Shown: in pieces, positions 1 to 49,056 of the stretch
Position numbering within the stretch: position 1 is the stretch's first letter
How the letters are laid out: the number at the start of each line of letters is the position of its first letter
IMG/VR virus record: IMGVR_UViG_3300048444_000320
Location: 1 to 49,056 of that record
DNA from: a virus
DNA length: 49,056 bases
Reading direction: 5' to 3' (one strand)
Notes under the pieces: generated by a model
Database searches by the model: none
Told to the model about the DNA's origin: nothing
Seen by the model: only the letters and a program-made list of their open reading frames with translations
Position numbers and translations under genes: made by a program

Positions 1-1489
1 CAACCGCTTGTGAGTCGCTGTCGGGTCCCATTTTGCAGGTGCCTACCGGATGGTAAATAAGCCCCGTTTTCGACTTTATTTCCTCGAGTAGTAGCGAGTC
101 GTTTGTCGCATTTTCAGTTGGAAACAAGCGCCCACCATTATGTTTTTTGAGCGCCGGTTGCGCCATTATTTCAAAGGCTTTTTTTATACCGTTTAACAGC
201 GCCTGTTGGTCTTCTTTGCTTCTTAAAAAGCCATAAGTGATTTGAGGCTTGTCCATTGGATTATCTGGGTTTAACTGAACCATACCGCGAGCCGTTGGAC
301 GTAGCAGACAGACGTGACAAGTGAACCCATTGGTTAGCGTGGGTAACCAGTCATAACCGCTATCGTTGAACATGACCGGTAGTAGGTGCACTTGTATATC
401 GGGCTCTTTAACCGCATTTGACGAACAATAAAAAGCACCGACTTCTGCAATTGAGTGAGCGAGCTGACCTTTTCGAGTAAACAGGTACTTTATGAAAGGC
501 ACTGAGAGCTTCAGTAAATTCCAGGGGGTCAGGGTCAGTCCATCTTTGGCTTTGTTTTTGTAGTGCAGGCTAATATCAACATGCTCTTGCAAGTTCTTGC
601 CCACACCGGGTAAGTCATGAACGACGTTAATGCCTGCATGCTTCAATTCACCCGCCGGGCCAATACCCGAGCGCAGTAGAATCTGCGGCGAATTAAAGGC
701 GCCAGCGCTTAAAATGACTTCTTTATTTGCTTTGGCAATGCAGGAACGGCCCGAGTGTTGATAACGAATGCCGGTAGCCGTTTTGTTGTAGAATACAATG
801 CGTTCAGTCAGACATCCGGTTAATACTTTGAGCTTGGAACGATGTAACGCCGGCTTAAGGTAAGCGTGGTAGGTGCTGCATCGCTTGCCGTTTTTCATAG
901 TGAACTGATAAGGGCCGTAGCCTTCTAACTGCTCCCCGCTAAAGTCAGGGCTTTCGGGTAAGCCGTATTCCCCACAGGCATTTAAAAATTGCGTGGAAAC
1001 CGAGTAATAAGGCGCGACATCTGAAACATGTAACGGACCTTCAGCTCCATGATAAGCGTTAGCGCCACGACTGTTATTTTCACTTTTGATGAAGTAGGGC
1101 AGTAAGTCGTTATAACTCCAGCCGCTGTTGCCTAAGGCGGCCCAGTGATCATAGTCGGATGCAAGGCCGCGAGTGTAGATCATGGCATTGATACCACTGC
1201 TGCCACCCAGCATTTTTCCGCGCGGCGTATAGCTGCCTTTAGACGTGGTTAAATGCGGCTCGTTTTCAGCGCGATACAGCCAGTTAAATTTGCGACTGTG
1301 CATAAAGCGGGCAAAACCCGATGGCATGTCAGAAAATAGCCCACCATGCGATGCTCCGGCCTCTAATAACAAAACGCTGTGTTTACCGCTTTCAGTGAGC
1401 CTATTGGCCAGTGTACAGCCAGCAGAGCCGGCACCGACAATAATATAGTCGAAAGACTCTTCTGTATTAGAGCGAAGCGACGTAGTCAT
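1..1489 (-). CDS. GMC-family FAD oxidoreductase (choline dehydrogenase-like), 3' end off the window
   Basis: The minus-strand frame is open from ATG at 1489 to the window edge, about 496 codons. An N-terminal FAD-binding GAGSAG motif lies at residues 19-24. It is followed by GMC signature 1 (GGSSGINAMIY, then RG..DYDHW) and signature 2 (GAFNSPQILLRSGIGP). Near the edge is the HPVGTCKMG block with the conserved active-site histidine region. The family oxidises alcohols such as choline or other primary alcohols with FAD; the substrate cannot be read from sequence. The start overlaps the end of sbcB by 23 bases, so the two are probably translationally coupled. It is a host gene outside the prophage. 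The extreme C-terminus is not visible. Confidence 0.9.
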   Translation of the reverse strand, partial: MTTSLRSNTEESFDYIIVGAGSAGCTLANRLTESGKHSVLLLEAGASHGGLFSDMPSGFARFMHSRKFNWLYRAENEPHLTTSKGSYTPRGKMLGGSSGINAMIYTRGLASDYDHWAALGNSGWSYNDLLPYFIKSENNSRGANAYHGAEGPLHVSDVAPYYSVSTQFLNACGEYGLPESPDFSGEQLEGYGPYQFTMKNGKRCSTYHAYLKPALHRSKLKVLTGCLTERIVFYNKTATGIRYQHSGRSCIAKANKEVILSAGAFNSPQILLRSGIGPAGELKHAGINVVHDLPGVGKNLQEHVDISLHYKNKAKDGLTLTPWNLLKLSVPFIKYLFTRKGQLAHSIAEVGAFYCSSNAVKEPDIQVHLLPVMFNDSGYDWLPTLTNGFTCHVCLLRPTARGMVQLNPDNPMDKPQITYGFLRSKEDQQALLNGIKKAFEIMAQPALKKHNGGRLFPTENATNDSLLLEEIKSKTGLIYHPVGTCKMGPDSDSQAV

Positions 1490-2930
1490 ACAGTGACTTT
1501 AAAAGACGCAATTTGTGGGCGTCTTCCTGATGCTGGTTAGCCAGCTCTTCCAGGCGCAGCGCAAAAGCGTCCGCAGAGAGCATACCTTCCGGAGGATCAA
1601 TAAGGCGTTGCTGACAAAATTGACGCCACTGGTTCAGCTCTTTGTCCGTTAATGTCGACGGATAGTTACGAGCACGGTATCTCAGCAGCAGCTTTTCCAT
1701 ACGCGGGTCTTCAAAGGCTAAATCTAACCCAGCTAATTGTTGCGGCTCGGACGCTCGAATAATTTCCATGTGCTTTTTGTCTTGCGGCGAGAAAAATCCG
1801 TCGTAAATTTGGTGGTCAACATCGGTCCTTGGGGCAAACTCTTTGGTTTGCTCGAACACTTGCATTAACTTGTCTCTGAACGCACTGTTTTCCTGCAGCC
1901 ACTGCGCATTGGCAGCTACGGTTTCCATATTGAGGTCAGCTCGTGCAGAAGCATCCTCAGAGATTGTTTTAATAGGCGCAAGAAATGGACTGCGGCCTAG
2001 ATGAATGTTTTGTAGACCACTTTTTTGCTGCCCTTGAGCTTCCAGCTCTTTGCGGCTGGTGTAAGTCAGTTCAACGAGTTCATCGACCGACTTATCAGCA
2101 AAGAGTTTAGGATCAATGCGTAAGTCCCAGGCTATGACGTTACTGTTTTGCTTAGGGTGAAAGCCTAGTGGCAATATGGCGGACAAATACCGGTTTACGT
2201 TGCCGTAAAAGCCGCTGACGTGTGCTAGAGGCTCAGGTGCTTGCCAGTTAAAAAGGTTAAGAAGCTTTTGCTTACGGCGAATACTATACGCCCACTGCCA
2301 TAACTTTGGCTGCTTTTCTTTAATGAGTTTAGCCAGACCAATGGTGGCGTAAACATCGGACATTGCATCGTGCGCCTGGCCGTGTTCAATGTTATTCGCC
2401 ACACTTAAGTGTTCGAGTTTCAGGCTGGGCTGACCATCATCATTATCCGGCCAGTTAATACCTTCAGGACGCAATGCGAAGCAGGCTCGGGTTACGTCAA
2501 TTAAGTCCCATCGTGAGTTGCCATTTTGCCAGCTGTATTCATAAGGGTCATAGAAGTTGCGATAGAACAGGGAGCGGGTTACTTCGTCGTCAAAACGAAT
2601 ATTGTTGTAACCAATAATGGTGGTGTTGGGCTTTTGAAACTCTTCGGCAATGGCTTTGCTGAACGCTGCCTCACTAACACCTTGCTTTAATGCGAGCTGC
2701 GGCGTTATTCCGGTAACTAAGGTTGCCTCAGGGTTCGGCAGAAAGTCAGGCGTGGGCTGAACATAAAGCGTTAATGGGCGGCCAACCACATTAAAATCAG
2801 TGTCGGTGCGAAGCCCTGCAAATTGCGCCGGACGGTCAACCAGCGGGTTAGCCCCCCAAGTCTCATAATCGTGCCAGTAAAAGGTCGGCTGATTCTCTTG
2901 TTCGTTATTGTTGTCTGAATATGGCTGCAT
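1467..2930 (-). CDS. sbcB: Exonuclease I (3'-5' ssDNA exonuclease), with N-terminus replaced by prophage insertion
   Basis: The 487-aa protein aligns by eye with E. coli ExoI (475 aa). DEDDh residues are present: D21 and E23 in HDYETW, D114 in RFDDE, H187 and D192 in HDAMSDV. It degrades ssDNA 3'-5' and acts in mismatch repair and recombination. Homology begins at FYWHDYETW, residue 17. The preceding 16 residues (MQPYSDNNNEQENQPT) lie mostly on the phage side of the attL core at 2870-2886. At the far prophage end, the same FYWH codons are preceded by a different start, MAQNELET. The current start is therefore phage-supplied. There is no good Shine-Dalgarno upstream of ATG 2930. The active site is intact, so function is probably kept, but expression may have changed. 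Confidence 0.95.
   Translation of the reverse strand: MQPYSDNNNEQENQPTFYWHDYETWGANPLVDRPAQFAGLRTDTDFNVVGRPLTLYVQPTPDFLPNPEATLVTGITPQLALKQGVSEAAFSKAIAEEFQKPNTTIIGYNNIRFDDEVTRSLFYRNFYDPYEYSWQNGNSRWDLIDVTRACFALRPEGINWPDNDDGQPSLKLEHLSVANNIEHGQAHDAMSDVYATIGLAKLIKEKQPKLWQWAYSIRRKQKLLNLFNWQAPEPLAHVSGFYGNVNRYLSAILPLGFHPKQNSNVIAWDLRIDPKLFADKSVDELVELTYTSRKELEAQGQQKSGLQNIHLGRSPFLAPIKTISEDASARADLNMETVAANAQWLQENSAFRDKLMQVFEQTKEFAPRTDVDHQIYDGFFSPQDKKHMEIIRASEPQQLAGLDLAFEDPRMEKLLLRYRARNYPSTLTDKELNQWRQFCQQRLIDPPEGMLSADAFALRLEELANQHQEDAHKLRLLKSLYDYVASL
2870..2886. repeat. attL core, 17-bp direct repeat
   Basis: CGTGCCAGTAAAAGGTC is repeated exactly at 47621-47637. Both copies lie inside codons for TFYWH of sbcB (minus strand). 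The repeats bracket an integrase-containing prophage, so this is the left attachment core. The true crossover could be a subset of the 17 bases. Confidence 0.9.
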
Positions 2931-2981
2931 GTCTTATACCGCGCGGCTTTGGTTGTGTTTATCTGTGTCGCCAGTTGTTCG

Positions 2982-3010
2982 ATTTATTCTCTTGTTTTCT
3001 TCTATTGCAA
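2982..3010 (-). promoter_or_regulatory. Candidate phage-borne promoter now reading into sbcB
   Basis: On the minus strand TTGCAA (3010-3005), a 17-base spacer and ATAAAT (2987-2982) resemble a sigma-70 promoter directed at sbcB. It lies in prophage DNA between attL and int. The match is moderate and no transcription evidence is available. Confidence 0.3.
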
Positions 3011-3020
3011 AATTCTATAT

Positions 3021-3060
3021 GCTACTAGCGTGCTATAAATTGATGCCTGCGTGCTATTTT
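3021..3060. repeat. Candidate integrase arm-type sites (left)
   Basis: GCTACTAGCGTGCTAT (3021-3036) and GCCTGCGTGCTATTTT (3045-3060) share the core GCGTGCTAT. A third copy, GCTACCAGCGTGCTAT, lies at 47541-47556 just inside the other prophage end and matches the first at 15 of 16 positions. Repeats at both ends near the cores are what integrase arm-binding sites look like. The second copy overlaps a possible GTG start of int. Confidence 0.5.
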
Positions 3061-3068
3061 GGATATTT

Positions 3069-4283
3069 ATGCTTACAGACAGACAACTCAAGAGCTGGAC
3101 CAAGAATCCTCCGGAGAAAACCCACGAGATTTCAGTCGGCAACCGCCTTTATGCCAGGGTAACGGATAAGGGCACTATTTCATTTCAGTTTCGCTATCGT
3201 ATTGGTGGCCGCAACACACGCATTACGCTTGGCTCATACCCTTTACTGGCGCTCAAATCAGCTAGAGATGAGGCTACACGATTGTCTGTGGTGCTGCAAG
3301 AAGGTGGTGATCCGAAGGTAGCTGCCCGCTCACGTTACTCAGGTGGCGAGTGGACGCTCGATAAATGTATTGATGAGTGGCTGAATAAACACGTAGCACG
3401 GAAACTGAAAGATAGCACGCGGGTGAACTATGCCAGTATCGCTGAGAAGCATCTTAAAGGGCGCTATTCCATTCCTGTCGAGCGTATAAGGATGGATGAA
3501 TGGCTAAGCCTATTTGATGGTATTGCTGAAAAGACATCTCCTTATAATGCCGGAGTGGTTCTCAAAGTTACAAAACGCGCCCTGGGCTGGTGTATGCGCC
3601 GCGAGCTTATTAATCAACCGACAGTAATGAACCTTGAAGTGAGTACGGTAGGCACAGGTAGCAGCAGGCGAGACAGAACGCTTGAACTGCATGAAATCGG
3701 TCGTATTTGGATGGCCATTGAAAACACTAAGCTATCTCTGGCGGTAAGGAATAGCATTAAGCTGTTACTTCTAACCGGTGCACGAAATTCAGAAGTGCGT
3801 GAAGCCAAGTGGAATGAGTTCGACTTTGAAAACCGAATTTGGACTCTGCCAAAAGAGAGAAGCAAATCGGGAGTCGCAATTCGCCGGGCACTCACAGATG
3901 AAATGATCCAGTTAGTTAATGCAATGAGAGCGACACCCAGTCCGACGTATGTATTCGGCTCAATGGATAATGACTTTCAAAAGCCAATAACGACTCATGC
4001 AATTCAAAGAGCTGTTCGTCGGTTGAGAGCCAAACTGAATATGGATGACTGGCGTGTTCATGACTTCCGGCGGTCGTTGGCAACACGGCTGTCAGAGCAA
4101 GGGATCCAGCCTCACATTGTTGAGAAGATATTAGGGCACAGTCTTGGCGGTGTTTTAGCAGTATACAACCGCCATGACTGGATAGATAAGCAGAACGAAG
4201 CTTACGAGACCTGGTATCAGTTAGTTAGCGCTGCAGCTGAGCATGCAGCTGGGCGCATTACTGCAGCCCAGCAAACTTCCTGA
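3069..4283 (+). CDS. int: Tyrosine-type phage integrase (P4/DUF4102 family)
   Basis: The protein is about 404 aa. The N-terminal DUF4102-like domain (SWTKNPPEKTHEISV...GSYPLLALKSARDEA) is followed by a SAM-like core-binding domain and the catalytic domain. Numbering from ATG 3069, the visible catalytic residues are R239 (LLTGARNSEVRE), H331 and R334 (VHDFRRSLA), H357 (ILGHSLGG) and Y366 (AVYNRHDW). It inserts and excises the prophage at attB in sbcB. A GTG at 3051 would add six residues; ATG 3069 was chosen because MLTDRQL resembles typical integrase starts, but neither start has a clear Shine-Dalgarno. It converges with the AlpA-like gene, overlapping it by 26 bases, so the two can interfere. 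Confidence 0.95.
   Translation: MLTDRQLKSWTKNPPEKTHEISVGNRLYARVTDKGTISFQFRYRIGGRNTRITLGSYPLLALKSARDEATRLSVVLQEGGDPKVAARSRYSGGEWTLDKCIDEWLNKHVARKLKDSTRVNYASIAEKHLKGRYSIPVERIRMDEWLSLFDGIAEKTSPYNAGVVLKVTKRALGWCMRRELINQPTVMNLEVSTVGTGSSRRDRTLELHEIGRIWMAIENTKLSLAVRNSIKLLLLTGARNSEVREAKWNEFDFENRIWTLPKERSKSGVAIRRALTDEMIQLVNAMRATPSPTYVFGSMDNDFQKPITTHAIQRAVRRLRAKLNMDDWRVHDFRRSLATRLSEQGIQPHIVEKILGHSLGGVLAVYNRHDWIDKQNEAYETWYQLVSAAAEHAAGRITAAQQTS
4248..4272. terminator. Hairpin at convergent int/xis ends
   Basis: GCTGGGC (4248-4254) pairs with GCCCAGC (4266-4272) around an 11-base loop. It sits where the int and xis reading frames converge. There is no convincing U-tract on either strand, so termination is only a suggestion. 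Confidence 0.3.
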
Positions 4284-4458
4284 CTTCTTTAGCCGGGTAA
4301 AGAAACCGTTTTCCCGTGCCAGGTATTGGCTCCGGGAAACGATCATGGTTCTGCGTTACCCGGCAAAACGTAGAGCGTGAAATACGAAGTAAATCGCAGA
4401 CCTCTTTTACTGTCATGACTTCAATGTGGCGGTTGTCTTGTACTGTTTGTTGCATCAT
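4258..4458 (-). CDS. AlpA-like excisionase / small HTH regulator
   Basis: The 66-aa protein contains EVMTVKEVCDLLRISRSTF, a MerR-like winged-helix DNA-binding segment, then FPEPIPGTGKRFLYPAKEV. This is the layout of AlpA/phage excisionase proteins (helix-turn-helix domain 17). The start at 4458 (or 4455) has GAGGT a few bases upstream; the longer open frame would run back into ssb. It is the last gene of the leftward early operon, next to int and convergent with it, as expected for a directionality factor that promotes excision on induction. Confidence 0.75.
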   Translation of the reverse strand: MMQQTVQDNRHIEVMTVKEVCDLLRISRSTFCRVTQNHDRFPEPIPGTGKRFLYPAKEVRKFAGLQ

Positions 4459-4468
4459 ATTTACCTCG

Positions 4469-4972
4469 TTAAAACGGAATGTCGTCGTCAAAGTCGTCAG
4501 CGGGGCTAAAGGGTTCAGGCTCTTTTCGTCTAGGGCTTTGCTGGCCTGACGGCATGCTGCTGCCTAAGCCGCTACGTTGTGGCTGCGGCGCCGGAGCCGG
4601 ACTTGCGCTTTGATAGCCGCCCGTGTCACCGCCGCGACTGTCCAGCATCTGCATTTCATTAATGACTACCTCGGTGGTGTAACGCTCTACATTGTCCTGG
4701 CCAGTCCATTTGCGAGTTTGCAAACGTCCTTCAACATAAACTTTCGAGCCTTTCTTGAGATACTCGCCGGCAATCTCAGCAAGGCGGCGGTAAGCCACAC
4801 AGCGGTGCCATTCAGTCTGCTCGCGCGGCTCGCCCGTTGATTTGTCCTTCCAGCTTTCACTGGTGGCAATCGAAAGGTTGGCAATAGGCGTACTGTTCTG
4901 GGTGTATCGAACGTCAGGATCGGCCCCGAGGTTACCAATCAAGATGACCTTATTTACTCCGCGTGATGCCAT
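4469..4972 (-). CDS. ssb: Single-stranded DNA-binding protein
   Basis: The 167-aa protein has an OB-fold (residues 1-112: [20 protein letters not shown] ... [21 protein letters not shown]) and a low-complexity Pro/Gln/Ser linker. It ends in the acidic tip DDFDDDIPF that binds partner proteins such as exonucleases and recombination factors. It coats ssDNA during phage replication and single-strand annealing. The upstream gene's stop overlaps its start (TAATG). In an early operon with RecT and a YqaJ nuclease, it fits a phage recombination module. Confidence 0.95.
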
Positions 4973-5175
4973 TATGCTAATCCTCTTGAATTAAGCTTTT
5001 CCCAGTCAGTGGCGCATTCTCTATCACACCAACGGCGTTCTTCATCTAAAGTTTCGCCACAGTTAAGACAGTGGCCTGTTGGCTTGGGGCCTTGTTTTTC
5101 TGTTCGCGCATTTTTAACTGCCAGTCCAGCTAGGTACTCTGCAGTTGCATTTGCGTTGTCTACTAAATCACTCAT
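4972..5175 (-). CDS. Small zinc-ribbon protein
   Basis: The 67-aa protein has a C-terminal four-cysteine motif, [20 protein letters not shown], typical of a small treble-clef/zinc-ribbon as in DksA/TraR-like or DUF2116-like phage proteins. The N-terminal half is a short helix. The stop overlaps the ssb start by one base, so the pair is translationally coupled. Function is unknown; it could bind nucleic acid or RNA polymerase, but no family-specific residue decides this. Confidence 0.6.
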
Positions 5176-5194
5176 AAATCACCAAAGTATTGTT

Positions 5195-5461
5195 TTATTT
5201 GTTATCGCTTAACTGATTCAGTTTGCGAAGGTCGATTTCTTTAACGCGCTCAACAGCCGCTGCTACTTCATTCAGCTTCTTAAATGCGCGGTTGAAGTTC
5301 GACATTGATATACCGTTAATAATGGCGGCACTGTTCTCGCTCGCTCCTTTAACCAGATGGTCGTATAAAGCGGAAACCACATCATCACTATTAATGCGGG
5401 TCAGGCTAAGGAGTAGCTCGAAGCGCTGCTCAGATTGAGAGCCAATAAAAAGGTACTTCAT
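5195..5461 (-). CDS. PapB/adhesin-regulator-like small DNA-binding protein
   Basis: The 88-aa protein has the layout of the PapB/FocB family. A hydrophobic N-terminal oligomerisation segment (SEQRFELLLSLTRINSDDVV) is followed by ALYDHLVKGAS and an HTH-like segment (MSNFNRAFKKLNEV). PapB homologues are transcription regulators of fimbrial operons and also occur on phages. The start overlaps the end of the methyltransferase gene by 4 bases. The family call rests on pattern resemblance only. Confidence 0.4.
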   Translation of the reverse strand: MKYLFIGSQSEQRFELLLSLTRINSDDVVSALYDHLVKGASENSAAIINGISMSNFNRAFKKLNEVAAAVERVKEIDLRKLNQLSDNK

Positions 5462-6009
5462 GAGGCCTCCTTAAGCTCACCGCAGCCACGTTCAAAGTGG
5501 TGGTAAACAGTTGGCATAGTTAGCCGGGTGAATATGACAAAGCAGGAGGCGAAGTTAACGCCGCTTATCAGTTTGCCAGTCTCCGGGTGAATGAAGTTAT
5601 AGCGTCCATCGGGCACGTAAACGATGCTTGCTTTGTCCTGGACGTACTTGCGCCACCATTGAGTGGCCGGCTCGTATGGGATCATCACGCAAATAAGTTT
5701 TCCGCTCTGACTTTTTATCTGTTCGTAAGCTTTTTCGAGGAATCCTTCTTTCTTATCGAACGGAGGATTGCACCAGGCTGAGTCGACACTGATCCATTCA
5801 TCGTTGAACCAGCTCGGAAAGGTCAGGGCGTTCGCTTCCTCATTAATGTAATAAGTACAGAGCTTGTTTTCTCGGTCAGCAGCAACATCGATGCCAAAGC
5901 CTTTTACTCCGCAAAGGTAGCAAGCATCCCTATAAGCACGTTCGCTGGTACGCCAAAAGTTTTTTAATTTGCTTGTTGTAGTCGATTGAACTTGTCGCTG
6001 GTTGCTCAT
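5458..6009 (-). CDS. Phage DNA N-6-adenine methyltransferase
   Basis: The 183-aa protein matches the compact phage Dam family (PF05869-like). It has an N-terminal WRTSERAYRDA, FGIDVAADRENKLC (cofactor region), the catalytic WCNPPF motif (a DPPY-type tetrapeptide) and a C-terminal NFASCFVIFT strand. It methylates adenine in DNA, which can hide phage DNA from host restriction or mark replicated genomes. The family has no separate target-recognition domain, so the site cannot be predicted. It overlaps both neighbours by 4 bases in the early operon. Confidence 0.85.
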   Translation of the reverse strand: MSNQRQVQSTTTSKLKNFWRTSERAYRDACYLCGVKGFGIDVAADRENKLCTYYINEEANALTFPSWFNDEWISVDSAWCNPPFDKKEGFLEKAYEQIKSQSGKLICVMIPYEPATQWWRKYVQDKASIVYVPDGRYNFIHPETGKLISGVNFASCFVIFTRLTMPTVYHHFERGCGELKEAS

Positions 6010-6380
6010 AGGACACCCCGCTCAAAGTTAACCAAAAATCCTTTACAGGTTTTCCAGTAGCTTTTCCCTGTATAGCGGGACAATTTAAGCAGGCTTTTAA
6101 TGACGTGCTTTTTGTATGCGAGCCGACCAATTGAAGGGACTGCCACTTCATCACCTTCATCATTTATCCATATTGAGCCTTCGCCATTGCAGTCCTCACA
6201 TTCCATGCAGTTGCCACAGTGGAAACAATCGTTTTCTCCGCTGCCATCGCATAAGCTACACGTCTGCTCTTGGTGGACTGCTTTAAAATCATTAACGACG
6301 GCAGTTTTCCAGTCCTCATAATTGAGGAACAAAGTGCCAGAGCCTGTTAATGAAAGGTTCTGATTAGTATTACTCATCAT
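6006..6380 (-). CDS. Phage protein with DnaJ-like zinc-finger motif
   Basis: The protein is about 124 aa from ATG 6380, with GAGG five bases upstream (ATGs at 6383 and 6377 are alternatives). The centre contains CSLCDGSGENDC and CMECEDCNGEG, two CxxCxGxG-like knuckles as in DnaJ zinc fingers. There is no J-domain. The rest is unassigned. A longer open frame starts at 6446 inside the upstream nuclease gene but lacks a ribosome site. The function is probably zinc-stabilised protein or RNA binding in early infection; this is an inference. Confidence 0.6.
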   Translation of the reverse strand: MMSNTNQNLSLTGSGTLFLNYEDWKTAVVNDFKAVHQEQTCSLCDGSGENDCFHCGNCMECEDCNGEGSIWINDEGDEVAVPSIGRLAYKKHVIKSLLKLSRYTGKSYWKTCKGFLVNFERGVL

Positions 6381-6387
6381 CATCACC

Positions 6388-8094
6388 TCACGCCGCACTG
6401 CGGGTTGCTGACTTCTGAGCGCGGTAAGAGGTTTGTAACGCCTCATAATCGGCTTCGCTCAGGTAACCCCGGTCTTTGGCTGTGCAAACTTCCTTGCCCA
6501 CGTCTTCAAGGTCACGCTTATTCGTGGCATCAGCAATCTTGTCGATTAGGAAGTTAGCCAGGCTTGATACCACGGTGGCGCTTTCCTGGTGCATCTTCAT
6601 GCCGGAAATCCATAGCGTTGCTTTGCCCTGGGACACGTTGAACTGATAGGCCACAGCCTGAATGATCTCGTTATCCGTTGGCGTGTAATCATCAGCAATA
6701 GGATTACTCTCGTTAGCTGGCGATGCTTCAGCTTCAACTAACGTGTCCGGCTTTGCCTCCGACTCCGGTGCCGGTTCAGGCTTAGTCTCTGCCTGCTTAC
6801 GCTTCTGCTCGGCTAATTCATGCTCGGTCAGGCGCTGCTTAACGATGGCACTGAAACTGTCGTTATCTTTCAATGCCAGGTCTTTGATGTCCGGGAATAG
6901 GAATTTAAGGTCGCTATCGACCTCTTTCAGGTAAGCTTGCCAATTCATCATTACCTGAACATGCAAGTCGTTAAGCTCGATTTTGACCTGTGCAAGGTGA
7001 TCATCAACTGCACCCTGCAAACCGTCGACCGTCTTCTTACCTTTCATGACAGATGCAAAATCAACATCAGGCATTGGAACCTGAAAATCGCCCAGGCCTT
7101 CATTCAAGCCATCAACGTGCTTCTGCAGTTTTTCCAGAGCGACCTTTTTGATGTCACCGCGGATTTCGTCTTTACGTGACTTAACCAGCTTATCCAGTTG
7201 CAGGCGTTTGCCACGAAGCTGCTCTTTAAGCTCATCGATGGCATTGAATAACGTATCGATACTCTGTGTTTGTGCCAGGGCATGCTTCTTGGCTGTATCG
7301 AGTTCACCCTCGGCTTTCCTGCAGAACTTAACCAGCTCTTCGGCGTTGGCAAAGTCCTGGTCAGTTTGCAGATCCGTGTTGATGCTTTTAACAAACGCCA
7401 GAGCGGTGTCCTTGTATGTAGCCAGGTTACTGCTCTTAACTTCGCCATCAACGCTGATCATTAATGTTGGTAATTCACTCGGCTTTTCAGCAACGACTTC
7501 TTCTTTTGCTGGCGCCGGCTCAAACTCTGCCAGGTCTGCTTTGAATTGCTCCCAGCCTTTAATGAGTTTATTGCGACGGCCACGAACCGGCGTGTACCAC
7601 ATGTATTCGAAGTTGTCTTTGGTGCCATCCGATACCACGAAAATGACTTTCTCGGCTTCATCAGCGACCATCAGCTGGTGCTCGAGCTGCCAGTAATATT
7701 CAGCCGGCAACTTCCCTTTGCGTACCGCCTCGGCCAGAGCTTCGTTCCACATCTTGTGCTCGAACAGGATATCACCCAGCATGGTCATGCCATCGAACGA
7801 TGCCAGGTACTCACCGTCTTCAGTTTCGCCGGTAGTGGGGAATAGCTCTTCACCAACAATTTCTTCCACCAATGGACGAGCTGATGCTTCCATTTCGTGA
7901 CCTTTATCGAAGAGGAACTTCTGCACGTATTCGCTGACTTCTTTCTCGGTACCAAGCGACTTGGCCTTCAGTAACTCGTTACGCGACATTTTCTTCGTCG
8001 CAGACATCATTGCCGGTGCTTCTGATGCAGTCATTCGAGTAGCGCGAGCCGCGTGCCACTCGGGTGAGCCCTGAACTAAATTTAAGATTTTCAT
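6388..8094 (-). CDS. YqaJ-family (lambda-exonuclease-like) recombination nuclease with long C-terminal extension
   Basis: The 568-aa protein has a YqaJ nuclease domain at residues 1-200: QGSPEWHAARATRMTASEA, KGHEMEA, D101 in SFDGM and E112/K114 in FEHKMW (the PD-(D/E)XK core). It digests dsDNA 5'-3' to make ssDNA for the partner RecT. The C-terminal part is a charged, largely helical region (LDTAKKHALAQ, LRGKRLQLDKL), then a Glu/Pro/Ala-rich linker and a small terminal domain. It is much longer than lambda Exo (226 aa). The start is 3 bases downstream of recT's stop. Confidence 0.85.
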   Translation of the reverse strand: MKILNLVQGSPEWHAARATRMTASEAPAMMSATKKMSRNELLKAKSLGTEKEVSEYVQKFLFDKGHEMEASARPLVEEIVGEELFPTTGETEDGEYLASFDGMTMLGDILFEHKMWNEALAEAVRKGKLPAEYYWQLEHQLMVADEAEKVIFVVSDGTKDNFEYMWYTPVRGRRNKLIKGWEQFKADLAEFEPAPAKEEVVAEKPSELPTLMISVDGEVKSSNLATYKDTALAFVKSINTDLQTDQDFANAEELVKFCRKAEGELDTAKKHALAQTQSIDTLFNAIDELKEQLRGKRLQLDKLVKSRKDEIRGDIKKVALEKLQKHVDGLNEGLGDFQVPMPDVDFASVMKGKKTVDGLQGAVDDHLAQVKIELNDLHVQVMMNWQAYLKEVDSDLKFLFPDIKDLALKDNDSFSAIVKQRLTEHELAEQKRKQAETKPEPAPESEAKPDTLVEAEASPANESNPIADDYTPTDNEIIQAVAYQFNVSQGKATLWISGMKMHQESATVVSSLANFLIDKIADATNKRDLEDVGKEVCTAKDRGYLSEADYEALQTSYRAQKSATRSAA

Positions 8095-8096
8095 GA

Positions 8097-8970
8097 TTAT
8101 TCGTCTCCCTGCGCTGGTGCTTGCTCGTCCGCAGCCGGTTGGCTTTCAACGGCTTTGATATGCTCTTGCTGCTCAGCGGTCAGGTCAGCTTTAGAGCTCA
8201 CCATATCGATGATTTGCTGAGCCGTGCGTTTGCCTGACTCGATGGCTTTCTTCCATTTCGGGAAGTTCTGTTCAAAGTCAGCATCCGGATACAGCTCACG
8301 CTCCGGACGACCGCTGGCTGATTCTTCACGCGGGTTGATTTCACGCTCACTGGCAGGTTGCTCCTGCAATTCATCCGAGCTGTAAACACCCAGAATGACG
8401 TCTGGCGCATAAAGACGAGCCCAGCGCTTAACAGCCAGGTAGCCCAGTTGTTGCTTGGGGTCAGAAGCCCATAGGGTAGAGTTACGAACTTGTGCCTGGG
8501 ACAACAGCAGTTCGAGCACCCGCGGTTCGTTCTCGCCTTTTAGCGTTGCCCACACACGAACGCCTAGGCCTTTTTCATCAGCAGCGGTCCAGTTGGGTGC
8601 CTGATACTGATTGCCTTTTTGAGAGGTCTTAGTGACGAAGTTGCCAATCACCTTTGTCCAGTCACCAAACCACTCATAGTGGAATGAGTCTTTCACTTTG
8701 GTTGATGAACAGACAACGGCGTTTACCAGTTGTGCTTCATACCCTAATGTACCGCTGACAACGTGGGTTTTTTGTGCAACTGCGAAGGGATTCATGCGCC
8801 ACTGTGCGGCCTGCATAATAACGGCCATACAGTCAGCGGGGTTCCCCGTTGGCCATCATATCTGCAAGGTTACTCATCTGGCTCATTGCCTGATAGTCTA
8901 GAACCATGTCAGTGGTGTTGCGGTGCTCTGCTGGCGCTTGATTCTGAAATTGTGCTATTTGTTCGCTCAT
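8097..8970 (-). CDS. recT: RecT-family ssDNA annealing protein, reading frame broken by a +1 shift
   Basis: The C-terminal 243 aa (from 8828) are clearly RecT: MQAAQWRMNPFAVAQKTHVV, LGYEAQLVNAVV and AVKRWARLYAPDVI. The true start is ATG 8970, with GGAGGTG upstream and an ATGA overlap with the preceding gene. That frame encodes the usual RecT N-terminus (DYQAMSQMSNLADMMANG) but stops at 8833. Skipping one G in the GGGG run at 8847-8844 joins NG to NPADCMAVIMQAAQW, the normal family sequence, giving about 290 aa. Either the gene is frameshifted (mutation or sequencing error), or a +1 recoding event is used. Internal initiation at 8828 lacks a Shine-Dalgarno. Confidence 0.8.
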
Positions 8971-9260
8971 GCTGCACCTCCAACAGTAAATGCCGCAGTT
9001 GCCGGCATCAGTTGCTGCATGGTCCGGATGATTGATTTCATACGCTCGATGGCAAGTGGGTCGCCAAACTCGACACTGCGAACAAGCAGAACCGCATCGT
9101 CTTCTTCAATCTTGATGCGGAATGCGTATTCATCGATGAGAATTTGGCCACAGAACTGGCGGGTGCGAAGCAGGGCAGCGTGATGGTTGCTTGCCTGTTC
9201 AATCAGGTCGTTCAATGTACTCTGACGGACGTCAGGTAATTGTTGAGCGGTATTAGCCAT
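8967..9260 (-). CDS. First gene of the leftward early operon, function unknown
   Basis: The 97-aa soluble protein starts at ATG 9260 with TGGAG nine bases upstream. A TTG at 9275 would add five residues but would place the ribosome site inside the gene. It has predicted helices (LNDLIEQASNHHAALLRTR), a beta-rich centre (ILIDEYAFRIKIEEDDAVLLV) and a helical end. The stop overlaps the recT start (ATGA), so it is coupled to the recombination genes and may modulate them. I do not recognise the family. Confidence 0.7.
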   Translation of the reverse strand: MANTAQQLPDVRQSTLNDLIEQASNHHAALLRTRQFCGQILIDEYAFRIKIEEDDAVLLVRSVEFGDPLAIERMKSIIRTMQQLMPATAAFTVGGAA

Positions 9261-9275
9261 GTTGCTATACTCCAA

Positions 9276-9523
9276 TCGTTGTTATGTCGGCTTTAACCGA
9301 CGTGATGATGTTGTTTGGTTGGCAATCTCCAACGTCTCGTTGGTGACATTTGCCTCCCTAGGCTTTTCCGGGTTGCCGCCCGGTTCAGCCGAAATACAAT
9401 GTTGCTTAACCCAGTTTTCTGGGTCGCCCCGTTAGGTTGCCGCCTGCGGGGCTTTCTTATTTCAGGACCATAGAAAGATTCGCTTTTGTGTTCTCAATGC
9501 GTCTTTCTGTGTCGCTTTTAGTC
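9276..9523 (-). promoter_or_regulatory. Structured early-operon leader with three hairpins
   Basis: Between the early promoter and the first gene lie three inverted repeats. They are CCGGG/CCCGG (9368-9372/9379-9383), ACCCAG/CTGGGT with a TTTT loop (9409-9414/9419-9424) and GCCCCG/CGGGGC (9426-9431/9447-9452). The first and third share the loop-side sequence GGTTGCCGCC. On the plus strand the third is followed by TTTCTTATTT and could terminate plus-strand transcripts. In the leftward transcript they would form a folded leader, as in antitermination or attenuation control. No gene is present in this stretch. Confidence 0.45.
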
Positions 9524-9552
9524 ATTAAAATAGAAAACTATATTTTAGTCAA
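9524..9552 (-). promoter_or_regulatory. Early leftward promoter (pL-like) with operator in its spacer
   Basis: On the minus strand TTGACT (9552-9547), 17 bases and TTTAAT (9529-9524) form a strong sigma-70 promoter. The spacer contains the inverted repeat ATAG-N4-CTAT (9530-9541). The 22-base block 9527-9548 recurs exactly at 16900-16921 beside the repressor gene. Repressor bound here would cover the promoter, the classic lysogenic shut-off of the early recombination operon. Confidence 0.8.
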
Positions 9553-9560
9553 GTAAAAAA

Positions 9561-9572
9561 ATAGAAAAGTAT
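9561..9572. promoter_or_regulatory. Second, imperfect operator upstream of pL
   Basis: ATAGAAAAGTAT differs by one base in the right half from the ATAG-N4-CTAT operator. It lies 31 bases (about three helical turns) from the one inside the promoter, consistent with cooperative repressor binding. Confidence 0.5.
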
Positions 9573-9725
9573 TATTAAATTATCTTCCATAGTCGTCTCT
9601 GCACGATATTGCTAAACACCCTTAATCGCCTGTATCTCTTCTGACGCCTTAGCGACTTCCAATCTTGTTCTGTGTGGGGCATCATTGGAGTGTTAAGATT
9701 TTGTAAGGTACGAGGGAGCGTAAGA

Positions 9726-10037
9726 ATGCGATTATTGGGGATTACTTTATTGGCGATACTGCTAACGGGCTGTGACTTTTTTTATAAGTCAGAAATTGAG
9801 TCGTGCCACGATCGAGTTCACGGAAAAGCTAAATACCAGGCCGAAATTATTTCGACCGAAGTCCGAGATAAGGGCTATACGTATGGCGAGTTCGATAGTA
9901 ATAAAATAATTATTGAAGGACAGGCAAAACTGCAGAATGGTTATGGAGCCTGGAGCAATTACAGCTACTATTGCTCCGTACTTGAGTCAGGAATGATCTC
10001 CAAATTTAGGTTTGAAGAAGGTTACAAAGCATTTTAA
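9726..10037 (+). CDS. Small predicted lipoprotein
   Basis: The 103-aa protein starts at ATG 9726, with GAGGGAG seven bases upstream. An upstream in-frame start at 9672 has no ribosome site. The N-terminus MRLLGITLLAILLTGCDFF has a lipoprotein signal with lipobox LTGC, so the mature protein is anchored to a membrane. The remainder is polar with two further cysteines (ESCHDRV, YYCSV) that could pair in the periplasm. It is the first of three same-strand envelope genes in the immunity region, AT-rich compared with phage core genes. It is probably a lysogenic-conversion gene; function is unknown. Confidence 0.7.
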   Translation: MRLLGITLLAILLTGCDFFYKSEIESCHDRVHGKAKYQAEIISTEVRDKGYTYGEFDSNKIIIEGQAKLQNGYGAWSNYSYYCSVLESGMISKFRFEEGYKAF

Positions 10038-10067
10038 TTATCTATGAAATAAAGTAGGGATATTAAT

Positions 10068-10748
10068 ATGAAAAACTATGGAAAATTTTTAATTATTAGC
10101 GCAATTCTAGCGTTAGCGGGCTGCGCCTCACCAAACTACAACTACATGCCGAAAACGACTAACCTGAGCTTTCCTGAAGTGGACAGTATTGCTACTGCCA
10201 GAGTAGGTGATGAATTGCTTTCCCAGGGCAAGTATATCGAATCGGAGGCCATTGAAGTTAAAAACCAAGAGCAAATAGGCCTAGCAGCTTACACAGTATA
10301 TCCAGGTCACTTTTTGAAGCAGGGCGAAGATGACAGCAGTATTTACTATAGGTTAAGCAACCAAGCTGGCGCTGCTCGAATTGAAAAATCAGCTTTAGCC
10401 GACGCATATACTGGAGTAATGATCGATAAGTCGGATTCGGAGTTTTGTGTCATCACTTGGACAAACGCTTACACGTGCGATGATGATGTTGTTTATGAAA
10501 AAACAATGTTGCCTGTAGTAGCAGAGGATTCGTTCCAGCAGACACTTATATATAATGGAAAAGTTGGTAATAAAATTAATATTGGCTATCGAGAGTTTCA
10601 GTCGAATAGGGCGCGTGCAGCATTTAGTAACGAGGTTGAGTATGACTTATCGGACTCAAAAACCATTGGCTACAAAGGCGCGGAGCTCGAGATAATCGAA
10701 GCGACTAACCAAAACATCAGGTACCGTGTGATCAGTAACTTTAATTAA
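10068..10748 (+). CDS. Predicted lipoprotein
   Basis: The 226-aa protein has a lipoprotein signal, KFLIISAILALAGCASPNYN, with cleavage before C19. The mature part is about 208 residues with no membrane segment and looks beta-rich. A pair of cysteines lies at SEFCVITWTNAYTC. It begins 30 bases after the previous lipoprotein. The cell location is the periplasmic face of a membrane. I recognise no family. As part of an operon expressed from the prophage immunity region, it may alter the lysogen's envelope, for example to block adsorption or DNA injection by related phages (inference). Confidence 0.75.
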   Translation: MKNYGKFLIISAILALAGCASPNYNYMPKTTNLSFPEVDSIATARVGDELLSQGKYIESEAIEVKNQEQIGLAAYTVYPGHFLKQGEDDSSIYYRLSNQAGAARIEKSALADAYTGVMIDKSDSEFCVITWTNAYTCDDDVVYEKTMLPVVAEDSFQQTLIYNGKVGNKINIGYREFQSNRARAAFSNEVEYDLSDSKTIGYKGAELEIIEATNQNIRYRVISNFN

Positions 10749-10761
10749 ATGGAGGATATAA

Positions 10762-11379
10762 GTGAAAGGGATTTATGGATTAGGCTTACTAATTTGCTTT
10801 GTGTTCTCGGCAAATGCTCAAGATAGTGCTTTTAAAACGGATTTTGTTAAGTGCGCAAAAAAATCTGAGATGTCATCAAGGCTTGCTTGCTTTGACAGAT
10901 TGGCTGAAGAAAGTGGGCTCCTTAATGAGAAGGGTGAAGCGAAAGGGGAAGTTGAAAATTGGGAAGTTGTTGAAAAAACTTCTCCTATTGACGATAGTCA
11001 GTCAGTTTTCCTTACTACTTACGCAGATGAACCAGTTCGCACTGGCTATGAGTCTATAAGACCAAGTCTTCATATTCGCTGCCAAGAAGGCAGTATTGAT
11101 GTCTACATCGCATGGGGAATGTTTATTGGAACTGATTCCGCAAGATTGACTACCAGGTATGACTCTTACAATGCTGACGAAGATGAATGGAAAGTTTCGA
11201 CTGACAATACGGCAACTTTTGCGAGAAACTCTATTTTAGAAATGTCTTTTTTAGCGGCTGCTGACAGGTTTATCGCTAGGGTTACGCCATACGGTGAGAG
11301 TCCCGTTGTTGCCTCTTTCGACGTTTCTGGTTTATCAGAGATAGTAGGCCAGGTAAGAAAAGCTTGTGATTTAGATTGA
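10762..11379 (+). CDS. Exported VasI-like protein (T6SS-associated family resemblance)
   Basis: The 205-aa protein starts at GTG 10762 with GGAGG seven bases upstream. The signal peptide MKGIYGLGLLICFVFSANAQ is cleaved after ANA. The mature protein has CAKKSEMSSRLACFDRLAEE, then WEVVEKTSPIDDSQSVFL and RPSLHIRCQEG. The same order of motifs occurs in the VasI family (type VI secretion-associated and many phage or orphan periplasmic proteins). No T6SS genes are nearby, so a secretion role is unlikely here. It follows two lipoprotein genes and precedes a strong terminator. Confidence 0.65.
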   Translation: MKGIYGLGLLICFVFSANAQDSAFKTDFVKCAKKSEMSSRLACFDRLAEESGLLNEKGEAKGEVENWEVVEKTSPIDDSQSVFLTTYADEPVRTGYESIRPSLHIRCQEGSIDVYIAWGMFIGTDSARLTTRYDSYNADEDEWKVSTDNTATFARNSILEMSFLAAADRFIARVTPYGESPVVASFDVSGLSEIVGQVRKACDLD

Positions 11380-11386
11380 GGAAGGA

Positions 11387-11412
11387 AAGGGCAGTAAATC
11401 GTTGCTGCCCTT
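11387..11412 (+). terminator. Intrinsic terminator of the envelope operon
   Basis: AAGGGCAG (11387-11394) pairs with CTGCCCTT (11405-11412) across a 10-base loop. It is followed by an A/T-rich run with TTTTATT. It lies 8 bases after the stop of the VasI-like gene. Confidence 0.75.
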
Positions 11413-11443
11413 GATTAAATTTTATTCTAGCTAGAGAGTAAAA

Positions 11444-11635
11444 CTAAAAAGCCGAGTGGTGCATCTCCACGTCTATGACTCTAGTAACATAAACGTCGTA
11501 ATAACGCTCACGCCGCCTTGTCAGAACCGCTCTTTCAACCGCGGTCTCATAATCAATGTAGTTCTTAGCGCCAACGAGGCCTGTTTCCTTGTCAGTGAAA
11601 ACTACATAGTAAATTTCTTTTTGAACATCTGTCAT
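11444..11635 (-). CDS. Small hypothetical protein
   Basis: The 63-aa protein (MTDVQKEIYYVVFTDKETG...) has a short strand-rich N-terminus and a basic centre (LTRRRERYYDVYVTR). It has no membrane segment and no recognised family. AGAGA lies just upstream of the start as a modest ribosome site. It is convergent with the envelope operon, separated from it by the terminator. It is likely real because of its codon structure and placement, but function is unknown. Confidence 0.5.
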   Translation of the reverse strand: MTDVQKEIYYVVFTDKETGLVGAKNYIDYETAVERAVLTRRRERYYDVYVTRVIDVEMHHSAF

Positions 11636-11712
11636 TCTCTTATTCCCTAATTTAGGGAGCGTTTATCCGGATAAAGCAACCGGGTGGCCAAACCAGGTTG
11701 TGCTCAAGTTTT

Positions 11713-11885
11713 ATTAAATGCGCACCACTAATGATTTCACATAAAAATGGGCGTTTTGGAGAAACGGAAAATTACTTTTAACTTTAACAATCTCTGTTAA
11801 ATGCACTTAAAAATGACGCTTTAACAGCGCTTTGCGTGTTAAATGCAATTAATTAATGTCGTTAACGACTTTGTTTGTTAAATGC
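11713..11885. repeat. Degenerate repeat array: GTTAAATGC units at ~40-bp spacing
   Basis: GTTAAATGC occurs at 11796, 11838 and 11877 (42 and 39 bases apart), and ATTAAATGC at 11713 (83 upstream, two periods). Units two and three continue with A/T-rich sequence and a small inverted repeat around TTAAC: CGCT-TTAAC-AGCG at 11817-11829 and the perfect palindrome GTCGTTAACGAC at 11858-11869. The 400-base stretch 11636-12037 holds no gene that I can support. The array may be a regulator-binding region or the remnant of a repeat element. Confidence 0.55.
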
Positions 11886-12037
11886 GCCTAAAAGCTGTCT
11901 AGTTATCTCTCAACAACCTCCTTCCGTGTGCGATTGGTGAGAGCATGAAAACACGTTTCTCAAATCGCGCTACTCTTTTGGCATACACACTTTTTGGTAC
12001 TGGGGAGCGCTGCCAATTAAGTTGCACGAATTGGTTT

Positions 12038-12235
12038 TTATGCTAGTGAAGCGAGAACGCATATTGCGATAACGATGAACGCTAAAGCTTCAACATTGCT
12101 TGTAGGTTTGCGCATAGCTGCCTCCTTGTTGGTTAGCGGAGACACTATGATGAACCAAAAAATCGGCAACTGACCCGCGATTAGGTGGCTAATTTGAGGG
12201 GTAAACGCTGGTCGAATCAGTTCATTTGTCGGCAT
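12038..12235 (-). CDS. Tiny membrane protein with two nested, well-initiated starts
   Basis: Two in-frame ATGs each have a strong ribosome site. ATG 12235 (GGAGGA four bases upstream) gives 65 aa with two hydrophobic stretches (LPIFWFIIVSPL and ALAFIVIAICVLASLA). ATG 12115 (AAGGAGG five bases upstream) gives 25 aa with only the second. The short form is a single-pass peptide with a basic N-terminus (MRKPTS). Nested forms are known for holin/antiholin pairs and small toxins. There is no lysis context here, so the role is open. It lies in the immunity-region cargo. Confidence 0.5.
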   Translation of the reverse strand: MPTNELIRPAFTPQISHLIAGQLPIFWFIIVSPLTNKEAAMRKPTSNVEALAFIVIAICVLASLA

Positions 12236-12293
12236 AGTTCCTCCAGTAGTGAATGGAGGAACTATTGTTGCGCAGTTTCTGAGGGTGTTGGTT

Positions 12294-12325
12294 CCGTAGG
12301 TCGGGGGATTTCGGTCGACCTACGG
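12294..12325. terminator. Strong 10-bp stem-loop, probable terminator
   Basis: CCGTAGGTCG (12294-12303) pairs perfectly with CGACCTACGG (12316-12325) with a 12-base loop. It lies 119 bases beyond the stop of the 4-TM gene on the minus strand. Plus-strand sequence after it is TTCTT. No gene is seen in 12236-12443. Confidence 0.5.
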
Positions 12326-12443
12326 TTCTTAGGTAATTTGGAATCAGAGTGGAAAGAAACTATGAGAGCAGCATCTAGAACTAATATATTTATGAATTTA
12401 TATAACACTAAATTTGAACATTCTCTCGAGCATTATTTTGTAT

Positions 12444-12980
12444 TTAATCTTGAGTGTGATCTCTATGCGGACGAGCCAATGAGTCTGCTTCTTCTTTAGC
12501 TTGCTTTTTCCGCAGTTTGGCCAGAAAACGGTAATGCACCCATATCACCTTAAATATCACTGATATTTGGCTAAATGTAAGGAATGACAAAACGAGAAAA
12601 CCTGAGTAGCGAACATATTCTATGTAGGCAATTGGTAAAGAAGTATCAATAATCAAACTTAAAAACTTTGCACTTAAAACACATAGAAGCACAATAGAAG
12701 ACACTAAGACTATTTCTACTAGATCACTAAGATAGTCGGTATCTTCACTCGCTTTATCAAAGCGGCTTTTATTGTAGTCTTGATTGCTTAAAGATGTAGA
12801 CATTGACTTTGGGTATATGATTGCAATCCAAGCTCCAATAATAGCAAATATAATAGCTGAAATATTAAGTAGCGCGCTCAAAATGTCTTTATAGAAGCTG
12901 AATTGTTTCTCAGCGACAAAGTCAGAACAAAAAAATGTTAGTACAGCTGAAATGATAAGAATGAAAATATACTTAAGCAT
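12444..12980 (-). CDS. Four-TM inner-membrane protein, RexB-like by architecture
   Basis: The 178-aa protein has four predicted membrane segments: near residues 3-22 (YIFILIISAVLTFFCS), 35-56 (ILSALLNISAIIFAIIGAWI), 88-110 and 120-145. A charged cytoplasmic tail (RFLAKLRKKQAKEEADSL) follows. It is 22 bases downstream of the 342-aa gene and probably in one operon with it. The pair soluble protein plus small 4-TM protein, inside a repressor immunity region, matches lambda rexA-rexB (RexB is a 144-aa 4-TM ion channel). Sequence identity cannot be shown by eye. It is AT-rich, like the other cargo. Confidence 0.6.
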   Translation of the reverse strand: MLKYIFILIISAVLTFFCSDFVAEKQFSFYKDILSALLNISAIIFAIIGAWIAIIYPKSMSTSLSNQDYNKSRFDKASEDTDYLSDLVEIVLVSSIVLLCVLSAKFLSLIIDTSLPIAYIEYVRYSGFLVLSFLTFSQISVIFKVIWVHYRFLAKLRKKQAKEEADSLARPHRDHTQD

Positions 12981-13002
12981 CGCTATTCTCCCTTAGGAAA
13001 GT

Positions 13003-14031
13003 TCACTTAAGAACTTTGAGAAGATCGGTTCTTCTCTTAATGAGCACAGCTTCTAGTTCAGCCGCGCTTATTATTTGATTTTTCGTTTTTGATAAGTTTA
13101 TTTCGGTCTCCACATCTTGGTATTCTTTAGCAAAATATAGAGTTTTCCCGCTAGAGAGCCTGAAACCAACGTTAAGCAAATTATCACCTTGCTTTTTGTT
13201 TAAAAACCTTTGATACATTGCTTTTATTTCTCGGGTTGAGGGGGCATATTCCAGAGAGTGTGTAACAACTCGATCTTCTATAGAGCTTTGGCGACCATCT
13301 GTTCCAAGTCCAGAAAAGAATTTTTCAATAATGTCTTTCTGTCGAGCAACTTTAAAAGATAGCTTTTCCTTTTTTATGACTCGTGTGATTTTAGGGCGAT
13401 TGGCGAGTATGTCATCTAAAACGTCAATTTTTGCGATTCGCACAGGAACGAACTGGGGAAACCGGTGAGCTGCATTAGGCTCGTCTTTTCCATTTTGTGA
13501 AAAACCTATTATACGATCGTCCGAGTCAAGGACACAGTATTTACTTTTATTACCTAAATAACCTTCCATGAAGTCTTTCAACTTACTCCGACCAGGGGCT
13601 AGCCCTTTGATGACAACTTGAATTACACACTCGTACTCGGGAATAAACCAAAAGTAACTAGGATAACCCGGTATTATATTTTTCTTCCCAAAACTAGATT
13701 CTGTTACATTGACATCTCCGGGAGTTGCCGATTCCGACATTCCCATCACATTGCCGCCATGATTTTCTAACTCATTCCATAGAACTACAATGAAGTCGTC
13801 ATGCTGAGTCTTAATCATATCATTGAGAAACACTCCGTAATTACCTGAGGCAGTGTTTCTCCCGATAGGGCAGGTGTTTACCAACTTATCTACATTGGTG
13901 AACCAATTCATCATGGAGTCTAATATTTGCTCATGATTGCTAATGTTCGGGACGGTCTTTCTACCGCTGTAAAAACCGAACTTTCTAAGGGACATGTAGC
14001 TTAAGCTTACACGTAACATTGAGTTGCTCAA
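13003..14031 (-). CDS. Possible RexA-like superinfection-exclusion sensor protein
   Basis: The 342-aa soluble protein starts at TTG 14031, supported by GGGAGG seven bases upstream (ATG 14019 is weaker). The order of elements resembles RexA: an early FGFYSGRK segment, a beta hairpin (DDFIVVLWNE), then IPGYPSYFWFIPEYECVIQV and GRSKLKDFMEGYLG. RexA has GFPSFLFVEGDTIGF and SDLTDFLIGKG in the corresponding place. RexA is a DNA-binding sensor that triggers RexB. Location in the immunity region and the following 4-TM gene support this, but homology is remote and unproven. Confidence 0.45.
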   Translation of the reverse strand: MSNSMLRVSLSYMSLRKFGFYSGRKTVPNISNHEQILDSMMNWFTNVDKLVNTCPIGRNTASGNYGVFLNDMIKTQHDDFIVVLWNELENHGGNVMGMSESATPGDVNVTESSFGKKNIIPGYPSYFWFIPEYECVIQVVIKGLAPGRSKLKDFMEGYLGNKSKYCVLDSDDRIIGFSQNGKDEPNAAHRFPQFVPVRIAKIDVLDDILANRPKITRVIKKEKLSFKVARQKDIIEKFFSGLGTDGRQSSIEDRVVTHSLEYAPSTREIKAMYQRFLNKKQGDNLLNVGFRLSSGKTLYFAKEYQDVETEINLSKTKNQIISAAELEAVLIKRRTDLLKVLK

Positions 14032-14181
14032 ATGAAGCCTCCCTGGCTTTTTTATTATTTTTATTGTTCAAATCTACCGTGTTCCGGATCCCGTGACAAG
14101 CACGCTGGGTCATGTAATTATCGAAACATCACAAATCTTTATGATATTTATCAGCAACCAGTTGATGGAGAAGGGAAAGTT

Positions 14182-15000
14182 ATGGGTAAGGAAAAAAGCT
14201 GTGATGATAAGCAGAAGCATCCGGATGAGAAGATCTTTTGGTTCGTCGCAATCGGATTTCTTGCAATGGTAACCGCACCTGGAATCTATGCTTTCGCTTT
14301 TCGAAATTACGATTTAGGAGGGCCGGCGGATTGGGAGGCTTTCGCTGCTTACTTTTCAGGAATAGTCACCCCTGTTGTAGCATTATGCTCAGCGGTTCTA
14401 TTTTTTCGTTCGATTATCGTGCAGCGAGAAGAGTTGGCGGAAACTAGGAAGGAGATGCGGGCCGCAAGGGGGCTGCAATTTAAAATGGAAATTCATAGAT
14501 ATAACCTTGATAGGCAAAAGCAGATTGAGAGAATATTACCAAGGGCTCGCCAATTGCACATGCAGTTTTTTAAGCAAGTTAAAGAGCAATTCGAAGAATC
14601 GAACGACATTGATGGTGATTTTGACCCGGAGGATGTAGAGCTCCAGAAGGTTAACTTTATAGATAGTGATACCGGAATTCCTGAATTATTTCCACTACTT
14701 AGGAGGAGTTTATCTTGGTACTATGACAGAGGTCAGCATATCATCCGGTTAATAGATGAATATTTAGATTGTGATGGTGATGTTTATTTAATGTTAGACA
14801 CTAAGAATGAACTAGTTTCTGAATTTGCTAAAGTCGCCAATTTTGTCAAATTGAACAATGAGAGCAATGTTGACGGTGGCTCTCAGTACGAGTTAAGCCT
14901 AAAAGCTTTAGAAAAGAAAATGATAAAAGAGATGGATGAATATGCTAGTAAGCCGACTAAAGGGCCTCAGTCATCTAACAATACAAGTCTGTGCTTGTAG
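14182..15000 (+). CDS. Putative abortive-infection membrane protein (putAbiC-like)
   Basis: The protein is about 272 aa from ATG 14182, with GGAGAAGGG upstream; the longer frame from 14032 lacks a ribosome site. Two membrane segments near the N-terminus (IFWFVAIGFLAMVTAPGIYA and FSGIVTPVVALCSAVLFFRS) are separated by GGPADWEAFAAY. Next comes VQREELAETRKEMRAAR and a long helical cytoplasmic domain. The TM - GD.xxFxxYFSG - TM - QREEL pattern is that of the putAbiC family, often found in prophage defence cargo. It is transcribed divergently from the RexA-like gene. Confidence 0.6.
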   Translation: MGKEKSCDDKQKHPDEKIFWFVAIGFLAMVTAPGIYAFAFRNYDLGGPADWEAFAAYFSGIVTPVVALCSAVLFFRSIIVQREELAETRKEMRAARGLQFKMEIHRYNLDRQKQIERILPRARQLHMQFFKQVKEQFEESNDIDGDFDPEDVELQKVNFIDSDTGIPELFPLLRRSLSWYYDRGQHIIRLIDEYLDCDGDVYLMLDTKNELVSEFAKVANFVKLNNESNVDGGSQYELSLKALEKKMIKEMDEYASKPTKGPQSSNNTSLCL

Positions 15001-15021
15001 TTTATTGAGAGAGGCTAATAA

Positions 15022-15045
15022 AAAGGGAGTCATGAGACTCCCTTT
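15022..15045. terminator. Bidirectional terminator
   Basis: AAAGGGAGTC (15022-15031) pairs perfectly with GACTCCCTTT (15036-15045) over an ATGA loop. A and T tracts lie at its ends. It follows the Abi-like gene on plus and the 14-codon gene on minus, so it can stop both transcripts. Confidence 0.85.
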
Positions 15046-15059
15046 AACTGATTGATTCT

Positions 15060-15104
15060 TTAGTTGTAGGATCCGCCGCCTACTAGTTTCAGATTGTTTT
15101 TCAT
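15060..15104 (-). CDS. 14-aa micropeptide gene with consensus ribosome site
   Basis: ATG 15104 opens a 14-residue frame, MKNNLKLVGGGSYN, ending in TAA. AAGGAG lies six bases upstream and a strong terminator begins 15 bases after the stop. The inverted repeat ATTGT-GTCA-ACAAT lies about 30 bases upstream. The peptide is basic at the N-terminus with a Gly-Gly-Gly-Ser end and has no family I know. It may be a signalling or regulatory peptide, a leader peptide, or a fortuitous frame. The combination of ribosome site, short frame and dedicated terminator argues against chance. Confidence 0.45.
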   Translation of the reverse strand: MKNNLKLVGGGSYN

Positions 15105-15190
15105 GACTTGCTCCTTCATAGTCACTAAAAATTGTTGACACAATAATACCTTTTCTAGCACTAAAAGACAAAACCAGCAACAGTAAAGTG

Positions 15191-16117
15191 TCACTTTTTG
15201 CTTCCGTTCCACCATACAACAACTGATTGATAGGGAAGTATGCCGTGCTCAAGTTTCCAAACTTTTTCTCGCTTCTCATCATGACCTTCGCAAAAGACGA
15301 TTTCTTTTGAATGATTTGCTCGGCAGTTTAGCTGTATTTTCTTTGGCGCTTCGATTCTGACTATGATGCCATCAGAAGGGACAATCGAAGCCCATACTTC
15401 AGAATCAATCTTCCTTTTAACAGTGGTCCCTTTCATTTTGACCGAGAGTGAGGAGTGTGGTTCCAGAGTAACTATTTTTGATTTTTCAAGGTTTGCTTTT
15501 CCGGGGACGTCAGCATCGTTGGTTTCAATGTATTCTTTCCCTTCAATACTAAAGCTGTCAATTTTAACAAACTTTTCTAAAGCCTGTTCAACGGGAACTT
15601 CAACACCAAACAACACGCGATGCTCTCGCTTAAACCCGCTAAGGTTTTTTATGGTGTAGGATGAATGCATGTGGACCAGATAGTGCTCGTCAATATTCAC
15701 ATCTTCCAAGTCACCAACCATCTCGGTGGTGAAATCTTTTAACACCAAAGAAATTTCATAGTTTGTCCGTTCTACACGAGCATTGAGAAGGGTATCTTCA
15801 ACCTCTTTAAAGGCTGATTCAGGCACGATCCTTTTGTAAACAGAAGCAAGCACATTCTTGTTTACGTCCTCAATAAATTTTTGATTTTCTTCTAGCTGGC
15901 GCTTTCGGGTGAATAGCTCAAGCGTATAGACTAAAACTACGCCTATTATGAAGGATGCGCCAAGATCTCCGAGGAACGACAGCAGTCCTTTTGTAAAAGT
16001 GACTTTATCCAAAAAAAGTTCAATATGTGGAATTGCCAATAACACCACACCTACAACCAATAGTAATGCTAACCATCCATGCCCAACTTTTGGGTAACCC
16101 AATTTTGCTTTACTCAT
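15191..16117 (-). CDS. Two-TM membrane protein co-transcribed with the repressor (exclusion candidate)
   Basis: The 308-aa protein has two membrane segments (residues ~12-32, GWLALLLVVGVVLLAIPHIEL, and ~48-68, GASFIIGVVLVYTLELF), a basic turn (TRKRQLEENQKF) and a roughly 230-residue beta-rich soluble domain. ATG 16117 has GGAGG upstream. It starts 18 bases after the repressor stop, so it should be expressed in the lysogen. A gene directly behind cI is the usual place for superinfection-exclusion or abortive-infection functions such as lambda rex. I recognise no specific family. Confidence 0.65.
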   Translation of the reverse strand: MSKAKLGYPKVGHGWLALLLVVGVVLLAIPHIELFLDKVTFTKGLLSFLGDLGASFIIGVVLVYTLELFTRKRQLEENQKFIEDVNKNVLASVYKRIVPESAFKEVEDTLLNARVERTNYEISLVLKDFTTEMVGDLEDVNIDEHYLVHMHSSYTIKNLSGFKREHRVLFGVEVPVEQALEKFVKIDSFSIEGKEYIETNDADVPGKANLEKSKIVTLEPHSSLSVKMKGTTVKRKIDSEVWASIVPSDGIIVRIEAPKKIQLNCRANHSKEIVFCEGHDEKREKVWKLEHGILPYQSVVVWWNGSKK

Positions 16118-16135
16118 TATTCCTCCGTGAACTTT

Positions 16136-16822
16136 TTATAAAGCCCCAGTCCGCATAACAACACGCCCGGCCACCTCATACTCCGCCCATTCTTTTTCGG
16201 TAGTGGTGGTCGCACTGTTTTCACCGCGAGAATCAGTCCATAGCAACTTACCAAGTGCGTCACCTTTCACGCGGAGTATCAGGAGCGTGGTTTTGTTTTT
16301 AACAAGTGCGTAAATATGCTTCGCGTCTCGTTCAATTTCTTTGACGCTGGTATCGACCAGCAGCATATCGCCTTTCGATATTGATGGCTCCATCGATGTA
16401 TCAGGCATGACTAAGGCGCCGAGGTGACGTGGCTGAAGACTGTACAGCTGCAGCAACTCCTTACGCACCGGAAACAGTTTATTGTAGTTTGCTTCGCCCA
16501 GGTAATTATCCTTCGATACTTCGTCCAGGCGCGGAACCATGATGTCGCGGAATTCGGCATCGGACAGGTCGACATCGTCGGGAAGTTCCCAGGCGTTTCT
16601 GACTGACTTAATTGGTTGGCTATCATTCATTGAGTCACCAGCAAGCCAGTCCGGAGAGACTTTTAATACATCGGCAAGCTTCAGTAAGTTAGTCCCTTTT
16701 GGGCTGGTTATTCCTTGTTCCCAGTGAGACACGTTACCTGCGGAGACACCTATTAGTTTGGCGAGTTCCTTTTGCTTTAAGCCCAGAGCCTTGCGCTTTT
16801 CTCTAATTCTATCTTTTATCAT
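16136..16822 (-). CDS. Prophage repressor, CI/LexA-like (HTH + S24 domain)
   Basis: The 228-aa protein has an N-terminal HTH_3 (residues 5-60: LGLKQKELAKLIGVSAGNVS, HWEQG) and a C-terminal S24 fold. Ser143 (PDTSMEPSISKGD) and Lys186 (ILRVKGD) are 43 residues apart, as in lambda CI. No Ala-Gly or Cys-Gly dipeptide is seen about 38 residues before Ser143, where CI is cleaved. It should bind the ATAG-N4-CTAT operators, one of which overlaps its own start codon. There is no Shine-Dalgarno before the ATG, so the message may be leaderless, like lambda cI from pRM. Confidence 0.9.
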   Translation of the reverse strand: MIKDRIREKRKALGLKQKELAKLIGVSAGNVSHWEQGITSPKGTNLLKLADVLKVSPDWLAGDSMNDSQPIKSVRNAWELPDDVDLSDAEFRDIMVPRLDEVSKDNYLGEANYNKLFPVRKELLQLYSLQPRHLGALVMPDTSMEPSISKGDMLLVDTSVKEIERDAKHIYALVKNKTTLLILRVKGDALGKLLWTDSRGENSATTTTEKEWAEYEVAGRVVMRTGAL

Positions 16823-16832
16823 AGATTTCTAT
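16821..16832. promoter_or_regulatory. Operator overlapping the repressor start codon
   Basis: ATAGATTTCTAT matches the ATAG-N4-CTAT inverted repeat found in the pL spacer and at 16903-16914. It covers the repressor ATG (16822-16820). Occupancy would reduce repressor expression, giving negative autoregulation. Confidence 0.65.
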
Positions 16833-16860
16833 TTCACTGTTGACATACACCTAATCTAAA

Positions 16861-16881
16861 ACAAATAAAAAATATATTTGT
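16861..16881. promoter_or_regulatory. Inverted repeat in the divergent control region
   Basis: ACAAATA (16861-16867) and TATTTGT (16875-16881) form a 7-bp inverted repeat with a 7-base spacer between the repressor and the rightward genes. It differs from the ATAG operator, so it may be a site for a second regulator. Confidence 0.35.
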
Positions 16882-16890
16882 ATTCCTGTG

Positions 16891-16919
16891 TTGATCTTAA
16901 AAATAGAAAACTATATTTT
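16891..16919 (+). promoter_or_regulatory. Early rightward promoter (pR-like) with operator
   Basis: TTGATC (16891-16896), 17 bases and TATTTT (16914-16919) form a plausible promoter. The operator ATAGAAAACTAT (16903-16914) sits in the spacer and touches the -10. The 22-base block 16900-16921 is identical to that at the leftward promoter. Confidence 0.6.
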
Positions 16920-16980
16920 AGATCTGTCATCGAGCGGCAACTCGATTAATAAGCAACTACGTATACAGGGAGTCTACAAA

Positions 16981-17583
16981 GTGTCACGAACAAGTCGCAC
17001 GTCCGATCAGGTACAAATTCACGAGCATGGGCTGAGCAGGCCTCAGGTCATTCGTTATTACGTCAGCGCGGCCATTAACCGGCGAGGTCTGTTGTTCAAG
17101 CAGTACGTTGAAAGCGTGGTGCTGAATTACTACGGCAGTGTGTGGGACCGTAACCGGGAATTAAAGCCGTTTGATATCGATTCGGTGAAGGGCTTACAGG
17201 CGGCACACAAGCGCATTCAGCGTATCGTTCATACGCCGCATGGTGAGCATCCTCTGTTTATCCCGTCCGAACTCGAAGAAGCACTGGTTAAAGCACTGCC
17301 GGAGCCAGAGCGCTCTATCTGCGCCCGGGTGCTATGTGAGCGATACGGCTTCATCCCGATGGAGAAACCAACGGAGACAAACCGCTTGGCTGACCTGGGT
17401 AGCTTCGTAAAAGAAACCGGTGAAGCCATTCAGAAGCTCAGTGAAGTGCTGGCCGACAATGAGCTGAGTGAGTCGGAGTTGGAGCAGGCACATGAAACAC
17501 GCACAGAGCTGATGGATGTCGTCAGTACGGCCATGTGCCTAATCCGGCAGATAGATGCGTTTGAGCGTAGGAAACGGTTATGA
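16981..17583 (+). CDS. Phage regulatory protein, CII-like (CP76 family resemblance)
   Basis: The 200-aa protein starts at GTG 16981 with AGGGAG eight bases upstream; the longer frame back to 16888 runs through the promoter and operator. It has no TM segment. The C-terminal half (LADLGSFVKETGEAIQKLSE, VLADNELSESELEQAHETRT) resembles the helical tail of the CII/CP76 phage regulators. As the first rightward gene after the operators, it occupies the cro/cII position. The stop overlaps the next start (ATGA). An exact family is not certain. Confidence 0.5.
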   Translation: MSRTSRTSDQVQIHEHGLSRPQVIRYYVSAAINRRGLLFKQYVESVVLNYYGSVWDRNRELKPFDIDSVKGLQAAHKRIQRIVHTPHGEHPLFIPSELEEALVKALPEPERSICARVLCERYGFIPMEKPTETNRLADLGSFVKETGEAIQKLSEVLADNELSESELEQAHETRTELMDVVSTAMCLIRQIDAFERRKRL

Positions 17584-18461
17584 ATCGCAAGGAATACCAA
17601 GCGTTGTTTGCTGATAGCCATATCAGTGACCGCGAACGGTCCTTGTATTTATATCTGCGTTGGCACATGGATTACGACACAGCCATCGTCGGGGTTAAGC
17701 GCAGGATATCGTATCAGGCGATACGTGAGCACCTGGAGTTTAATCCGGAGCGTGGTAGTCGTGAGAAACCATACTCGCCGACGAACGACCAGATTAAGCG
17801 TTTGCTACGAAAGCTGGAGAAGTATGGCTGGATAGAGCGCCAGCACAATAACCACCTCATCGAAAACATGGTTTTCCGACTCGTTTTTGCCTCATCAGAA
17901 TCACTCTATCCAAATGAGGAGCGCCAAGGGAGCGCCATGAGAGGAGCGCCACTATCTGCGCCACAGCAAAACCCAGCAAATACAAGGGCTGAACAGCCTA
18001 ACGCCGCCACGATGAGCGCCAAGGGTGCGCCACGGGATGACCGCCACACCTCCGTTACTTCCGATATAAAAGATCTCTCTCTAGCGCGCGCGGGCGCGAC
18101 GACGGGGTCAGACTTACAGTTCACCTCTGAATTTTTACAACTGGCCAAACTCCATGGCCCGGCTCAAACCACTGCGGAAGAAATCGAAGCGCACTTCGAG
18201 CATTTCCGATTCCACGCAAAACATCACAGCACTGCCAGAAACCACCACGATTGGCTGGCCGAATGGCGTGCCTGGATAGCACGGGAGAAAGTCTATGCAA
18301 CCAAACAACAAACCAAGACCCATTTCGGAACTGGCGGCAACCAGCGTCCGGAAAACCCAACAGCGAAGCTTTTGCGAGAAGCAAAGCAGCATTCACAGCA
18401 ACTCGCCCAAAGCGGATATTACGACCAGGCAGATGAATCTGATGACGATACTCAATTCTGA
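17580..18461 (+). CDS. Phage replication protein O-like (winged helix + DnaT-like end)
   Basis: The 293-aa protein's residues 1-105 look like a winged-helix domain (ISYQAIREHLEF, DQIKRLLRKLEKYGWIERQ), as in replication initiators. The middle is a polar, low-complexity linker. The C-terminal third contains HHDWLAEWRAWIAREK, the signature of DnaT/DnaC-interacting phage proteins, then a basic, Gln-rich tail. It likely binds the phage origin and recruits helicase loader together with the next gene. The origin may lie within the repetitive linker-coding region, as in lambda O, but I see no clear iterons. Confidence 0.7.
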   Translation: MNRKEYQALFADSHISDRERSLYLYLRWHMDYDTAIVGVKRRISYQAIREHLEFNPERGSREKPYSPTNDQIKRLLRKLEKYGWIERQHNNHLIENMVFRLVFASSESLYPNEERQGSAMRGAPLSAPQQNPANTRAEQPNAATMSAKGAPRDDRHTSVTSDIKDLSLARAGATTGSDLQFTSEFLQLAKLHGPAQTTAEEIEAHFEHFRFHAKHHSTARNHHDWLAEWRAWIAREKVYATKQQTKTHFGTGGNQRPENPTAKLLREAKQHSQQLAQSGYYDQADESDDDTQF

Positions 18462-19077
18462 GCTGGTGCCAGTGCTGGGTCTCTGCTGTCCCGACTTTGC
18501 CTCGCGCTATGGTGAGCACTCAGACGCCATCATGCGTGTGTACGCAGAGCAGCTGATCAAAAACGAGATCGGCCGCAAGGGGCTCAGTCGCGGTATTGAA
18601 AACCTGAAAGCCGGTAACGCACCAAGTCGGTTTACACCCTCGCCAGCGGAGTTTGTCGAGATGTGCAAACCGTCAGCTGAGGAGTTAGGCATTCCGACTC
18701 TGGATGACTGTATGCATGAGGTCAAAGAAGCGAAAGGGCGCTGGCGTTTTGAAAAGTATCCGTTCAGTCATGAGGTGGCCCGATGCTTGAGCGAGCGTAT
18801 CGGCTTCGAGTTTTACCAGATGAGCGTGAACCAATTCAAAAAGCGCTGTGAGACCGAATACAAGCGACTACTTGAACTGGCTCGTAATGGCCAATTGGGT
18901 ACGCACGAGAAGCGCTTACCCCGGCAGGCTGAAGAGCGTAGCCGCATCGAGCAGTTGGGTAAGCAACTCGACATTTCTCAAGCCAGGAGCTTTCTGAAGA
19001 AGCGCTTTGGCATTAACCCGTTTAAACAGGAAGGGGCGCGTGACACGTCGCGCTATACGGCCGTGGATGGCAGGTAG
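18433..19077 (+). CDS. Replication protein P-like (helicase loader)
   Basis: The 214-aa protein starts at ATG 18433 (18442 is possible), overlapping the O-like gene by 29 bases. It shows the lambda P-type pattern VYAEQLIKNEIGRKGLSRGI, ENLKAG, then FTPSPAEFVEMCKP, which is strongly conserved in phage P proteins. The remainder is helical and charged. Lambda P is 233 aa. The role is to bring host DnaB helicase to the O-origin complex. The gene pair order O then P is classic for lambdoid replication modules. Confidence 0.8.
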   Translation: MNLMTILNSELVPVLGLCCPDFASRYGEHSDAIMRVYAEQLIKNEIGRKGLSRGIENLKAGNAPSRFTPSPAEFVEMCKPSAEELGIPTLDDCMHEVKEAKGRWRFEKYPFSHEVARCLSERIGFEFYQMSVNQFKKRCETEYKRLLELARNGQLGTHEKRLPRQAEERSRIEQLGKQLDISQARSFLKKRFGINPFKQEGARDTSRYTAVDGR

Positions 19078-19151
19078 CAGCTCACACGCACTACGTGAGC
19101 AACTGACGCGGAACAACCGTGAGTAACGTGTAACAGCCAAGCATGTGAGTA

Positions 19152-19219
19152 GGAACGATAGCTGGAAAGGCGGCGCCAGTGGCTGGAAACGCCGCCAATT
19201 TCTCTCAAACAGACAAGGA
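19152..19219 (+). promoter_or_regulatory. csrA leader with four GGA motifs and a hairpin
   Basis: GGA occurs at 19152, 19164, 19185 and 19217. The last is inside the Shine-Dalgarno AAGGA. The third is in the loop of GGCGGCG/CGCCGCC (19169-19175/19190-19196). This arrangement is typical of CsrA-bound leaders that repress their own translation. The stem could also act as a terminator between the P-like gene and csrA. Confidence 0.5.
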
Positions 19220-19227
19220 CAAGCAAT

Positions 19228-19413
19228 ATGTTATTACTGACCAGAAAGCCCGGAGAAACCATCAACATCGGTGATGACATCACTGTCACCGTGCTGGCCG
19301 TGAAAGACAACCAGGTGAAGCTTGGCGTTAATGCGCCCGCTGATGTAAAAGTCTTTCGGGAAGAAATCTACCTGCGCATTCAGAATGAGAATACGCCTGA
19401 TGACGCCGCTTAA
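19228..19413 (+). CDS. csrA: Phage-encoded CsrA/RsmA translational regulator
   Basis: The 61-aa protein is the same length as E. coli CsrA and nearly collinear: [30 protein letters not shown] and [14 protein letters not shown]-binding residues L4, R6 and R44 are present. CsrA dimers bind GGA motifs in mRNA leaders and change translation or stability. On a phage it could redirect host carbon and motility circuits or tune phage late genes. It has a good ribosome site (AAGGA, 8 bases). It sits between the replication genes and rusA, whose start overlaps its end. Confidence 0.93.
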
Positions 19414-19768
19414 ACTCACTCTCGGATTTCCACCAAGCGTCAATACCTATTGGCGCAACATCGTCTGGCGTGGAAGGCCCCGGACGCTCATCAGCAAGAA
19501 AGGCCGAGCCTATCGTGAAGAGGCAATTTGGCAGTGCCGGGTGCAACGAGCCTGTAAAGGACTCAGTCAACCTCTGGCAGTCAACATTACCCTGAACCCA
19601 CCGAGCAACCACCGGCGCGATATCGATAACTACAACAAAGCGCTGCTGGATGCGTTGACTCACGCCAACGTCATAACTGACGACAGCCTAATTAAGCGCC
19701 TGACTGTTGAGTTCGGCACCGTGACCAAGGGCGGTAACGCCCTGGTTATCATTGAGCCATATCACTGA
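19400..19768 (+). CDS. rusA: RusA-type Holliday-junction resolvase
   Basis: The protein is about 122 aa. It begins with [14 protein letters not shown], the standard RusA opening, and has basic [15 protein letters not shown]. The catalytic acidic cluster is [16 protein letters not shown], with a further acidic residue in VITDDSLI. It cuts four-way junctions to resolve recombination or replication intermediates before packaging. ATG 19385 is an alternative start; 19400 fits the family length better. It overlaps csrA by 14 bases. Confidence 0.9.
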
Positions 19769-19788
19769 CCAGCGAAGGAGAGACACCC

Positions 19789-20142
19789 GTGACAACAACG
19801 AAAACAAACAGCGTGTGGGAGCAGGACTTAATCGAAATCATTGGAGAGGTTGCGCTACTGAAACTGGAGGCGAAGTTCGGCGGGTCGTACATTCACGTTC
19901 ACGTTGAGCCGAAACCTGAAGTGATTGCGGCCATAGGCCTCAAGGCCGCTGAAAAACTCAGTGCCGAATGTGGTGGGCTGGATGTCTATGTACCGACCAT
20001 CCTCTGGCGCATGAGGCGCAACGAATCCATCGAGAAGGAACAAAACACGGGTAGAACAATTCCCGAGCTGGCTGCAAAGTACCGCCTACACGCAAAGCAT
20101 ATCAAGAAAATATTACGCGAGAGGCACGGTTACGATGTTTGA
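19789..20142 (+). CDS. Mor/C-type transcription activator of middle or late genes
   Basis: The 117-aa protein starts at GTG 19789 with AAGGAGA upstream. An N-terminal helical dimerisation region precedes the CGGLDVYVP strand-turn typical of Mor. The C-terminal HTH is TIPELAAKYRLHAKHIKKIL. Mu Mor and C activate middle and late promoters, so this is the likely switch for the right-arm genes. The codons at 20037-20054 contain an 18-base sequence that recurs after an accessory gene at 36737 (and with one mismatch at 26570-26587). The stop region overlaps the next gene by 8 bases. Confidence 0.8.
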   Translation: MTTTKTNSVWEQDLIEIIGEVALLKLEAKFGGSYIHVHVEPKPEVIAAIGLKAAEKLSAECGGLDVYVPTILWRMRRNESIEKEQNTGRTIPELAAKYRLHAKHIKKILRERHGYDV

Positions 20143-20818
20143 AACGGAAGTGTTGTTAAAAGTCGGCGAGCAATACGGGTGGCTGGCCGCCGGTGCCGTC
20201 GCGCTAGTCACCATCGTGGGTAAGGTCGCTAGTCGCATACTGGACAGTCGCTACCCGCCCAAAGAAGCCTCCGACGCTTCCGAACTACCGTACGTTGAGA
20301 ATGGCGGCTCTCTGGATGAACACCGGTTGTTCCTGGTCTGCAACTACTGGAATCGCCTGGGTATTGACCGAATACGGTTCCCGTCCAAGTATCCCATTCG
20401 CAGTGAGATGTATCGCGACATGCTAAAAATTCTCATCAGTACCATGACCGAGCACCTGCTGGCCAACCTGAAAGACCTATCCGATGCGGACAGTAACGCT
20501 GACTGGCAACGTAAAGCCACCGATACGCTCAGTAAAGCCGTTGCCGACTACGAACACAAATTCCGCGACCAGGGCATTCCTGAGGTTGTGATTGAACGCT
20601 TCCGCTCCTGGAATGTACCCGCGCTGGGGTTTATCACCCACACCATTGGTACGCTCGAAGAAAGCCAGATAGCCACCGACCACCGGTACAAGACCAGCGC
20701 CATGCTGTCGACCGTGCTGGGCGCGCTTAAAACCGCTTTCTACGATGCCGAACGCACGTTGATTGGTCTCAATGGCCAGCTGACCGGACAAATTTACCGC
20801 GGCAAGGAGGTGGAATAA
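20135..20818 (+). CDS. Single-TM phage protein upstream of the endolysin, function unknown
   Basis: The 227-aa protein has one N-terminal membrane segment (residues ~15-33, GWLAAGAVALVTIVGKVASR) followed by a roughly 190-residue soluble, mainly helical domain. It lies directly before the endolysin (ATGs overlap in TAATG style) and the holin-like gene, so it probably belongs to the lysis cassette, perhaps as an antiholin, pinholin partner or spanin-like factor. No spanin lipobox is present. I do not recognise the family. Confidence 0.55.
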   Translation: MFETEVLLKVGEQYGWLAAGAVALVTIVGKVASRILDSRYPPKEASDASELPYVENGGSLDEHRLFLVCNYWNRLGIDRIRFPSKYPIRSEMYRDMLKILISTMTEHLLANLKDLSDADSNADWQRKATDTLSKAVADYEHKFRDQGIPEVVIERFRSWNVPALGFITHTIGTLEESQIATDHRYKTSAMLSTVLGALKTAFYDAERTLIGLNGQLTGQIYRGKEVE

Positions 20819-21234
20819 TGGCCTTTCAGTTAAGTAATACAAGTCTTTCGCGACTCAAACAGTGCCACCCGCAACTCTGCATTGTGGTGGCTCGCGCCAT
20901 TCAGCTTACGCCTATTGATTTTATTGTGGGTGCCGGTATCCGTAGCATCGAAGAGCAGCGCGAGAACGTGCGCAAGGGCGTATCGAAAACCATGAGCAGT
21001 AAGCACCTGCCACAGGAGGACGGCATGAGTCACGCGGTTGACCTCTGGCCCTGGGTGAATGGTGAAATCCCCTGGAACGATTTAAGCGAGTTTCGACGTG
21101 TGGCTGATGCCATGCTTCAGGCAGCTGATGAGTTGGGTGTTGAGTTACTTTGGGGTGGCGACTGGGACCGTGACGGCGACTCCAGCGACCACGACTTTAT
21201 CGATGGACCGCATTTCGAATTGGTGAGCGTATGA
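20818..21234 (+). CDS. Endolysin, M15-family peptidase
   Basis: The 138-aa protein matches peptidase M15 (VanY / L-Ala-D-Glu endopeptidase) phage lysins. SSKH and SHAVDLWPW supply the zinc-ligand His and Asp, and GGDW with DGPHFEL supplies the catalytic Asp and final His. It cleaves peptidoglycan stem peptides. It has no signal peptide, so it needs the holin for access to the periplasm. It overlaps the following gene's start by 4 bases. Confidence 0.88.
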   Translation: MAFQLSNTSLSRLKQCHPQLCIVVARAIQLTPIDFIVGAGIRSIEEQRENVRKGVSKTMSSKHLPQEDGMSHAVDLWPWVNGEIPWNDLSEFRRVADAMLQAADELGVELLWGGDWDRDGDSSDHDFIDGPHFELVSV

Positions 21235-21716
21235 GCTTCTTAAGCAAAGTAACGAATTTCTTTACCGGTGGACTGGGTGAAAAGATTGTCGATGGCATTC
21301 AGGCCTATTTCCCGCCGGACATGACACCCGAGCAAAAGGCAAAGCTCGAGATAGCCATTAAAGACCAATCACATAAGCGAGAAGTTGAATTGCTCACTTT
21401 GGCGGCTGAGCAGGATGAAGAATTCAATGGCCGCATCCGTGACCTTGAGGGTACGGCCAAGGACCTAACTCAGTTCGGCTGGCCGGGTCGCATTGTCGTA
21501 TTCCTGCGTGGCTGTCAGCGTCCGGTATGGGGCGGGCTTGTCATGTACATGGATATTCAGTGGTTCAACGGTAACTGGTCAGGCTTAAGCGAGCAGCAGG
21601 AATCGGCACTCTGGGTCATCAACATACTGGTGCTTGGGTTCCTGTTTGGTGAACGCGCAGTGAAGAACGTTATGCCATTTATGACCCAGTTTATGAAGCA
21701 ACGCGCCCAGAAGTAG
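21231..21716 (+). CDS. Holin, GTA/3TM type
   Basis: The 161-aa protein has an N-terminal amphipathic region, a charged coiled segment (KDQSHKREVELLTLAAEQDE) and the family block EGTAKDLTQFGWPGRIVVFL. This is followed by RGCQRPVWGGLVMYMD and LWVINILVLGFLFGERAV. This order is that of the Holin_3TM family found in gene-transfer agents and Mu-like phages. It forms inner-membrane lesions that release the endolysin encoded just upstream. Confidence 0.8.
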   Translation: MSFLSKVTNFFTGGLGEKIVDGIQAYFPPDMTPEQKAKLEIAIKDQSHKREVELLTLAAEQDEEFNGRIRDLEGTAKDLTQFGWPGRIVVFLRGCQRPVWGGLVMYMDIQWFNGNWSGLSEQQESALWVINILVLGFLFGERAVKNVMPFMTQFMKQRAQK

Positions 21717-21731
21717 TGAGGTAATCGAACG

Positions 21732-22223
21732 ATGGCAGCGACAAAGCGAACACCCGACCAGGTAATGCGAGACCAGGCAAGTATTGCTGAGATGTACCTC
21801 AAGGGTTTCAAGATGTTTGAAATCGCTGATACGCGCGGACTCTCGATGAACCAGGTTAAGTATGACTTACGGGAAGTTCGTAAGCGCTGGCGCCAAAGCT
21901 CCGTGCGTGACTTTGATGCTCATCGTGAAGAGCAACTGGCACGACTGGATCTGATGGAAGCGTCTCTCTGGAGAGAGTGGGAACGCTCGTGTGGCAGTCC
22001 GGAGGCTAAGAAAAGCAAAAAGTCGGATTTACCGCCACAGACAGGTGACCCACGCTACATGACTGTGATGCTCAATATCATTGAGCGTCGCAGCAAGTTA
22101 CTCGGTCTTGATGCGCCGACCAAACTGGCACCGACTAACCCTGATGGTGATGAGCCGTATAAGCAAATCGCTCCTGATGAAATAGACGCACGGATCCATG
22201 AGTTACTGGCTAAGTTGGGGTAA
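21732..22223 (+). CDS. Terminase small subunit (HTH DNA-recognition)
   Basis: The 163-aa protein has an N-terminal helix-turn-helix (IAEMYLKGFKMFEIADTRGL, SMNQVKYDLREVRKRW), a coiled middle and a polar end. It lies directly before the large terminase with a 1-base overlap, the standard place for the small subunit that recognises packaging DNA. Family-level identity is inferred from HTH plus context. Confidence 0.7.
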   Translation: MAATKRTPDQVMRDQASIAEMYLKGFKMFEIADTRGLSMNQVKYDLREVRKRWRQSSVRDFDAHREEQLARLDLMEASLWREWERSCGSPEAKKSKKSDLPPQTGDPRYMTVMLNIIERRSKLLGLDAPTKLAPTNPDGDEPYKQIAPDEIDARIHELLAKLG

Positions 22224-23809
22224 TGTCGCTGGCTGCCAAGCAGGAATTATTAGCGCTACTTGAGCGCAAATTAGCATTGAGAGCGCGTAACGACCTCAAT
22301 GCTTACTGTCGTTATATCGATGTCCCAGGGGCACCGCTTAACGACGATGAAGATTGTGACGAGTTTTATCCCGATAGCGTGACGCCGGCAGAGCATCACG
22401 AGCTCATTAACAACACGATGATGGACCTCGAAGCAGGCCGTAAGAAACGGGTCATTGTGATGATGCCGCCGGGCTCTGCTAAGTCGACTTACGGCACGGT
22501 GGTTTTCCCGACCTGGTACATGGGACGCAACCCGGGCAAGTCGGTTATCAGCACCAGTTACGGGTCGAGTTTGTCGCTGAAGTTCTCGCGTAAGGTGCGG
22601 CAGGTTGTGAAGAGCCCGAAGTTCAGTGAGGTATTCAATACCGAGCTGGTACCAGATAACCGGGCGCTGGAGTTCTGGTCGTTGCGCAATCAGTCGAGCT
22701 ACATGTGCGGCGGTATCCTGTCAGGCATTACCGGTAACCGTGCTGATGGTCTGGTAATTGATGACCCGGTGAAAGGGCGTGAACAGGCAGACAGCCAGAC
22801 CATCCGAGAGAAGACGTGGGAAGCGTATACCTCAGACCTTCGAACACGCCTAAAGCCTAACGGTTGGATCCTGCTGATACAAACGCGCTGGCATGAGGAT
22901 GATTTAGCCGGTCGAATACTCCCTGATGACTGGGATGGTGAAAGCGGCTATGTCACAGCTAAGGACGGTGAGGAATGGTACGTCGTTTGTCTGCAGGCGC
23001 AATGCGAGCGTGAGGACGATCCGTTAGGACGTGAGATTGGTGAGTGGTTATGGACCGATTGGTTCTCACCTGAGCATTGGGCGCAGGAAAAGCTATCCCA
23101 GGGTAGCCGCAACTGGGAATCGCTGTATCAGCAGAGGCCGAAGCCGCTCGAAGGGTCCATCATCAAGCGCATCTGGCCTAAGCGGTATAATACACGCCCG
23201 GCTGAATTCATGCGTCTGGTTATGTCGCTTGATACCGCATACAAGCCAGAGCAGCACAATGACCCGAGTGTGTTGAGTATATGGGGCGAGGTTGAGCAAG
23301 GGCATTACCTGCTGCATGTGTGGCGTGACCGGGTCGAATATCCGGAATTAAAACGCATCGTGGCCAATTACTACATGAACTGGCGAGCCGATGCGGTACT
23401 GATTGAGGATAAAGCGTCCGGGCAGTCGCTCATACAGGAGTTGAGGCAGGGGGTAACGCTATCGCAGTACCCGAACAAGATAGTGATGCCGGTGATAGCG
23501 ATAGAACCAGAGGGTAGCAAGCTGAACCGGGCAATACGAGTCAGCTCGCAGTTTGAAGCTGGCCGTGTTTGGTTGCCAGAGCATGAGCCGTGGCTCATTG
23601 ATTATGAGTCCGAGTTGTTTGGCTTTCCATTGGCGACACATGACGACCAGGTGGACAGCACGACGCAGTATTTGGAATGGGCAAGCAATCGCACGATTGA
23701 TGTCGTTTCGGCAAGCACTGGGCGCAGAGATACCAGCAATGCCGGTGATTTAGGTTTAGGTGATATGAGCTCCGGTAGTGGCCGTGGCCGTTTTGGAGGA
23801 TTTACATAA
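22223..23809 (+). CDS. Terminase large subunit (packaging ATPase/nuclease)
   Basis: The 528-aa protein has a Walker A-like PPGSAKST motif at residues 82-89. ISTSYGSSLSLKFSRKVR follows, then a Walker B region (GLVIDDPVKG) and the RNase-H-like nuclease beginning at LVMSLDTAYKPEQHNDPS with a second acidic site (VLIEDKASGQ). It translocates and cuts phage DNA at the portal. Length and motifs are those of Mu-like and D3112-like phages. Confidence 0.93.
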   Translation: MSLAAKQELLALLERKLALRARNDLNAYCRYIDVPGAPLNDDEDCDEFYPDSVTPAEHHELINNTMMDLEAGRKKRVIVMMPPGSAKSTYGTVVFPTWYMGRNPGKSVISTSYGSSLSLKFSRKVRQVVKSPKFSEVFNTELVPDNRALEFWSLRNQSSYMCGGILSGITGNRADGLVIDDPVKGREQADSQTIREKTWEAYTSDLRTRLKPNGWILLIQTRWHEDDLAGRILPDDWDGESGYVTAKDGEEWYVVCLQAQCEREDDPLGREIGEWLWTDWFSPEHWAQEKLSQGSRNWESLYQQRPKPLEGSIIKRIWPKRYNTRPAEFMRLVMSLDTAYKPEQHNDPSVLSIWGEVEQGHYLLHVWRDRVEYPELKRIVANYYMNWRADAVLIEDKASGQSLIQELRQGVTLSQYPNKIVMPVIAIEPEGSKLNRAIRVSSQFEAGRVWLPEHEPWLIDYESELFGFPLATHDDQVDSTTQYLEWASNRTIDVVSASTGRRDTSNAGDLGLGDMSSGSGRGRFGGFT

Positions 23810-25293
23810 TGGCTGATACGAAAAAGCCGAAGTTTACTGAGTTATCAAAGGTCGACCATGGCAAACAGATGGCCAAGGCGCTGATAGAGATCATGATCGA
23901 CAATCCTGACTCGATATTGAAGAGCAAGGGCAATGGTCAGCTGAATATTTATAAGGACCTGCTACGAGATGACCAGGTTAAAAGTTGTTTCCAGCAACGC
24001 CGTACCGCAGTAACCCAGTCTGAATATCAGGTCACGCCAGCAAGTGAGAGCGCACCGGATAAAGAGGCAGCCTTGTTCGTTGAGGATATGTTGGGCCATA
24101 TTGGTTTCGACCAGTTGACCGATAAAATGCTGTACGCCATTCATTTCGGTTGGAGTGTAGCGGAGTTGATGTTCGCCCAGGCAGAAAGTCGCATTATATT
24201 AGACCAGGTTAAGGTTCGTGACCGCGGGCGTTTTGCCTTTAGTGCTACCAATGATCTGCTGCTGAAGAAAGACAGTAAGACCTTTCCGATGCCGGCTAAC
24301 AAATTCTGGGTATTCAGTCACGGTGCAGACCATGATGATAACCCCTATGGGGAGGGATTGGCGCACTCGCTGTACTGGCCGGTATTCTTCAAACGCAACG
24401 GCATTAAGTTCTGGCTCATATTCCTCGAGAAATTCGGCATGCCGACTGCCACGGCTAAGCTCCCCAGTTCGCAAATAAAAGACCGTAAACAGCGTGACCA
24501 GGCATTGGCTGTGCTGGATGCCATTCAGGCGGATAGCGGGGTGGTAGTACCGGAGGATATGGTTATTGAGCTGGTTGAGGCGTCCCGCAGTGGTACCGCC
24601 GATTATTCGCAATTACAGGGCGCTATGGACAGAGCTATTTCTAAAATCATCCTGTCGCAAACAATGACGACGGATGATGGCTCTAGCCTGTCTCAGGCGC
24701 AAGTTCATAAAGGTGTGAAAGACGACATCGTAAAAGCCGATGCGGACATGATATGCGACAGCTTCAATAAACAGGTTATCGAACCCCTGATTGCGCTTAA
24801 CTTCGCTAACGCACAACCGCCTAAAGTATGGCGTAAGACTGAGCCGGAAGAAGACCTGGCTCAGATTGCAGAGCGAGATAGTAAAATCATGCAACTGGGA
24901 TATGAGCCAACTGAGGAATACGTTAAGGAAACCTATGGCCCAGGTTGGCGCAAGCGAACGACACCGCCGCCAATGCCATTTGGTAACCAGGTGGAGCCGA
25001 TGGGTGCCGAGTTCGCGGAAGTATCACCCCTTACCCAGAAGCGTGTTCAGCACCGCCGTGACCAGCGGGATATCGTTGACGCCGGTGAATACCTTGCTAG
25101 CAATCCGGAGCAAGCTGTTGGACCGCTTGTGCGCAAAATCATTGAGTTCGCACAAACAGCCGGAAGTGAGGAAGAGTTTGTCAAACGTCTGGATGAGTTA
25201 GCAGAGCAGGACCCGGATAACGAGGTCGTTGAACGGGTGCGAAATGCCAATATCATGGCGCGTATGCGTGGCTATACCAAGAACGCCGGGTAA
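23809..25293 (+). CDS. Portal protein (DUF935, Mu gp29-like)
   Basis: The 494-aa protein contains IYKDLLRDDQVKSCFQQRRT followed by AVTQSEYQVTP, LTDKMLYAIHFGWSVAELMF and NPYGEGLAHSLYWPVFFKRN, then GTADYSQLQGAMD. These are the conserved blocks of the DUF935 portal family. Twelve copies should form the packaging vertex. The C-terminal 120 residues are charged and helical. The start overlaps the terminase stop by one base. Confidence 0.9.
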   Translation: MADTKKPKFTELSKVDHGKQMAKALIEIMIDNPDSILKSKGNGQLNIYKDLLRDDQVKSCFQQRRTAVTQSEYQVTPASESAPDKEAALFVEDMLGHIGFDQLTDKMLYAIHFGWSVAELMFAQAESRIILDQVKVRDRGRFAFSATNDLLLKKDSKTFPMPANKFWVFSHGADHDDNPYGEGLAHSLYWPVFFKRNGIKFWLIFLEKFGMPTATAKLPSSQIKDRKQRDQALAVLDAIQADSGVVVPEDMVIELVEASRSGTADYSQLQGAMDRAISKIILSQTMTTDDGSSLSQAQVHKGVKDDIVKADADMICDSFNKQVIEPLIALNFANAQPPKVWRKTEPEEDLAQIAERDSKIMQLGYEPTEEYVKETYGPGWRKRTTPPPMPFGNQVEPMGAEFAEVSPLTQKRVQHRRDQRDIVDAGEYLASNPEQAVGPLVRKIIEFAQTAGSEEEFVKRLDELAEQDPDNEVVERVRNANIMARMRGYTKNAG

Positions 25294-25296
25294 GCT

Positions 25297-26013
25297 ATGA
25301 AGATTAATGGTATCGTCAATTATTACGAGGCAGCGGCCCAGTTCGAGCTAACAGCGGAAGAAGCCTTTGAGTTCTTCCTGCAGAAGGGGCTGTCTCGTTC
25401 ATTCCGTTGGGATGAAATGGTACGCAACGAGCATGACGTTGCATTTACCGTTGCCAAGCTAATGAACGGTGACCTGCTGGAGTTTGTTAAAAAAGAGCTG
25501 AATAAGGTCATCGATTCAGGCGAAACCTTCAAAGACTTTGCTGACAAGATTGCCCCAGCACTCCAGCGCGCAGGCTGGTGGGGCAAACGAGACGTATTAG
25601 ATCCATACAGCGGTCAGGTTATCGAAGCTCGCTTAGGCAGTGCCAGCCGTCTTGAGACAATATTCCGAACGAACCTACAAAGCGCCTACGCAAAAGGCCA
25701 GTGGGAATCGATTGAAGAAAACATCAGCACGATGCCGTACCTGATGTACGACGCTGTTGATGACTCTCGTGTTCGTCCTGAGCATGCGCAATGGGATGGT
25801 GTCGTGTTACCTGCCGATCATTCATTCTGGGAAACTCACTATCCGCCCAATGGCTACAATTGCCGCTGTGGCGTCATTCAGCTAAGCTGGCAGGACTTGC
25901 AGGATTACGGCTTACAAGTATCACAGCCGCCATCAGTAAACTGGCAAGTACATACGGCTGCGGATGGGCGCGAAATAGCCCACCCACAGGGAGTGGATCC
26001 GACTTTTGTTTAG
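25297..26013 (+). CDS. Head morphogenesis protein (Mu gpF / SPP1 gp7 family)
   Basis: The 238-aa protein has the minor-head signature TIFRTNLQSAYAKGQWESIE, PYLMYDAVDDSRVRPEHAQW and HYPPNGYNCRCGVIQLS. The conserved Cys-x-Cys lies near the end. In Mu and SPP1 these proteins act with the portal in early capsid assembly. It is shorter than Mu gpF. It starts 3 bases after the portal gene. Confidence 0.88.
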   Translation: MKINGIVNYYEAAAQFELTAEEAFEFFLQKGLSRSFRWDEMVRNEHDVAFTVAKLMNGDLLEFVKKELNKVIDSGETFKDFADKIAPALQRAGWWGKRDVLDPYSGQVIEARLGSASRLETIFRTNLQSAYAKGQWESIEENISTMPYLMYDAVDDSRVRPEHAQWDGVVLPADHSFWETHYPPNGYNCRCGVIQLSWQDLQDYGLQVSQPPSVNWQVHTAADGREIAHPQGVDPTFV

Positions 26014-26027
26014 GGATATTTAATATT

Positions 26028-26576
26028 ATGGAGTGGTTGAAACAATTAGTAACGCTGGGTAGGAAGCGAACTGAATGGCTCCGGTATGAAAAAATGAGTG
26101 GAGATAAAACGGACCAGCTAGCTGCTAAATCACTGCTTTGGGGCGCTGTTCTGCTCCTTACTTTACGTGTTGATGCAACAGTCGAACAGTTAATCATCTT
26201 AAAGTTTAAGCCAGCACTCAGCACCGATAATTTAGCGCTAATACTCTATGTTGCTACTTGTTACTATGCATTGCATTGGGCGCTTAGTTTGTTTCATGAC
26301 ATCGTTTCGTACGAAAGTAAAGAGATAGGTTGCTTTGTTACCTCATTATCAGAAGAGTTGAAAAAGACCCAAAAAAAGTTCGATGGTTTAAAAGACATTC
26401 AAAACTTTAATGAAGACTCTAAACAGCTAAGGGACTGCTTAGATAAAATTGATCAAGTAGAGGCAAACTTTAGGCGAAAATCGTCCTTAAAGAACTTTAT
26501 ATATATCCTAGTAGACGTTTTTCCTGTTCCGGTTCTCTTAGTAGTTAGTAGTTATAAGTTTTTTTGTGGGGAATAA
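26028..26576 (+). CDS. Accessory membrane protein inserted in the head operon (moron)
   Basis: The 182-aa protein starts at ATG 26028. It has three predicted membrane segments: SLLWGAVLLLTLRV, LALILYVATCYYALHWALSLF and IYILVDVFPVPVLLVVSSY. A charged helical loop (LSEELKKTQKKFDGLKDI) lies between segments two and three. Base composition is AT-rich compared with the head genes on both sides. Mu-like phages have no gene here. The stop codon merges into the 18-base repeat at 26575-26592. It may be a lysogenic-conversion or exclusion gene. Confidence 0.65.
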   Translation: MEWLKQLVTLGRKRTEWLRYEKMSGDKTDQLAAKSLLWGAVLLLTLRVDATVEQLIILKFKPALSTDNLALILYVATCYYALHWALSLFHDIVSYESKEIGCFVTSLSEELKKTQKKFDGLKDIQNFNEDSKQLRDCLDKIDQVEANFRRKSSLKNFIYILVDVFPVPVLLVVSSYKFFCGE

Positions 26577-26639
26577 AACACGGGTAGTCACCTAACCCCC
26601 ATAGGTTGACAATCACGGCAGTCATAGAGGATTGCCGTG
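26575..26639 (+). repeat. Moron-boundary repeat followed by hairpin holding the next ribosome site
   Basis: AAAACACGGGTAGTCACC (26575-26592) is identical to 36742-36759, which also directly follows an accessory gene. Downstream, CACGGCA/TGCCGTG (26614-26620/26633-26639) forms a hairpin whose loop contains AGAGGA, the ribosome site for ATG 26641. The equivalent place at 36782-36812 has a different hairpin in the same role. Confidence 0.65.
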
Positions 26640-26640
26640 T

Positions 26641-27789
26641 ATGAAACGAATCAATATTTTTAAAACCGGGACGCACACCAGCTCAAATGGCGCGACCCTG
26701 GACTTCTCTGAAGATAAGCTTCAAGGCTCTGCTGAGTCCTACAGTCCGTCCGTTCACGAAGCACCGATTGTAATTGGCCACCCTAAAGATAATGGTCCGG
26801 CTTATGGCTGGATTAAATCTATGGAGTTTTCAGAGGGGAGTCTCGATGCTATCCCTGACCAGGTGAACGAAGACTTTGCCGAAATGGTTAAAAAGGGCTC
26901 CTTTAAAAAGGTTAGCGCCAGCTTCTACCTTCCTGATGCACCAAACAATCCAAGCCCGGGCAATCTTTATCTACGCCACGTAGGTTTTTTGGGTGCCCAA
27001 CCGCCGGCAATCAAAGGCCTGTCAGCCGTTGACTTCTCCGAACAGGAAGAAGGTGTTGTCGAGTTCGAAGAAGATTGGCGAACAGCTATGGATATGTCGT
27101 CTATCGCGCAAATCTTCAAAGCTATGCGCGAATTTATCATCGACAAATTCAGCAAGGACGAAGCCGACAAAACCCTCCCGGATTACCTCATTGATGATTT
27201 ACGAACGTCAGCGGAAGAGCGCCGCAAGGCAGAAGCCTCTCCGGTGACTGATTTTAGCGAAAGCGAAACTGACCCGGAGCACGATATGAAACTTGATGAA
27301 GCACTGGCCAAGGTCAACGACCTGGAAAGCCAGAATACTCAGTTGGAGTCGGACAAGCAAAAGCTTGCTGATGAAAACGAATCTTTGAAATCAAAGGTTA
27401 CCTCATTTACTGAAGCTGAAAACAAACGCCGCAAAGAAGCGTTAACAGCGAAAGTGGATGCATTGGTGAAAGACGGCAAAGTAACCCCGGCAGAGCGTGA
27501 AAAGGTACTTGCCTTTGCAGAGCGCCTGGGCGACCAAACCGTCGACTTTGGCGAAGCTGACGACCAGAAAGGTCTGGACGCTCAGTCGGAGTATCTGAAA
27601 TCACTGGAAGAGCGTCAGCCCGCAGTGGACTTTAAAGAACACTCCGGCGATGAAAACGGTGGTGAACAACCCCAAACAGCTCAGAGCTTAGCTGCTAAAG
27701 CAGTTGAGTATCAGGAAGAGCAACGCAAGGCCGGCCGCAATATCTCTATTGCTGAGGCGGTTAACCATTTACACAAAGAAGCGGAGTAA
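26641..27789 (+). CDS. Mu gpI-like prohead protease/scaffold
   Basis: The protein is about 382 aa. The N-terminal half (FKTGTHTSSNGATLDFSEDK, EAPIVIGHPKDNGPAYGWIK, VSASFYLPDA) is the protease part of the Mu gpI family. The C-terminal half is a long coiled coil (VNDLESQNTQLESDKQKLAD), the scaffold-like (gpZ) part. In Mu a second internal start yields the scaffold alone. Here ATG 27286 (MKLDEALAKVNDLESQ) could do the same. It cleaves itself and scaffold during head maturation. Confidence 0.85.
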   Translation: MKRINIFKTGTHTSSNGATLDFSEDKLQGSAESYSPSVHEAPIVIGHPKDNGPAYGWIKSMEFSEGSLDAIPDQVNEDFAEMVKKGSFKKVSASFYLPDAPNNPSPGNLYLRHVGFLGAQPPAIKGLSAVDFSEQEEGVVEFEEDWRTAMDMSSIAQIFKAMREFIIDKFSKDEADKTLPDYLIDDLRTSAEERRKAEASPVTDFSESETDPEHDMKLDEALAKVNDLESQNTQLESDKQKLADENESLKSKVTSFTEAENKRRKEALTAKVDALVKDGKVTPAEREKVLAFAERLGDQTVDFGEADDQKGLDAQSEYLKSLEERQPAVDFKEHSGDENGGEQPQTAQSLAAKAVEYQEEQRKAGRNISIAEAVNHLHKEAE

Positions 27790-27795
27790 ACGCAG

Positions 27796-28155
27796 ATGAA
27801 AAACTCAGGTTTGATTAAGCAGTTTATCGCCGCCACGGCCATCCCTAAAAATCGAGTTGTAAAACTGGCCGCGGGCGATAACGAAGTCGCGCTCGCAACG
27901 GATGTTGCGGATCCACTAATTGGTGTTAGCGAAGAGCCACAAGATACCGCCATTGGTCAGCGTATCGATGTGACGTTCTCGGGCATCGTTGAAGTTGAGG
28001 CGGGTGCTGTTTTAGCGAAAAACGCTGAAGTTACCGTTGACGCGCAAGGTCGTGCGGTTGCTTCCGCTGCCGGCACTGACTCAACCATCGGTCGTGCTTT
28101 AACGGCTGCTAACGCCGCTGGTGACATCATCAGCATCGAAATTCAGAAAGGTTAA
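27796..28155 (+). CDS. Capsid decoration/cement protein (DUF2190-like)
   Basis: The 119-aa all-beta protein, with repeated valine-rich strands (KNRVVKLAAGDNEVALATDV, GIVEVEAGAVLAKNAEVTV), fits the capsid-stabilising DUF2190 family. It lies between the protease/scaffold and the major capsid gene, where head decoration proteins are found in D3112-like phages. It starts 6 bases after the upstream stop. Confidence 0.75.
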   Translation: MKNSGLIKQFIAATAIPKNRVVKLAAGDNEVALATDVADPLIGVSEEPQDTAIGQRIDVTFSGIVEVEAGAVLAKNAEVTVDAQGRAVASAAGTDSTIGRALTAANAAGDIISIEIQKG

Positions 28156-28169
28156 GGGGTAGCTAAGTC

Positions 28170-29090
28170 ATGAGCACACCATTTGTACAACAGCCCAACC
28201 TAACGGCAATTGCGCTGGGCTATAAGAACGCGCAATTCATTGCTGACCAGGTGTCACCTCGCACACCTGTTGGCGCGACTAACTTCAAGTGGACCGAGTT
28301 CGAAGCTAAGGACACATTCACTATTCCTAGCACGCTGGTTGGTCGTAAGTCTCGCCCGAACGAAGTTGAGTTCAGCGCGACCGAGCACACCGACTCAGTC
28401 GTTGACTGGGGCTTGGAAGACCCAATCCCGAATGCGGACATCGAAGAAGCACGCAGCAATCCGGCGATTGACCCGCAGGGTCGGGCGACGATGAAGCTGT
28501 CGGAGCTGATTGCGCTAAGCCGTGAGAAGCGTGTCGCTGACATGGTGATGAACGCCAGCAACTACAACCACACGGAAACCCTTAGCGGTACCGACAAGTG
28601 GAGCGATGCAGGCTCTAACCTGATTGAGCAAATCAGTGATGCGTTGGATACCCCGCTGGTTCGTCCTAACACGTTGGTGCTGGGTCAGAAAGAAGCCACC
28701 GCAATGCGCCGTAACGCAAGCCTGGTAAAAGCCTTTAACGGCTCAACCGGTGACGTTGGCATGGTGCCGTGGGACTTCATCCGTCAGCTGTTTGAAATTG
28801 AAAACATCTGGGTGGGTGCGAGTCGCTACAACACGGCCAACAAAGGCCAGGACATGAGCCTGTCACGCCTTTGGTCTGGTGGTGCGTCATTCCTTTACAT
28901 CAACCCCATTGCCGCACTGCGTGATGATGTGACGTTCTCGCTGACAGCAGAGCACGGTGAACGCGTTGCCATGACCCGTGAAGACAGCGACATAGGCTTG
29001 CGTGGCGGTGTCCGGGTGCGTGTTGGTGAGTCAGTGAAAGAAGTCCTAGTCGCCAAGGAAGCCGGCTATTACTTCAACGGGGTGCTTTAA
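28170..29090 (+). CDS. Major capsid protein
   Basis: The 306-aa protein has an N-terminal arm (IALGYKNAQFIADQVSPRTP) and a long helix (KLSELIALSREKRVADMVMN), followed by PNTLVLGQKEATAMRRN. It ends in ALRDDVTFSLTAEHGERV and GLRGGVRVRVG. This resembles the HK97-fold coat proteins of Mu/D3112-like phages, and size and gene position agree. Codon use is strongly GC-balanced and unlike the AT-rich morons. Confidence 0.88.
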   Translation: MSTPFVQQPNLTAIALGYKNAQFIADQVSPRTPVGATNFKWTEFEAKDTFTIPSTLVGRKSRPNEVEFSATEHTDSVVDWGLEDPIPNADIEEARSNPAIDPQGRATMKLSELIALSREKRVADMVMNASNYNHTETLSGTDKWSDAGSNLIEQISDALDTPLVRPNTLVLGQKEATAMRRNASLVKAFNGSTGDVGMVPWDFIRQLFEIENIWVGASRYNTANKGQDMSLSRLWSGGASFLYINPIAALRDDVTFSLTAEHGERVAMTREDSDIGLRGGVRVRVGESVKEVLVAKEAGYYFNGVL

Positions 29091-29122
29091 GCGCCCCTCA
29101 CTCAACTTAACCGGAGATGACT

Positions 29123-29404
29123 ATGAGTGATAGCAAAGAGAACATCGTGCTGGCTATGCCGGCACGAATTAACGGCAAGCTGGTACCTGTGACCGGTGAA
29201 CCAGTATCGGTGAGTTCAACCATCGCTGAGCAGTTACGCGCGGCGGGCGCTGTAAAACAACAAGAGCAGAAGCAGCGCTCGCTAAGCGACCTTAAAATCG
29301 ATGAGCTTAAGACCATTGCAGCAGCTAAAGGCATCGACGGTGCCGACGGCATGAAAAAAGCTGACCTGGTTAAAGCAATTGAAGAGCTTGAGGCGAGCGA
29401 ATAG
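29123..29404 (+). CDS. Small head-region protein with Rho-N/SAP-like end
   Basis: The protein is about 93 aa from ATG 29123 (GGAG six bases upstream; ATG 29117 abuts the ribosome site). The N-terminus is beta-rich (IVLAMPARINGKLVPVTGEP). The C-terminus (SLSDLKIDELKTIAAAKGID, MKKADLVKAIEELE) is a Rho N-terminal/SAP/HeH-like helix-extended-helix DNA-binding motif. Such proteins sit after the capsid gene in many Mu-like phages. Function is unknown. Confidence 0.65.
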   Translation: MSDSKENIVLAMPARINGKLVPVTGEPVSVSSTIAEQLRAAGAVKQQEQKQRSLSDLKIDELKTIAAAKGIDGADGMKKADLVKAIEELEASE

Positions 29405-29406
29405 CG

Positions 29407-29814
29407 ATGTACGCACAAGTAACCGATGTGCAAATGCGGTTTGGTCAGGAGGAGCTGGAGCAATTGGCTCCTTCTGATGCCGGTGCCGTTGACCAGAGCA
29501 AAGTTGAATCAGCGTTAAATGACGCTTCGGCTGAGATGGACACCTATCTGGGCTCTGTTTATACGCTGCCGCTTTCCGACCCGAATCCTTATTTAAAAAC
29601 CATCTGTTGCGACATTACTCGCTTTCGTTTGTGGGATGACGCTGTCAGTGAAGAGGTGCGTAAGCGCTATGAGGATGCTGTCGCCTGGCTTAAGAAATTG
29701 GTGAAGGGTGATGTGTCACTGGGCATCGAGAACACGGAAGAGGTATTCCATGCAGCAACGTCACGCTCAACCAGTGACCGGACGTTCACCCGCAACAGCC
29801 TGGATGATTTTTAA
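29407..29814 (+). CDS. Head-tail connector (DUF1320, Mu gp36-like)
   Basis: The 135-aa protein begins MYAQVTDVQMRFGQEELEQL and continues ALNDASAEMDTYLGSVYTLP and DITRFRLWDD. These are typical of DUF1320 (Mu gp36), a helical head-completion or connector protein. It starts 2 bases after the previous stop and ends one base before the next ATG, in a tightly packed late operon. Confidence 0.88.
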   Translation: MYAQVTDVQMRFGQEELEQLAPSDAGAVDQSKVESALNDASAEMDTYLGSVYTLPLSDPNPYLKTICCDITRFRLWDDAVSEEVRKRYEDAVAWLKKLVKGDVSLGIENTEEVFHAATSRSTSDRTFTRNSLDDF

Positions 29815-30339
29815 ATGAAGGTTCAGACCAAATTTAACGAACAGGAGCTGTTGCGCATCAGGCAGGCTCTTGACCGGATTGGAAGCGATCAGCGCAAAGT
29901 ATTCTTTCGCCGTGTCGGTATGGCACTTAAAAGCGACTTTGACATGGGCTTTCGCCGCGGTCGTTCGCCGCTTGGGAATCCATGGAAAGCTGTTCAGCGT
30001 GGTGGTCAGCCCTTGCGGGATACACGCCGGTTGCAAGGGAGCCTGACTGTTCGCGCAACAAGCGACAGCACCGAAGTAGGAACCAATGTCGATTATGGAC
30101 CAGCGCACCAAGACGGTGTCGATAAAGTGGTTTCTGTTCCTACGCATACCAGACTGATTAACCAGGCGTTCGGACGCAAACTTAGCACCGGCGTTTATCA
30201 GACCGTTAAAAGTCACAAGCGCAAGATGAATATCGAGGCACGTCCGTTCCTTGGTATTGAGCGGCCACAGCAGCGCAAAATAGTCCGGGTATTCGGGCAG
30301 TATATGCGGGAATTAGGGGCGGAAGGCAATGCTACTTGA
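29815..30339 (+). CDS. Virion morphogenesis protein (Mu gpG-like tail completion)
   Basis: The 174-aa protein contains FFRRVGMALKSDFDMGFRRG, followed by SPLGNPWKAV, LRDTRRLQGSL and VGTNVDYGPAHQDG, and near the end ARPFLGIERPQQR. This is the signature order of phage virion morphogenesis / tail-completion proteins (P2 gpS, Mu gpG). It adapts the tail tube to the neck. It overlaps the next gene by 11 bases. Confidence 0.88.
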   Translation: MKVQTKFNEQELLRIRQALDRIGSDQRKVFFRRVGMALKSDFDMGFRRGRSPLGNPWKAVQRGGQPLRDTRRLQGSLTVRATSDSTEVGTNVDYGPAHQDGVDKVVSVPTHTRLINQAFGRKLSTGVYQTVKSHKRKMNIEARPFLGIERPQQRKIVRVFGQYMRELGAEGNAT

Positions 30340-30769
30340 GCAGGTTGAACAACGACTTGAAGCAATACAATTCGAGGGTAAAGCGCTGTTTAGTGGCGTT
30401 GACCAGGTCATCGACCCACAGACCATTGTTGACGCCAACACAGTCAAGAAAGACGCCGCGTTTGTGGTGCCGGTTTCCGATGGTGCCGAACCCAATGAAC
30501 GCACAACAGGACGTTTTAGTCAGCTGATGCGTCCACGCTTTGGGGTGCTGATTGTCTGCCGTGCGGTTAATGACCGAATGGGCAAGGGCGTTACTAAGCG
30601 CCTGGAATTCATGAAGCAGCAGATACGGGGCGCGTTAATGGGCTGGACACCGGATGCGAATTACGAGCCGATTACGCTGGTTGAAGGCAACCTTTTGGAA
30701 TTTAAACGTGGTGGCGTGTTCTGGATGGAAGAGTACATCACCGAAACTATGTATGAGGGGCAATCATGA
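30329..30769 (+). CDS. Tail terminator-like protein (Mu gp37 family)
   Basis: The 146-aa protein has an N-terminal helix (LLEQVEQRLEAIQ), a central beta region (AAFVVPVSDGAEPNERTTGR, RFGVLIVCRAVND) and ends VFWMEEYITETMYEG. This fits the Mu gp37/gpU-type alpha-beta tail-terminator proteins that cap the tail tube. The family call is based on pattern and position between gpG-like and tail tube genes. Confidence 0.7.
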   Translation: MLLEQVEQRLEAIQFEGKALFSGVDQVIDPQTIVDANTVKKDAAFVVPVSDGAEPNERTTGRFSQLMRPRFGVLIVCRAVNDRMGKGVTKRLEFMKQQIRGALMGWTPDANYEPITLVEGNLLEFKRGGVFWMEEYITETMYEGQS

Positions 30770-30930
30770 TCATTGTGACCGCCGAGAGTAAATGCCGTCG
30801 CGCGGGCATTGACTTCAAAAAAGGCAAGAACGAATTCAAGCAGCTGTCTGCTGCCAAGCTTGCGCAAATAGAGGCCGATAGTCGTTTGTCGGTGGAGCAC
30901 ACCAAAGAAAAAGAAGGTGGTGAAAAATGA
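30766..30930 (+). CDS. Small HI1506/Mu gp38-like protein
   Basis: The 54-aa protein begins MIIVTAESKCRRAGIDFKKG and continues FKQLSAAKLAQIEADSRLSV, ending in a charged EKEGGEK tail. This matches the layout of the small FluMu HI1506-like proteins (V.A...RRAGI.F......L....L..I..D..L.V) encoded before the tail proteins. It overlaps both neighbours by 4 bases (ATGA), supporting a real translated gene. Function is unknown. Confidence 0.7.
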   Translation: MIIVTAESKCRRAGIDFKKGKNEFKQLSAAKLAQIEADSRLSVEHTKEKEGGEK

Positions 30931-31853
30931 GCCGCAGATCAAAGAAAAAGCTGATTGTTGGCTTAGCCAACGACGGAGCGAGTGCTTACGGAACCGACTT
31001 TATTGACGCTGGTGGTACTGGCCAGGCAATACAGACAACCGGTCTTGAAATAACGCCGCTTGAAGGTGAAGAAATTGAGCGTGAGCTGGATGACGGTAAA
31101 TCCGGCAGTAAGCCGATGATCATGTCGGGCATCCACGTCAAGCTGAGCGGAAGTGTCGAGGCCGCGGGCTCGGGTGATGCGATCACTCCGGTTAAGTATC
31201 AGGCCATTTTGCAATGCGCAGGGCGTACTGCAACCGTTGGTACAACGGAAGTGACGTATACCCGTATCAACGATAACTCAGAGCCGGATGCAACGTTCTA
31301 CTACTACAACGATGGCTCGCTTCATAAGCTGACGGGCGCACGCGCAACCAGTGGTGCATCATTGAAAGTGGGTGAGCTGCCAACCTTCACGTTTGAGATA
31401 ACCGGCCTGTACGGTGGTGTTGTCGATTCGGCCATGCCGGTATCACCGGACTTCTCTGGTTTCCAGACGCCTCTTAAGGTGGGCCATGAGAATACCACCT
31501 TCATGCTCGATGGTACCGAATACCCGATGTTCGAATTTGAGTACGAAGAGAACAATGAGGTTAGTTACTCGGAAAACACAGTTGACGAAGAAATCGACAT
31601 TACCGACTGGAAACCAGATGGCACCATCGTGGTTGAAGCACCGGCTTTGAGCGACTTCGATCCTTTCTCGATTGCGACGTCAAATGCTCAGTTACCGCTT
31701 TCAATCACTCACGGACTGACAGCCGGCAACATCGTTTCGATTACCTCAACAGCCATTCAGTTAGGCAAACCAACCTACGGCGACCGCGAAGGTAAACTGA
31801 CCCTAAGCATGCCATTTCGTTTTATTGATGACCCGGTCATCGAAAGTAAGTAA
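30927..31853 (+). CDS. Major tail tube protein
   Basis: The 308-aa beta-rich protein has strands such as PMIMSGIHVKLSGSVEA, YQAILQCAGRTATVG and PTFTFEITGLYGGVVDSA. It starts with a basic N-terminus (MSRRSKKKLIVGLA). Position before the chaperone frameshift pair and the tape measure identifies it as the tube protein of a long, non-contractile tail; no sheath gene is present. Confidence 0.8.
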   Translation: MSRRSKKKLIVGLANDGASAYGTDFIDAGGTGQAIQTTGLEITPLEGEEIERELDDGKSGSKPMIMSGIHVKLSGSVEAAGSGDAITPVKYQAILQCAGRTATVGTTEVTYTRINDNSEPDATFYYYNDGSLHKLTGARATSGASLKVGELPTFTFEITGLYGGVVDSAMPVSPDFSGFQTPLKVGHENTTFMLDGTEYPMFEFEYEENNEVSYSENTVDEEIDITDWKPDGTIVVEAPALSDFDPFSIATSNAQLPLSITHGLTAGNIVSITSTAIQLGKPTYGDREGKLTLSMPFRFIDDPVIESK

Positions 31854-31864
31854 GGAGCACTACA

Positions 31865-32194
31865 GTGGCGTTTAAAATTGCAAAACACCCCATCAAGTCG
31901 GACGCAACGGTATCCGTATTGGTGCCAGGACATAAAAAACCTCAGGAGTTCACGGCTACATTTGAAGTAATGAAGCACGATGAATACCGGGAGCGCACCG
32001 AAGGCCGCAGTGATGATCTGGGGTTATTGAAAAGCGTGGTCATCGGTTGGGATGGCGTTGAGGACGAAAATGGGAACGACGTGCCGTTTTCAGAAGAAGC
32101 CCTGGCACAGATGTGCGAGTACACGTTCGTGCGAACAGCGTTTTTACGCGCATACAACGAACTGATGTTTGGGTATTCGCCGGCAAAAAACTAG
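31865..32194 (+). CDS. Tail assembly chaperone G-like
   Basis: The 109-aa protein starts at GTG 31865 with AAGGAG upstream. An N-terminal beta region (SVLVPGHKKPQEFTATFEV) is followed by helices ending GYSPAKN. It is the short product of the chaperone pair that binds the tape measure during tail assembly. Its last codons form a slippery A AAA AAC heptamer, so a fraction of ribosomes continue into the downstream -1 frame. Confidence 0.85.
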   Translation: MAFKIAKHPIKSDATVSVLVPGHKKPQEFTATFEVMKHDEYRERTEGRSDDLGLLKSVVIGWDGVEDENGNDVPFSEEALAQMCEYTFVRTAFLRAYNELMFGYSPAKN

Positions 32195-32553
32195 AAGCGG
32201 TGGCCCGCTACTGGGCGCATGGTCCCACCGTAAACGAACAGGAGCGCCGGGAGCTGACAGCAGAAATGCGAGCTTTTGGTGCGACTGATGAAGATATCGA
32301 GAACTACCTAAAGGCTAATACGCCGAATGAGGACTGTATCGTCATTGAGGAAAACTGGCCGGTATTGCAATGGTTCCTTGCGATTGACGACCAGTTTGAA
32401 TACGTACAGGGTGTTTGCACCGGTATCGATATCGCGTCCATTCAGGCTGATGCCAACATGTCAGCAAGAGAATATACCCCAGAGCAATATAAGCACTTAC
32501 GGTATTTGACCAAGTGCGCAACACGCGAGCTGAATAGCCGACTGGAGAAATAG
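31865..32553 (+). CDS. Tail assembly chaperone GT-like fusion made by -1 frameshift
   Basis: Reading join(31865..32191, 32191..32553) gives about 229 aa. After the AAAAAAC slip the frame continues LEAVARYWAHGPTVNEQERR, a DUF1799-like helical domain ending at 32553. The -1 frame has no own ribosome site near the junction, and the frame is open only slightly upstream of it. Lambda makes gpG and gpGT in the same way, with the T part recruiting tail tube subunits. The next gene is the tape measure. Confidence 0.88.
32185..32230 (+). promoter_or_regulatory. Programmed -1 frameshift signal (slippery heptamer + stem-loop)
   Basis: A AAA AAC at 32185-32191 is in the correct phase (GCA AAA AAC TAG). 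Six bases later CGGTGG (32198-32203) pairs with CCACCG (32225-32230), enclosing CCC-GCTACT-GGG (32204-32215). A heptamer, short spacer and GC-rich stem are the standard parts of a -1 recoding site. Confidence 0.88.
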
Positions 32554-32554
32554 C

Positions 32555-35392
32555 ATGCCAATGCGACTGTCCGTTCTATTTACCGGTAACAACCGCGACT
32601 TAAAGCGCGCGACTCGTGAGGGTCGTTCTGAGCTGAATAAGTTTAAGACTACAGCGGTTAACGTGGCTGGTACTCTGGCTGGGGCCTATGGTGCTGCCAC
32701 TACCGCCCGGGCTATTTTTGACACGACTAAGGAAGTAGAGCGGTTATCCTCTCAGCTGGCCGTGGCCATGGGCGGTATGGAAGCGGGTAGCCGCAAGTTC
32801 GATCAGCTTAACCGGTTTGCCTCAGACATTGGCGCTAACGTACAGGAAGTGACTCGGGCATTTGTCCAGTTGCGCAATGTTGGCTTGAATCCGTCAGAGG
32901 ATGCGATCCTCAGTTACATGAATACAGCTGGCGCAACTGGTAAGAGCCTTGAACAGTTCGTAGAGGCAGTTGCTGATGCCACTATGGGGCAGTTTGAACG
33001 TCTGAATGAATTCGGCATCAAGGCGCAGAAAGAAGGCGATAAAATTGCCATTCGTTTCCGCGGTACCACCCAGCTTGTTGAAAACAATGCGCGAGCAATC
33101 GAACAGTACATGACAGCGCTCGGACAAAATGAGTTTGGTGGTTACATAGAGAATCAGCTAGGCGGTGTTAACGATGCCCTCGCTAAGTTCAATAACCAAT
33201 GGATAGAGTCGGTCCGGACGCTTGAAAAAGGTGGCCTGGGCGAAACTATTGCCGATGGAATTAACGTAGCAACCGATGCACTGGCCGGACTAACAGAATT
33301 TGTTGATGAGAACGGCGACCAGATTATCGATGTGGGAAAAGCAATCGCTGCCGTATTCGCTGCCCGAATAGCGGGTTCAGTTGGCAGTGCTAGCCTGGCT
33401 TTCGTTGCGCATATGGCCTATCAGCAACAGGTTACAGCACGTTACGCCCGTATGAACGGTATGGCTGCCATTACGGCAACAAGAATGCGAGCTGTTGGTA
33501 CTGCGGCACGGTTCGCTTCTCGCGGGATGGCTATGTTGGGTGGACCTGTTGGAATTGCGGCATTGGCTGCGATGGCGATTTATGAGTTCTCATCCGAAGC
33601 TGAGGCAGCCACTGCTCCTACCGATAAACTGAAAGGAAGCGTAGACGGGCTTGCTCAGAGCTTTGAGGGACTGACTGAAGCTCAATTAAGGAATAAGTAT
33701 GAGTCAGCAACGCGCAATGCGTTTGTTGCGCTGCCTGCTGACATACGAAGAGTTAAAGGCGAAATCAGTGAGCTAGAAGAAAAGCTAGACGACTGGGGCT
33801 TTAAGTTAAGCCATGAAGGCGCCATGGCTGATATAGAGCTAGCTAACTTAGAAAAGCAATTACAGAGGTTAATTAAAGAGCAAGCCGTAGCAGAAGATAC
33901 CGTTGCCAAGCTAGGTACAAAACTCGCTGAATTAGGAGAGAAGTCAGATGATGCGGGCGAATCTGTCGATAACTTGAATGAATCGATAAAAAAACAGGCC
34001 GAGGAATACGCCAAGGTCACCTTATCTCTGACTGACCAGATTTATAAGCTTCAGGAAGGCGAGGCGGCATACGAGCGCTTAACCATGGCTCGTCAAATGG
34101 GCGTATCGCTCGATAGCCTCGAGATGGAAAATCTCGAAAAGTTAATCGCACTACGTGATCGACTGGTGCAGAAGAAAGAAGACGAATTAGAAGCTGAGCG
34201 AAAACGCCAGAATATGCAAAACTCTCTTGGCTCTCTGACTCAGCAGCTTATGCCAGGAGTGTCAGAAGTCAATCAGCATGCTGACAATATGGGCTTTCTA
34301 AAATCTGCCAAGAAAGATCCAAGTCTGATGCCAACGATGCAAGTGGAAGACGGCCAGGGCGGCTTCCGGGAAGAATCTATAGTAGAAAAGCGCATGCGCA
34401 TCAATCAAATGCTCGAACTAGAGCAGCAGCGACACATGGGTGAAATGGCTCGCATCAATGGGGAAATGTCCGCTCAAATTGACGCTATGTGGTCAGAAAC
34501 GTTTGATAGGTTCGCAGCTGGTATTGGTGATGCGGTTGCCACTTCCATAATGGAAGGCAAAGACTTTGGGGAGGTGATGGAAAACCTTGCTAGAAGTACA
34601 CTTAAAACCTTTATATCGACTTTTGTCGAAATTGGAGTAAAGCGTCTTGCACTGGCTTCGCTTGAAAAGAGTGCTGCAGCTTCTACTGCATCGGCAAATA
34701 TTTCTGCAATATCAGCAACCACTGCCGCCTCCACAGCCGCAACTGCAACAACGACAGCAACGCAAACTGCCGCTGCGGGAACTGTAGCAGCTGCTTGGAC
34801 GCCTGCAGCCATATGGGCTTCAATCGGCTCTTTTGGTCAGGCAGCTGTTCTTGCCGGCGGCGCTATACTCGCCGTTAAAGCGTTAGGTGGTTTTAGGAAA
34901 GGCGGATATACCGGTAATTATGGAGAAAATGATGTTGCCGGAGTTGTTCACGGCCGAGAGTTCGTATTTGACGCTAAATCAACTTCGGCAATAGGCGTAA
35001 AGAACCTTGAGAACATGATGGCTTCAGCGTCCGGCCCTTCAATTATCGGCATGGCTCACGATGGCCTTAATCGGGTTCCAATGGGGAACGAGGGCACTTA
35101 CCTGCTCAAGCGTGGTGAAATGGTTCTCAACCCTGAGCAACGTGAGAACTTTGAGAAGGTCGTCAATGCCGTCCGGAACCAGCGGTCCCAAGGCGGGGGT
35201 ATAGGTGGCAAAGGGGCGACGAAAGTCGAAATCATACAAACGAACCACTTCGAAATGAACGGTAGTGCCGGTGATGATAGAGAGGGAGTTGAAGAAGCAT
35301 TAAACCGTGCGAACGAACAGATGAAGCAAGAGCTGTACGACGACTTCAGCAATGGCGGTCCTCTTTATCAGCGGCTGAAGGCTTCGGGGTAG
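32555..35392 (+). CDS. Tape measure protein
   Basis: The 945-aa protein's N-terminal region resembles lambda gpH/TP901-type tape measures (EVERLSSQLAVAMGGMEAGS, LNRFASDIGANVQEVTRAFV). It has a hydrophobic segment (~residues 325-350, MAMLGGPVGIAALAAMAIYE) and long charged helices (GEISELEEKLDDW, VAKLGTKLAEL). An Ala/Thr-rich stretch (~710-770) precedes a Gly-rich end. It sets tail length and may assist DNA entry. At roughly 1.5 angstrom per residue the tail would be near 140 nm. Confidence 0.92.
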   Translation: MPMRLSVLFTGNNRDLKRATREGRSELNKFKTTAVNVAGTLAGAYGAATTARAIFDTTKEVERLSSQLAVAMGGMEAGSRKFDQLNRFASDIGANVQEVTRAFVQLRNVGLNPSEDAILSYMNTAGATGKSLEQFVEAVADATMGQFERLNEFGIKAQKEGDKIAIRFRGTTQLVENNARAIEQYMTALGQNEFGGYIENQLGGVNDALAKFNNQWIESVRTLEKGGLGETIADGINVATDALAGLTEFVDENGDQIIDVGKAIAAVFAARIAGSVGSASLAFVAHMAYQQQVTARYARMNGMAAITATRMRAVGTAARFASRGMAMLGGPVGIAALAAMAIYEFSSEAEAATAPTDKLKGSVDGLAQSFEGLTEAQLRNKYESATRNAFVALPADIRRVKGEISELEEKLDDWGFKLSHEGAMADIELANLEKQLQRLIKEQAVAEDTVAKLGTKLAELGEKSDDAGESVDNLNESIKKQAEEYAKVTLSLTDQIYKLQEGEAAYERLTMARQMGVSLDSLEMENLEKLIALRDRLVQKKEDELEAERKRQNMQNSLGSLTQQLMPGVSEVNQHADNMGFLKSAKKDPSLMPTMQVEDGQGGFREESIVEKRMRINQMLELEQQRHMGEMARINGEMSAQIDAMWSETFDRFAAGIGDAVATSIMEGKDFGEVMENLARSTLKTFISTFVEIGVKRLALASLEKSAAASTASANISAISATTAASTAATATTTATQTAAAGTVAAAWTPAAIWASIGSFGQAAVLAGGAILAVKALGGFRKGGYTGNYGENDVAGVVHGREFVFDAKSTSAIGVKNLENMMASASGPSIIGMAHDGLNRVPMGNEGTYLLKRGEMVLNPEQRENFEKVVNAVRNQRSQGGGIGGKGATKVEIIQTNHFEMNGSAGDDREGVEEALNRANEQMKQELYDDFSNGGPLYQRLKASG

Positions 35393-35566
35393 GGTTGTGC
35401 ATAAGTGCACAATATACAAACGTTAATGCACAATTTCTTGTCTAGTTAGAGTGTTACTGTGAATAAAGTAATTATTTTGTATATATATTGGTAAAACACT
35501 CTTGACTTGTCCATAATGCGCATGCTTCAAATACGTTAGTAAAGTATTTAAACAAGGAGTTTATAC
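35393..35566 (+). promoter_or_regulatory. AT-rich spacer before the late moron pair
   Basis: This 174-base gap contains GTGCA-TAAG-TGCAC (35397-35410 region), a repeat of TGCACAAT, and TTGACT at 35502. It ends with AAGGAG seven bases before the TTG start at 35567. It probably contains an independent promoter for the two accessory genes; no -10 box is convincing. Confidence 0.35.
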
Positions 35567-36355
35567 TTGCCTCAGGTTCAAACCAATTCGAAAAAGATAA
35601 TTGAACAAATAGAGCTATACAATAGGAAAGGAACCGTACCTGATGAGTTTACTAAGCAGCGGCTGATTAGGGAAATAGATGACCTTCCTGATTTGGACAG
35701 TAGGTTAGAAACTAGGGCTGTTCTTGAGGCTGTGTGCAAAAATAAAGAAGTCGCATTTGAACTTTTTGAAGAAGCTTTAGCTGTATCTGAGAGTTATGGG
35801 ATATGCCAAAATTACTGGGTTGCTCTTAAATCTTTTGGAATAACTTCAGATGTTATTTCAAAAGGTTTTGAACTAGCAGAGCGATGTACCTCGTATAAGA
35901 TGTTTAACGAGTTACTAGTTCATTCTGCAATCATTCTTGACGTTGAAAATATGAACCATATTTTTGAAATTCTTACCAAAGCTAAAAAGCTCAAGAATGA
36001 TGAGAATACTCGGCTAGCCGAGAGAGAGGCAAAGTGTATGGATGAGTTTTTAAATAACTCGGACCTTAAGCCCGAGCAACTTAAAGCAGTGGGCGAGATT
36101 GCTATCAACCTTATCGATGAATTTGGTATTGAACTAATTTCTAACGAAATAGCCCATAAAAAACAGCGTGACCATTTATCTGTTGAGTATGTTGTATCCG
36201 AAAGCTCTCTGAACTCATTGAGCATATTTGATCTCAACTACGAACTTGCAGGTCGCATAGTTGAACAAAATCTTGACACTATTCCTGTAGTAGCTCAATT
36301 TCGAAGAAAGAAAGTTGAAACTGGAGAGCCGGAGGGAATAGCTAATGCCGGTTAG
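35567..36355 (+). CDS. Late-operon accessory protein, partner of a HEPN-like protein
   Basis: The 262-aa protein starts at TTG 35567, backed by AAGGAG seven bases upstream. It is soluble, helical and rich in charged residues (TRAVLEAVCKNKEVAFELFE, ALAVSESYGICQNYW), without recognisable motifs. It overlaps the next gene by 11 bases, so the pair is translationally coupled. Composition is AT-rich unlike the tail genes on both sides. It could be an antitoxin or regulator of the HEPN-like partner (inference). Confidence 0.6.
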   Translation: MPQVQTNSKKIIEQIELYNRKGTVPDEFTKQRLIREIDDLPDLDSRLETRAVLEAVCKNKEVAFELFEEALAVSESYGICQNYWVALKSFGITSDVISKGFELAERCTSYKMFNELLVHSAIILDVENMNHIFEILTKAKKLKNDENTRLAEREAKCMDEFLNNSDLKPEQLKAVGEIAINLIDEFGIELISNEIAHKKQRDHLSVEYVVSESSLNSLSIFDLNYELAGRIVEQNLDTIPVVAQFRRKKVETGEPEGIANAG

Positions 36356-36734
36356 CTCCTCGCAGTTTTATGATTCAGCAAAAATGAATCTCGAGGCTGA
36401 TGATGAGATGGGGTTTCGTAATTGCGTTAGCAGATCATACTATGCAATGTACCATGAGGTTTTATCGATTTTAACTGAGAGTATCCCTAATTATGTAGGG
36501 ATGGGATCTCATGTATGTCTGTTAACTTACCTTCAGGATGCACACTCGCCGGAACCACATGACAAAATGCAATTGAAGCGATTATCGTTCATTTTGAAAA
36601 TGCATCGTGATAACCGAAATAACGCAGACTATGAACTTCATATAGATAGCATTGATAAGTCTCTAGCTGAGGATTCGCTTGACGCTTATGAACAAATACA
36701 AAGTATTTGTGCAAAACTAAAGAAAGCAGCTTAG
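36345..36734 (+). CDS. HEPN-domain-like protein (possible RNase toxin/defence effector)
   Basis: The 129-aa helical protein shows FRNCVSRSYYAMYHEVL (residues 24-40), then a GSH segment and MHRDNRNNADYEL (86-98). The RxYYAxxH and RNxADY blocks are hallmarks of one HEPN subgroup. R30 and H37 form an R-x6-H pair, close to the HEPN RNase motif. HEPN proteins often serve as RNA-cutting toxins in defence and toxin-antitoxin pairs. It is in an AT-rich insert between tape measure and tail-tip genes and ends just before the shared 18-base repeat. Confidence 0.6.
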   Translation: MPVSSSQFYDSAKMNLEADDEMGFRNCVSRSYYAMYHEVLSILTESIPNYVGMGSHVCLLTYLQDAHSPEPHDKMQLKRLSFILKMHRDNRNNADYELHIDSIDKSLAEDSLDAYEQIQSICAKLKKAA

Positions 36735-36736
36735 TC

Positions 36737-36812
36737 GGAACAAAACACGGGTAGTCACCCAGCACTAAAATTCCCACAATCCAGCCATTGTCGTTTAATT
36801 ACGGAATGGCTG
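36737..36812 (+). repeat. Moron-boundary repeat and hairpin upstream of the tail-tip gene
   Basis: GGAACAAAACACGGGTAG (36737-36754) is identical to 20037-20054 inside the mor-like gene. AAAACACGGGTAGTCACC (36742-36759) is identical to 26575-26592. CAGCCATT/AATGGCTG (36782-36789/36805-36812) forms a hairpin with ACGG of the ribosome site in its loop, directly before ATG 36814. Confidence 0.65.
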
Positions 36813-36813
36813 A

Positions 36814-37416
36814 ATGCCCGCAAATTTCCCAGAAATACCAAGAACGCGGTCCGGCTTTAAAATACAGCCGGCGACTCGCCTTATCCGTTCCCCGTACAAT
36901 CAGGTAGAAGAAATATGGGAAGAGCCGGGGGATATGTGGCAGGCACGCCTCGGGTTTTCATTTCTGACAAAAGCCGAAGCGCGTCTTCTACGTTCGACTC
37001 TCACTGGTTTGCGTGGCCACGTCGGCACTTTGTTTATTCACGATACTGCACACTCTAACGAAGGCTCCTGGAACGGAACACCTGTTGTTGATGGTGTCGA
37101 TGAATACGGTGTCATTCTTAACGCCCGGGGCTTTGCTGCTTCTCAAATAGTTGCCAAGCGCGGCGACCGGTTTCAGCTCAATAACCGCTTACATGAGTTA
37201 ACCAGCGATGTTGTCAGTGACAGTACTGGCCGTGCGACTTTGTCATTCCAACCGGAAATTAAAACCATTCCTCAGGATGGCGACTTCATTGTTAGTAATG
37301 AGCCCAAAGGCTTATTCCGCTTAGCAAATCCCAACCAGATACCGGACTGGTCCGGCAGCAAAGCCGGTGTCCGGAATGTCCAGTTAGAGTTCGTGGAGGC
37401 GCTCAGTGAGGTTTAG
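36814..37416 (+). CDS. Distal tail / minor tail protein
   Basis: The 200-aa beta-rich protein (FKIQPATRLIRSPYNQVEEI, RLGFSFLTKAEARLLRSTLT, GVRNVQLEFVEAL) resembles the first tail-tip protein after the tape measure in D3112-like siphophages. No enzymatic motif is seen. It probably forms part of the tip ring below the tube. It overlaps the next gene by 11 bases. Confidence 0.65.
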   Translation: MPANFPEIPRTRSGFKIQPATRLIRSPYNQVEEIWEEPGDMWQARLGFSFLTKAEARLLRSTLTGLRGHVGTLFIHDTAHSNEGSWNGTPVVDGVDEYGVILNARGFAASQIVAKRGDRFQLNNRLHELTSDVVSDSTGRATLSFQPEIKTIPQDGDFIVSNEPKGLFRLANPNQIPDWSGSKAGVRNVQLEFVEALSEV

Positions 37417-38032
37417 TGATGCGTCTATCCAGCAAATGTTGTCCAGTTATGACCCCAAACGGCTGCTGATTTTCGGTGAGCTGCAGTTTCCTTCCGGGTG
37501 GGTTCGTGCACACACAGGGGTCGGCGACCGAACCTATCAGGGACAGGTTTATAAGGGTGTCGGAGAAATGGCCAAAATAGGTCAATTCAAAGAAAGCGGG
37601 GGACGCAGTAGCCGCAGCTTTGACGTTTCCTTGGTTGTAGACGACATCACGCTTTTTGCTGACACGGTGCAAGAAGACCCAACCAACGGCGTTGCTAGAT
37701 TGCACCTGGTTGGCCTTGATGAGAATCGGCGTGTCACAGAAGGTGCGCTTCTGTTCGATGGAGACATTGGCGCCGTGTCTGTCAAAAAAGGTCGGCCATT
37801 TGTTATCACTCTAAAGCTTACCGATTGGTACGAGCGTTGGAGTAATCCCGTTCAGAATTTCCGCATGACTGATGAGGCTCAGCAGGCCAAGTACCCCGGC
37901 GATAAATTCTTTAATCAAGTCGAGAAGCTGGCTAAGGGCATCGAGAGTGACAGCCCTGGTCAGTACGTTGGCTCACCCGGTGGTGGAGGTGGCTCACGTG
38001 GACCTCGGAGAAGGACTTTAAACGAACTATGA
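37406..38032 (+). CDS. Minor tail tip protein
   Basis: The 208-aa protein starts at GTG 37406 inside the previous gene. It has beta strands (RLLIFGELQFPSGWVRAHTG, FDVSLVVDDITLF) and a DWYERWSNPVQNFRMTDEAQ segment. It ends in a Gly-rich flexible tail (GSPGGGGGSRGPRRR). Proteins with YERWSN...R.T.EDQ-like motifs occur just before the cysteine peptidase-like and J genes in such phages (lambda gpL-like position). Function is inferred from order. Confidence 0.65.
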   Translation: MRFSDASIQQMLSSYDPKRLLIFGELQFPSGWVRAHTGVGDRTYQGQVYKGVGEMAKIGQFKESGGRSSRSFDVSLVVDDITLFADTVQEDPTNGVARLHLVGLDENRRVTEGALLFDGDIGAVSVKKGRPFVITLKLTDWYERWSNPVQNFRMTDEAQQAKYPGDKFFNQVEKLAKGIESDSPGQYVGSPGGGGGSRGPRRRTLNEL

Positions 38033-38430
38033 AACGAGTCAATGACTGGCCAACTCAGCTGGCTAACTTCCTATTAGAGAAACGCAAACAACCCTTCGAA
38101 TGGGGAAGCAATGACTGTTGCCTGTTTGCTGCGGATGCAATTATCGCTATGGGTGGTAAGGATGTCGCGGAGGACGTTCGCGGTCGGTATAAAACGGCTA
38201 TTGGTGCGCGTCGTATTATGAAAAACCTCGGCGCAGCTAATGTGGTGGAATTGCTTACTCAGCGGCTGGGCAAGCCTGACGACAAGATCACACGTGGTGC
38301 CATTGTTGTGGTTGAGTCCGATGGTGAACAGGTGGCGGGGGTGTTTTATCAAAAGCCCTGGGCATTAACGGAAAAAGGCTTGCAGGGAATGCCAATCAAG
38401 TCAGTTATTCAATCTTGGGGGCTTAGCTAA
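38029..38430 (+). CDS. Tail assembly NlpC/P60-like protein (DUF6950-like)
   Basis: The 133-aa protein contains FEWGSNDCCLFAADAIIAMG near the N-terminus, the Cys-containing helix of NlpC/P60-like phage tail proteins. A gly/val-rich region with GAIVVVESDGEQVAGVF follows. A catalytic His is less clear, so it may be a structural relative of lambda gpK rather than an active peptidase. It overlaps both neighbours by 1-4 bases. Confidence 0.7.
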   Translation: MKRVNDWPTQLANFLLEKRKQPFEWGSNDCCLFAADAIIAMGGKDVAEDVRGRYKTAIGARRIMKNLGAANVVELLTQRLGKPDDKITRGAIVVVESDGEQVAGVFYQKPWALTEKGLQGMPIKSVIQSWGLS

Positions 38431-41400
38431 TGCCTCCAGCTATTGCTGCAGTTGCTGTAGGGATCGCAGCGGGAGTTGCGGCTAGTTCGGTGGTAGTCGG
38501 CATTGCGGTTGCCATAGGAACGGTTGCACTTCAAAACTCATTAAAACCCGATATGCCTGGGGTGAGCGAGTCTGCTAGAGAAGCGCAAACTCTGACAACA
38601 GAGCCGTTACAACCTCGCCGTGGAATATATGGCGAATCCGTTATATCCGGCTCTATTATTGGCTATGGCAAGCGGCGAATGGGCGATAAAGAAGCGCATG
38701 TTGTCGCCGTCACTCTAGCCGGTCACAACATTGAAGCCGCTGAACTTTATGAAATTAACGGTAAGAATAAGCCCACCGGGACAACAGTTGAAATTTTCCA
38801 CGGCGACCAAAGCACTGCGAGCTCAACACTTTTACAGTATGCCGATGGGTGGACAGAGGATCATATCGGCTTTGGTGTTGCTTATGCTGTCGTTACTATT
38901 CCAATTGATCCGGATGAGATGCCTTCCGGGTTACAGAACATCACGTTCAAGGTCAAAGGTAAGCGGGTTTATGACCCACGTAAGGATACTACTGTTGGCG
39001 GTGATGGCCCTCACAGGCCTAATGATGAAACCACATGGGAATGGTCTGATAACTCCATTCTTTGCGCACTGGATTATCAACGTTTTCACGGGTACAAACC
39101 TCTCGGCCTGAATAAGTTCGACCTTGCTCATGTGATGGAGCAGGCCAATATTTGCGATGAAGCTGTCAGTTACACGGATTCTGAGGGCGAGCAACAAAGT
39201 GAGAAGCGATACACTTGCAACGGCTCATGGACATTTGACCAGGCTCCTTCCCGTGTACTCGAGCGGATAATGAGTTCATGCGGAGGGAAACCCTACCGCC
39301 GCGGTGGAAAGATGTATTTGCAAACCGCCAGTTATCACGGCATGGCTGAAATAACCCTAACGGATACTGATGCCGCGGGTGAAATTACGATAACCCCGCA
39401 CCGCGAGTTGAAAGATAGAACGAATACAGTCCGGGCTTCATTTCAGGATCCTAAACGTGGCTATCAACCTACCGACGCGCCGGTGGTGACGAACAACGTG
39501 TATGTCGATCGTGACGGTATGGAGCTGGAAGATGATCTTCAGCTGAACTTTACTAACTCATCAACTATGGCGCAGCGTTTGATGAAGTATCACCTGGAGC
39601 GTAACCGCGCAGGGATGAGACTGGAGTTCCCGTGTAAGTCAAAGGGGTTGTTGGCGTTGGCAGGCACTACGGTTCGCGTTGATTTGCCGAATGAGGGAAT
39701 AGATAAAGAGTTCATCGTTTCGGACTGGCAGTTTGATTTTAAAACGAAGAAGACGAAGCTGGTTCTTGAAGAAGAGTCTCCGAACCTTTATAGCGACAGC
39801 TTAGTTCCATCGGAAGGCAACGTAACACCGAATACCGAATTGCCCGACTTAACGCGTCCGGAGCCGCCTGAGTCGCTGGATTTTGTGATTGATTCTGTAT
39901 CAACACATCGTCAGGGGTACGTGACCTGGTCTCATCCGATACCTCGAGCTGTGACTGAATACCGCGTTCTGGTGCGAAAAGACGGCGATGAAATCATTGA
40001 ATACCCTGTAATTGCTAGCAGCAGCGTGCAGTTAAAGCAGGACATTAATGGGCTGGACGCGGGTCAATACAGTATCGAGATATATGCTCGCAACCGTTAT
40101 GACCGAACGTCATTACCCGCTACGATTTCTTTAACACTTACTGAGCCATCACCACCAACAAGCCTGGGCGTTACTGCCGGCAACTGGGAAATAACCCTTG
40201 CGCCGACGCTCGCCGGTATCGGGTTGGGCACGATGTTCGAATTTGCTTATGGCACGACTGACAACATCATCGGTCGTGGAGCCAACATTGTTATTCCCGG
40301 GCTGACACCGGACACAGAGCATGAAGTGTTTGCGCGCACAGTGAATGTGCTGGGTAACTCTGACTGGCTTTCTGCCACCGTCCAGACGACAAAAGATACA
40401 TCGCAGGTCGACCCTATTATTGACCAGTACACTAGCCGCTTAAGCACCGTTGAAACCGACTTCCAGCGCTTCGTCGAAGAGGACTACGCCGACTTGCAGC
40501 AGCTGGTTAACGCCAACGCACAGGAAATGCAGGTTCGCTTTGGGTCGGAGCTGTTTGCCCGGGAAGAGTCAGACGCCGCTATTCTGTCGGGCATTCTGCA
40601 ATCCGCTGCGTCCCGCGATGAAATGCGCCGTCGCGTTGATTACTCGATGGAGCTGATTGGTGCCGCCGTTGACATCAATTACGAAACCGGCGAAATCACT
40701 AACCGGGCGTTTAGCTACACCGATGAGCGATTTGTTCAGGCGCAGTTGAGCATTGATGGCGTAGCTGGTGAAGTGGAGGCGGCAGTCGAGCGCATCAGTT
40801 ACGCAGAAGACCAGGTCGAAACGCTCAACGCTGAGCTGTTATTGCTGCCAGGCGTGATTGAGCAAAAAGCAACCGCCATTGTGGCCGACTCTATATCCGC
40901 CCTTGAGCCGGCACACGCATTTAACTTCTTTGACAGCGCCCAGGGATGGAGTGCTGTCACCGGAACCGTCACGCCTGGCGTGAATAAAATCCTGCTAACG
41001 ACGGGTGACATAGAGAACCAAGCGCTTAGCTACAACGGCTCGGAATTTCCGGTAATCAGAATGAAGGTGCGGCGGACGGCTGGCGACGGCTGGCTGGGCA
41101 ATATCACGGCAACATTCACGGATGACACGACACAGACTTACCAGGGCATTATTGAGCCGATAGCCTCAACAGGCTCTGATGTTATTCGCATTGTCGACTT
41201 CACAGCACTGGAGAGCTACCACGGCAACATCAAAGGCCTACGGATAACGCTTGGCCAAACAACCGCTGATGAGTTCGAGTTAACCTCTCTGAACATCGGC
41301 AAATCAGACGCCGCACTCCAGGATTTAACCAATATCCAGGCACAGGTCACTGAAGCCAGTTCACAAATATCCGCGCTCGAAGGTCAGATTCAAGACCGCG

Positions 41401-43922
41401 TAACGGTCACTACATACGAAGAAAATGCTGTCACCCGCTCGAACGTTGAAAGCGTATTAAACGGCCTCGATAGCTATGCTAGCATCACAGCCACTTACCA
41501 GGACATTCAAAACAACGGCATCGTTGAGAAAGCCAATGACGCGGCGCTGTTTCTCGATGGCGCAGAGGGTACGTTTACATCCTTTGTTAGCAGCCTGAAC
41601 GAGCAGCTAAGCGAGCGCGAAGGGTTAGTCGACCAGAAGTTCACCAGCGTTGAAGAAACGCTCGACGCGCAGGCCGGCACCATCACCAGCCAGGCATTCG
41701 GCATATCAACCAACCGCGAAGCCGCGGAAGACGCAACGATTGAAGAGCTGAGAAACACGCTGGATTACGGACTGTATCGTCTCGGCGAGCTCGACAAAAA
41801 TGCGCGCTTTGCCATGGCGTTAGACCAGCTCCAAATCGACGTGTCAGACGAAGGCTCGCTGGCGAAAAGCATCGAGCAACTGAACAGCTTCACGCAGCAG
41901 GCCGGCGAGCAAATCGAAGCACAGGCAACGCGCTTATCGCAAGCTGAAACAGACATTAACGGCTACGCCCGGGCGCTTCAGATATTGTCCTCACGCGTCG
42001 GCTCGTCTGAAAACTTTGCTCAAGCGCAGCTGTACCTAAACAGCCAATACAACGAACAGCTTCAGCAGTACGAGGCCCGCGCCTATGTTGGTGTTGAGCA
42101 GGTGCAGGATGGCCGCGCTGTCATTACCGGCATCACCATCGGCGGCGTAACCAACGCCATCAGCGTCCAGGGTGATGTTTATGAGTTCGCAGACACGGAC
42201 GGCAACCCTCAGCTGTACTACGACACTGACGACAAGACCTGGTCGTTTGCCGGCAACATGGTTATCGGTGGCACCCGTGTCAGCACACCGGAAGATTATC
42301 AGCGCATCACAGACAACAACCTAATCCGCCCATCGGCCTACTGGACACCAGGGACATCAGGCTCGCAAGGCCCGTTCAGCAAAAATGGCTCGGACGATGA
42401 AAACGCGGTTGAATATCAAACCGGCCCGCTGGGCGCGGTCGAGGCTATCTGGACGACCGCCAACGGCAACGATAGTGGCGACGGCGGCTGGAATATCGAT
42501 GTGAATATCGATCCCGATAAGACCTACCGCAATACCGTTTGGATGAAACAGACCGGCGGTAACAGTCAGCGCTTGTACCTGGGCTGCTCACAGTCAAACA
42601 CAAAGAATCTGGACGGCACCAGTAACGGCAACCCATATCACTGGAGCGGCAACCTACCGCAGTTGGATAAATGGTACCTGGTTATAGGCATCATTCACCC
42701 GCAAAGTTACACAGGTAACGGCTCTGACTTGTCCGGCATTTACGACCCGGAAACCGGCGAAAAAGTCACGAGCATCACGGAGTTTAAAAACGCCGGCAGC
42801 GACACCCAGCGTCAGCGGGTTTATCGTTACTACGTAACCAACCCGAATCACAAAGCTCAGTTCGCCCGCCCGCGTTTTGAAGAGGTCAACGGAAACGAGC
42901 CAACGCTAGGCGCACTGATTGGCCGCATCCCGCAGGACGGCCCGCAGGGACCGGAAGGCCCACAAGGACCGCAAGGGCCGCAGGGACCAGCCGGCAACGA
43001 TGGGGCAACAGGGCCAGGATTCTTCGGCGGCCGCTATGACACAATCAACTGGAGCCAGGGATGGTCGCGCTTCACGGCGCTAACAGGCCGCAACCCGATT
43101 CCGGGCGATATCTTTGTACAGACACTCACTGACGGCTCGGACTCGTCTGCGCGCCAACGAAATGCTTCTAACAGTGGCTGGGACCAGGCTGCCCTGTTAA
43201 TCAACGGAAGCATGGTTGCAACCGGAACGATTGCCGGCGACCGACTGATAGCTGGCACTGAGTTAAACTCGCCAATTATTAAGTCAGGCAGGCTAGAGCT
43301 GGTCGGCAGCAGTTACATGAGCATCCAAACGGCCACCCCTTTTGGGCCAAACAATTTATTGGAGTGGAAAGGGCCGCGCAACAGCTACACGTACGATGAA
43401 GCGAATAAACTCGTGAAATTTGACGGACTCACAAAAGCAAACGCACTTCAGTACTTCAGTGACGCCGGTGACTCCTACTTTGGCGGCTCAATCACTGCCG
43501 GCACATTAAGAAACGCAGTGCAATCAACCCAACTCGGGAACACCGATGTAACAGTCGGCCCGTTCGGCTCTAACGGCGGTTTAATAGAAATTAAATGCTC
43601 AGTAAGCGCATCCAGAAGCTCTGGTTTAGTAGCGGGCAACTGCCCATACCCGGCACCGGCAAATCCATCCGGCACCCTGCGACTCTACAGAGAAACGGCT
43701 GGCGGCGAAATTCTTGTGGCCACTCAAAACGTAAATGGCTCTTACAACTGTTTAGATGAAGGGCCTGAGCATATCGAGAACTGGCAACTTAGCGGTTCAT
43801 TCACCTACACAGACAATCTACAAACGGCCTCGAATCGAACCTATCGGCTTGAGGTTACGCACAACTTACCGATTTACCCCAACGGTTCACAGAGCTTATC
43901 GCTCATTACGGAGGAAGCATGA
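38430..43922 (+). CDS. Tail tip attachment protein, J-like, with collagen-like stretch
   Basis: The 1830-aa protein has a hydrophobic N-terminus (residues 1-36) and the conserved J core (GYGKRRMGDKEAHVVAVTLA, WEWSDNSILCALDYQ, ERIMSSCGGKPYRRGGKMYL). Fibronectin-III-like domains (~480-660) and coiled coils (~670-1240, LSTVETDFQRFVEEDYADL) follow. There is a carbohydrate-binding-like domain near 880-960 and nine Gly-X-Y triplets at about 1504-1530. A C-terminal beta domain ends the protein. It forms the central fibre and likely carries the DGR-diversified adhesin encoded next (ATGA overlap). Confidence 0.9.
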   Translation: MPPAIAAVAVGIAAGVAASSVVVGIAVAIGTVALQNSLKPDMPGVSESAREAQTLTTEPLQPRRGIYGESVISGSIIGYGKRRMGDKEAHVVAVTLAGHNIEAAELYEINGKNKPTGTTVEIFHGDQSTASSTLLQYADGWTEDHIGFGVAYAVVTIPIDPDEMPSGLQNITFKVKGKRVYDPRKDTTVGGDGPHRPNDETTWEWSDNSILCALDYQRFHGYKPLGLNKFDLAHVMEQANICDEAVSYTDSEGEQQSEKRYTCNGSWTFDQAPSRVLERIMSSCGGKPYRRGGKMYLQTASYHGMAEITLTDTDAAGEITITPHRELKDRTNTVRASFQDPKRGYQPTDAPVVTNNVYVDRDGMELEDDLQLNFTNSSTMAQRLMKYHLERNRAGMRLEFPCKSKGLLALAGTTVRVDLPNEGIDKEFIVSDWQFDFKTKKTKLVLEEESPNLYSDSLVPSEGNVTPNTELPDLTRPEPPESLDFVIDSVSTHRQGYVTWSHPIPRAVTEYRVLVRKDGDEIIEYPVIASSSVQLKQDINGLDAGQYSIEIYARNRYDRTSLPATISLTLTEPSPPTSLGVTAGNWEITLAPTLAGIGLGTMFEFAYGTTDNIIGRGANIVIPGLTPDTEHEVFARTVNVLGNSDWLSATVQTTKDTSQVDPIIDQYTSRLSTVETDFQRFVEEDYADLQQLVNANAQEMQVRFGSELFAREESDAAILSGILQSAASRDEMRRRVDYSMELIGAAVDINYETGEITNRAFSYTDERFVQAQLSIDGVAGEVEAAVERISYAEDQVETLNAELLLLPGVIEQKATAIVADSISALEPAHAFNFFDSAQGWSAVTGTVTPGVNKILLTTGDIENQALSYNGSEFPVIRMKVRRTAGDGWLGNITATFTDDTTQTYQGIIEPIASTGSDVIRIVDFTALESYHGNIKGLRITLGQTTADEFELTSLNIGKSDAALQDLTNIQAQVTEASSQISALEGQIQDRVTVTTYEENAVTRSNVESVLNGLDSYASITATYQDIQNNGIVEKANDAALFLDGAEGTFTSFVSSLNEQLSEREGLVDQKFTSVEETLDAQAGTITSQAFGISTNREAAEDATIEELRNTLDYGLYRLGELDKNARFAMALDQLQIDVSDEGSLAKSIEQLNSFTQQAGEQIEAQATRLSQAETDINGYARALQILSSRVGSSENFAQAQLYLNSQYNEQLQQYEARAYVGVEQVQDGRAVITGITIGGVTNAISVQGDVYEFADTDGNPQLYYDTDDKTWSFAGNMVIGGTRVSTPEDYQRITDNNLIRPSAYWTPGTSGSQGPFSKNGSDDENAVEYQTGPLGAVEAIWTTANGNDSGDGGWNIDVNIDPDKTYRNTVWMKQTGGNSQRLYLGCSQSNTKNLDGTSNGNPYHWSGNLPQLDKWYLVIGIIHPQSYTGNGSDLSGIYDPETGEKVTSITEFKNAGSDTQRQRVYRYYVTNPNHKAQFARPRFEEVNGNEPTLGALIGRIPQDGPQGPEGPQGPQGPQGPAGNDGATGPGFFGGRYDTINWSQGWSRFTALTGRNPIPGDIFVQTLTDGSDSSARQRNASNSGWDQAALLINGSMVATGTIAGDRLIAGTELNSPIIKSGRLELVGSSYMSIQTATPFGPNNLLEWKGPRNSYTYDEANKLVKFDGLTKANALQYFSDAGDSYFGGSITAGTLRNAVQSTQLGNTDVTVGPFGSNGGLIEIKCSVSASRSSGLVAGNCPYPAPANPSGTLRLYRETAGGEILVATQNVNGSYNCLDEGPEHIENWQLSGSFTYTDNLQTASNRTYRLEVTHNLPIYPNGSQSLSLITEEA

Positions 43923-45454
43923 GTATCCTATGGAGAGCAAGCAGCGTTACCGTCACGAACGGTAGCGCACTAATCACCGTCCAGACCGGCGACGACATCG
44001 CAGGCCTGAAGCCCGGCTCATCACTGTATATTGAAGGGCAGCTACTCGAAGTTAAGCGCACCTTTACAACAGACACGGGTGTTAACACTATCGAAACCAT
44101 CGAGAGCTGGGATGCTGGCTCAGGCAGCGGAAAAGTTGCAAAAGGCGTTTTGCACCCCGGCGCAATTCTTGCACTGAGTGAGCAGGCAAAGCAGCTGATT
44201 GAAGCATCAGAAGCGCTGTTCGGTAGCCAGTCAGTGAACCCGACAGCTGATTCAATTGCAAAACGCGACGACGGAGGCCGTGTAAAAACAAACACACCAA
44301 GCGCCAACAACGACGCGGTTAACAAAGGCTATTTAAAAGGGGCAGCAACGCGCGACGTTGGCACATCAGGCAGCGAACTGCCGGATACCACTGAGCTCAA
44401 TAAGCGCCTGGGCACTACCGGCAATGTCATCAAGTCAATATCAATTCCGGGCGGCTTATCTTTCATCCCTGACACTTTGCGCAAGCAAGTTGAGTTATCA
44501 ACCCAGGGCAAGAACACGGTCCTTTACAACGCAAACGGCGACCCCAGCATTATGGTGCCCATCTACAAGTTCCGCTATGAGGATTTAGGTTTTGCGGGCG
44601 ACCCGTTCGGCACCGGTGTAGCGACCGCATTTATGGTCAACGGAGTGGAAAAATCCGAGGTTTTCATTGGCGCATTCCAGGCGCACTATCACAACGGCCA
44701 GGTCGTATCATTACCCGGACTTAACCCGCGCACATCGGTTAACTTTGACACGGCGAAATCATGGTGCCAGGCGAACGGCCAGGGCTGGCATTTAATGTCA
44801 GAGCACGAGTGGGCAGCGATAGCGCTCTGGTGCATGGCCAACGGATTTGAACCTCGCGGCAATACAAACTACGGGCGCGCGCATGACGCGACCCACGAAT
44901 TCGGCCGCCGACAAGACGGTGGCATTGCAGGTGACGCATCAGGCACAGCCAGAATACTTACTGGCTCGGGACCCGAAGCATGGCGGCACGACAACTCACC
45001 TTTCGGCATTGCTGACCTGACAGGCAATATATGGGAATGGAGCGACCAGCTTAAACTGGTTGACGGCCGCGTCTATTGCACCACCGACAATAACTTTGAG
45101 GAGGATGAAATTAACTGGGTACCGCAGGGGCATTACCTGTCCAACGAGAGCGGGAACCTAACCCTGAAGAACAGCCCGGGCGTATCGAATGAGGACGGAC
45201 TCAGCACCGATTGGGGCGCACTTTCAAAAGAAGCCGGCTACACCGAATCACAGCTACTGCAACGCCTGCTATTCTCACCTGCCGGCATCATCCCGCAAGG
45301 CCGTCTATACGCCCGAACGGGAGGCGAACGGCTCCCGTTTCGTGGCGGCTACTGGACCGTTGGCTCCGATGCCGGCCTCGCCGCTCGCCACTTGGTCTAC
45401 GTGCGTTCGTTCACGCACAGCGGTGTCGGGTTTCGCCCCGCTTTTGTCGCATGA
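43919..45454 (+). CDS. DGR-diversified tail adhesin (C-type-lectin/FGE-fold variable protein)
   Basis: The 511-aa protein's N-terminal part is fibre-like (VKTNTPSANNDAVNKGYLKG is a tail-fibre motif). From about residue 215 it has the formylglycine-generating-enzyme-type C-lectin fold used by DGR targets: GWHLMSEHEWAAIALWCMA, NSPFGIADLTGNIWEWSD and a terminal GVGFRPAF. Residues 470-508 are encoded by the variable repeat (45327-45442). Compared with the template, 13 residues differ, including every template Asn. It should bind the host receptor at the tail tip; its binding surface can be re-diversified. Confidence 0.93.
   Translation: MSILWRASSVTVTNGSALITVQTGDDIAGLKPGSSLYIEGQLLEVKRTFTTDTGVNTIETIESWDAGSGSGKVAKGVLHPGAILALSEQAKQLIEASEALFGSQSVNPTADSIAKRDDGGRVKTNTPSANNDAVNKGYLKGAATRDVGTSGSELPDTTELNKRLGTTGNVIKSISIPGGLSFIPDTLRKQVELSTQGKNTVLYNANGDPSIMVPIYKFRYEDLGFAGDPFGTGVATAFMVNGVEKSEVFIGAFQAHYHNGQVVSLPGLNPRTSVNFDTAKSWCQANGQGWHLMSEHEWAAIALWCMANGFEPRGNTNYGRAHDATHEFGRRQDGGIAGDASGTARILTGSGPEAWRHDNSPFGIADLTGNIWEWSDQLKLVDGRVYCTTDNNFEEDEINWVPQGHYLSNESGNLTLKNSPGVSNEDGLSTDWGALSKEAGYTESQLLQRLLFSPAGIIPQGRLYARTGGERLPFRGGYWTVGSDAGLAARHLVYVRSFTHSGVGFRPAFVA
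45327..45442 (+). repeat. DGR variable repeat (VR)
   Basis: This 116-nt segment matches the template repeat 45871-45986 except at 17 positions, all of which are A in the template (8 to T, 6 to G, 3 to C). The last 20 bases, ending CGGGTTTCGCCCCGCT, are free of mismatches from 45427 and lie where the initiation-of-mutagenic-homing (IMH) segment is expected. VR ends 12 bases before the stop codon of the adhesin gene. Confidence 0.97.
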
Positions 45455-45478
45455 GTTCTTGCTCTTGGTTTCCTGTTA

Positions 45479-45496
45479 GCTGCGCGATAGCGCAGC
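45479..45496. promoter_or_regulatory. DGR target hairpin/cruciform with GATA tetraloop
   Basis: GCTGCGC (45479-45485) and GCGCAGC (45490-45496) form a perfect 7-bp stem with loop GATA. It lies 36 bases after VR, just past the adhesin stop, and has no counterpart after the template repeat. In Bordetella phage BPP-1 a short stem with a GRNA-type 4-base loop downstream of VR is needed for efficient target recognition; GATA fits GRNA. Confidence 0.8.
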
Positions 45497-45518
45497 ATTA
45501 CTTTTAAGTGGTTTTAAA

Positions 45519-45863
45519 ATGCACGTACAACAAGATTTAATCGTCATTCAACGCATCGAAGAGATGATAAAATACGGGTATAAAGCGCTCGCTCACTTTC
45601 CGAAATCGGAGCGGCATGTGTTGAGCGCTGAAATCCGCCAGAGCATGTTTCGACTACTGCGACTGATGATTGTTGTATCAAAGCGCTACCACAAGAAAAC
45701 AACACTACAGGACGCTGACGCAGAGCTTGAATTAACCCGCCGATTAGTACGACTAGCCAAAGATCTCGGGCATCTTCCCTTCAAGAAATACGAGGTCTGG
45801 AGTCGTCATTTGGCAGAGATTGGCCGCTTTATCGGAAGCTGGCTTAAGAAGGAAAAGGGCTAA
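45519..45863 (+). CDS. avd: DGR accessory variability protein
   Basis: The 114-aa all-helical basic protein (MIKYGYKALAHFPKSERHVL, EIRQSMFRLLRLMIVVSKRY, LELTRRLVRLAKDLG) has the four-helix-bundle layout of Avd, the S23-like pentameric partner of DGR reverse transcriptases (BPP-1 Avd is 128 aa). It binds the RT and template RNA and is required for cDNA synthesis. Gene order adhesin - avd - TR - RT is as in BPP-1. Its stop is 7 bases before the template repeat. Confidence 0.92.
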   Translation: MHVQQDLIVIQRIEEMIKYGYKALAHFPKSERHVLSAEIRQSMFRLLRLMIVVSKRYHKKTTLQDADAELELTRRLVRLAKDLGHLPFKKYEVWSRHLAEIGRFIGSWLKKEKG

Positions 45864-45870
45864 GTGCTAC

Positions 45871-45986
45871 AACGGCTCCCGTATCGTGGCGGCAACTGGA
45901 ACAATGGCTCCAATGCCGGCCTCGCCGCTCGCAACTTGAACAACGAGCGTTCGAACACGAACAGCAATATCGGGTTTCGCCCCGCT
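45871..45986 (+). repeat. DGR template repeat (TR)
   Basis: The 116-nt invariant template contains 27 adenines; 17 of them differ in VR and no other base does. In the VR frame it has ten AAC/AAT codons, the codons that give the widest amino-acid range after adenine randomisation, plus single TAT, GAG and ATC sites. It is transcribed with avd and the RT, copied with errors at A, and the cDNA replaces VR. Confidence 0.97.
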
Positions 45987-46151
45987 CTTAATGATTGCCC
46001 GAAGCAGCGCGGCCACGGCTTCGCTGACAGCGCATCTATTAAAAGGGCGCTTAGTCCTCACCCAACCGGTGAAACATATACAGGCAGCCGTAGGCTAGTA
46101 GGCGCACCGAGCGCTTTCGGCTGCCGCCCTAAGCAGTCAAAAGGATTTGAA
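45987..46151 (+). ncRNA. DGR spacer RNA between TR and RT
   Basis: The 165-base stretch has no supported gene and is rich in inverted repeats. The strongest is GGCAGCCG (46083-46090) pairing with CGGCTGCC (46118-46125). Another is GAAGC...GCTTC just after TR. In BPP-1 the region 3' of TR folds, binds RT-Avd and primes cDNA synthesis; this stretch is in the same place and of similar size. The 3' part carries AAGGA, the RT ribosome site. Confidence 0.7.
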
Positions 46152-47180
46152 GTGAAGACGCACAAGAACCTTTATCCGAGCATTTATGCGCTTGAAAACT
46201 TACATAACGCATACTTAAAAGCGCGCCTCGGAAAACGCGAACGAACAGAAGTACTGCGCTTTGAGCGAGACCTGGAAGGCAACCTAATCCGCCTTCAGGA
46301 GCACCTGATAAACGAGACCTACAGCACCGGCCAATACCGAAAATTCTATGTACACGAACCCAAGCACCGACTGGTGGCCGCATTACCGTTCCGCGACCGC
46401 GTAACTCAACACGCGCTTATTAGTGTGATAGAGCCGATTTGGGAGCGCCGCTTCATTCATCACAGCTACGCTTGCCGCCCTGGCAGAGGAATGCACAAAG
46501 GCAGCACCCAGGCGCAACAATGGCTGCGCGAAGTCCAGCGCCAGCATGGCACCGCATACTGCCTTAAAGCCGATGTCAGCAAGTATTTCGCATCAATTAA
46601 CCAAGAGGTTTTAACCAGCATATTAAGCCGCAAAATAGCCTGCCAGCGAACACTGAACCTATGCAAAAACATCATGGGTTCATGGCCGGAAGGGCTACCC
46701 ATTGGCAACCTCACCAGCCAGTTGTGGGCTAATGTTTATTTACACGAACTGGACGCCATGGTTAAGCACAAATTACGCATCCATCGGTATATTCGCTACA
46801 TGGATGACTTTGTCATTATTCACCACGATAAAAGCTATTTAAAAGCCGTTTTAAATACCATTACTGAGTTTTTAAATAATGTTTTAAAACTGCGCTTAAA
46901 TAATAAAACGCAGATATTCCCGGTCAGCCAAAATAACGGTCGAGCACTCGACTTCCTCGGCTATAGAACATGGCCAACGCATAAGCGAATACGCAAAGAT
47001 TCGGTCAAGCGAATGAATAAAAAGATGAAGAAGATGGCACGCCTTTACGCCGCCGGAGACATCGACCACGACTATATAAAGAGACGCATTGTAAGCTGGA
47101 TAGGCCACGCACAATACGCCGACTCATACCGCATCAGAAACAAAGTCTTAGGCTCTGTTACTTTCAAACGAGAGGGTTAA
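46152..47180 (+). CDS. DGR reverse transcriptase
   Basis: The 342-aa protein starts at GTG 46152 with AAGGA six bases upstream. The same frame is open back to 45864 through TR, but that part is repeat/spacer, not RT. RT motifs seen: RKFYVHEPKHRLVAALPFRD, ADVSKYFASI (first catalytic Asp), LPIGNLTSQLWAN (the IGNxxSQ form typical of DGR RTs instead of QG) and YMDD at residues 216-219. FLGYRT and a basic C-terminus follow. It copies the TR RNA with adenine-specific errors. Confidence 0.96.
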   Translation: MKTHKNLYPSIYALENLHNAYLKARLGKRERTEVLRFERDLEGNLIRLQEHLINETYSTGQYRKFYVHEPKHRLVAALPFRDRVTQHALISVIEPIWERRFIHHSYACRPGRGMHKGSTQAQQWLREVQRQHGTAYCLKADVSKYFASINQEVLTSILSRKIACQRTLNLCKNIMGSWPEGLPIGNLTSQLWANVYLHELDAMVKHKLRIHRYIRYMDDFVIIHHDKSYLKAVLNTITEFLNNVLKLRLNNKTQIFPVSQNNGRALDFLGYRTWPTHKRIRKDSVKRMNKKMKKMARLYAAGDIDHDYIKRRIVSWIGHAQYADSYRIRNKVLGSVTFKREG

Positions 47181-47183
47181 ACC

Positions 47184-47525
47184 ATGTATACTTATATATT
47201 TAAAGGGCAGACACACACCGACTTTAGCATCAGCTATATGCAGCAAATCGGCATGGACGCAGAGCAAATAGAGTCCGTTAATAACCAGCGTAACCACGAT
47301 TTAAAAGCCGTTAAAGAGAAGGTCCGCCAGGAGTGTTCACGACGCATTGCACTGCACTGGAACGAGGTAGGGCAAATCAACGCTGCGCTGGGTGTGTATA
47401 CACCGGAAGAGACAGAATCATGCAGGCAGTGCATTGAAGCTCACAGGAGCGCCTGCAACACCCTACTAAGCAACCCTGACCTGCTAGACGTTAACTACAA
47501 AAAGGATGAGTATTGGCCGTCATAG
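47184..47525 (+). CDS. Small phage protein after the DGR, possible tail-fibre assembly factor
   Basis: The 113-aa protein has an N-terminal YTYIFKGQTHTDFSISYMQQ strand/helix region and a helical middle with several Cys (ESCRQCIEAHRSACNTLL). It ends DVNYKKDEYWPS, recalling the I.WP ends of tail fibre assembly (Tfa-like) proteins. It is the last rightward gene and its stop lies in the terminator stem. Family membership is uncertain. Confidence 0.55.
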   Translation: MYTYIFKGQTHTDFSISYMQQIGMDAEQIESVNNQRNHDLKAVKEKVRQECSRRIALHWNEVGQINAALGVYTPEETESCRQCIEAHRSACNTLLSNPDLLDVNYKKDEYWPS

Positions 47526-47540
47526 CGCGGCCTTTTGTTT
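47515..47540 (+). terminator. Intrinsic terminator of the late/DGR operon
   Basis: GGCCG (47515-47519) pairs with CGGCC (47528-47532), followed by TTTTGTTT. It overlaps the last codons of the 113-aa gene and ends just before the right arm-type repeat. Confidence 0.75.
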
Positions 47541-47556
47541 GCTACCAGCGTGCTAT
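47541..47556. repeat. Candidate integrase arm-type site (right)
   Basis: GCTACCAGCGTGCTAT matches the left copy at 3021-3036 at 15 of 16 positions. It lies 65 bases inside attR. Confidence 0.5.
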
Positions 47557-47609
47557 TTTAAATCTTAACTAGCCATAAAATAACTATTATTACTTTGCTT
47601 TAGCTAATA

Positions 47610-47657
47610 TCACTCATTACCGTGCCAGTAAAAGGTCTCTAGTTCGTTTTGTGCCAT
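47610..47657 (-). pseudogene. Stranded native 5' end of sbcB
   Basis: On the minus strand ATG 47657 opens MAQNELETFYWHGNE and then stops. The codons for TFYWH are the attR core, and the same codons in sbcB at 2870-2886 continue into the exonuclease. Before integration the gene would have read MAQNELET-FYWHDYETW. The prophage therefore separated eight native codons, and presumably the native promoter to their right, from the rest of the gene. Confidence 0.88.
47621..47637. repeat. attR core, 17-bp direct repeat
   Basis: This is an exact copy of the attL core at 2870-2886. Chromosomal DNA resumes to the right. The distance between cores is 44,751 bases. Confidence 0.9.
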
Positions 47658-47754
47658 AACCTAAGCTTAAGCTGCTTGTATAAAAGAAAAACTATAGCAT
47701 GAGCTCGGCACCAAATTCAGTCACTTATTATACGTCGGTTATCGAAACAGCGCT

Positions 47755-47994
47755 TTATACCCGCTCATACCCCTCAATAATTAAGTCGTAAGCTTTCTTC
47801 AATTTTTCTGTCAGTGTTAGGTTGTCGTCGTGACGAAAGGCGAGCTCGGCATGTGGCAATAGCCGTTCGCCTACACGACGGGCAATGGCATCTTCGAGTT
47901 GCTGCTGGTCGCCTGATGCGGCTTCGGTTGGCACTTCAACGGTAATGTCGCCTTTCGAGCCAATGTGCTCATAGTTAACACGATAAGTTGGCAT
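47755..47994 (-). CDS. Small conserved-looking host protein, unknown function
   Basis: The 79-aa protein begins with strands (MPTYRVNYEHIGSKGDITVE) and ends with helices (DNLTLTEKLKKAYDLIIEGY). GGAGGG lies five bases before the ATG. It lies upstream of the native sbcB start on the same strand, so it may be cotranscribed with sbcB in strains without the prophage. I recognise no family. The 97 bases between it and the sbcB fragment hold only AT-rich leader sequence. Confidence 0.65.
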   Translation of the reverse strand: MPTYRVNYEHIGSKGDITVEVPTEAASGDQQQLEDAIARRVGERLLPHAELAFRHDDNLTLTEKLKKAYDLIIEGYERV

Positions 47995-48083
47995 AATCCC
48001 TCCATCAATCGCATTGCTAAATGCGTGTTTATCCCCTCTAATAAGACTAGACGAAATACAATAAAAAGCAGGGGATATTAGTT

Positions 48084-49056
48084 ATGAAAAAAACACTTCT
48101 CTTATCGGTACTGGCTGGCGCACTGATTGGATCAGCGCCGCTGCAGGCGGATGACCACGGCGTTGAATACGCAATGGCAATTCACGGTGGTGCCGGTACT
48201 ATCACGCGTGCGAATTTAACGGATGAACAAGAGCAAGCTTACAAAGACAAACTCAACGAAGCTTTGGAAGCGGGCCGGGCAGTATTGAAAGACGGTGGTG
48301 ACAGCACCACTGCGGTTATTGCGGCTATCCAAGTGATGGAAGAGTCCCCGTTGTTTAACTCCGGCAAAGGAGCCGTATATACCTGGGATGGTGAGCATGA
48401 GCTGGATGCGTCATTAATGGAAGGTGAAAAGGGCAACGCCGGCGCGGTGGCTGGTGTGAAAACCGTGAAAAGTCCCATTGAACTGGCACGTGAGGTGATG
48501 GAAGAGTCCGTACACGTCATGCTCAGTGGTGAAGGCGCTGAACAGTTTGCCAAACAACAAGGTTTAGAGCAGGTCGATAACAGCTATTTTAATACTGAAC
48601 GTCGTTATCAACAGCTGTTAAAAGCCAAAGAAAAAATTAAGGCAAGTGAGCAGCCAGAGCAGCAAGCCTGGGAGTATCTCGATTTAGATTATAAATACGG
48701 CACGGTTGGCGCTGTAGCGGTCGATAAAAACGGTTTATTAAGCGCTGGTACGTCAACAGGCGGCATGACGGCGAAGCGTTATGGTAGAATAGGTGATTCC
48801 CCTATTATTGGTGCTGGCACTTGGGCGGATAACGACAGTTGTGCGGTATCAGCTACTGGGCATGGTGAGTATTTTATTCGCTTTCATGTAGCTGCAGATA
48901 TTTGTTCGCGGGTTAAATATAAAGGCCTCTCGGTCAGTGAAGCCGGCGACGAAGTCATTCATGGCGTGCTGGAGCAAGCCGGAGGTACCGGTGGCGTGAT
49001 TATTATTGATGCCGATGGCAATGTGGCCATGCCGTTCAATACCGAAGGTATGTATC
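48084..49056 (+). CDS. Exported isoaspartyl peptidase / L-asparaginase (Ntn-hydrolase), 3' end off the window
   Basis: The visible 324 codons start with a signal peptide (MKKTLLLSVLAGALIGSAPL, then QA). The family opening AMAIHGGAGTI follows, then NSGKGAVYTWDGEHELDASL. The GTVGAVAVD motif has the Thr that becomes the new N-terminal nucleophile after self-cleavage, and STGGM and GAGTWAD follow. It hydrolyses beta-aspartyl peptides and asparagine in the periplasm. It is a host gene, divergent from the 79-aa gene, and truncated by the window edge. Confidence 0.92.
   Translation, partial: MKKTLLLSVLAGALIGSAPLQADDHGVEYAMAIHGGAGTITRANLTDEQEQAYKDKLNEALEAGRAVLKDGGDSTTAVIAAIQVMEESPLFNSGKGAVYTWDGEHELDASLMEGEKGNAGAVAGVKTVKSPIELAREVMEESVHVMLSGEGAEQFAKQQGLEQVDNSYFNTERRYQQLLKAKEKIKASEQPEQQAWEYLDLDYKYGTVGAVAVDKNGLLSAGTSTGGMTAKRYGRIGDSPIIGAGTWADNDSCAVSATGHGEYFIRFHVAADICSRVKYKGLSVSEAGDEVIHGVLEQAGGTGGVIIIDADGNVAMPFNTEGMY

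Follow-up and report, generated by a model that had tools for sequence, protein, structure and literature searches.

Prophage insertion within sbcB of Idiomarina, with an in-frame phage-coded start for exonuclease I

Introduction

The 5′ end of sbcB, the gene for exonuclease I (ExoI), is a known prophage integration site. Phages Sf101 and 2851 have a common 13-bp core in this part of the gene (PMC4159516); for Sf101, the accessible part of the description deals with integration in the sbcB 5′ end and not with a replaced N-terminus. In the available portions of three other reports, sbcB is either named as an occupied site or its junction is left undescribed (PMC8309913, PMC3519850, PMC12029490). 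Replacement of a gene start by an integrating element is known from other targets. Islands and prophages at dusA likewise target a housekeeping gene at its 5′ end, providing it with a new N-terminus (PMC4482086; IMEVchUSA3, PMC8409611). For IMEVchUSA3, lacZ fusion measurements gave a new promoter that is weaker (PMC8409611), and the same source mentions the same kind of start and promoter replacement for SXT at prfC (PMC8409611). Both components of what is described below are thus already known: the sbcB site from 2851 and Sf101, and start and promoter replacement from SXT/prfC and the dusA islands. Our literature search, run on main texts outside most subscription journals, found no paper on a replaced sbcB N-terminus or on the Idiomarina phage presented here.

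Results

The prophage and its host flanks

The window, i.e., the whole stretch of 49,056 bases analysed here, is a record from a viral collection with host DNA flanking both ends. It contains a 44.7 kb prophage of a siphophage whose host is Idiomarina, a marine bacterium. The siphophage assignment relies on terminase, portal, head, tape-measure and tail-fibre genes; PHROGs families in the phage include terminase, portal, head protease, tape measure and central tail fibre J, and its content was compared with that of lambdoid phages by families only. The left flank holds, beside sbcB, what we take to be a choline-dehydrogenase-like gene; the right flank holds a small gene (47755-47994) and, presumably, an isoaspartyl-peptidase-like gene. 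The main features are as follows:

1467-2930, minus strand: sbcB (exonuclease I) in its lysogen form, 487 aa, identified by the Pfam domains RNase_T and Exonuc_X-T_C and by alignment with E. coli ExoI
2870-2886: left copy of the att core, 17 bp, at the prophage-sbcB junction and inside sbcB
2886-2930, minus strand: the phage-coded first 15 codons of sbcB, MQPYSDNNNEQENQP
2931-3068, minus strand: phage arm between sbcB and int, which must by inference hold the sbcB expression signals
3028-3056: two GCGTGCTA repeats (3028-3035 and 3049-3056), candidate integrase arm sites
3051-4283, plus strand: tyrosine integrase (int), starting at GTG 3051 by the ORF call, with ATG 3069 the likely start
6388-8094, minus strand: phage YqaJ-type nuclease
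8097-8828, minus strand: phage RecT-type annealing protein
47621-47637: right copy of the att core, 17 bp, inside the stranded MAQNELETFYWH start
47634-47657, minus strand: stranded native sbcB start, MAQNELET
47658-47754, minus strand: native sbcB upstream region, severed from sbcB and conserved in prophage-free relatives

The phage also carries a diversity-generating retroelement (45327-45445 and 45871-45989, with 43919-45454, 45519-45863 and 45864-47180), made up of an FGE-sulfatase-domain gene that ends in the variable repeat at its 3′ side, a template repeat, a bAvd-like gene and a reverse transcriptase; 17 of the 18 template/variable differences fall at a template A. Exact direct repeats of 18 to 22 bases at 9527/16900, 20037/36737 and 26575/36742 are perhaps operators or shared promoters.

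The att core lies within the sbcB coding sequence

The 17-bp core CGTGCCAGTAAAAGGTC has only two copies in the window. Its minus-strand reading is (CC)G ACC TTT TAC TGG CAC G, that is T-F-Y-W-H plus the first base of the next Asp codon, which bears out the placement of the core in the TFYWH codons of sbcB by a first-pass annotation of this DNA. Because 17-bp direct repeats are not rare in the window (16 repeated 17-mer positions), the core claim rests on its position and on the gene that it restores: joining the flanks at the core yields a single open ExoI frame of 479 aa that begins with MAQNELETFYWHDYETW. The 487-aa lysogen protein begins instead with MQPYSDNNNEQENQP-TFYWHDYETW, from phage DNA. 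The earlier annotation had counted 16 phage-coded residues; the in-frame phage start stands, but 15 of the 16 residues lie outside the core and the T is core-coded. For the same reason, seven native residues lie outside the core. The stranded MAQNELET is where it was said to be, at 47657-47634. Read on from there (47657-47610, minus strand), it forms a 15-residue frame, MAQNELETFYWHGNE, that enters the phage antisense to the last phage gene.

Prophage-free relatives retain the native arrangement. The sbcB of I. piscisalsi L003 (98% identical) starts with MAQNEQETFYWH, as do those of the relatives G275 and G299, so that a native start in prophage-free genomes, which the annotation had anticipated, was found in all three. 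The host DNA of L003 is unbroken across the integration site: it matches the right flank of the window up to and including the stranded start (93% DNA identity, 1445 bases) and continues from there into sbcB. The core, the joined 479-aa gene and the prophage-free kin agree with the annotation's central proposal, namely that the prophage exchanges the sbcB start for a new in-frame N-terminus.

In the alignment with E. coli ExoI, the Asp adjacent to the core is part of the HDYET motif. Asp21 and Glu23, to which we ascribe a catalytic role, are invariant in 27/27 sequences of a structure alignment built from 27 of the fetched ExoI loci. An AlphaFold model of ExoI (mean pLDDT 89.5) places strand 1 at residues 16-24 and scores residues 1-11 below 50; the restored ExoI has its motif residues intact and an N-terminal tail predicted to be disordered. 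Since the coding of strand 1, as far as the catalytic Asp, lies in the core itself, the element contributes only this tail, and in the model the phage swaps a disordered segment alone and leaves the ExoI fold intact.

A family of elements beside sbcB

The window integrase was searched against 395 Alteromonadaceae genomes, drawn from the family of genome G002, and 13 had a match at E <= 1e-60. The integrase gene adjoins sbcB divergently in 13/13 of them. Phages of the same type occur in G003 (94%), G009 (86-87%) and one viral contig (85%), and most phage proteins of the window, over the whole span between int and the final gene, have matches in G003 and G009; RecT, YqaJ and the retroelement are among them, the retroelement genes being kept in both prophages. 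The phage start and arm are near-identical in the three other integrase-bearing proviruses. The host of G009 is a Pseudidiomarina with an ExoI 55% identical to that of the window. Integrases of the other 11 genomes are 32-39% identical to the window integrase, and at sbcB in two additional viral contigs there is a relative with 36% identity. When 369 genomes were searched at class level, six of them had weaker matches (E 6e-60 to 6e-45), and sbcB was present at 0/7 of their loci, each covered for about 1.5 kb on either side.

Element bodies were fetched for 12 genomes (all but G050), two of which (G147 and G276) run off the contig. In 7/10 of the remainder (G003, G009, G101, G186, G216, G323 and G381) we found a second exact core of 14-23 bp together with a stranded in-frame sbcB start, at a core-to-core distance of 6.5 to 43 kb. 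The exact-repeat search missed G128 and G368, where a stranded in-frame start was found by protein motif only; having no exact 12-mer, these may be diverged or may represent another element. Neither the exact-repeat nor the motif search found a second sbcB start within 60 kb in G264. In G186 (locus L165) and G101 (locus L179) the second sbcB start is only 6.5 and 16 kb away, far shorter than the phages, and the G186 integrase frame is interrupted by a stop; these short elements are possibly satellites or decayed elements.

In a 37-row tree that omits short or duplicate non-sbcB integrases, a single branch (97/98) separates the 19 sbcB-site integrases from the other rows. A 34-row tree with nine phage integrases added, from which sbcB rows L089, L086 and L184 and most non-sbcB rows were omitted as near-copies or for speed, contains an enteric branch of E. 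coli, mEp234, SEN34 and 733R5. The SEN34 arm codes for NTFLFHDYE, and the mEp234 integrase is 99% identical to that of Sf101, its attP being annotated as similar to sbcB. The enteric phages break any integrase clade with strict specificity for sbcB: 733R5, recorded next to tRNA-Arg, nests inside the sbcB-integrase group. Its position within the enteric branch indicates that the sbcB preference is old but has changed at least once, and is not absolute.

The phage arm restores an in-frame start

An in-frame ATG before the motif, with no intervening stop, is present in 19/19 elements, against 2/19 and 1/19 in the other two frames. With shuffled arms, the count averaged 2.9 of 19 over 2000 rounds and never exceeded 8. 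The 19 elements (window, G003, G009, three viral contigs, 11 other genomes and two E. coli) are not independent, as four belong to the window phage group and the two E. coli, like two of the viral contigs, are near-identical. Such regularity points to an ExoI that is kept working rather than disabled. The phage-coded tail is not always the longer one: in 11 pairs compared by eye it was longer in seven, equal in two and shorter in two.

With the native upstream region 44.7 kb away at the other end of the prophage, the arm at 2931-3068 would have to drive sbcB, and the promoter in the lysogen would thus be supplied by phage DNA. Promoter prediction returned one weak match in the arm, at 3039-3012, about the number expected by chance, and we do not regard it as a clear sbcB promoter. 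No clear Shine-Dalgarno was seen before the phage-coded start. A leaderless start from the TATAAG just before the ATG was considered and rejected, because neither G003 nor the viral contig conserves this box. A third copy of GCGTGCTA lies at 47548-47555.

Phage-type starts in genomes lacking the integrase

In four Idiomarina genomes (L002, L005, L006 and L008) sbcB has an MQP-type start and is separated from its usual neighbours by 0.8-1.4 kb of other DNA; an integrase search in these four found nothing closer than 28% identity. The first-pass annotation had named a prophage-free MQP... start as the observation that would count against it. Such starts do occur, but we do not take them as a refutation, because foreign DNA lies upstream of sbcB in each case and close kin are of the native type. 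The 100-base 5′ regions of the four reach best scores of 77 to 109 against integrase-bearing arms (shuffle maxima 28-32). Native-type kin score 12-30 (shuffle maxima 22-26, slightly exceeded by a few native rows). In the I. baltica group the start is of the MQS type and the neighbour gene lies only about 100 bp away; its scores of 17-42 (shuffle maxima 26-30) amount to a weak likeness, which suggests that the phage start was itself derived from a host sbcB. On a 25-row sbcB tree, which leaves out the partial sbcB of the viral contig as well as many loci from Pseudidiomarina and Pseudoalteromonas, the relic label changes at least three times. A phage-type start without integrase, among close kin with native starts, indicates that the replacement can probably outlive the prophage. 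Small gene pairs lie between the host neighbour and the phage-type start in L002 (5165-6000) and L008 (4890-6000); by family name we take these insert genes to be toxin-antitoxin-like.

Discussion

At the sequence level, our analyses establish the site, the core, the stranded native start, the in-frame replacement and its recurrence across related integrases. Integrase, arms and core together indicate standard site-specific integration, and it is very likely that the window holds a temperate siphophage whose integrase recombines attP with an attB in sbcB, its arm restoring a full-length ExoI. The tyrosine integrase would act at codons for the first beta strand and the catalytic His-Asp of ExoI, and integration would sever the native promoter and the first sbcB codons. 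The phage arm would then provide, in frame, a start codon followed by a short N-terminal tail that is polar and disordered, and by necessity expression signals as well, such that the host would retain a full-length ExoI made from a phage-coded start. Excision would rejoin the native start. An attB in catalytic-motif codons would offer a site conserved across hosts, gene restoration would spare the lysogen the cost of insertion, and in some lineages the element was probably lost later while the phage-type start was kept. We infer expression from the arm, enzyme activity and excision.

The same arrangement could be read as a means of control, in which a promoter in the arm raises or lowers ExoI in favour of RecT/YqaJ recombination or replication of the phage, the site having been chosen for that purpose. 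The window phage does encode both RecT and YqaJ; the arm is common to the divergent sbcB and int and carries repeated candidate integrase sites, so that the integrase or other phage proteins could affect sbcB; and inactivation of ExoI (sbcB) has long been known to alter recombination pathways (PMC7516269). However, any insertion at a 5′ end would bring its own promoter, and we saw no sign of special control. Among genomes with sbcB elements, the Pfam RecT model finds a match in 2/10, both of which carry close relatives of the window phage, and ERF matches 0/10. The link between ExoI control and phage RecT proposed in the first-pass annotation does not generalise on these counts, and we rejected a RecT-ExoI partnership as the general reason for the site, although such a role could still exist within the window phage group alone. 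Overall we regard control of ExoI as an improbable reason for the choice of site. Simple disruption of sbcB, with an in-frame phage start that is accidental or unexpressed, is more improbable still and hardly tenable: the weak promoter prediction in the arm speaks for it, but start restoration in 19/19 elements against 2.9 expected from shuffles argues otherwise, as does an ExoI body that is intact and 98% identical to that of prophage-free kin.

We consider it probable that the sbcB 5′ end was exchanged at least three times in Idiomarina and that element-type starts, presumably with their expression signals, outlasted the integrase and most of the element. The MQP-type start of the four genomes might instead be an ancestral host start once picked up by a phage, for which the MQS-type start of I. 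baltica, its short distance of about 100 bp to the neighbour and its weak arm similarity (17-42) can be cited. We find this unlikely, though worth keeping in mind, since on the sbcB tree the four genomes fall among native-type kin and require three or more label changes, additional DNA is present at the site in every one of them, and their best scores of 77-109 exceed the shuffle maxima of 28-32.

The closest described systems are 2851 and Sf101, which use the same host gene and motif codons: their 13-bp core, CGTAATCGTGAAA, corresponds to the FHDY codons on the other strand. The window core is shifted a few bases upstream, and host order and phage body differ. The window integrase is 36% identical over 380 aa (E about 1e-88) to E. 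coli sbcB-site integrases and falls in the same supported clade, and int is divergent from and adjacent to sbcB in the window, in the 13 Alteromonadaceae genomes and in two E. coli. The E. coli sbcB prophages likewise supply a start (MTGTDKQPTFLFHDYE for MMNDGKQQSTFLFHDYE); in the two genomes the integrase is 180 bp from sbcB and MTGTDKQPT or MTDTDKQPT replaces MMNDGKQQST. A query with the K-12 sbcB start matched in 5371/5426 E. coli genomes, covering at least 80% in one place in 4793 and not in 578, the two above being examples of the latter; among the matches listed, the seven that cover less than 80% stop at query base 156 or start at 129, around the HDY codons, and beyond those seven the broken starts may have causes other than insertion. 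An in-frame replacement start is common to the window element, SXT/prfC and the dusA elements. SXT/R391 ICEs differ in being conjugative and in targeting prfC, and the dusA elements in their target gene and in having expression measured. The newer part is the broader family of sbcB elements, together with starts that are probably relics.

The sbcB site, known mainly from phages of E. coli and Shigella, belongs to a wider integrase family in marine Alteromonadaceae, in which each element repairs the interrupted gene by means of a start of its own. A wide host range would be accounted for by the use of catalytic-motif codons as attB. The relic starts raise the question of how the level of ExoI in a lysogen compares with that in a cured strain, and with their help past integrations can be traced in genomes now free of the element.

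Follow-up and report, generated by a model that had tools for sequence, protein, structure and literature searches.

The diversity-generating retroelement (DGR) of Bordetella phage BPP-1, laid out as mtd-avd-TR-brt, is the described system closest to the one reported here. Its spacer between the template repeat (TR) and the reverse transcriptase (RT) gene brings in RT-Avd and contains the adenine from which the cDNA is primed (PMC12875486). Variable repeats (VRs) of phages are followed by GC-rich stems of 7-10 bp with GRNA loops (Guo et al. 2011, PMC3240598), the DiGReF survey had already reported DGRs in which TR and the annotated RT ORF overlap (PMC3521204), and more than 30,000 DGRs have been catalogued (Roux et al. 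2021, PMC8144416).

The stretch of DNA analysed here (the window, 49,056 nt) is a provirus record whose host is an Idiomarina-like marine gammaproteobacterium. It almost certainly carries a complete BPP-1-type DGR that would rewrite, from its TR, the VR of a tail-tip-associated C-type-lectin gene (Table 1). The case is drawn from one genome copy and combines RT, Avd, TR and VR, hairpin, target fold and template-RNA structure. VR lies at the 3' end of a CLec-fold gene, its invariant 3' end is followed by a hairpin, an Avd accessory protein is encoded, structured RNA lies between TR and RT, and the RT is of the DGR kind with an intact catalytic motif. A sequence-only reading of the same DNA had proposed a complete element in the order adhesin (the target), VR, hairpin, avd, TR and RT, and the coordinates agree with it.

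Table 1. Positions of the DGR components and of neighbouring genes in the window
Feature	Positions	Strand	Remarks
Exonuclease I, host-like	1467-2930		left side
Integrase	3051-4283
Lambda-J-like tail tip protein	38430-43922	+	1830 aa; PF13550, PF24489
DGR target gene	43919-45454	+	511 aa; C-type-lectin (FGE-type) protein, VR at C-terminus
Variable repeat (VR)	45327-45442	+	116 nt; all 17/17 differences from TR at TR adenines
Presumed IMH	45426-45442	+	invariant VR 3' end, same as TR 45970-45986; repeats diverge beyond
Hairpin/cruciform	45479-45496	.	7-bp GC-rich stem, GATA loop (GRNA consensus), 36 nt past VR
avd	45519-45863	+	114 aa; PF22296 bAvd 8.5e-34
Template repeat (TR)	45871-45986	+	116 nt; 97-99% kept in close relatives vs VR 81-85%
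Structured RNA in TR-RT spacer	45985-46125	+	Rfam RF02921 (RT-14)
Reverse transcriptase (RT)	46152-47180	+	342 aa; probable GTG start, AAGGA 6-7 nt upstream
Small ORF	47184-47525	+	113 aa; directly past RT

Adenine signature and its record in related phages

TR and VR align without gaps at an offset of 544, and every one of their 17 mismatches falls at a TR adenine, a base that occupies 27 of the 116 TR positions (hypergeometric P = 8e-14). The repeat length, the 17 differences and the 27 adenines given in the sequence-only reading are thus correct to the base, and the P value agrees with its dismissal of chance as an explanation of the bias. In VR the adenine is replaced by T at eight positions, by G at six and by C at three. 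All 10 adenines of VR lie where the two repeats agree, which shows that change runs from TR to VR. Exactly 13 codons are altered, all non-synonymously, which bears out the 13 changed residues counted by the first reading in the C-terminus of the target protein. The TR codon is AAC or AAT in 10 of these 13; substitution of the adenines of such codons cannot create a stop. No additional VR copy was found within the window.

By analogy with the IMH of BPP-1, the invariant 3' end of VR is presumed to act as the IMH. As for the hairpin beyond it, 57 of 129 loci have, at most 70 nt from the VR end, a 4-nt loop closed by a perfectly paired stem of 7 bp or more, and the loop is GRNA in 54 of the 57. 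Among 645 shuffled controls, 3 have a qualifying stem and none has a GRNA loop. The letters of the stem vary among loci while the pairing is preserved.

A comparison of VRs among related phages had been proposed with the original reading, which took differences at non-adenine positions across strains as evidence against itself. Four close relatives were available (L003, L004 and L005 from IMG/VR, and L083 from Idiomarina sp. ATCH4; RT identity 93-97%). Their TRs are 97-99% identical to that of the window and their VRs 81-85%, each relative having its own distinct set of VR changes at A positions; the TR-RT spacer is 87-100% conserved among them. When the window is pooled with 13 distinct related loci, a TR adenine is the site of 176 of the 184 TR/VR differences; the other 8 include 3 at the first (boundary) position.

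The close relatives also bear on homing itself. Private substitutions of TR at positions other than A are present in the VR of the same phage, namely at column 35 in L005, column 50 in L004 and column 66 in L003. Because private TR changes recur in the phage's own VR, homing appears to have taken place after these phages split; this is indirect evidence that TR was copied into VR after the lineages separated, which independent mutation would hardly be able to do. Broader locus pairs give 654 concordant cases against 1, in TR/VR pairs whose selection score counted non-A mismatches against them and in locus pairs that are not independent, so the argument for copying rests on the close group. The same kind of score was used to pick the TR/VR pairs that accompany 133 of 165 related RT loci. 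At the DNA level the cassette occurs in 1 of 19 other genomes of the genus Idiomarina.

Two related loci each have one TR that pairs with two VRs kilobases apart: 9730-9850 with 9168-9288 and 18475-18599 in L032, and 9732-9851 with 9221-9339 and 16254-16373 in L036. For this reason these two phages seem to diversify two targets.

Judged from its sequence, the DGR of the window is probably functional as well as complete. It could instead have been active recently and be silent in this prophage now, sequence-intact but unexpressed or functionally dead. Loss of the machinery does happen in related phages, Vibrio phage pYD38-B (see below) being an example, but here every ORF is intact, the RT retains YMDD, TR and spacer are conserved among close relatives to the extent given above, and the VR of the window is unlike that of any relative; we regard silence as rather unlikely. 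Far less credible is that an ordinary gene duplication produced TR and VR, which then diverged by point mutation and selection without retrohoming. Selection can push the residues of a receptor-binding site to change, but the differences fall exclusively at adenines of one copy only, this pattern is repeated in the 13 distinct related loci, private TR changes recur in their own VR, and an RT of the DGR kind and Avd adjoin the repeats.

Reverse transcriptase, Avd and template RNA

The RT protein matches PF00078 (1.9e-19) and phrog_1423, and its closest solved relative is the bRT of BPP-1 (PDB 8ub7_A, E 1.9e-70). It carries the catalytic motif YMDD and also IGNLTSQ, which we take to be the form familiar from DGR RTs, and it is presumably an active enzyme. 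That it belongs to a group II intron, a retron or a defence system beside an unrelated repeat is hardly conceivable: the top NCBIfam model for the RT is a group II maturase, but its 149 bits are far below the 300-bit cut-off of that model, the Rfam scan gave no intron RNA, so that neither intron RNA nor a maturase-type RT over the cut-off was found, nor did any retron RNA structure turn up around the RT, the nearest solved relative is bRT, and Avd adjoins the RT. Avd itself scores 114.9 bits with the NCBI equivalog model NF033474 DivGenRetAVD (cut-off 80), and its structural homologues are the BPP-1 Avd structures PDB 8ub7_B and 4dwl.

The open frame of the RT extends back to 45864, through TR, and would then encode 438 aa. 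We consider this an over-long reading and the start to be probably the GTG at 46152, outside TR, since homology to bRT begins there, behind AAGGA, since the 66-69% relatives have stops in this frame about 50 nt upstream of RT, and since the frame of TR relative to that of RT varies among 112 loci (52, 31 and 29 in the three frames). Translation of TR as part of RT was rejected as a general feature, the frame being interrupted upstream of RT in the 66-69% relatives. The window and the four relatives nearest to it have an open frame through TR, as does, separately, the Vibrio VP58.5-like group. All members of that group (L052-L056, L068, L163) have TR in the RT frame with no intervening stop, about 220 nt before RT, and may encode a genuine TR-RT fusion protein.

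The spacer between TR and RT covers the whole RT-14 model (positions 1-144) with 55.7 bits (gathering threshold 48.1). RT-14 matches over threshold were obtained in 10 of 26 other related DGR loci scanned, each between the end of TR and the start of RT. A consensus structure of the spacers of 20 aligned relatives has 27 pairs, 20 of them with changes on both sides, and 92.7% of cells are paired. The covariation score is 0.629, as against 0.236 +/- 0.018 in shuffled alignments and 0.09-0.20 (maximum 0.197) with partners slid; the structure was derived from the same 20 sequences, which favours it, and the covariation counts are far above the controls. Folding of the single sequence gives z = -1.3, which is weak taken alone. 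A scan of 398 genomes of the phylum for RT-14 gave no match, the control genomes and genome G001 being equally silent.

Since the BPP-1 spacer acts in this way (PMC12875486), the spacer RNA is presumed, by analogy, to form the 3' domain of the template RNA here, bringing in RT-Avd and priming the cDNA. We think it likely that the RT-14 family as such is the structured 3' domain of phage DGR template RNAs, the counterpart of the BPP-1 segment to which RT-Avd binds and from which cDNA synthesis is primed. A literature search pairing RT-14 with DGRs found nothing.

As proposed for this locus, an RNA covering the end of avd, TR and the structured spacer would be turned into cDNA by the RT-Avd complex, with errors of synthesis arising opposite TR adenines. 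The cDNA would then replace VR at the 3' end of the target gene, the shared 3' end (IMH) and the hairpin directing it to the site, so that as many as about 13 residues in the presumed receptor-binding site could be altered while TR would remain unchanged.

Target gene, partner ORF and prophage

The target protein matches PF03781 (E 7e-07). Its C-terminal 330 residues match phrog_2889 (3.5e-116) and the crystal structure of TaqVP (PDB 5vf4, E 1.2e-64), the latter in two stretches of which the second spans VR. The AlphaFold model (mean pLDDT 75; residues 79-184 uncertain) resembles TaqVP 5vf4 with E 1e-33 and gives a weak match to Bordetella Mtd (1yu0). Homology and predicted fold thus both point to the lectin fold that had been expected at the C-terminus. 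The tail tip gene lies directly upstream of the target gene and overlaps it by 4 nt. This position and the fold suggest that the target is a receptor-binding protein, and position together with homology makes the retargeting of receptors by VR change, also part of the first reading, plausible.

In DGR phages of the contractile and P2-like kinds, homologues of the small ORF likewise stand downstream of RT. In Vibrio phages 1.137.O and 1.119.O (L168, L169; 1634-3282) a homologue starts at the end of a gene of the same CLec target family, with no avd, TR or RT between the two; no RT match was found in the records of these phages, in a search run without a positive control. The small ORF was rejected as a DGR component because it adjoins the same target gene in phages lacking an RT match. 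It is a probable partner of the target protein, possibly chaperone-like. As target and small ORF adjoin directly in 1.137.O and 1.119.O, avd-TR-RT appears to be a unit that can be removed from between target and partner gene. In pYD38-B (L170, JF974313), positions 2767-3110 join the first ~28 aa of Avd to the last ~30 aa of RT; the target gene and a GATA hairpin are intact, the small ORF follows the Avd-RT junction, and a search without a positive control found no RT elsewhere in the record. This phage shows a natural DGR deletion scar with a frozen VR.

As to the prophage, the integrase is followed by genes for SSB, YqaJ, RecT, CI-like and CII-like regulators, replication, endolysin and terminase, then by those for Mu-type portal and F proteins and a siphophage tail, with an asparaginase gene at the right. 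The description of the phage as a siphophage with a Mu-like head is well founded: the head proteins match Portal_Mu (1e-107) and Phage_Mu_F (2.5e-22), tail tube, tape measure, distal tail and lambda-J-like tip proteins are present, and no sheath or baseplate match occurred among the proteins scanned. The likely attachment (att) core is CGTGCCAGTAAAAGGTC, 17 bp repeated identically in direct orientation at 2870-2886 and 47621-47637; this core gave no match in the other related loci examined. The left copy lies within the 5' end of the host exonuclease I gene. Given the integrase gene and the likely att repeat, the phage is most likely temperate and integrates by its integrase, not by transposition, although its head is Mu-like. 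A plasmid search gave no match. In the early region, an ORF at 10762-11379 matches the type VI secretion-associated family VasI/EvfG (6e-09).

Comparison with known systems

DGRs are a known and well-described kind of element, and their general picture is unchanged by this locus. The points added are modest: the probable identity of RT-14, which would link a database RNA family to DGR template RNA; TR-to-VR copying among close phages, which form a natural record of repeated VR rewriting; and the pYD38-B scar, according to which phages can lose the DGR machinery and retain one frozen receptor-binding variant. Idiomarina, a marine host lineage that can be cultivated, also gains a well-defined DGR with this locus.

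With the BPP-1 DGR the locus shares gene order, homologous RT and Avd, adenine-specific TR/VR differences, a hairpin with a GRNA loop, a structured TR-RT spacer and a CLec target at the tail tip. It differs in that the RT is only ~40% identical, the target is of the TaqVP type and weakly similar to Mtd, the hairpin stands 36 nt from VR, and the host is a marine gammaproteobacterium. The DGRs of Vibrio phages VP58.5 and VHML and of Pseudoalteromonas phage ACA1 have the same target family, avd, TR, RT and downstream small ORF, whereas those phages are contractile-tailed or P2-like and their TR-RT spacer measures ~102 nt compared with 165 here. TaqVP, the DGR variable protein of Thermus aquaticus, is homologous to the target and likewise has its VR at the C-terminus, while the target has an additional N-terminal part of ~180 aa, presumably for tail attachment. 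Finally, the TR-RT spacer fits the entire 144-position model of Rfam RF02921, entered there as an sRNA gene, whereas we conclude that it is likely the 3' domain of a DGR template RNA.
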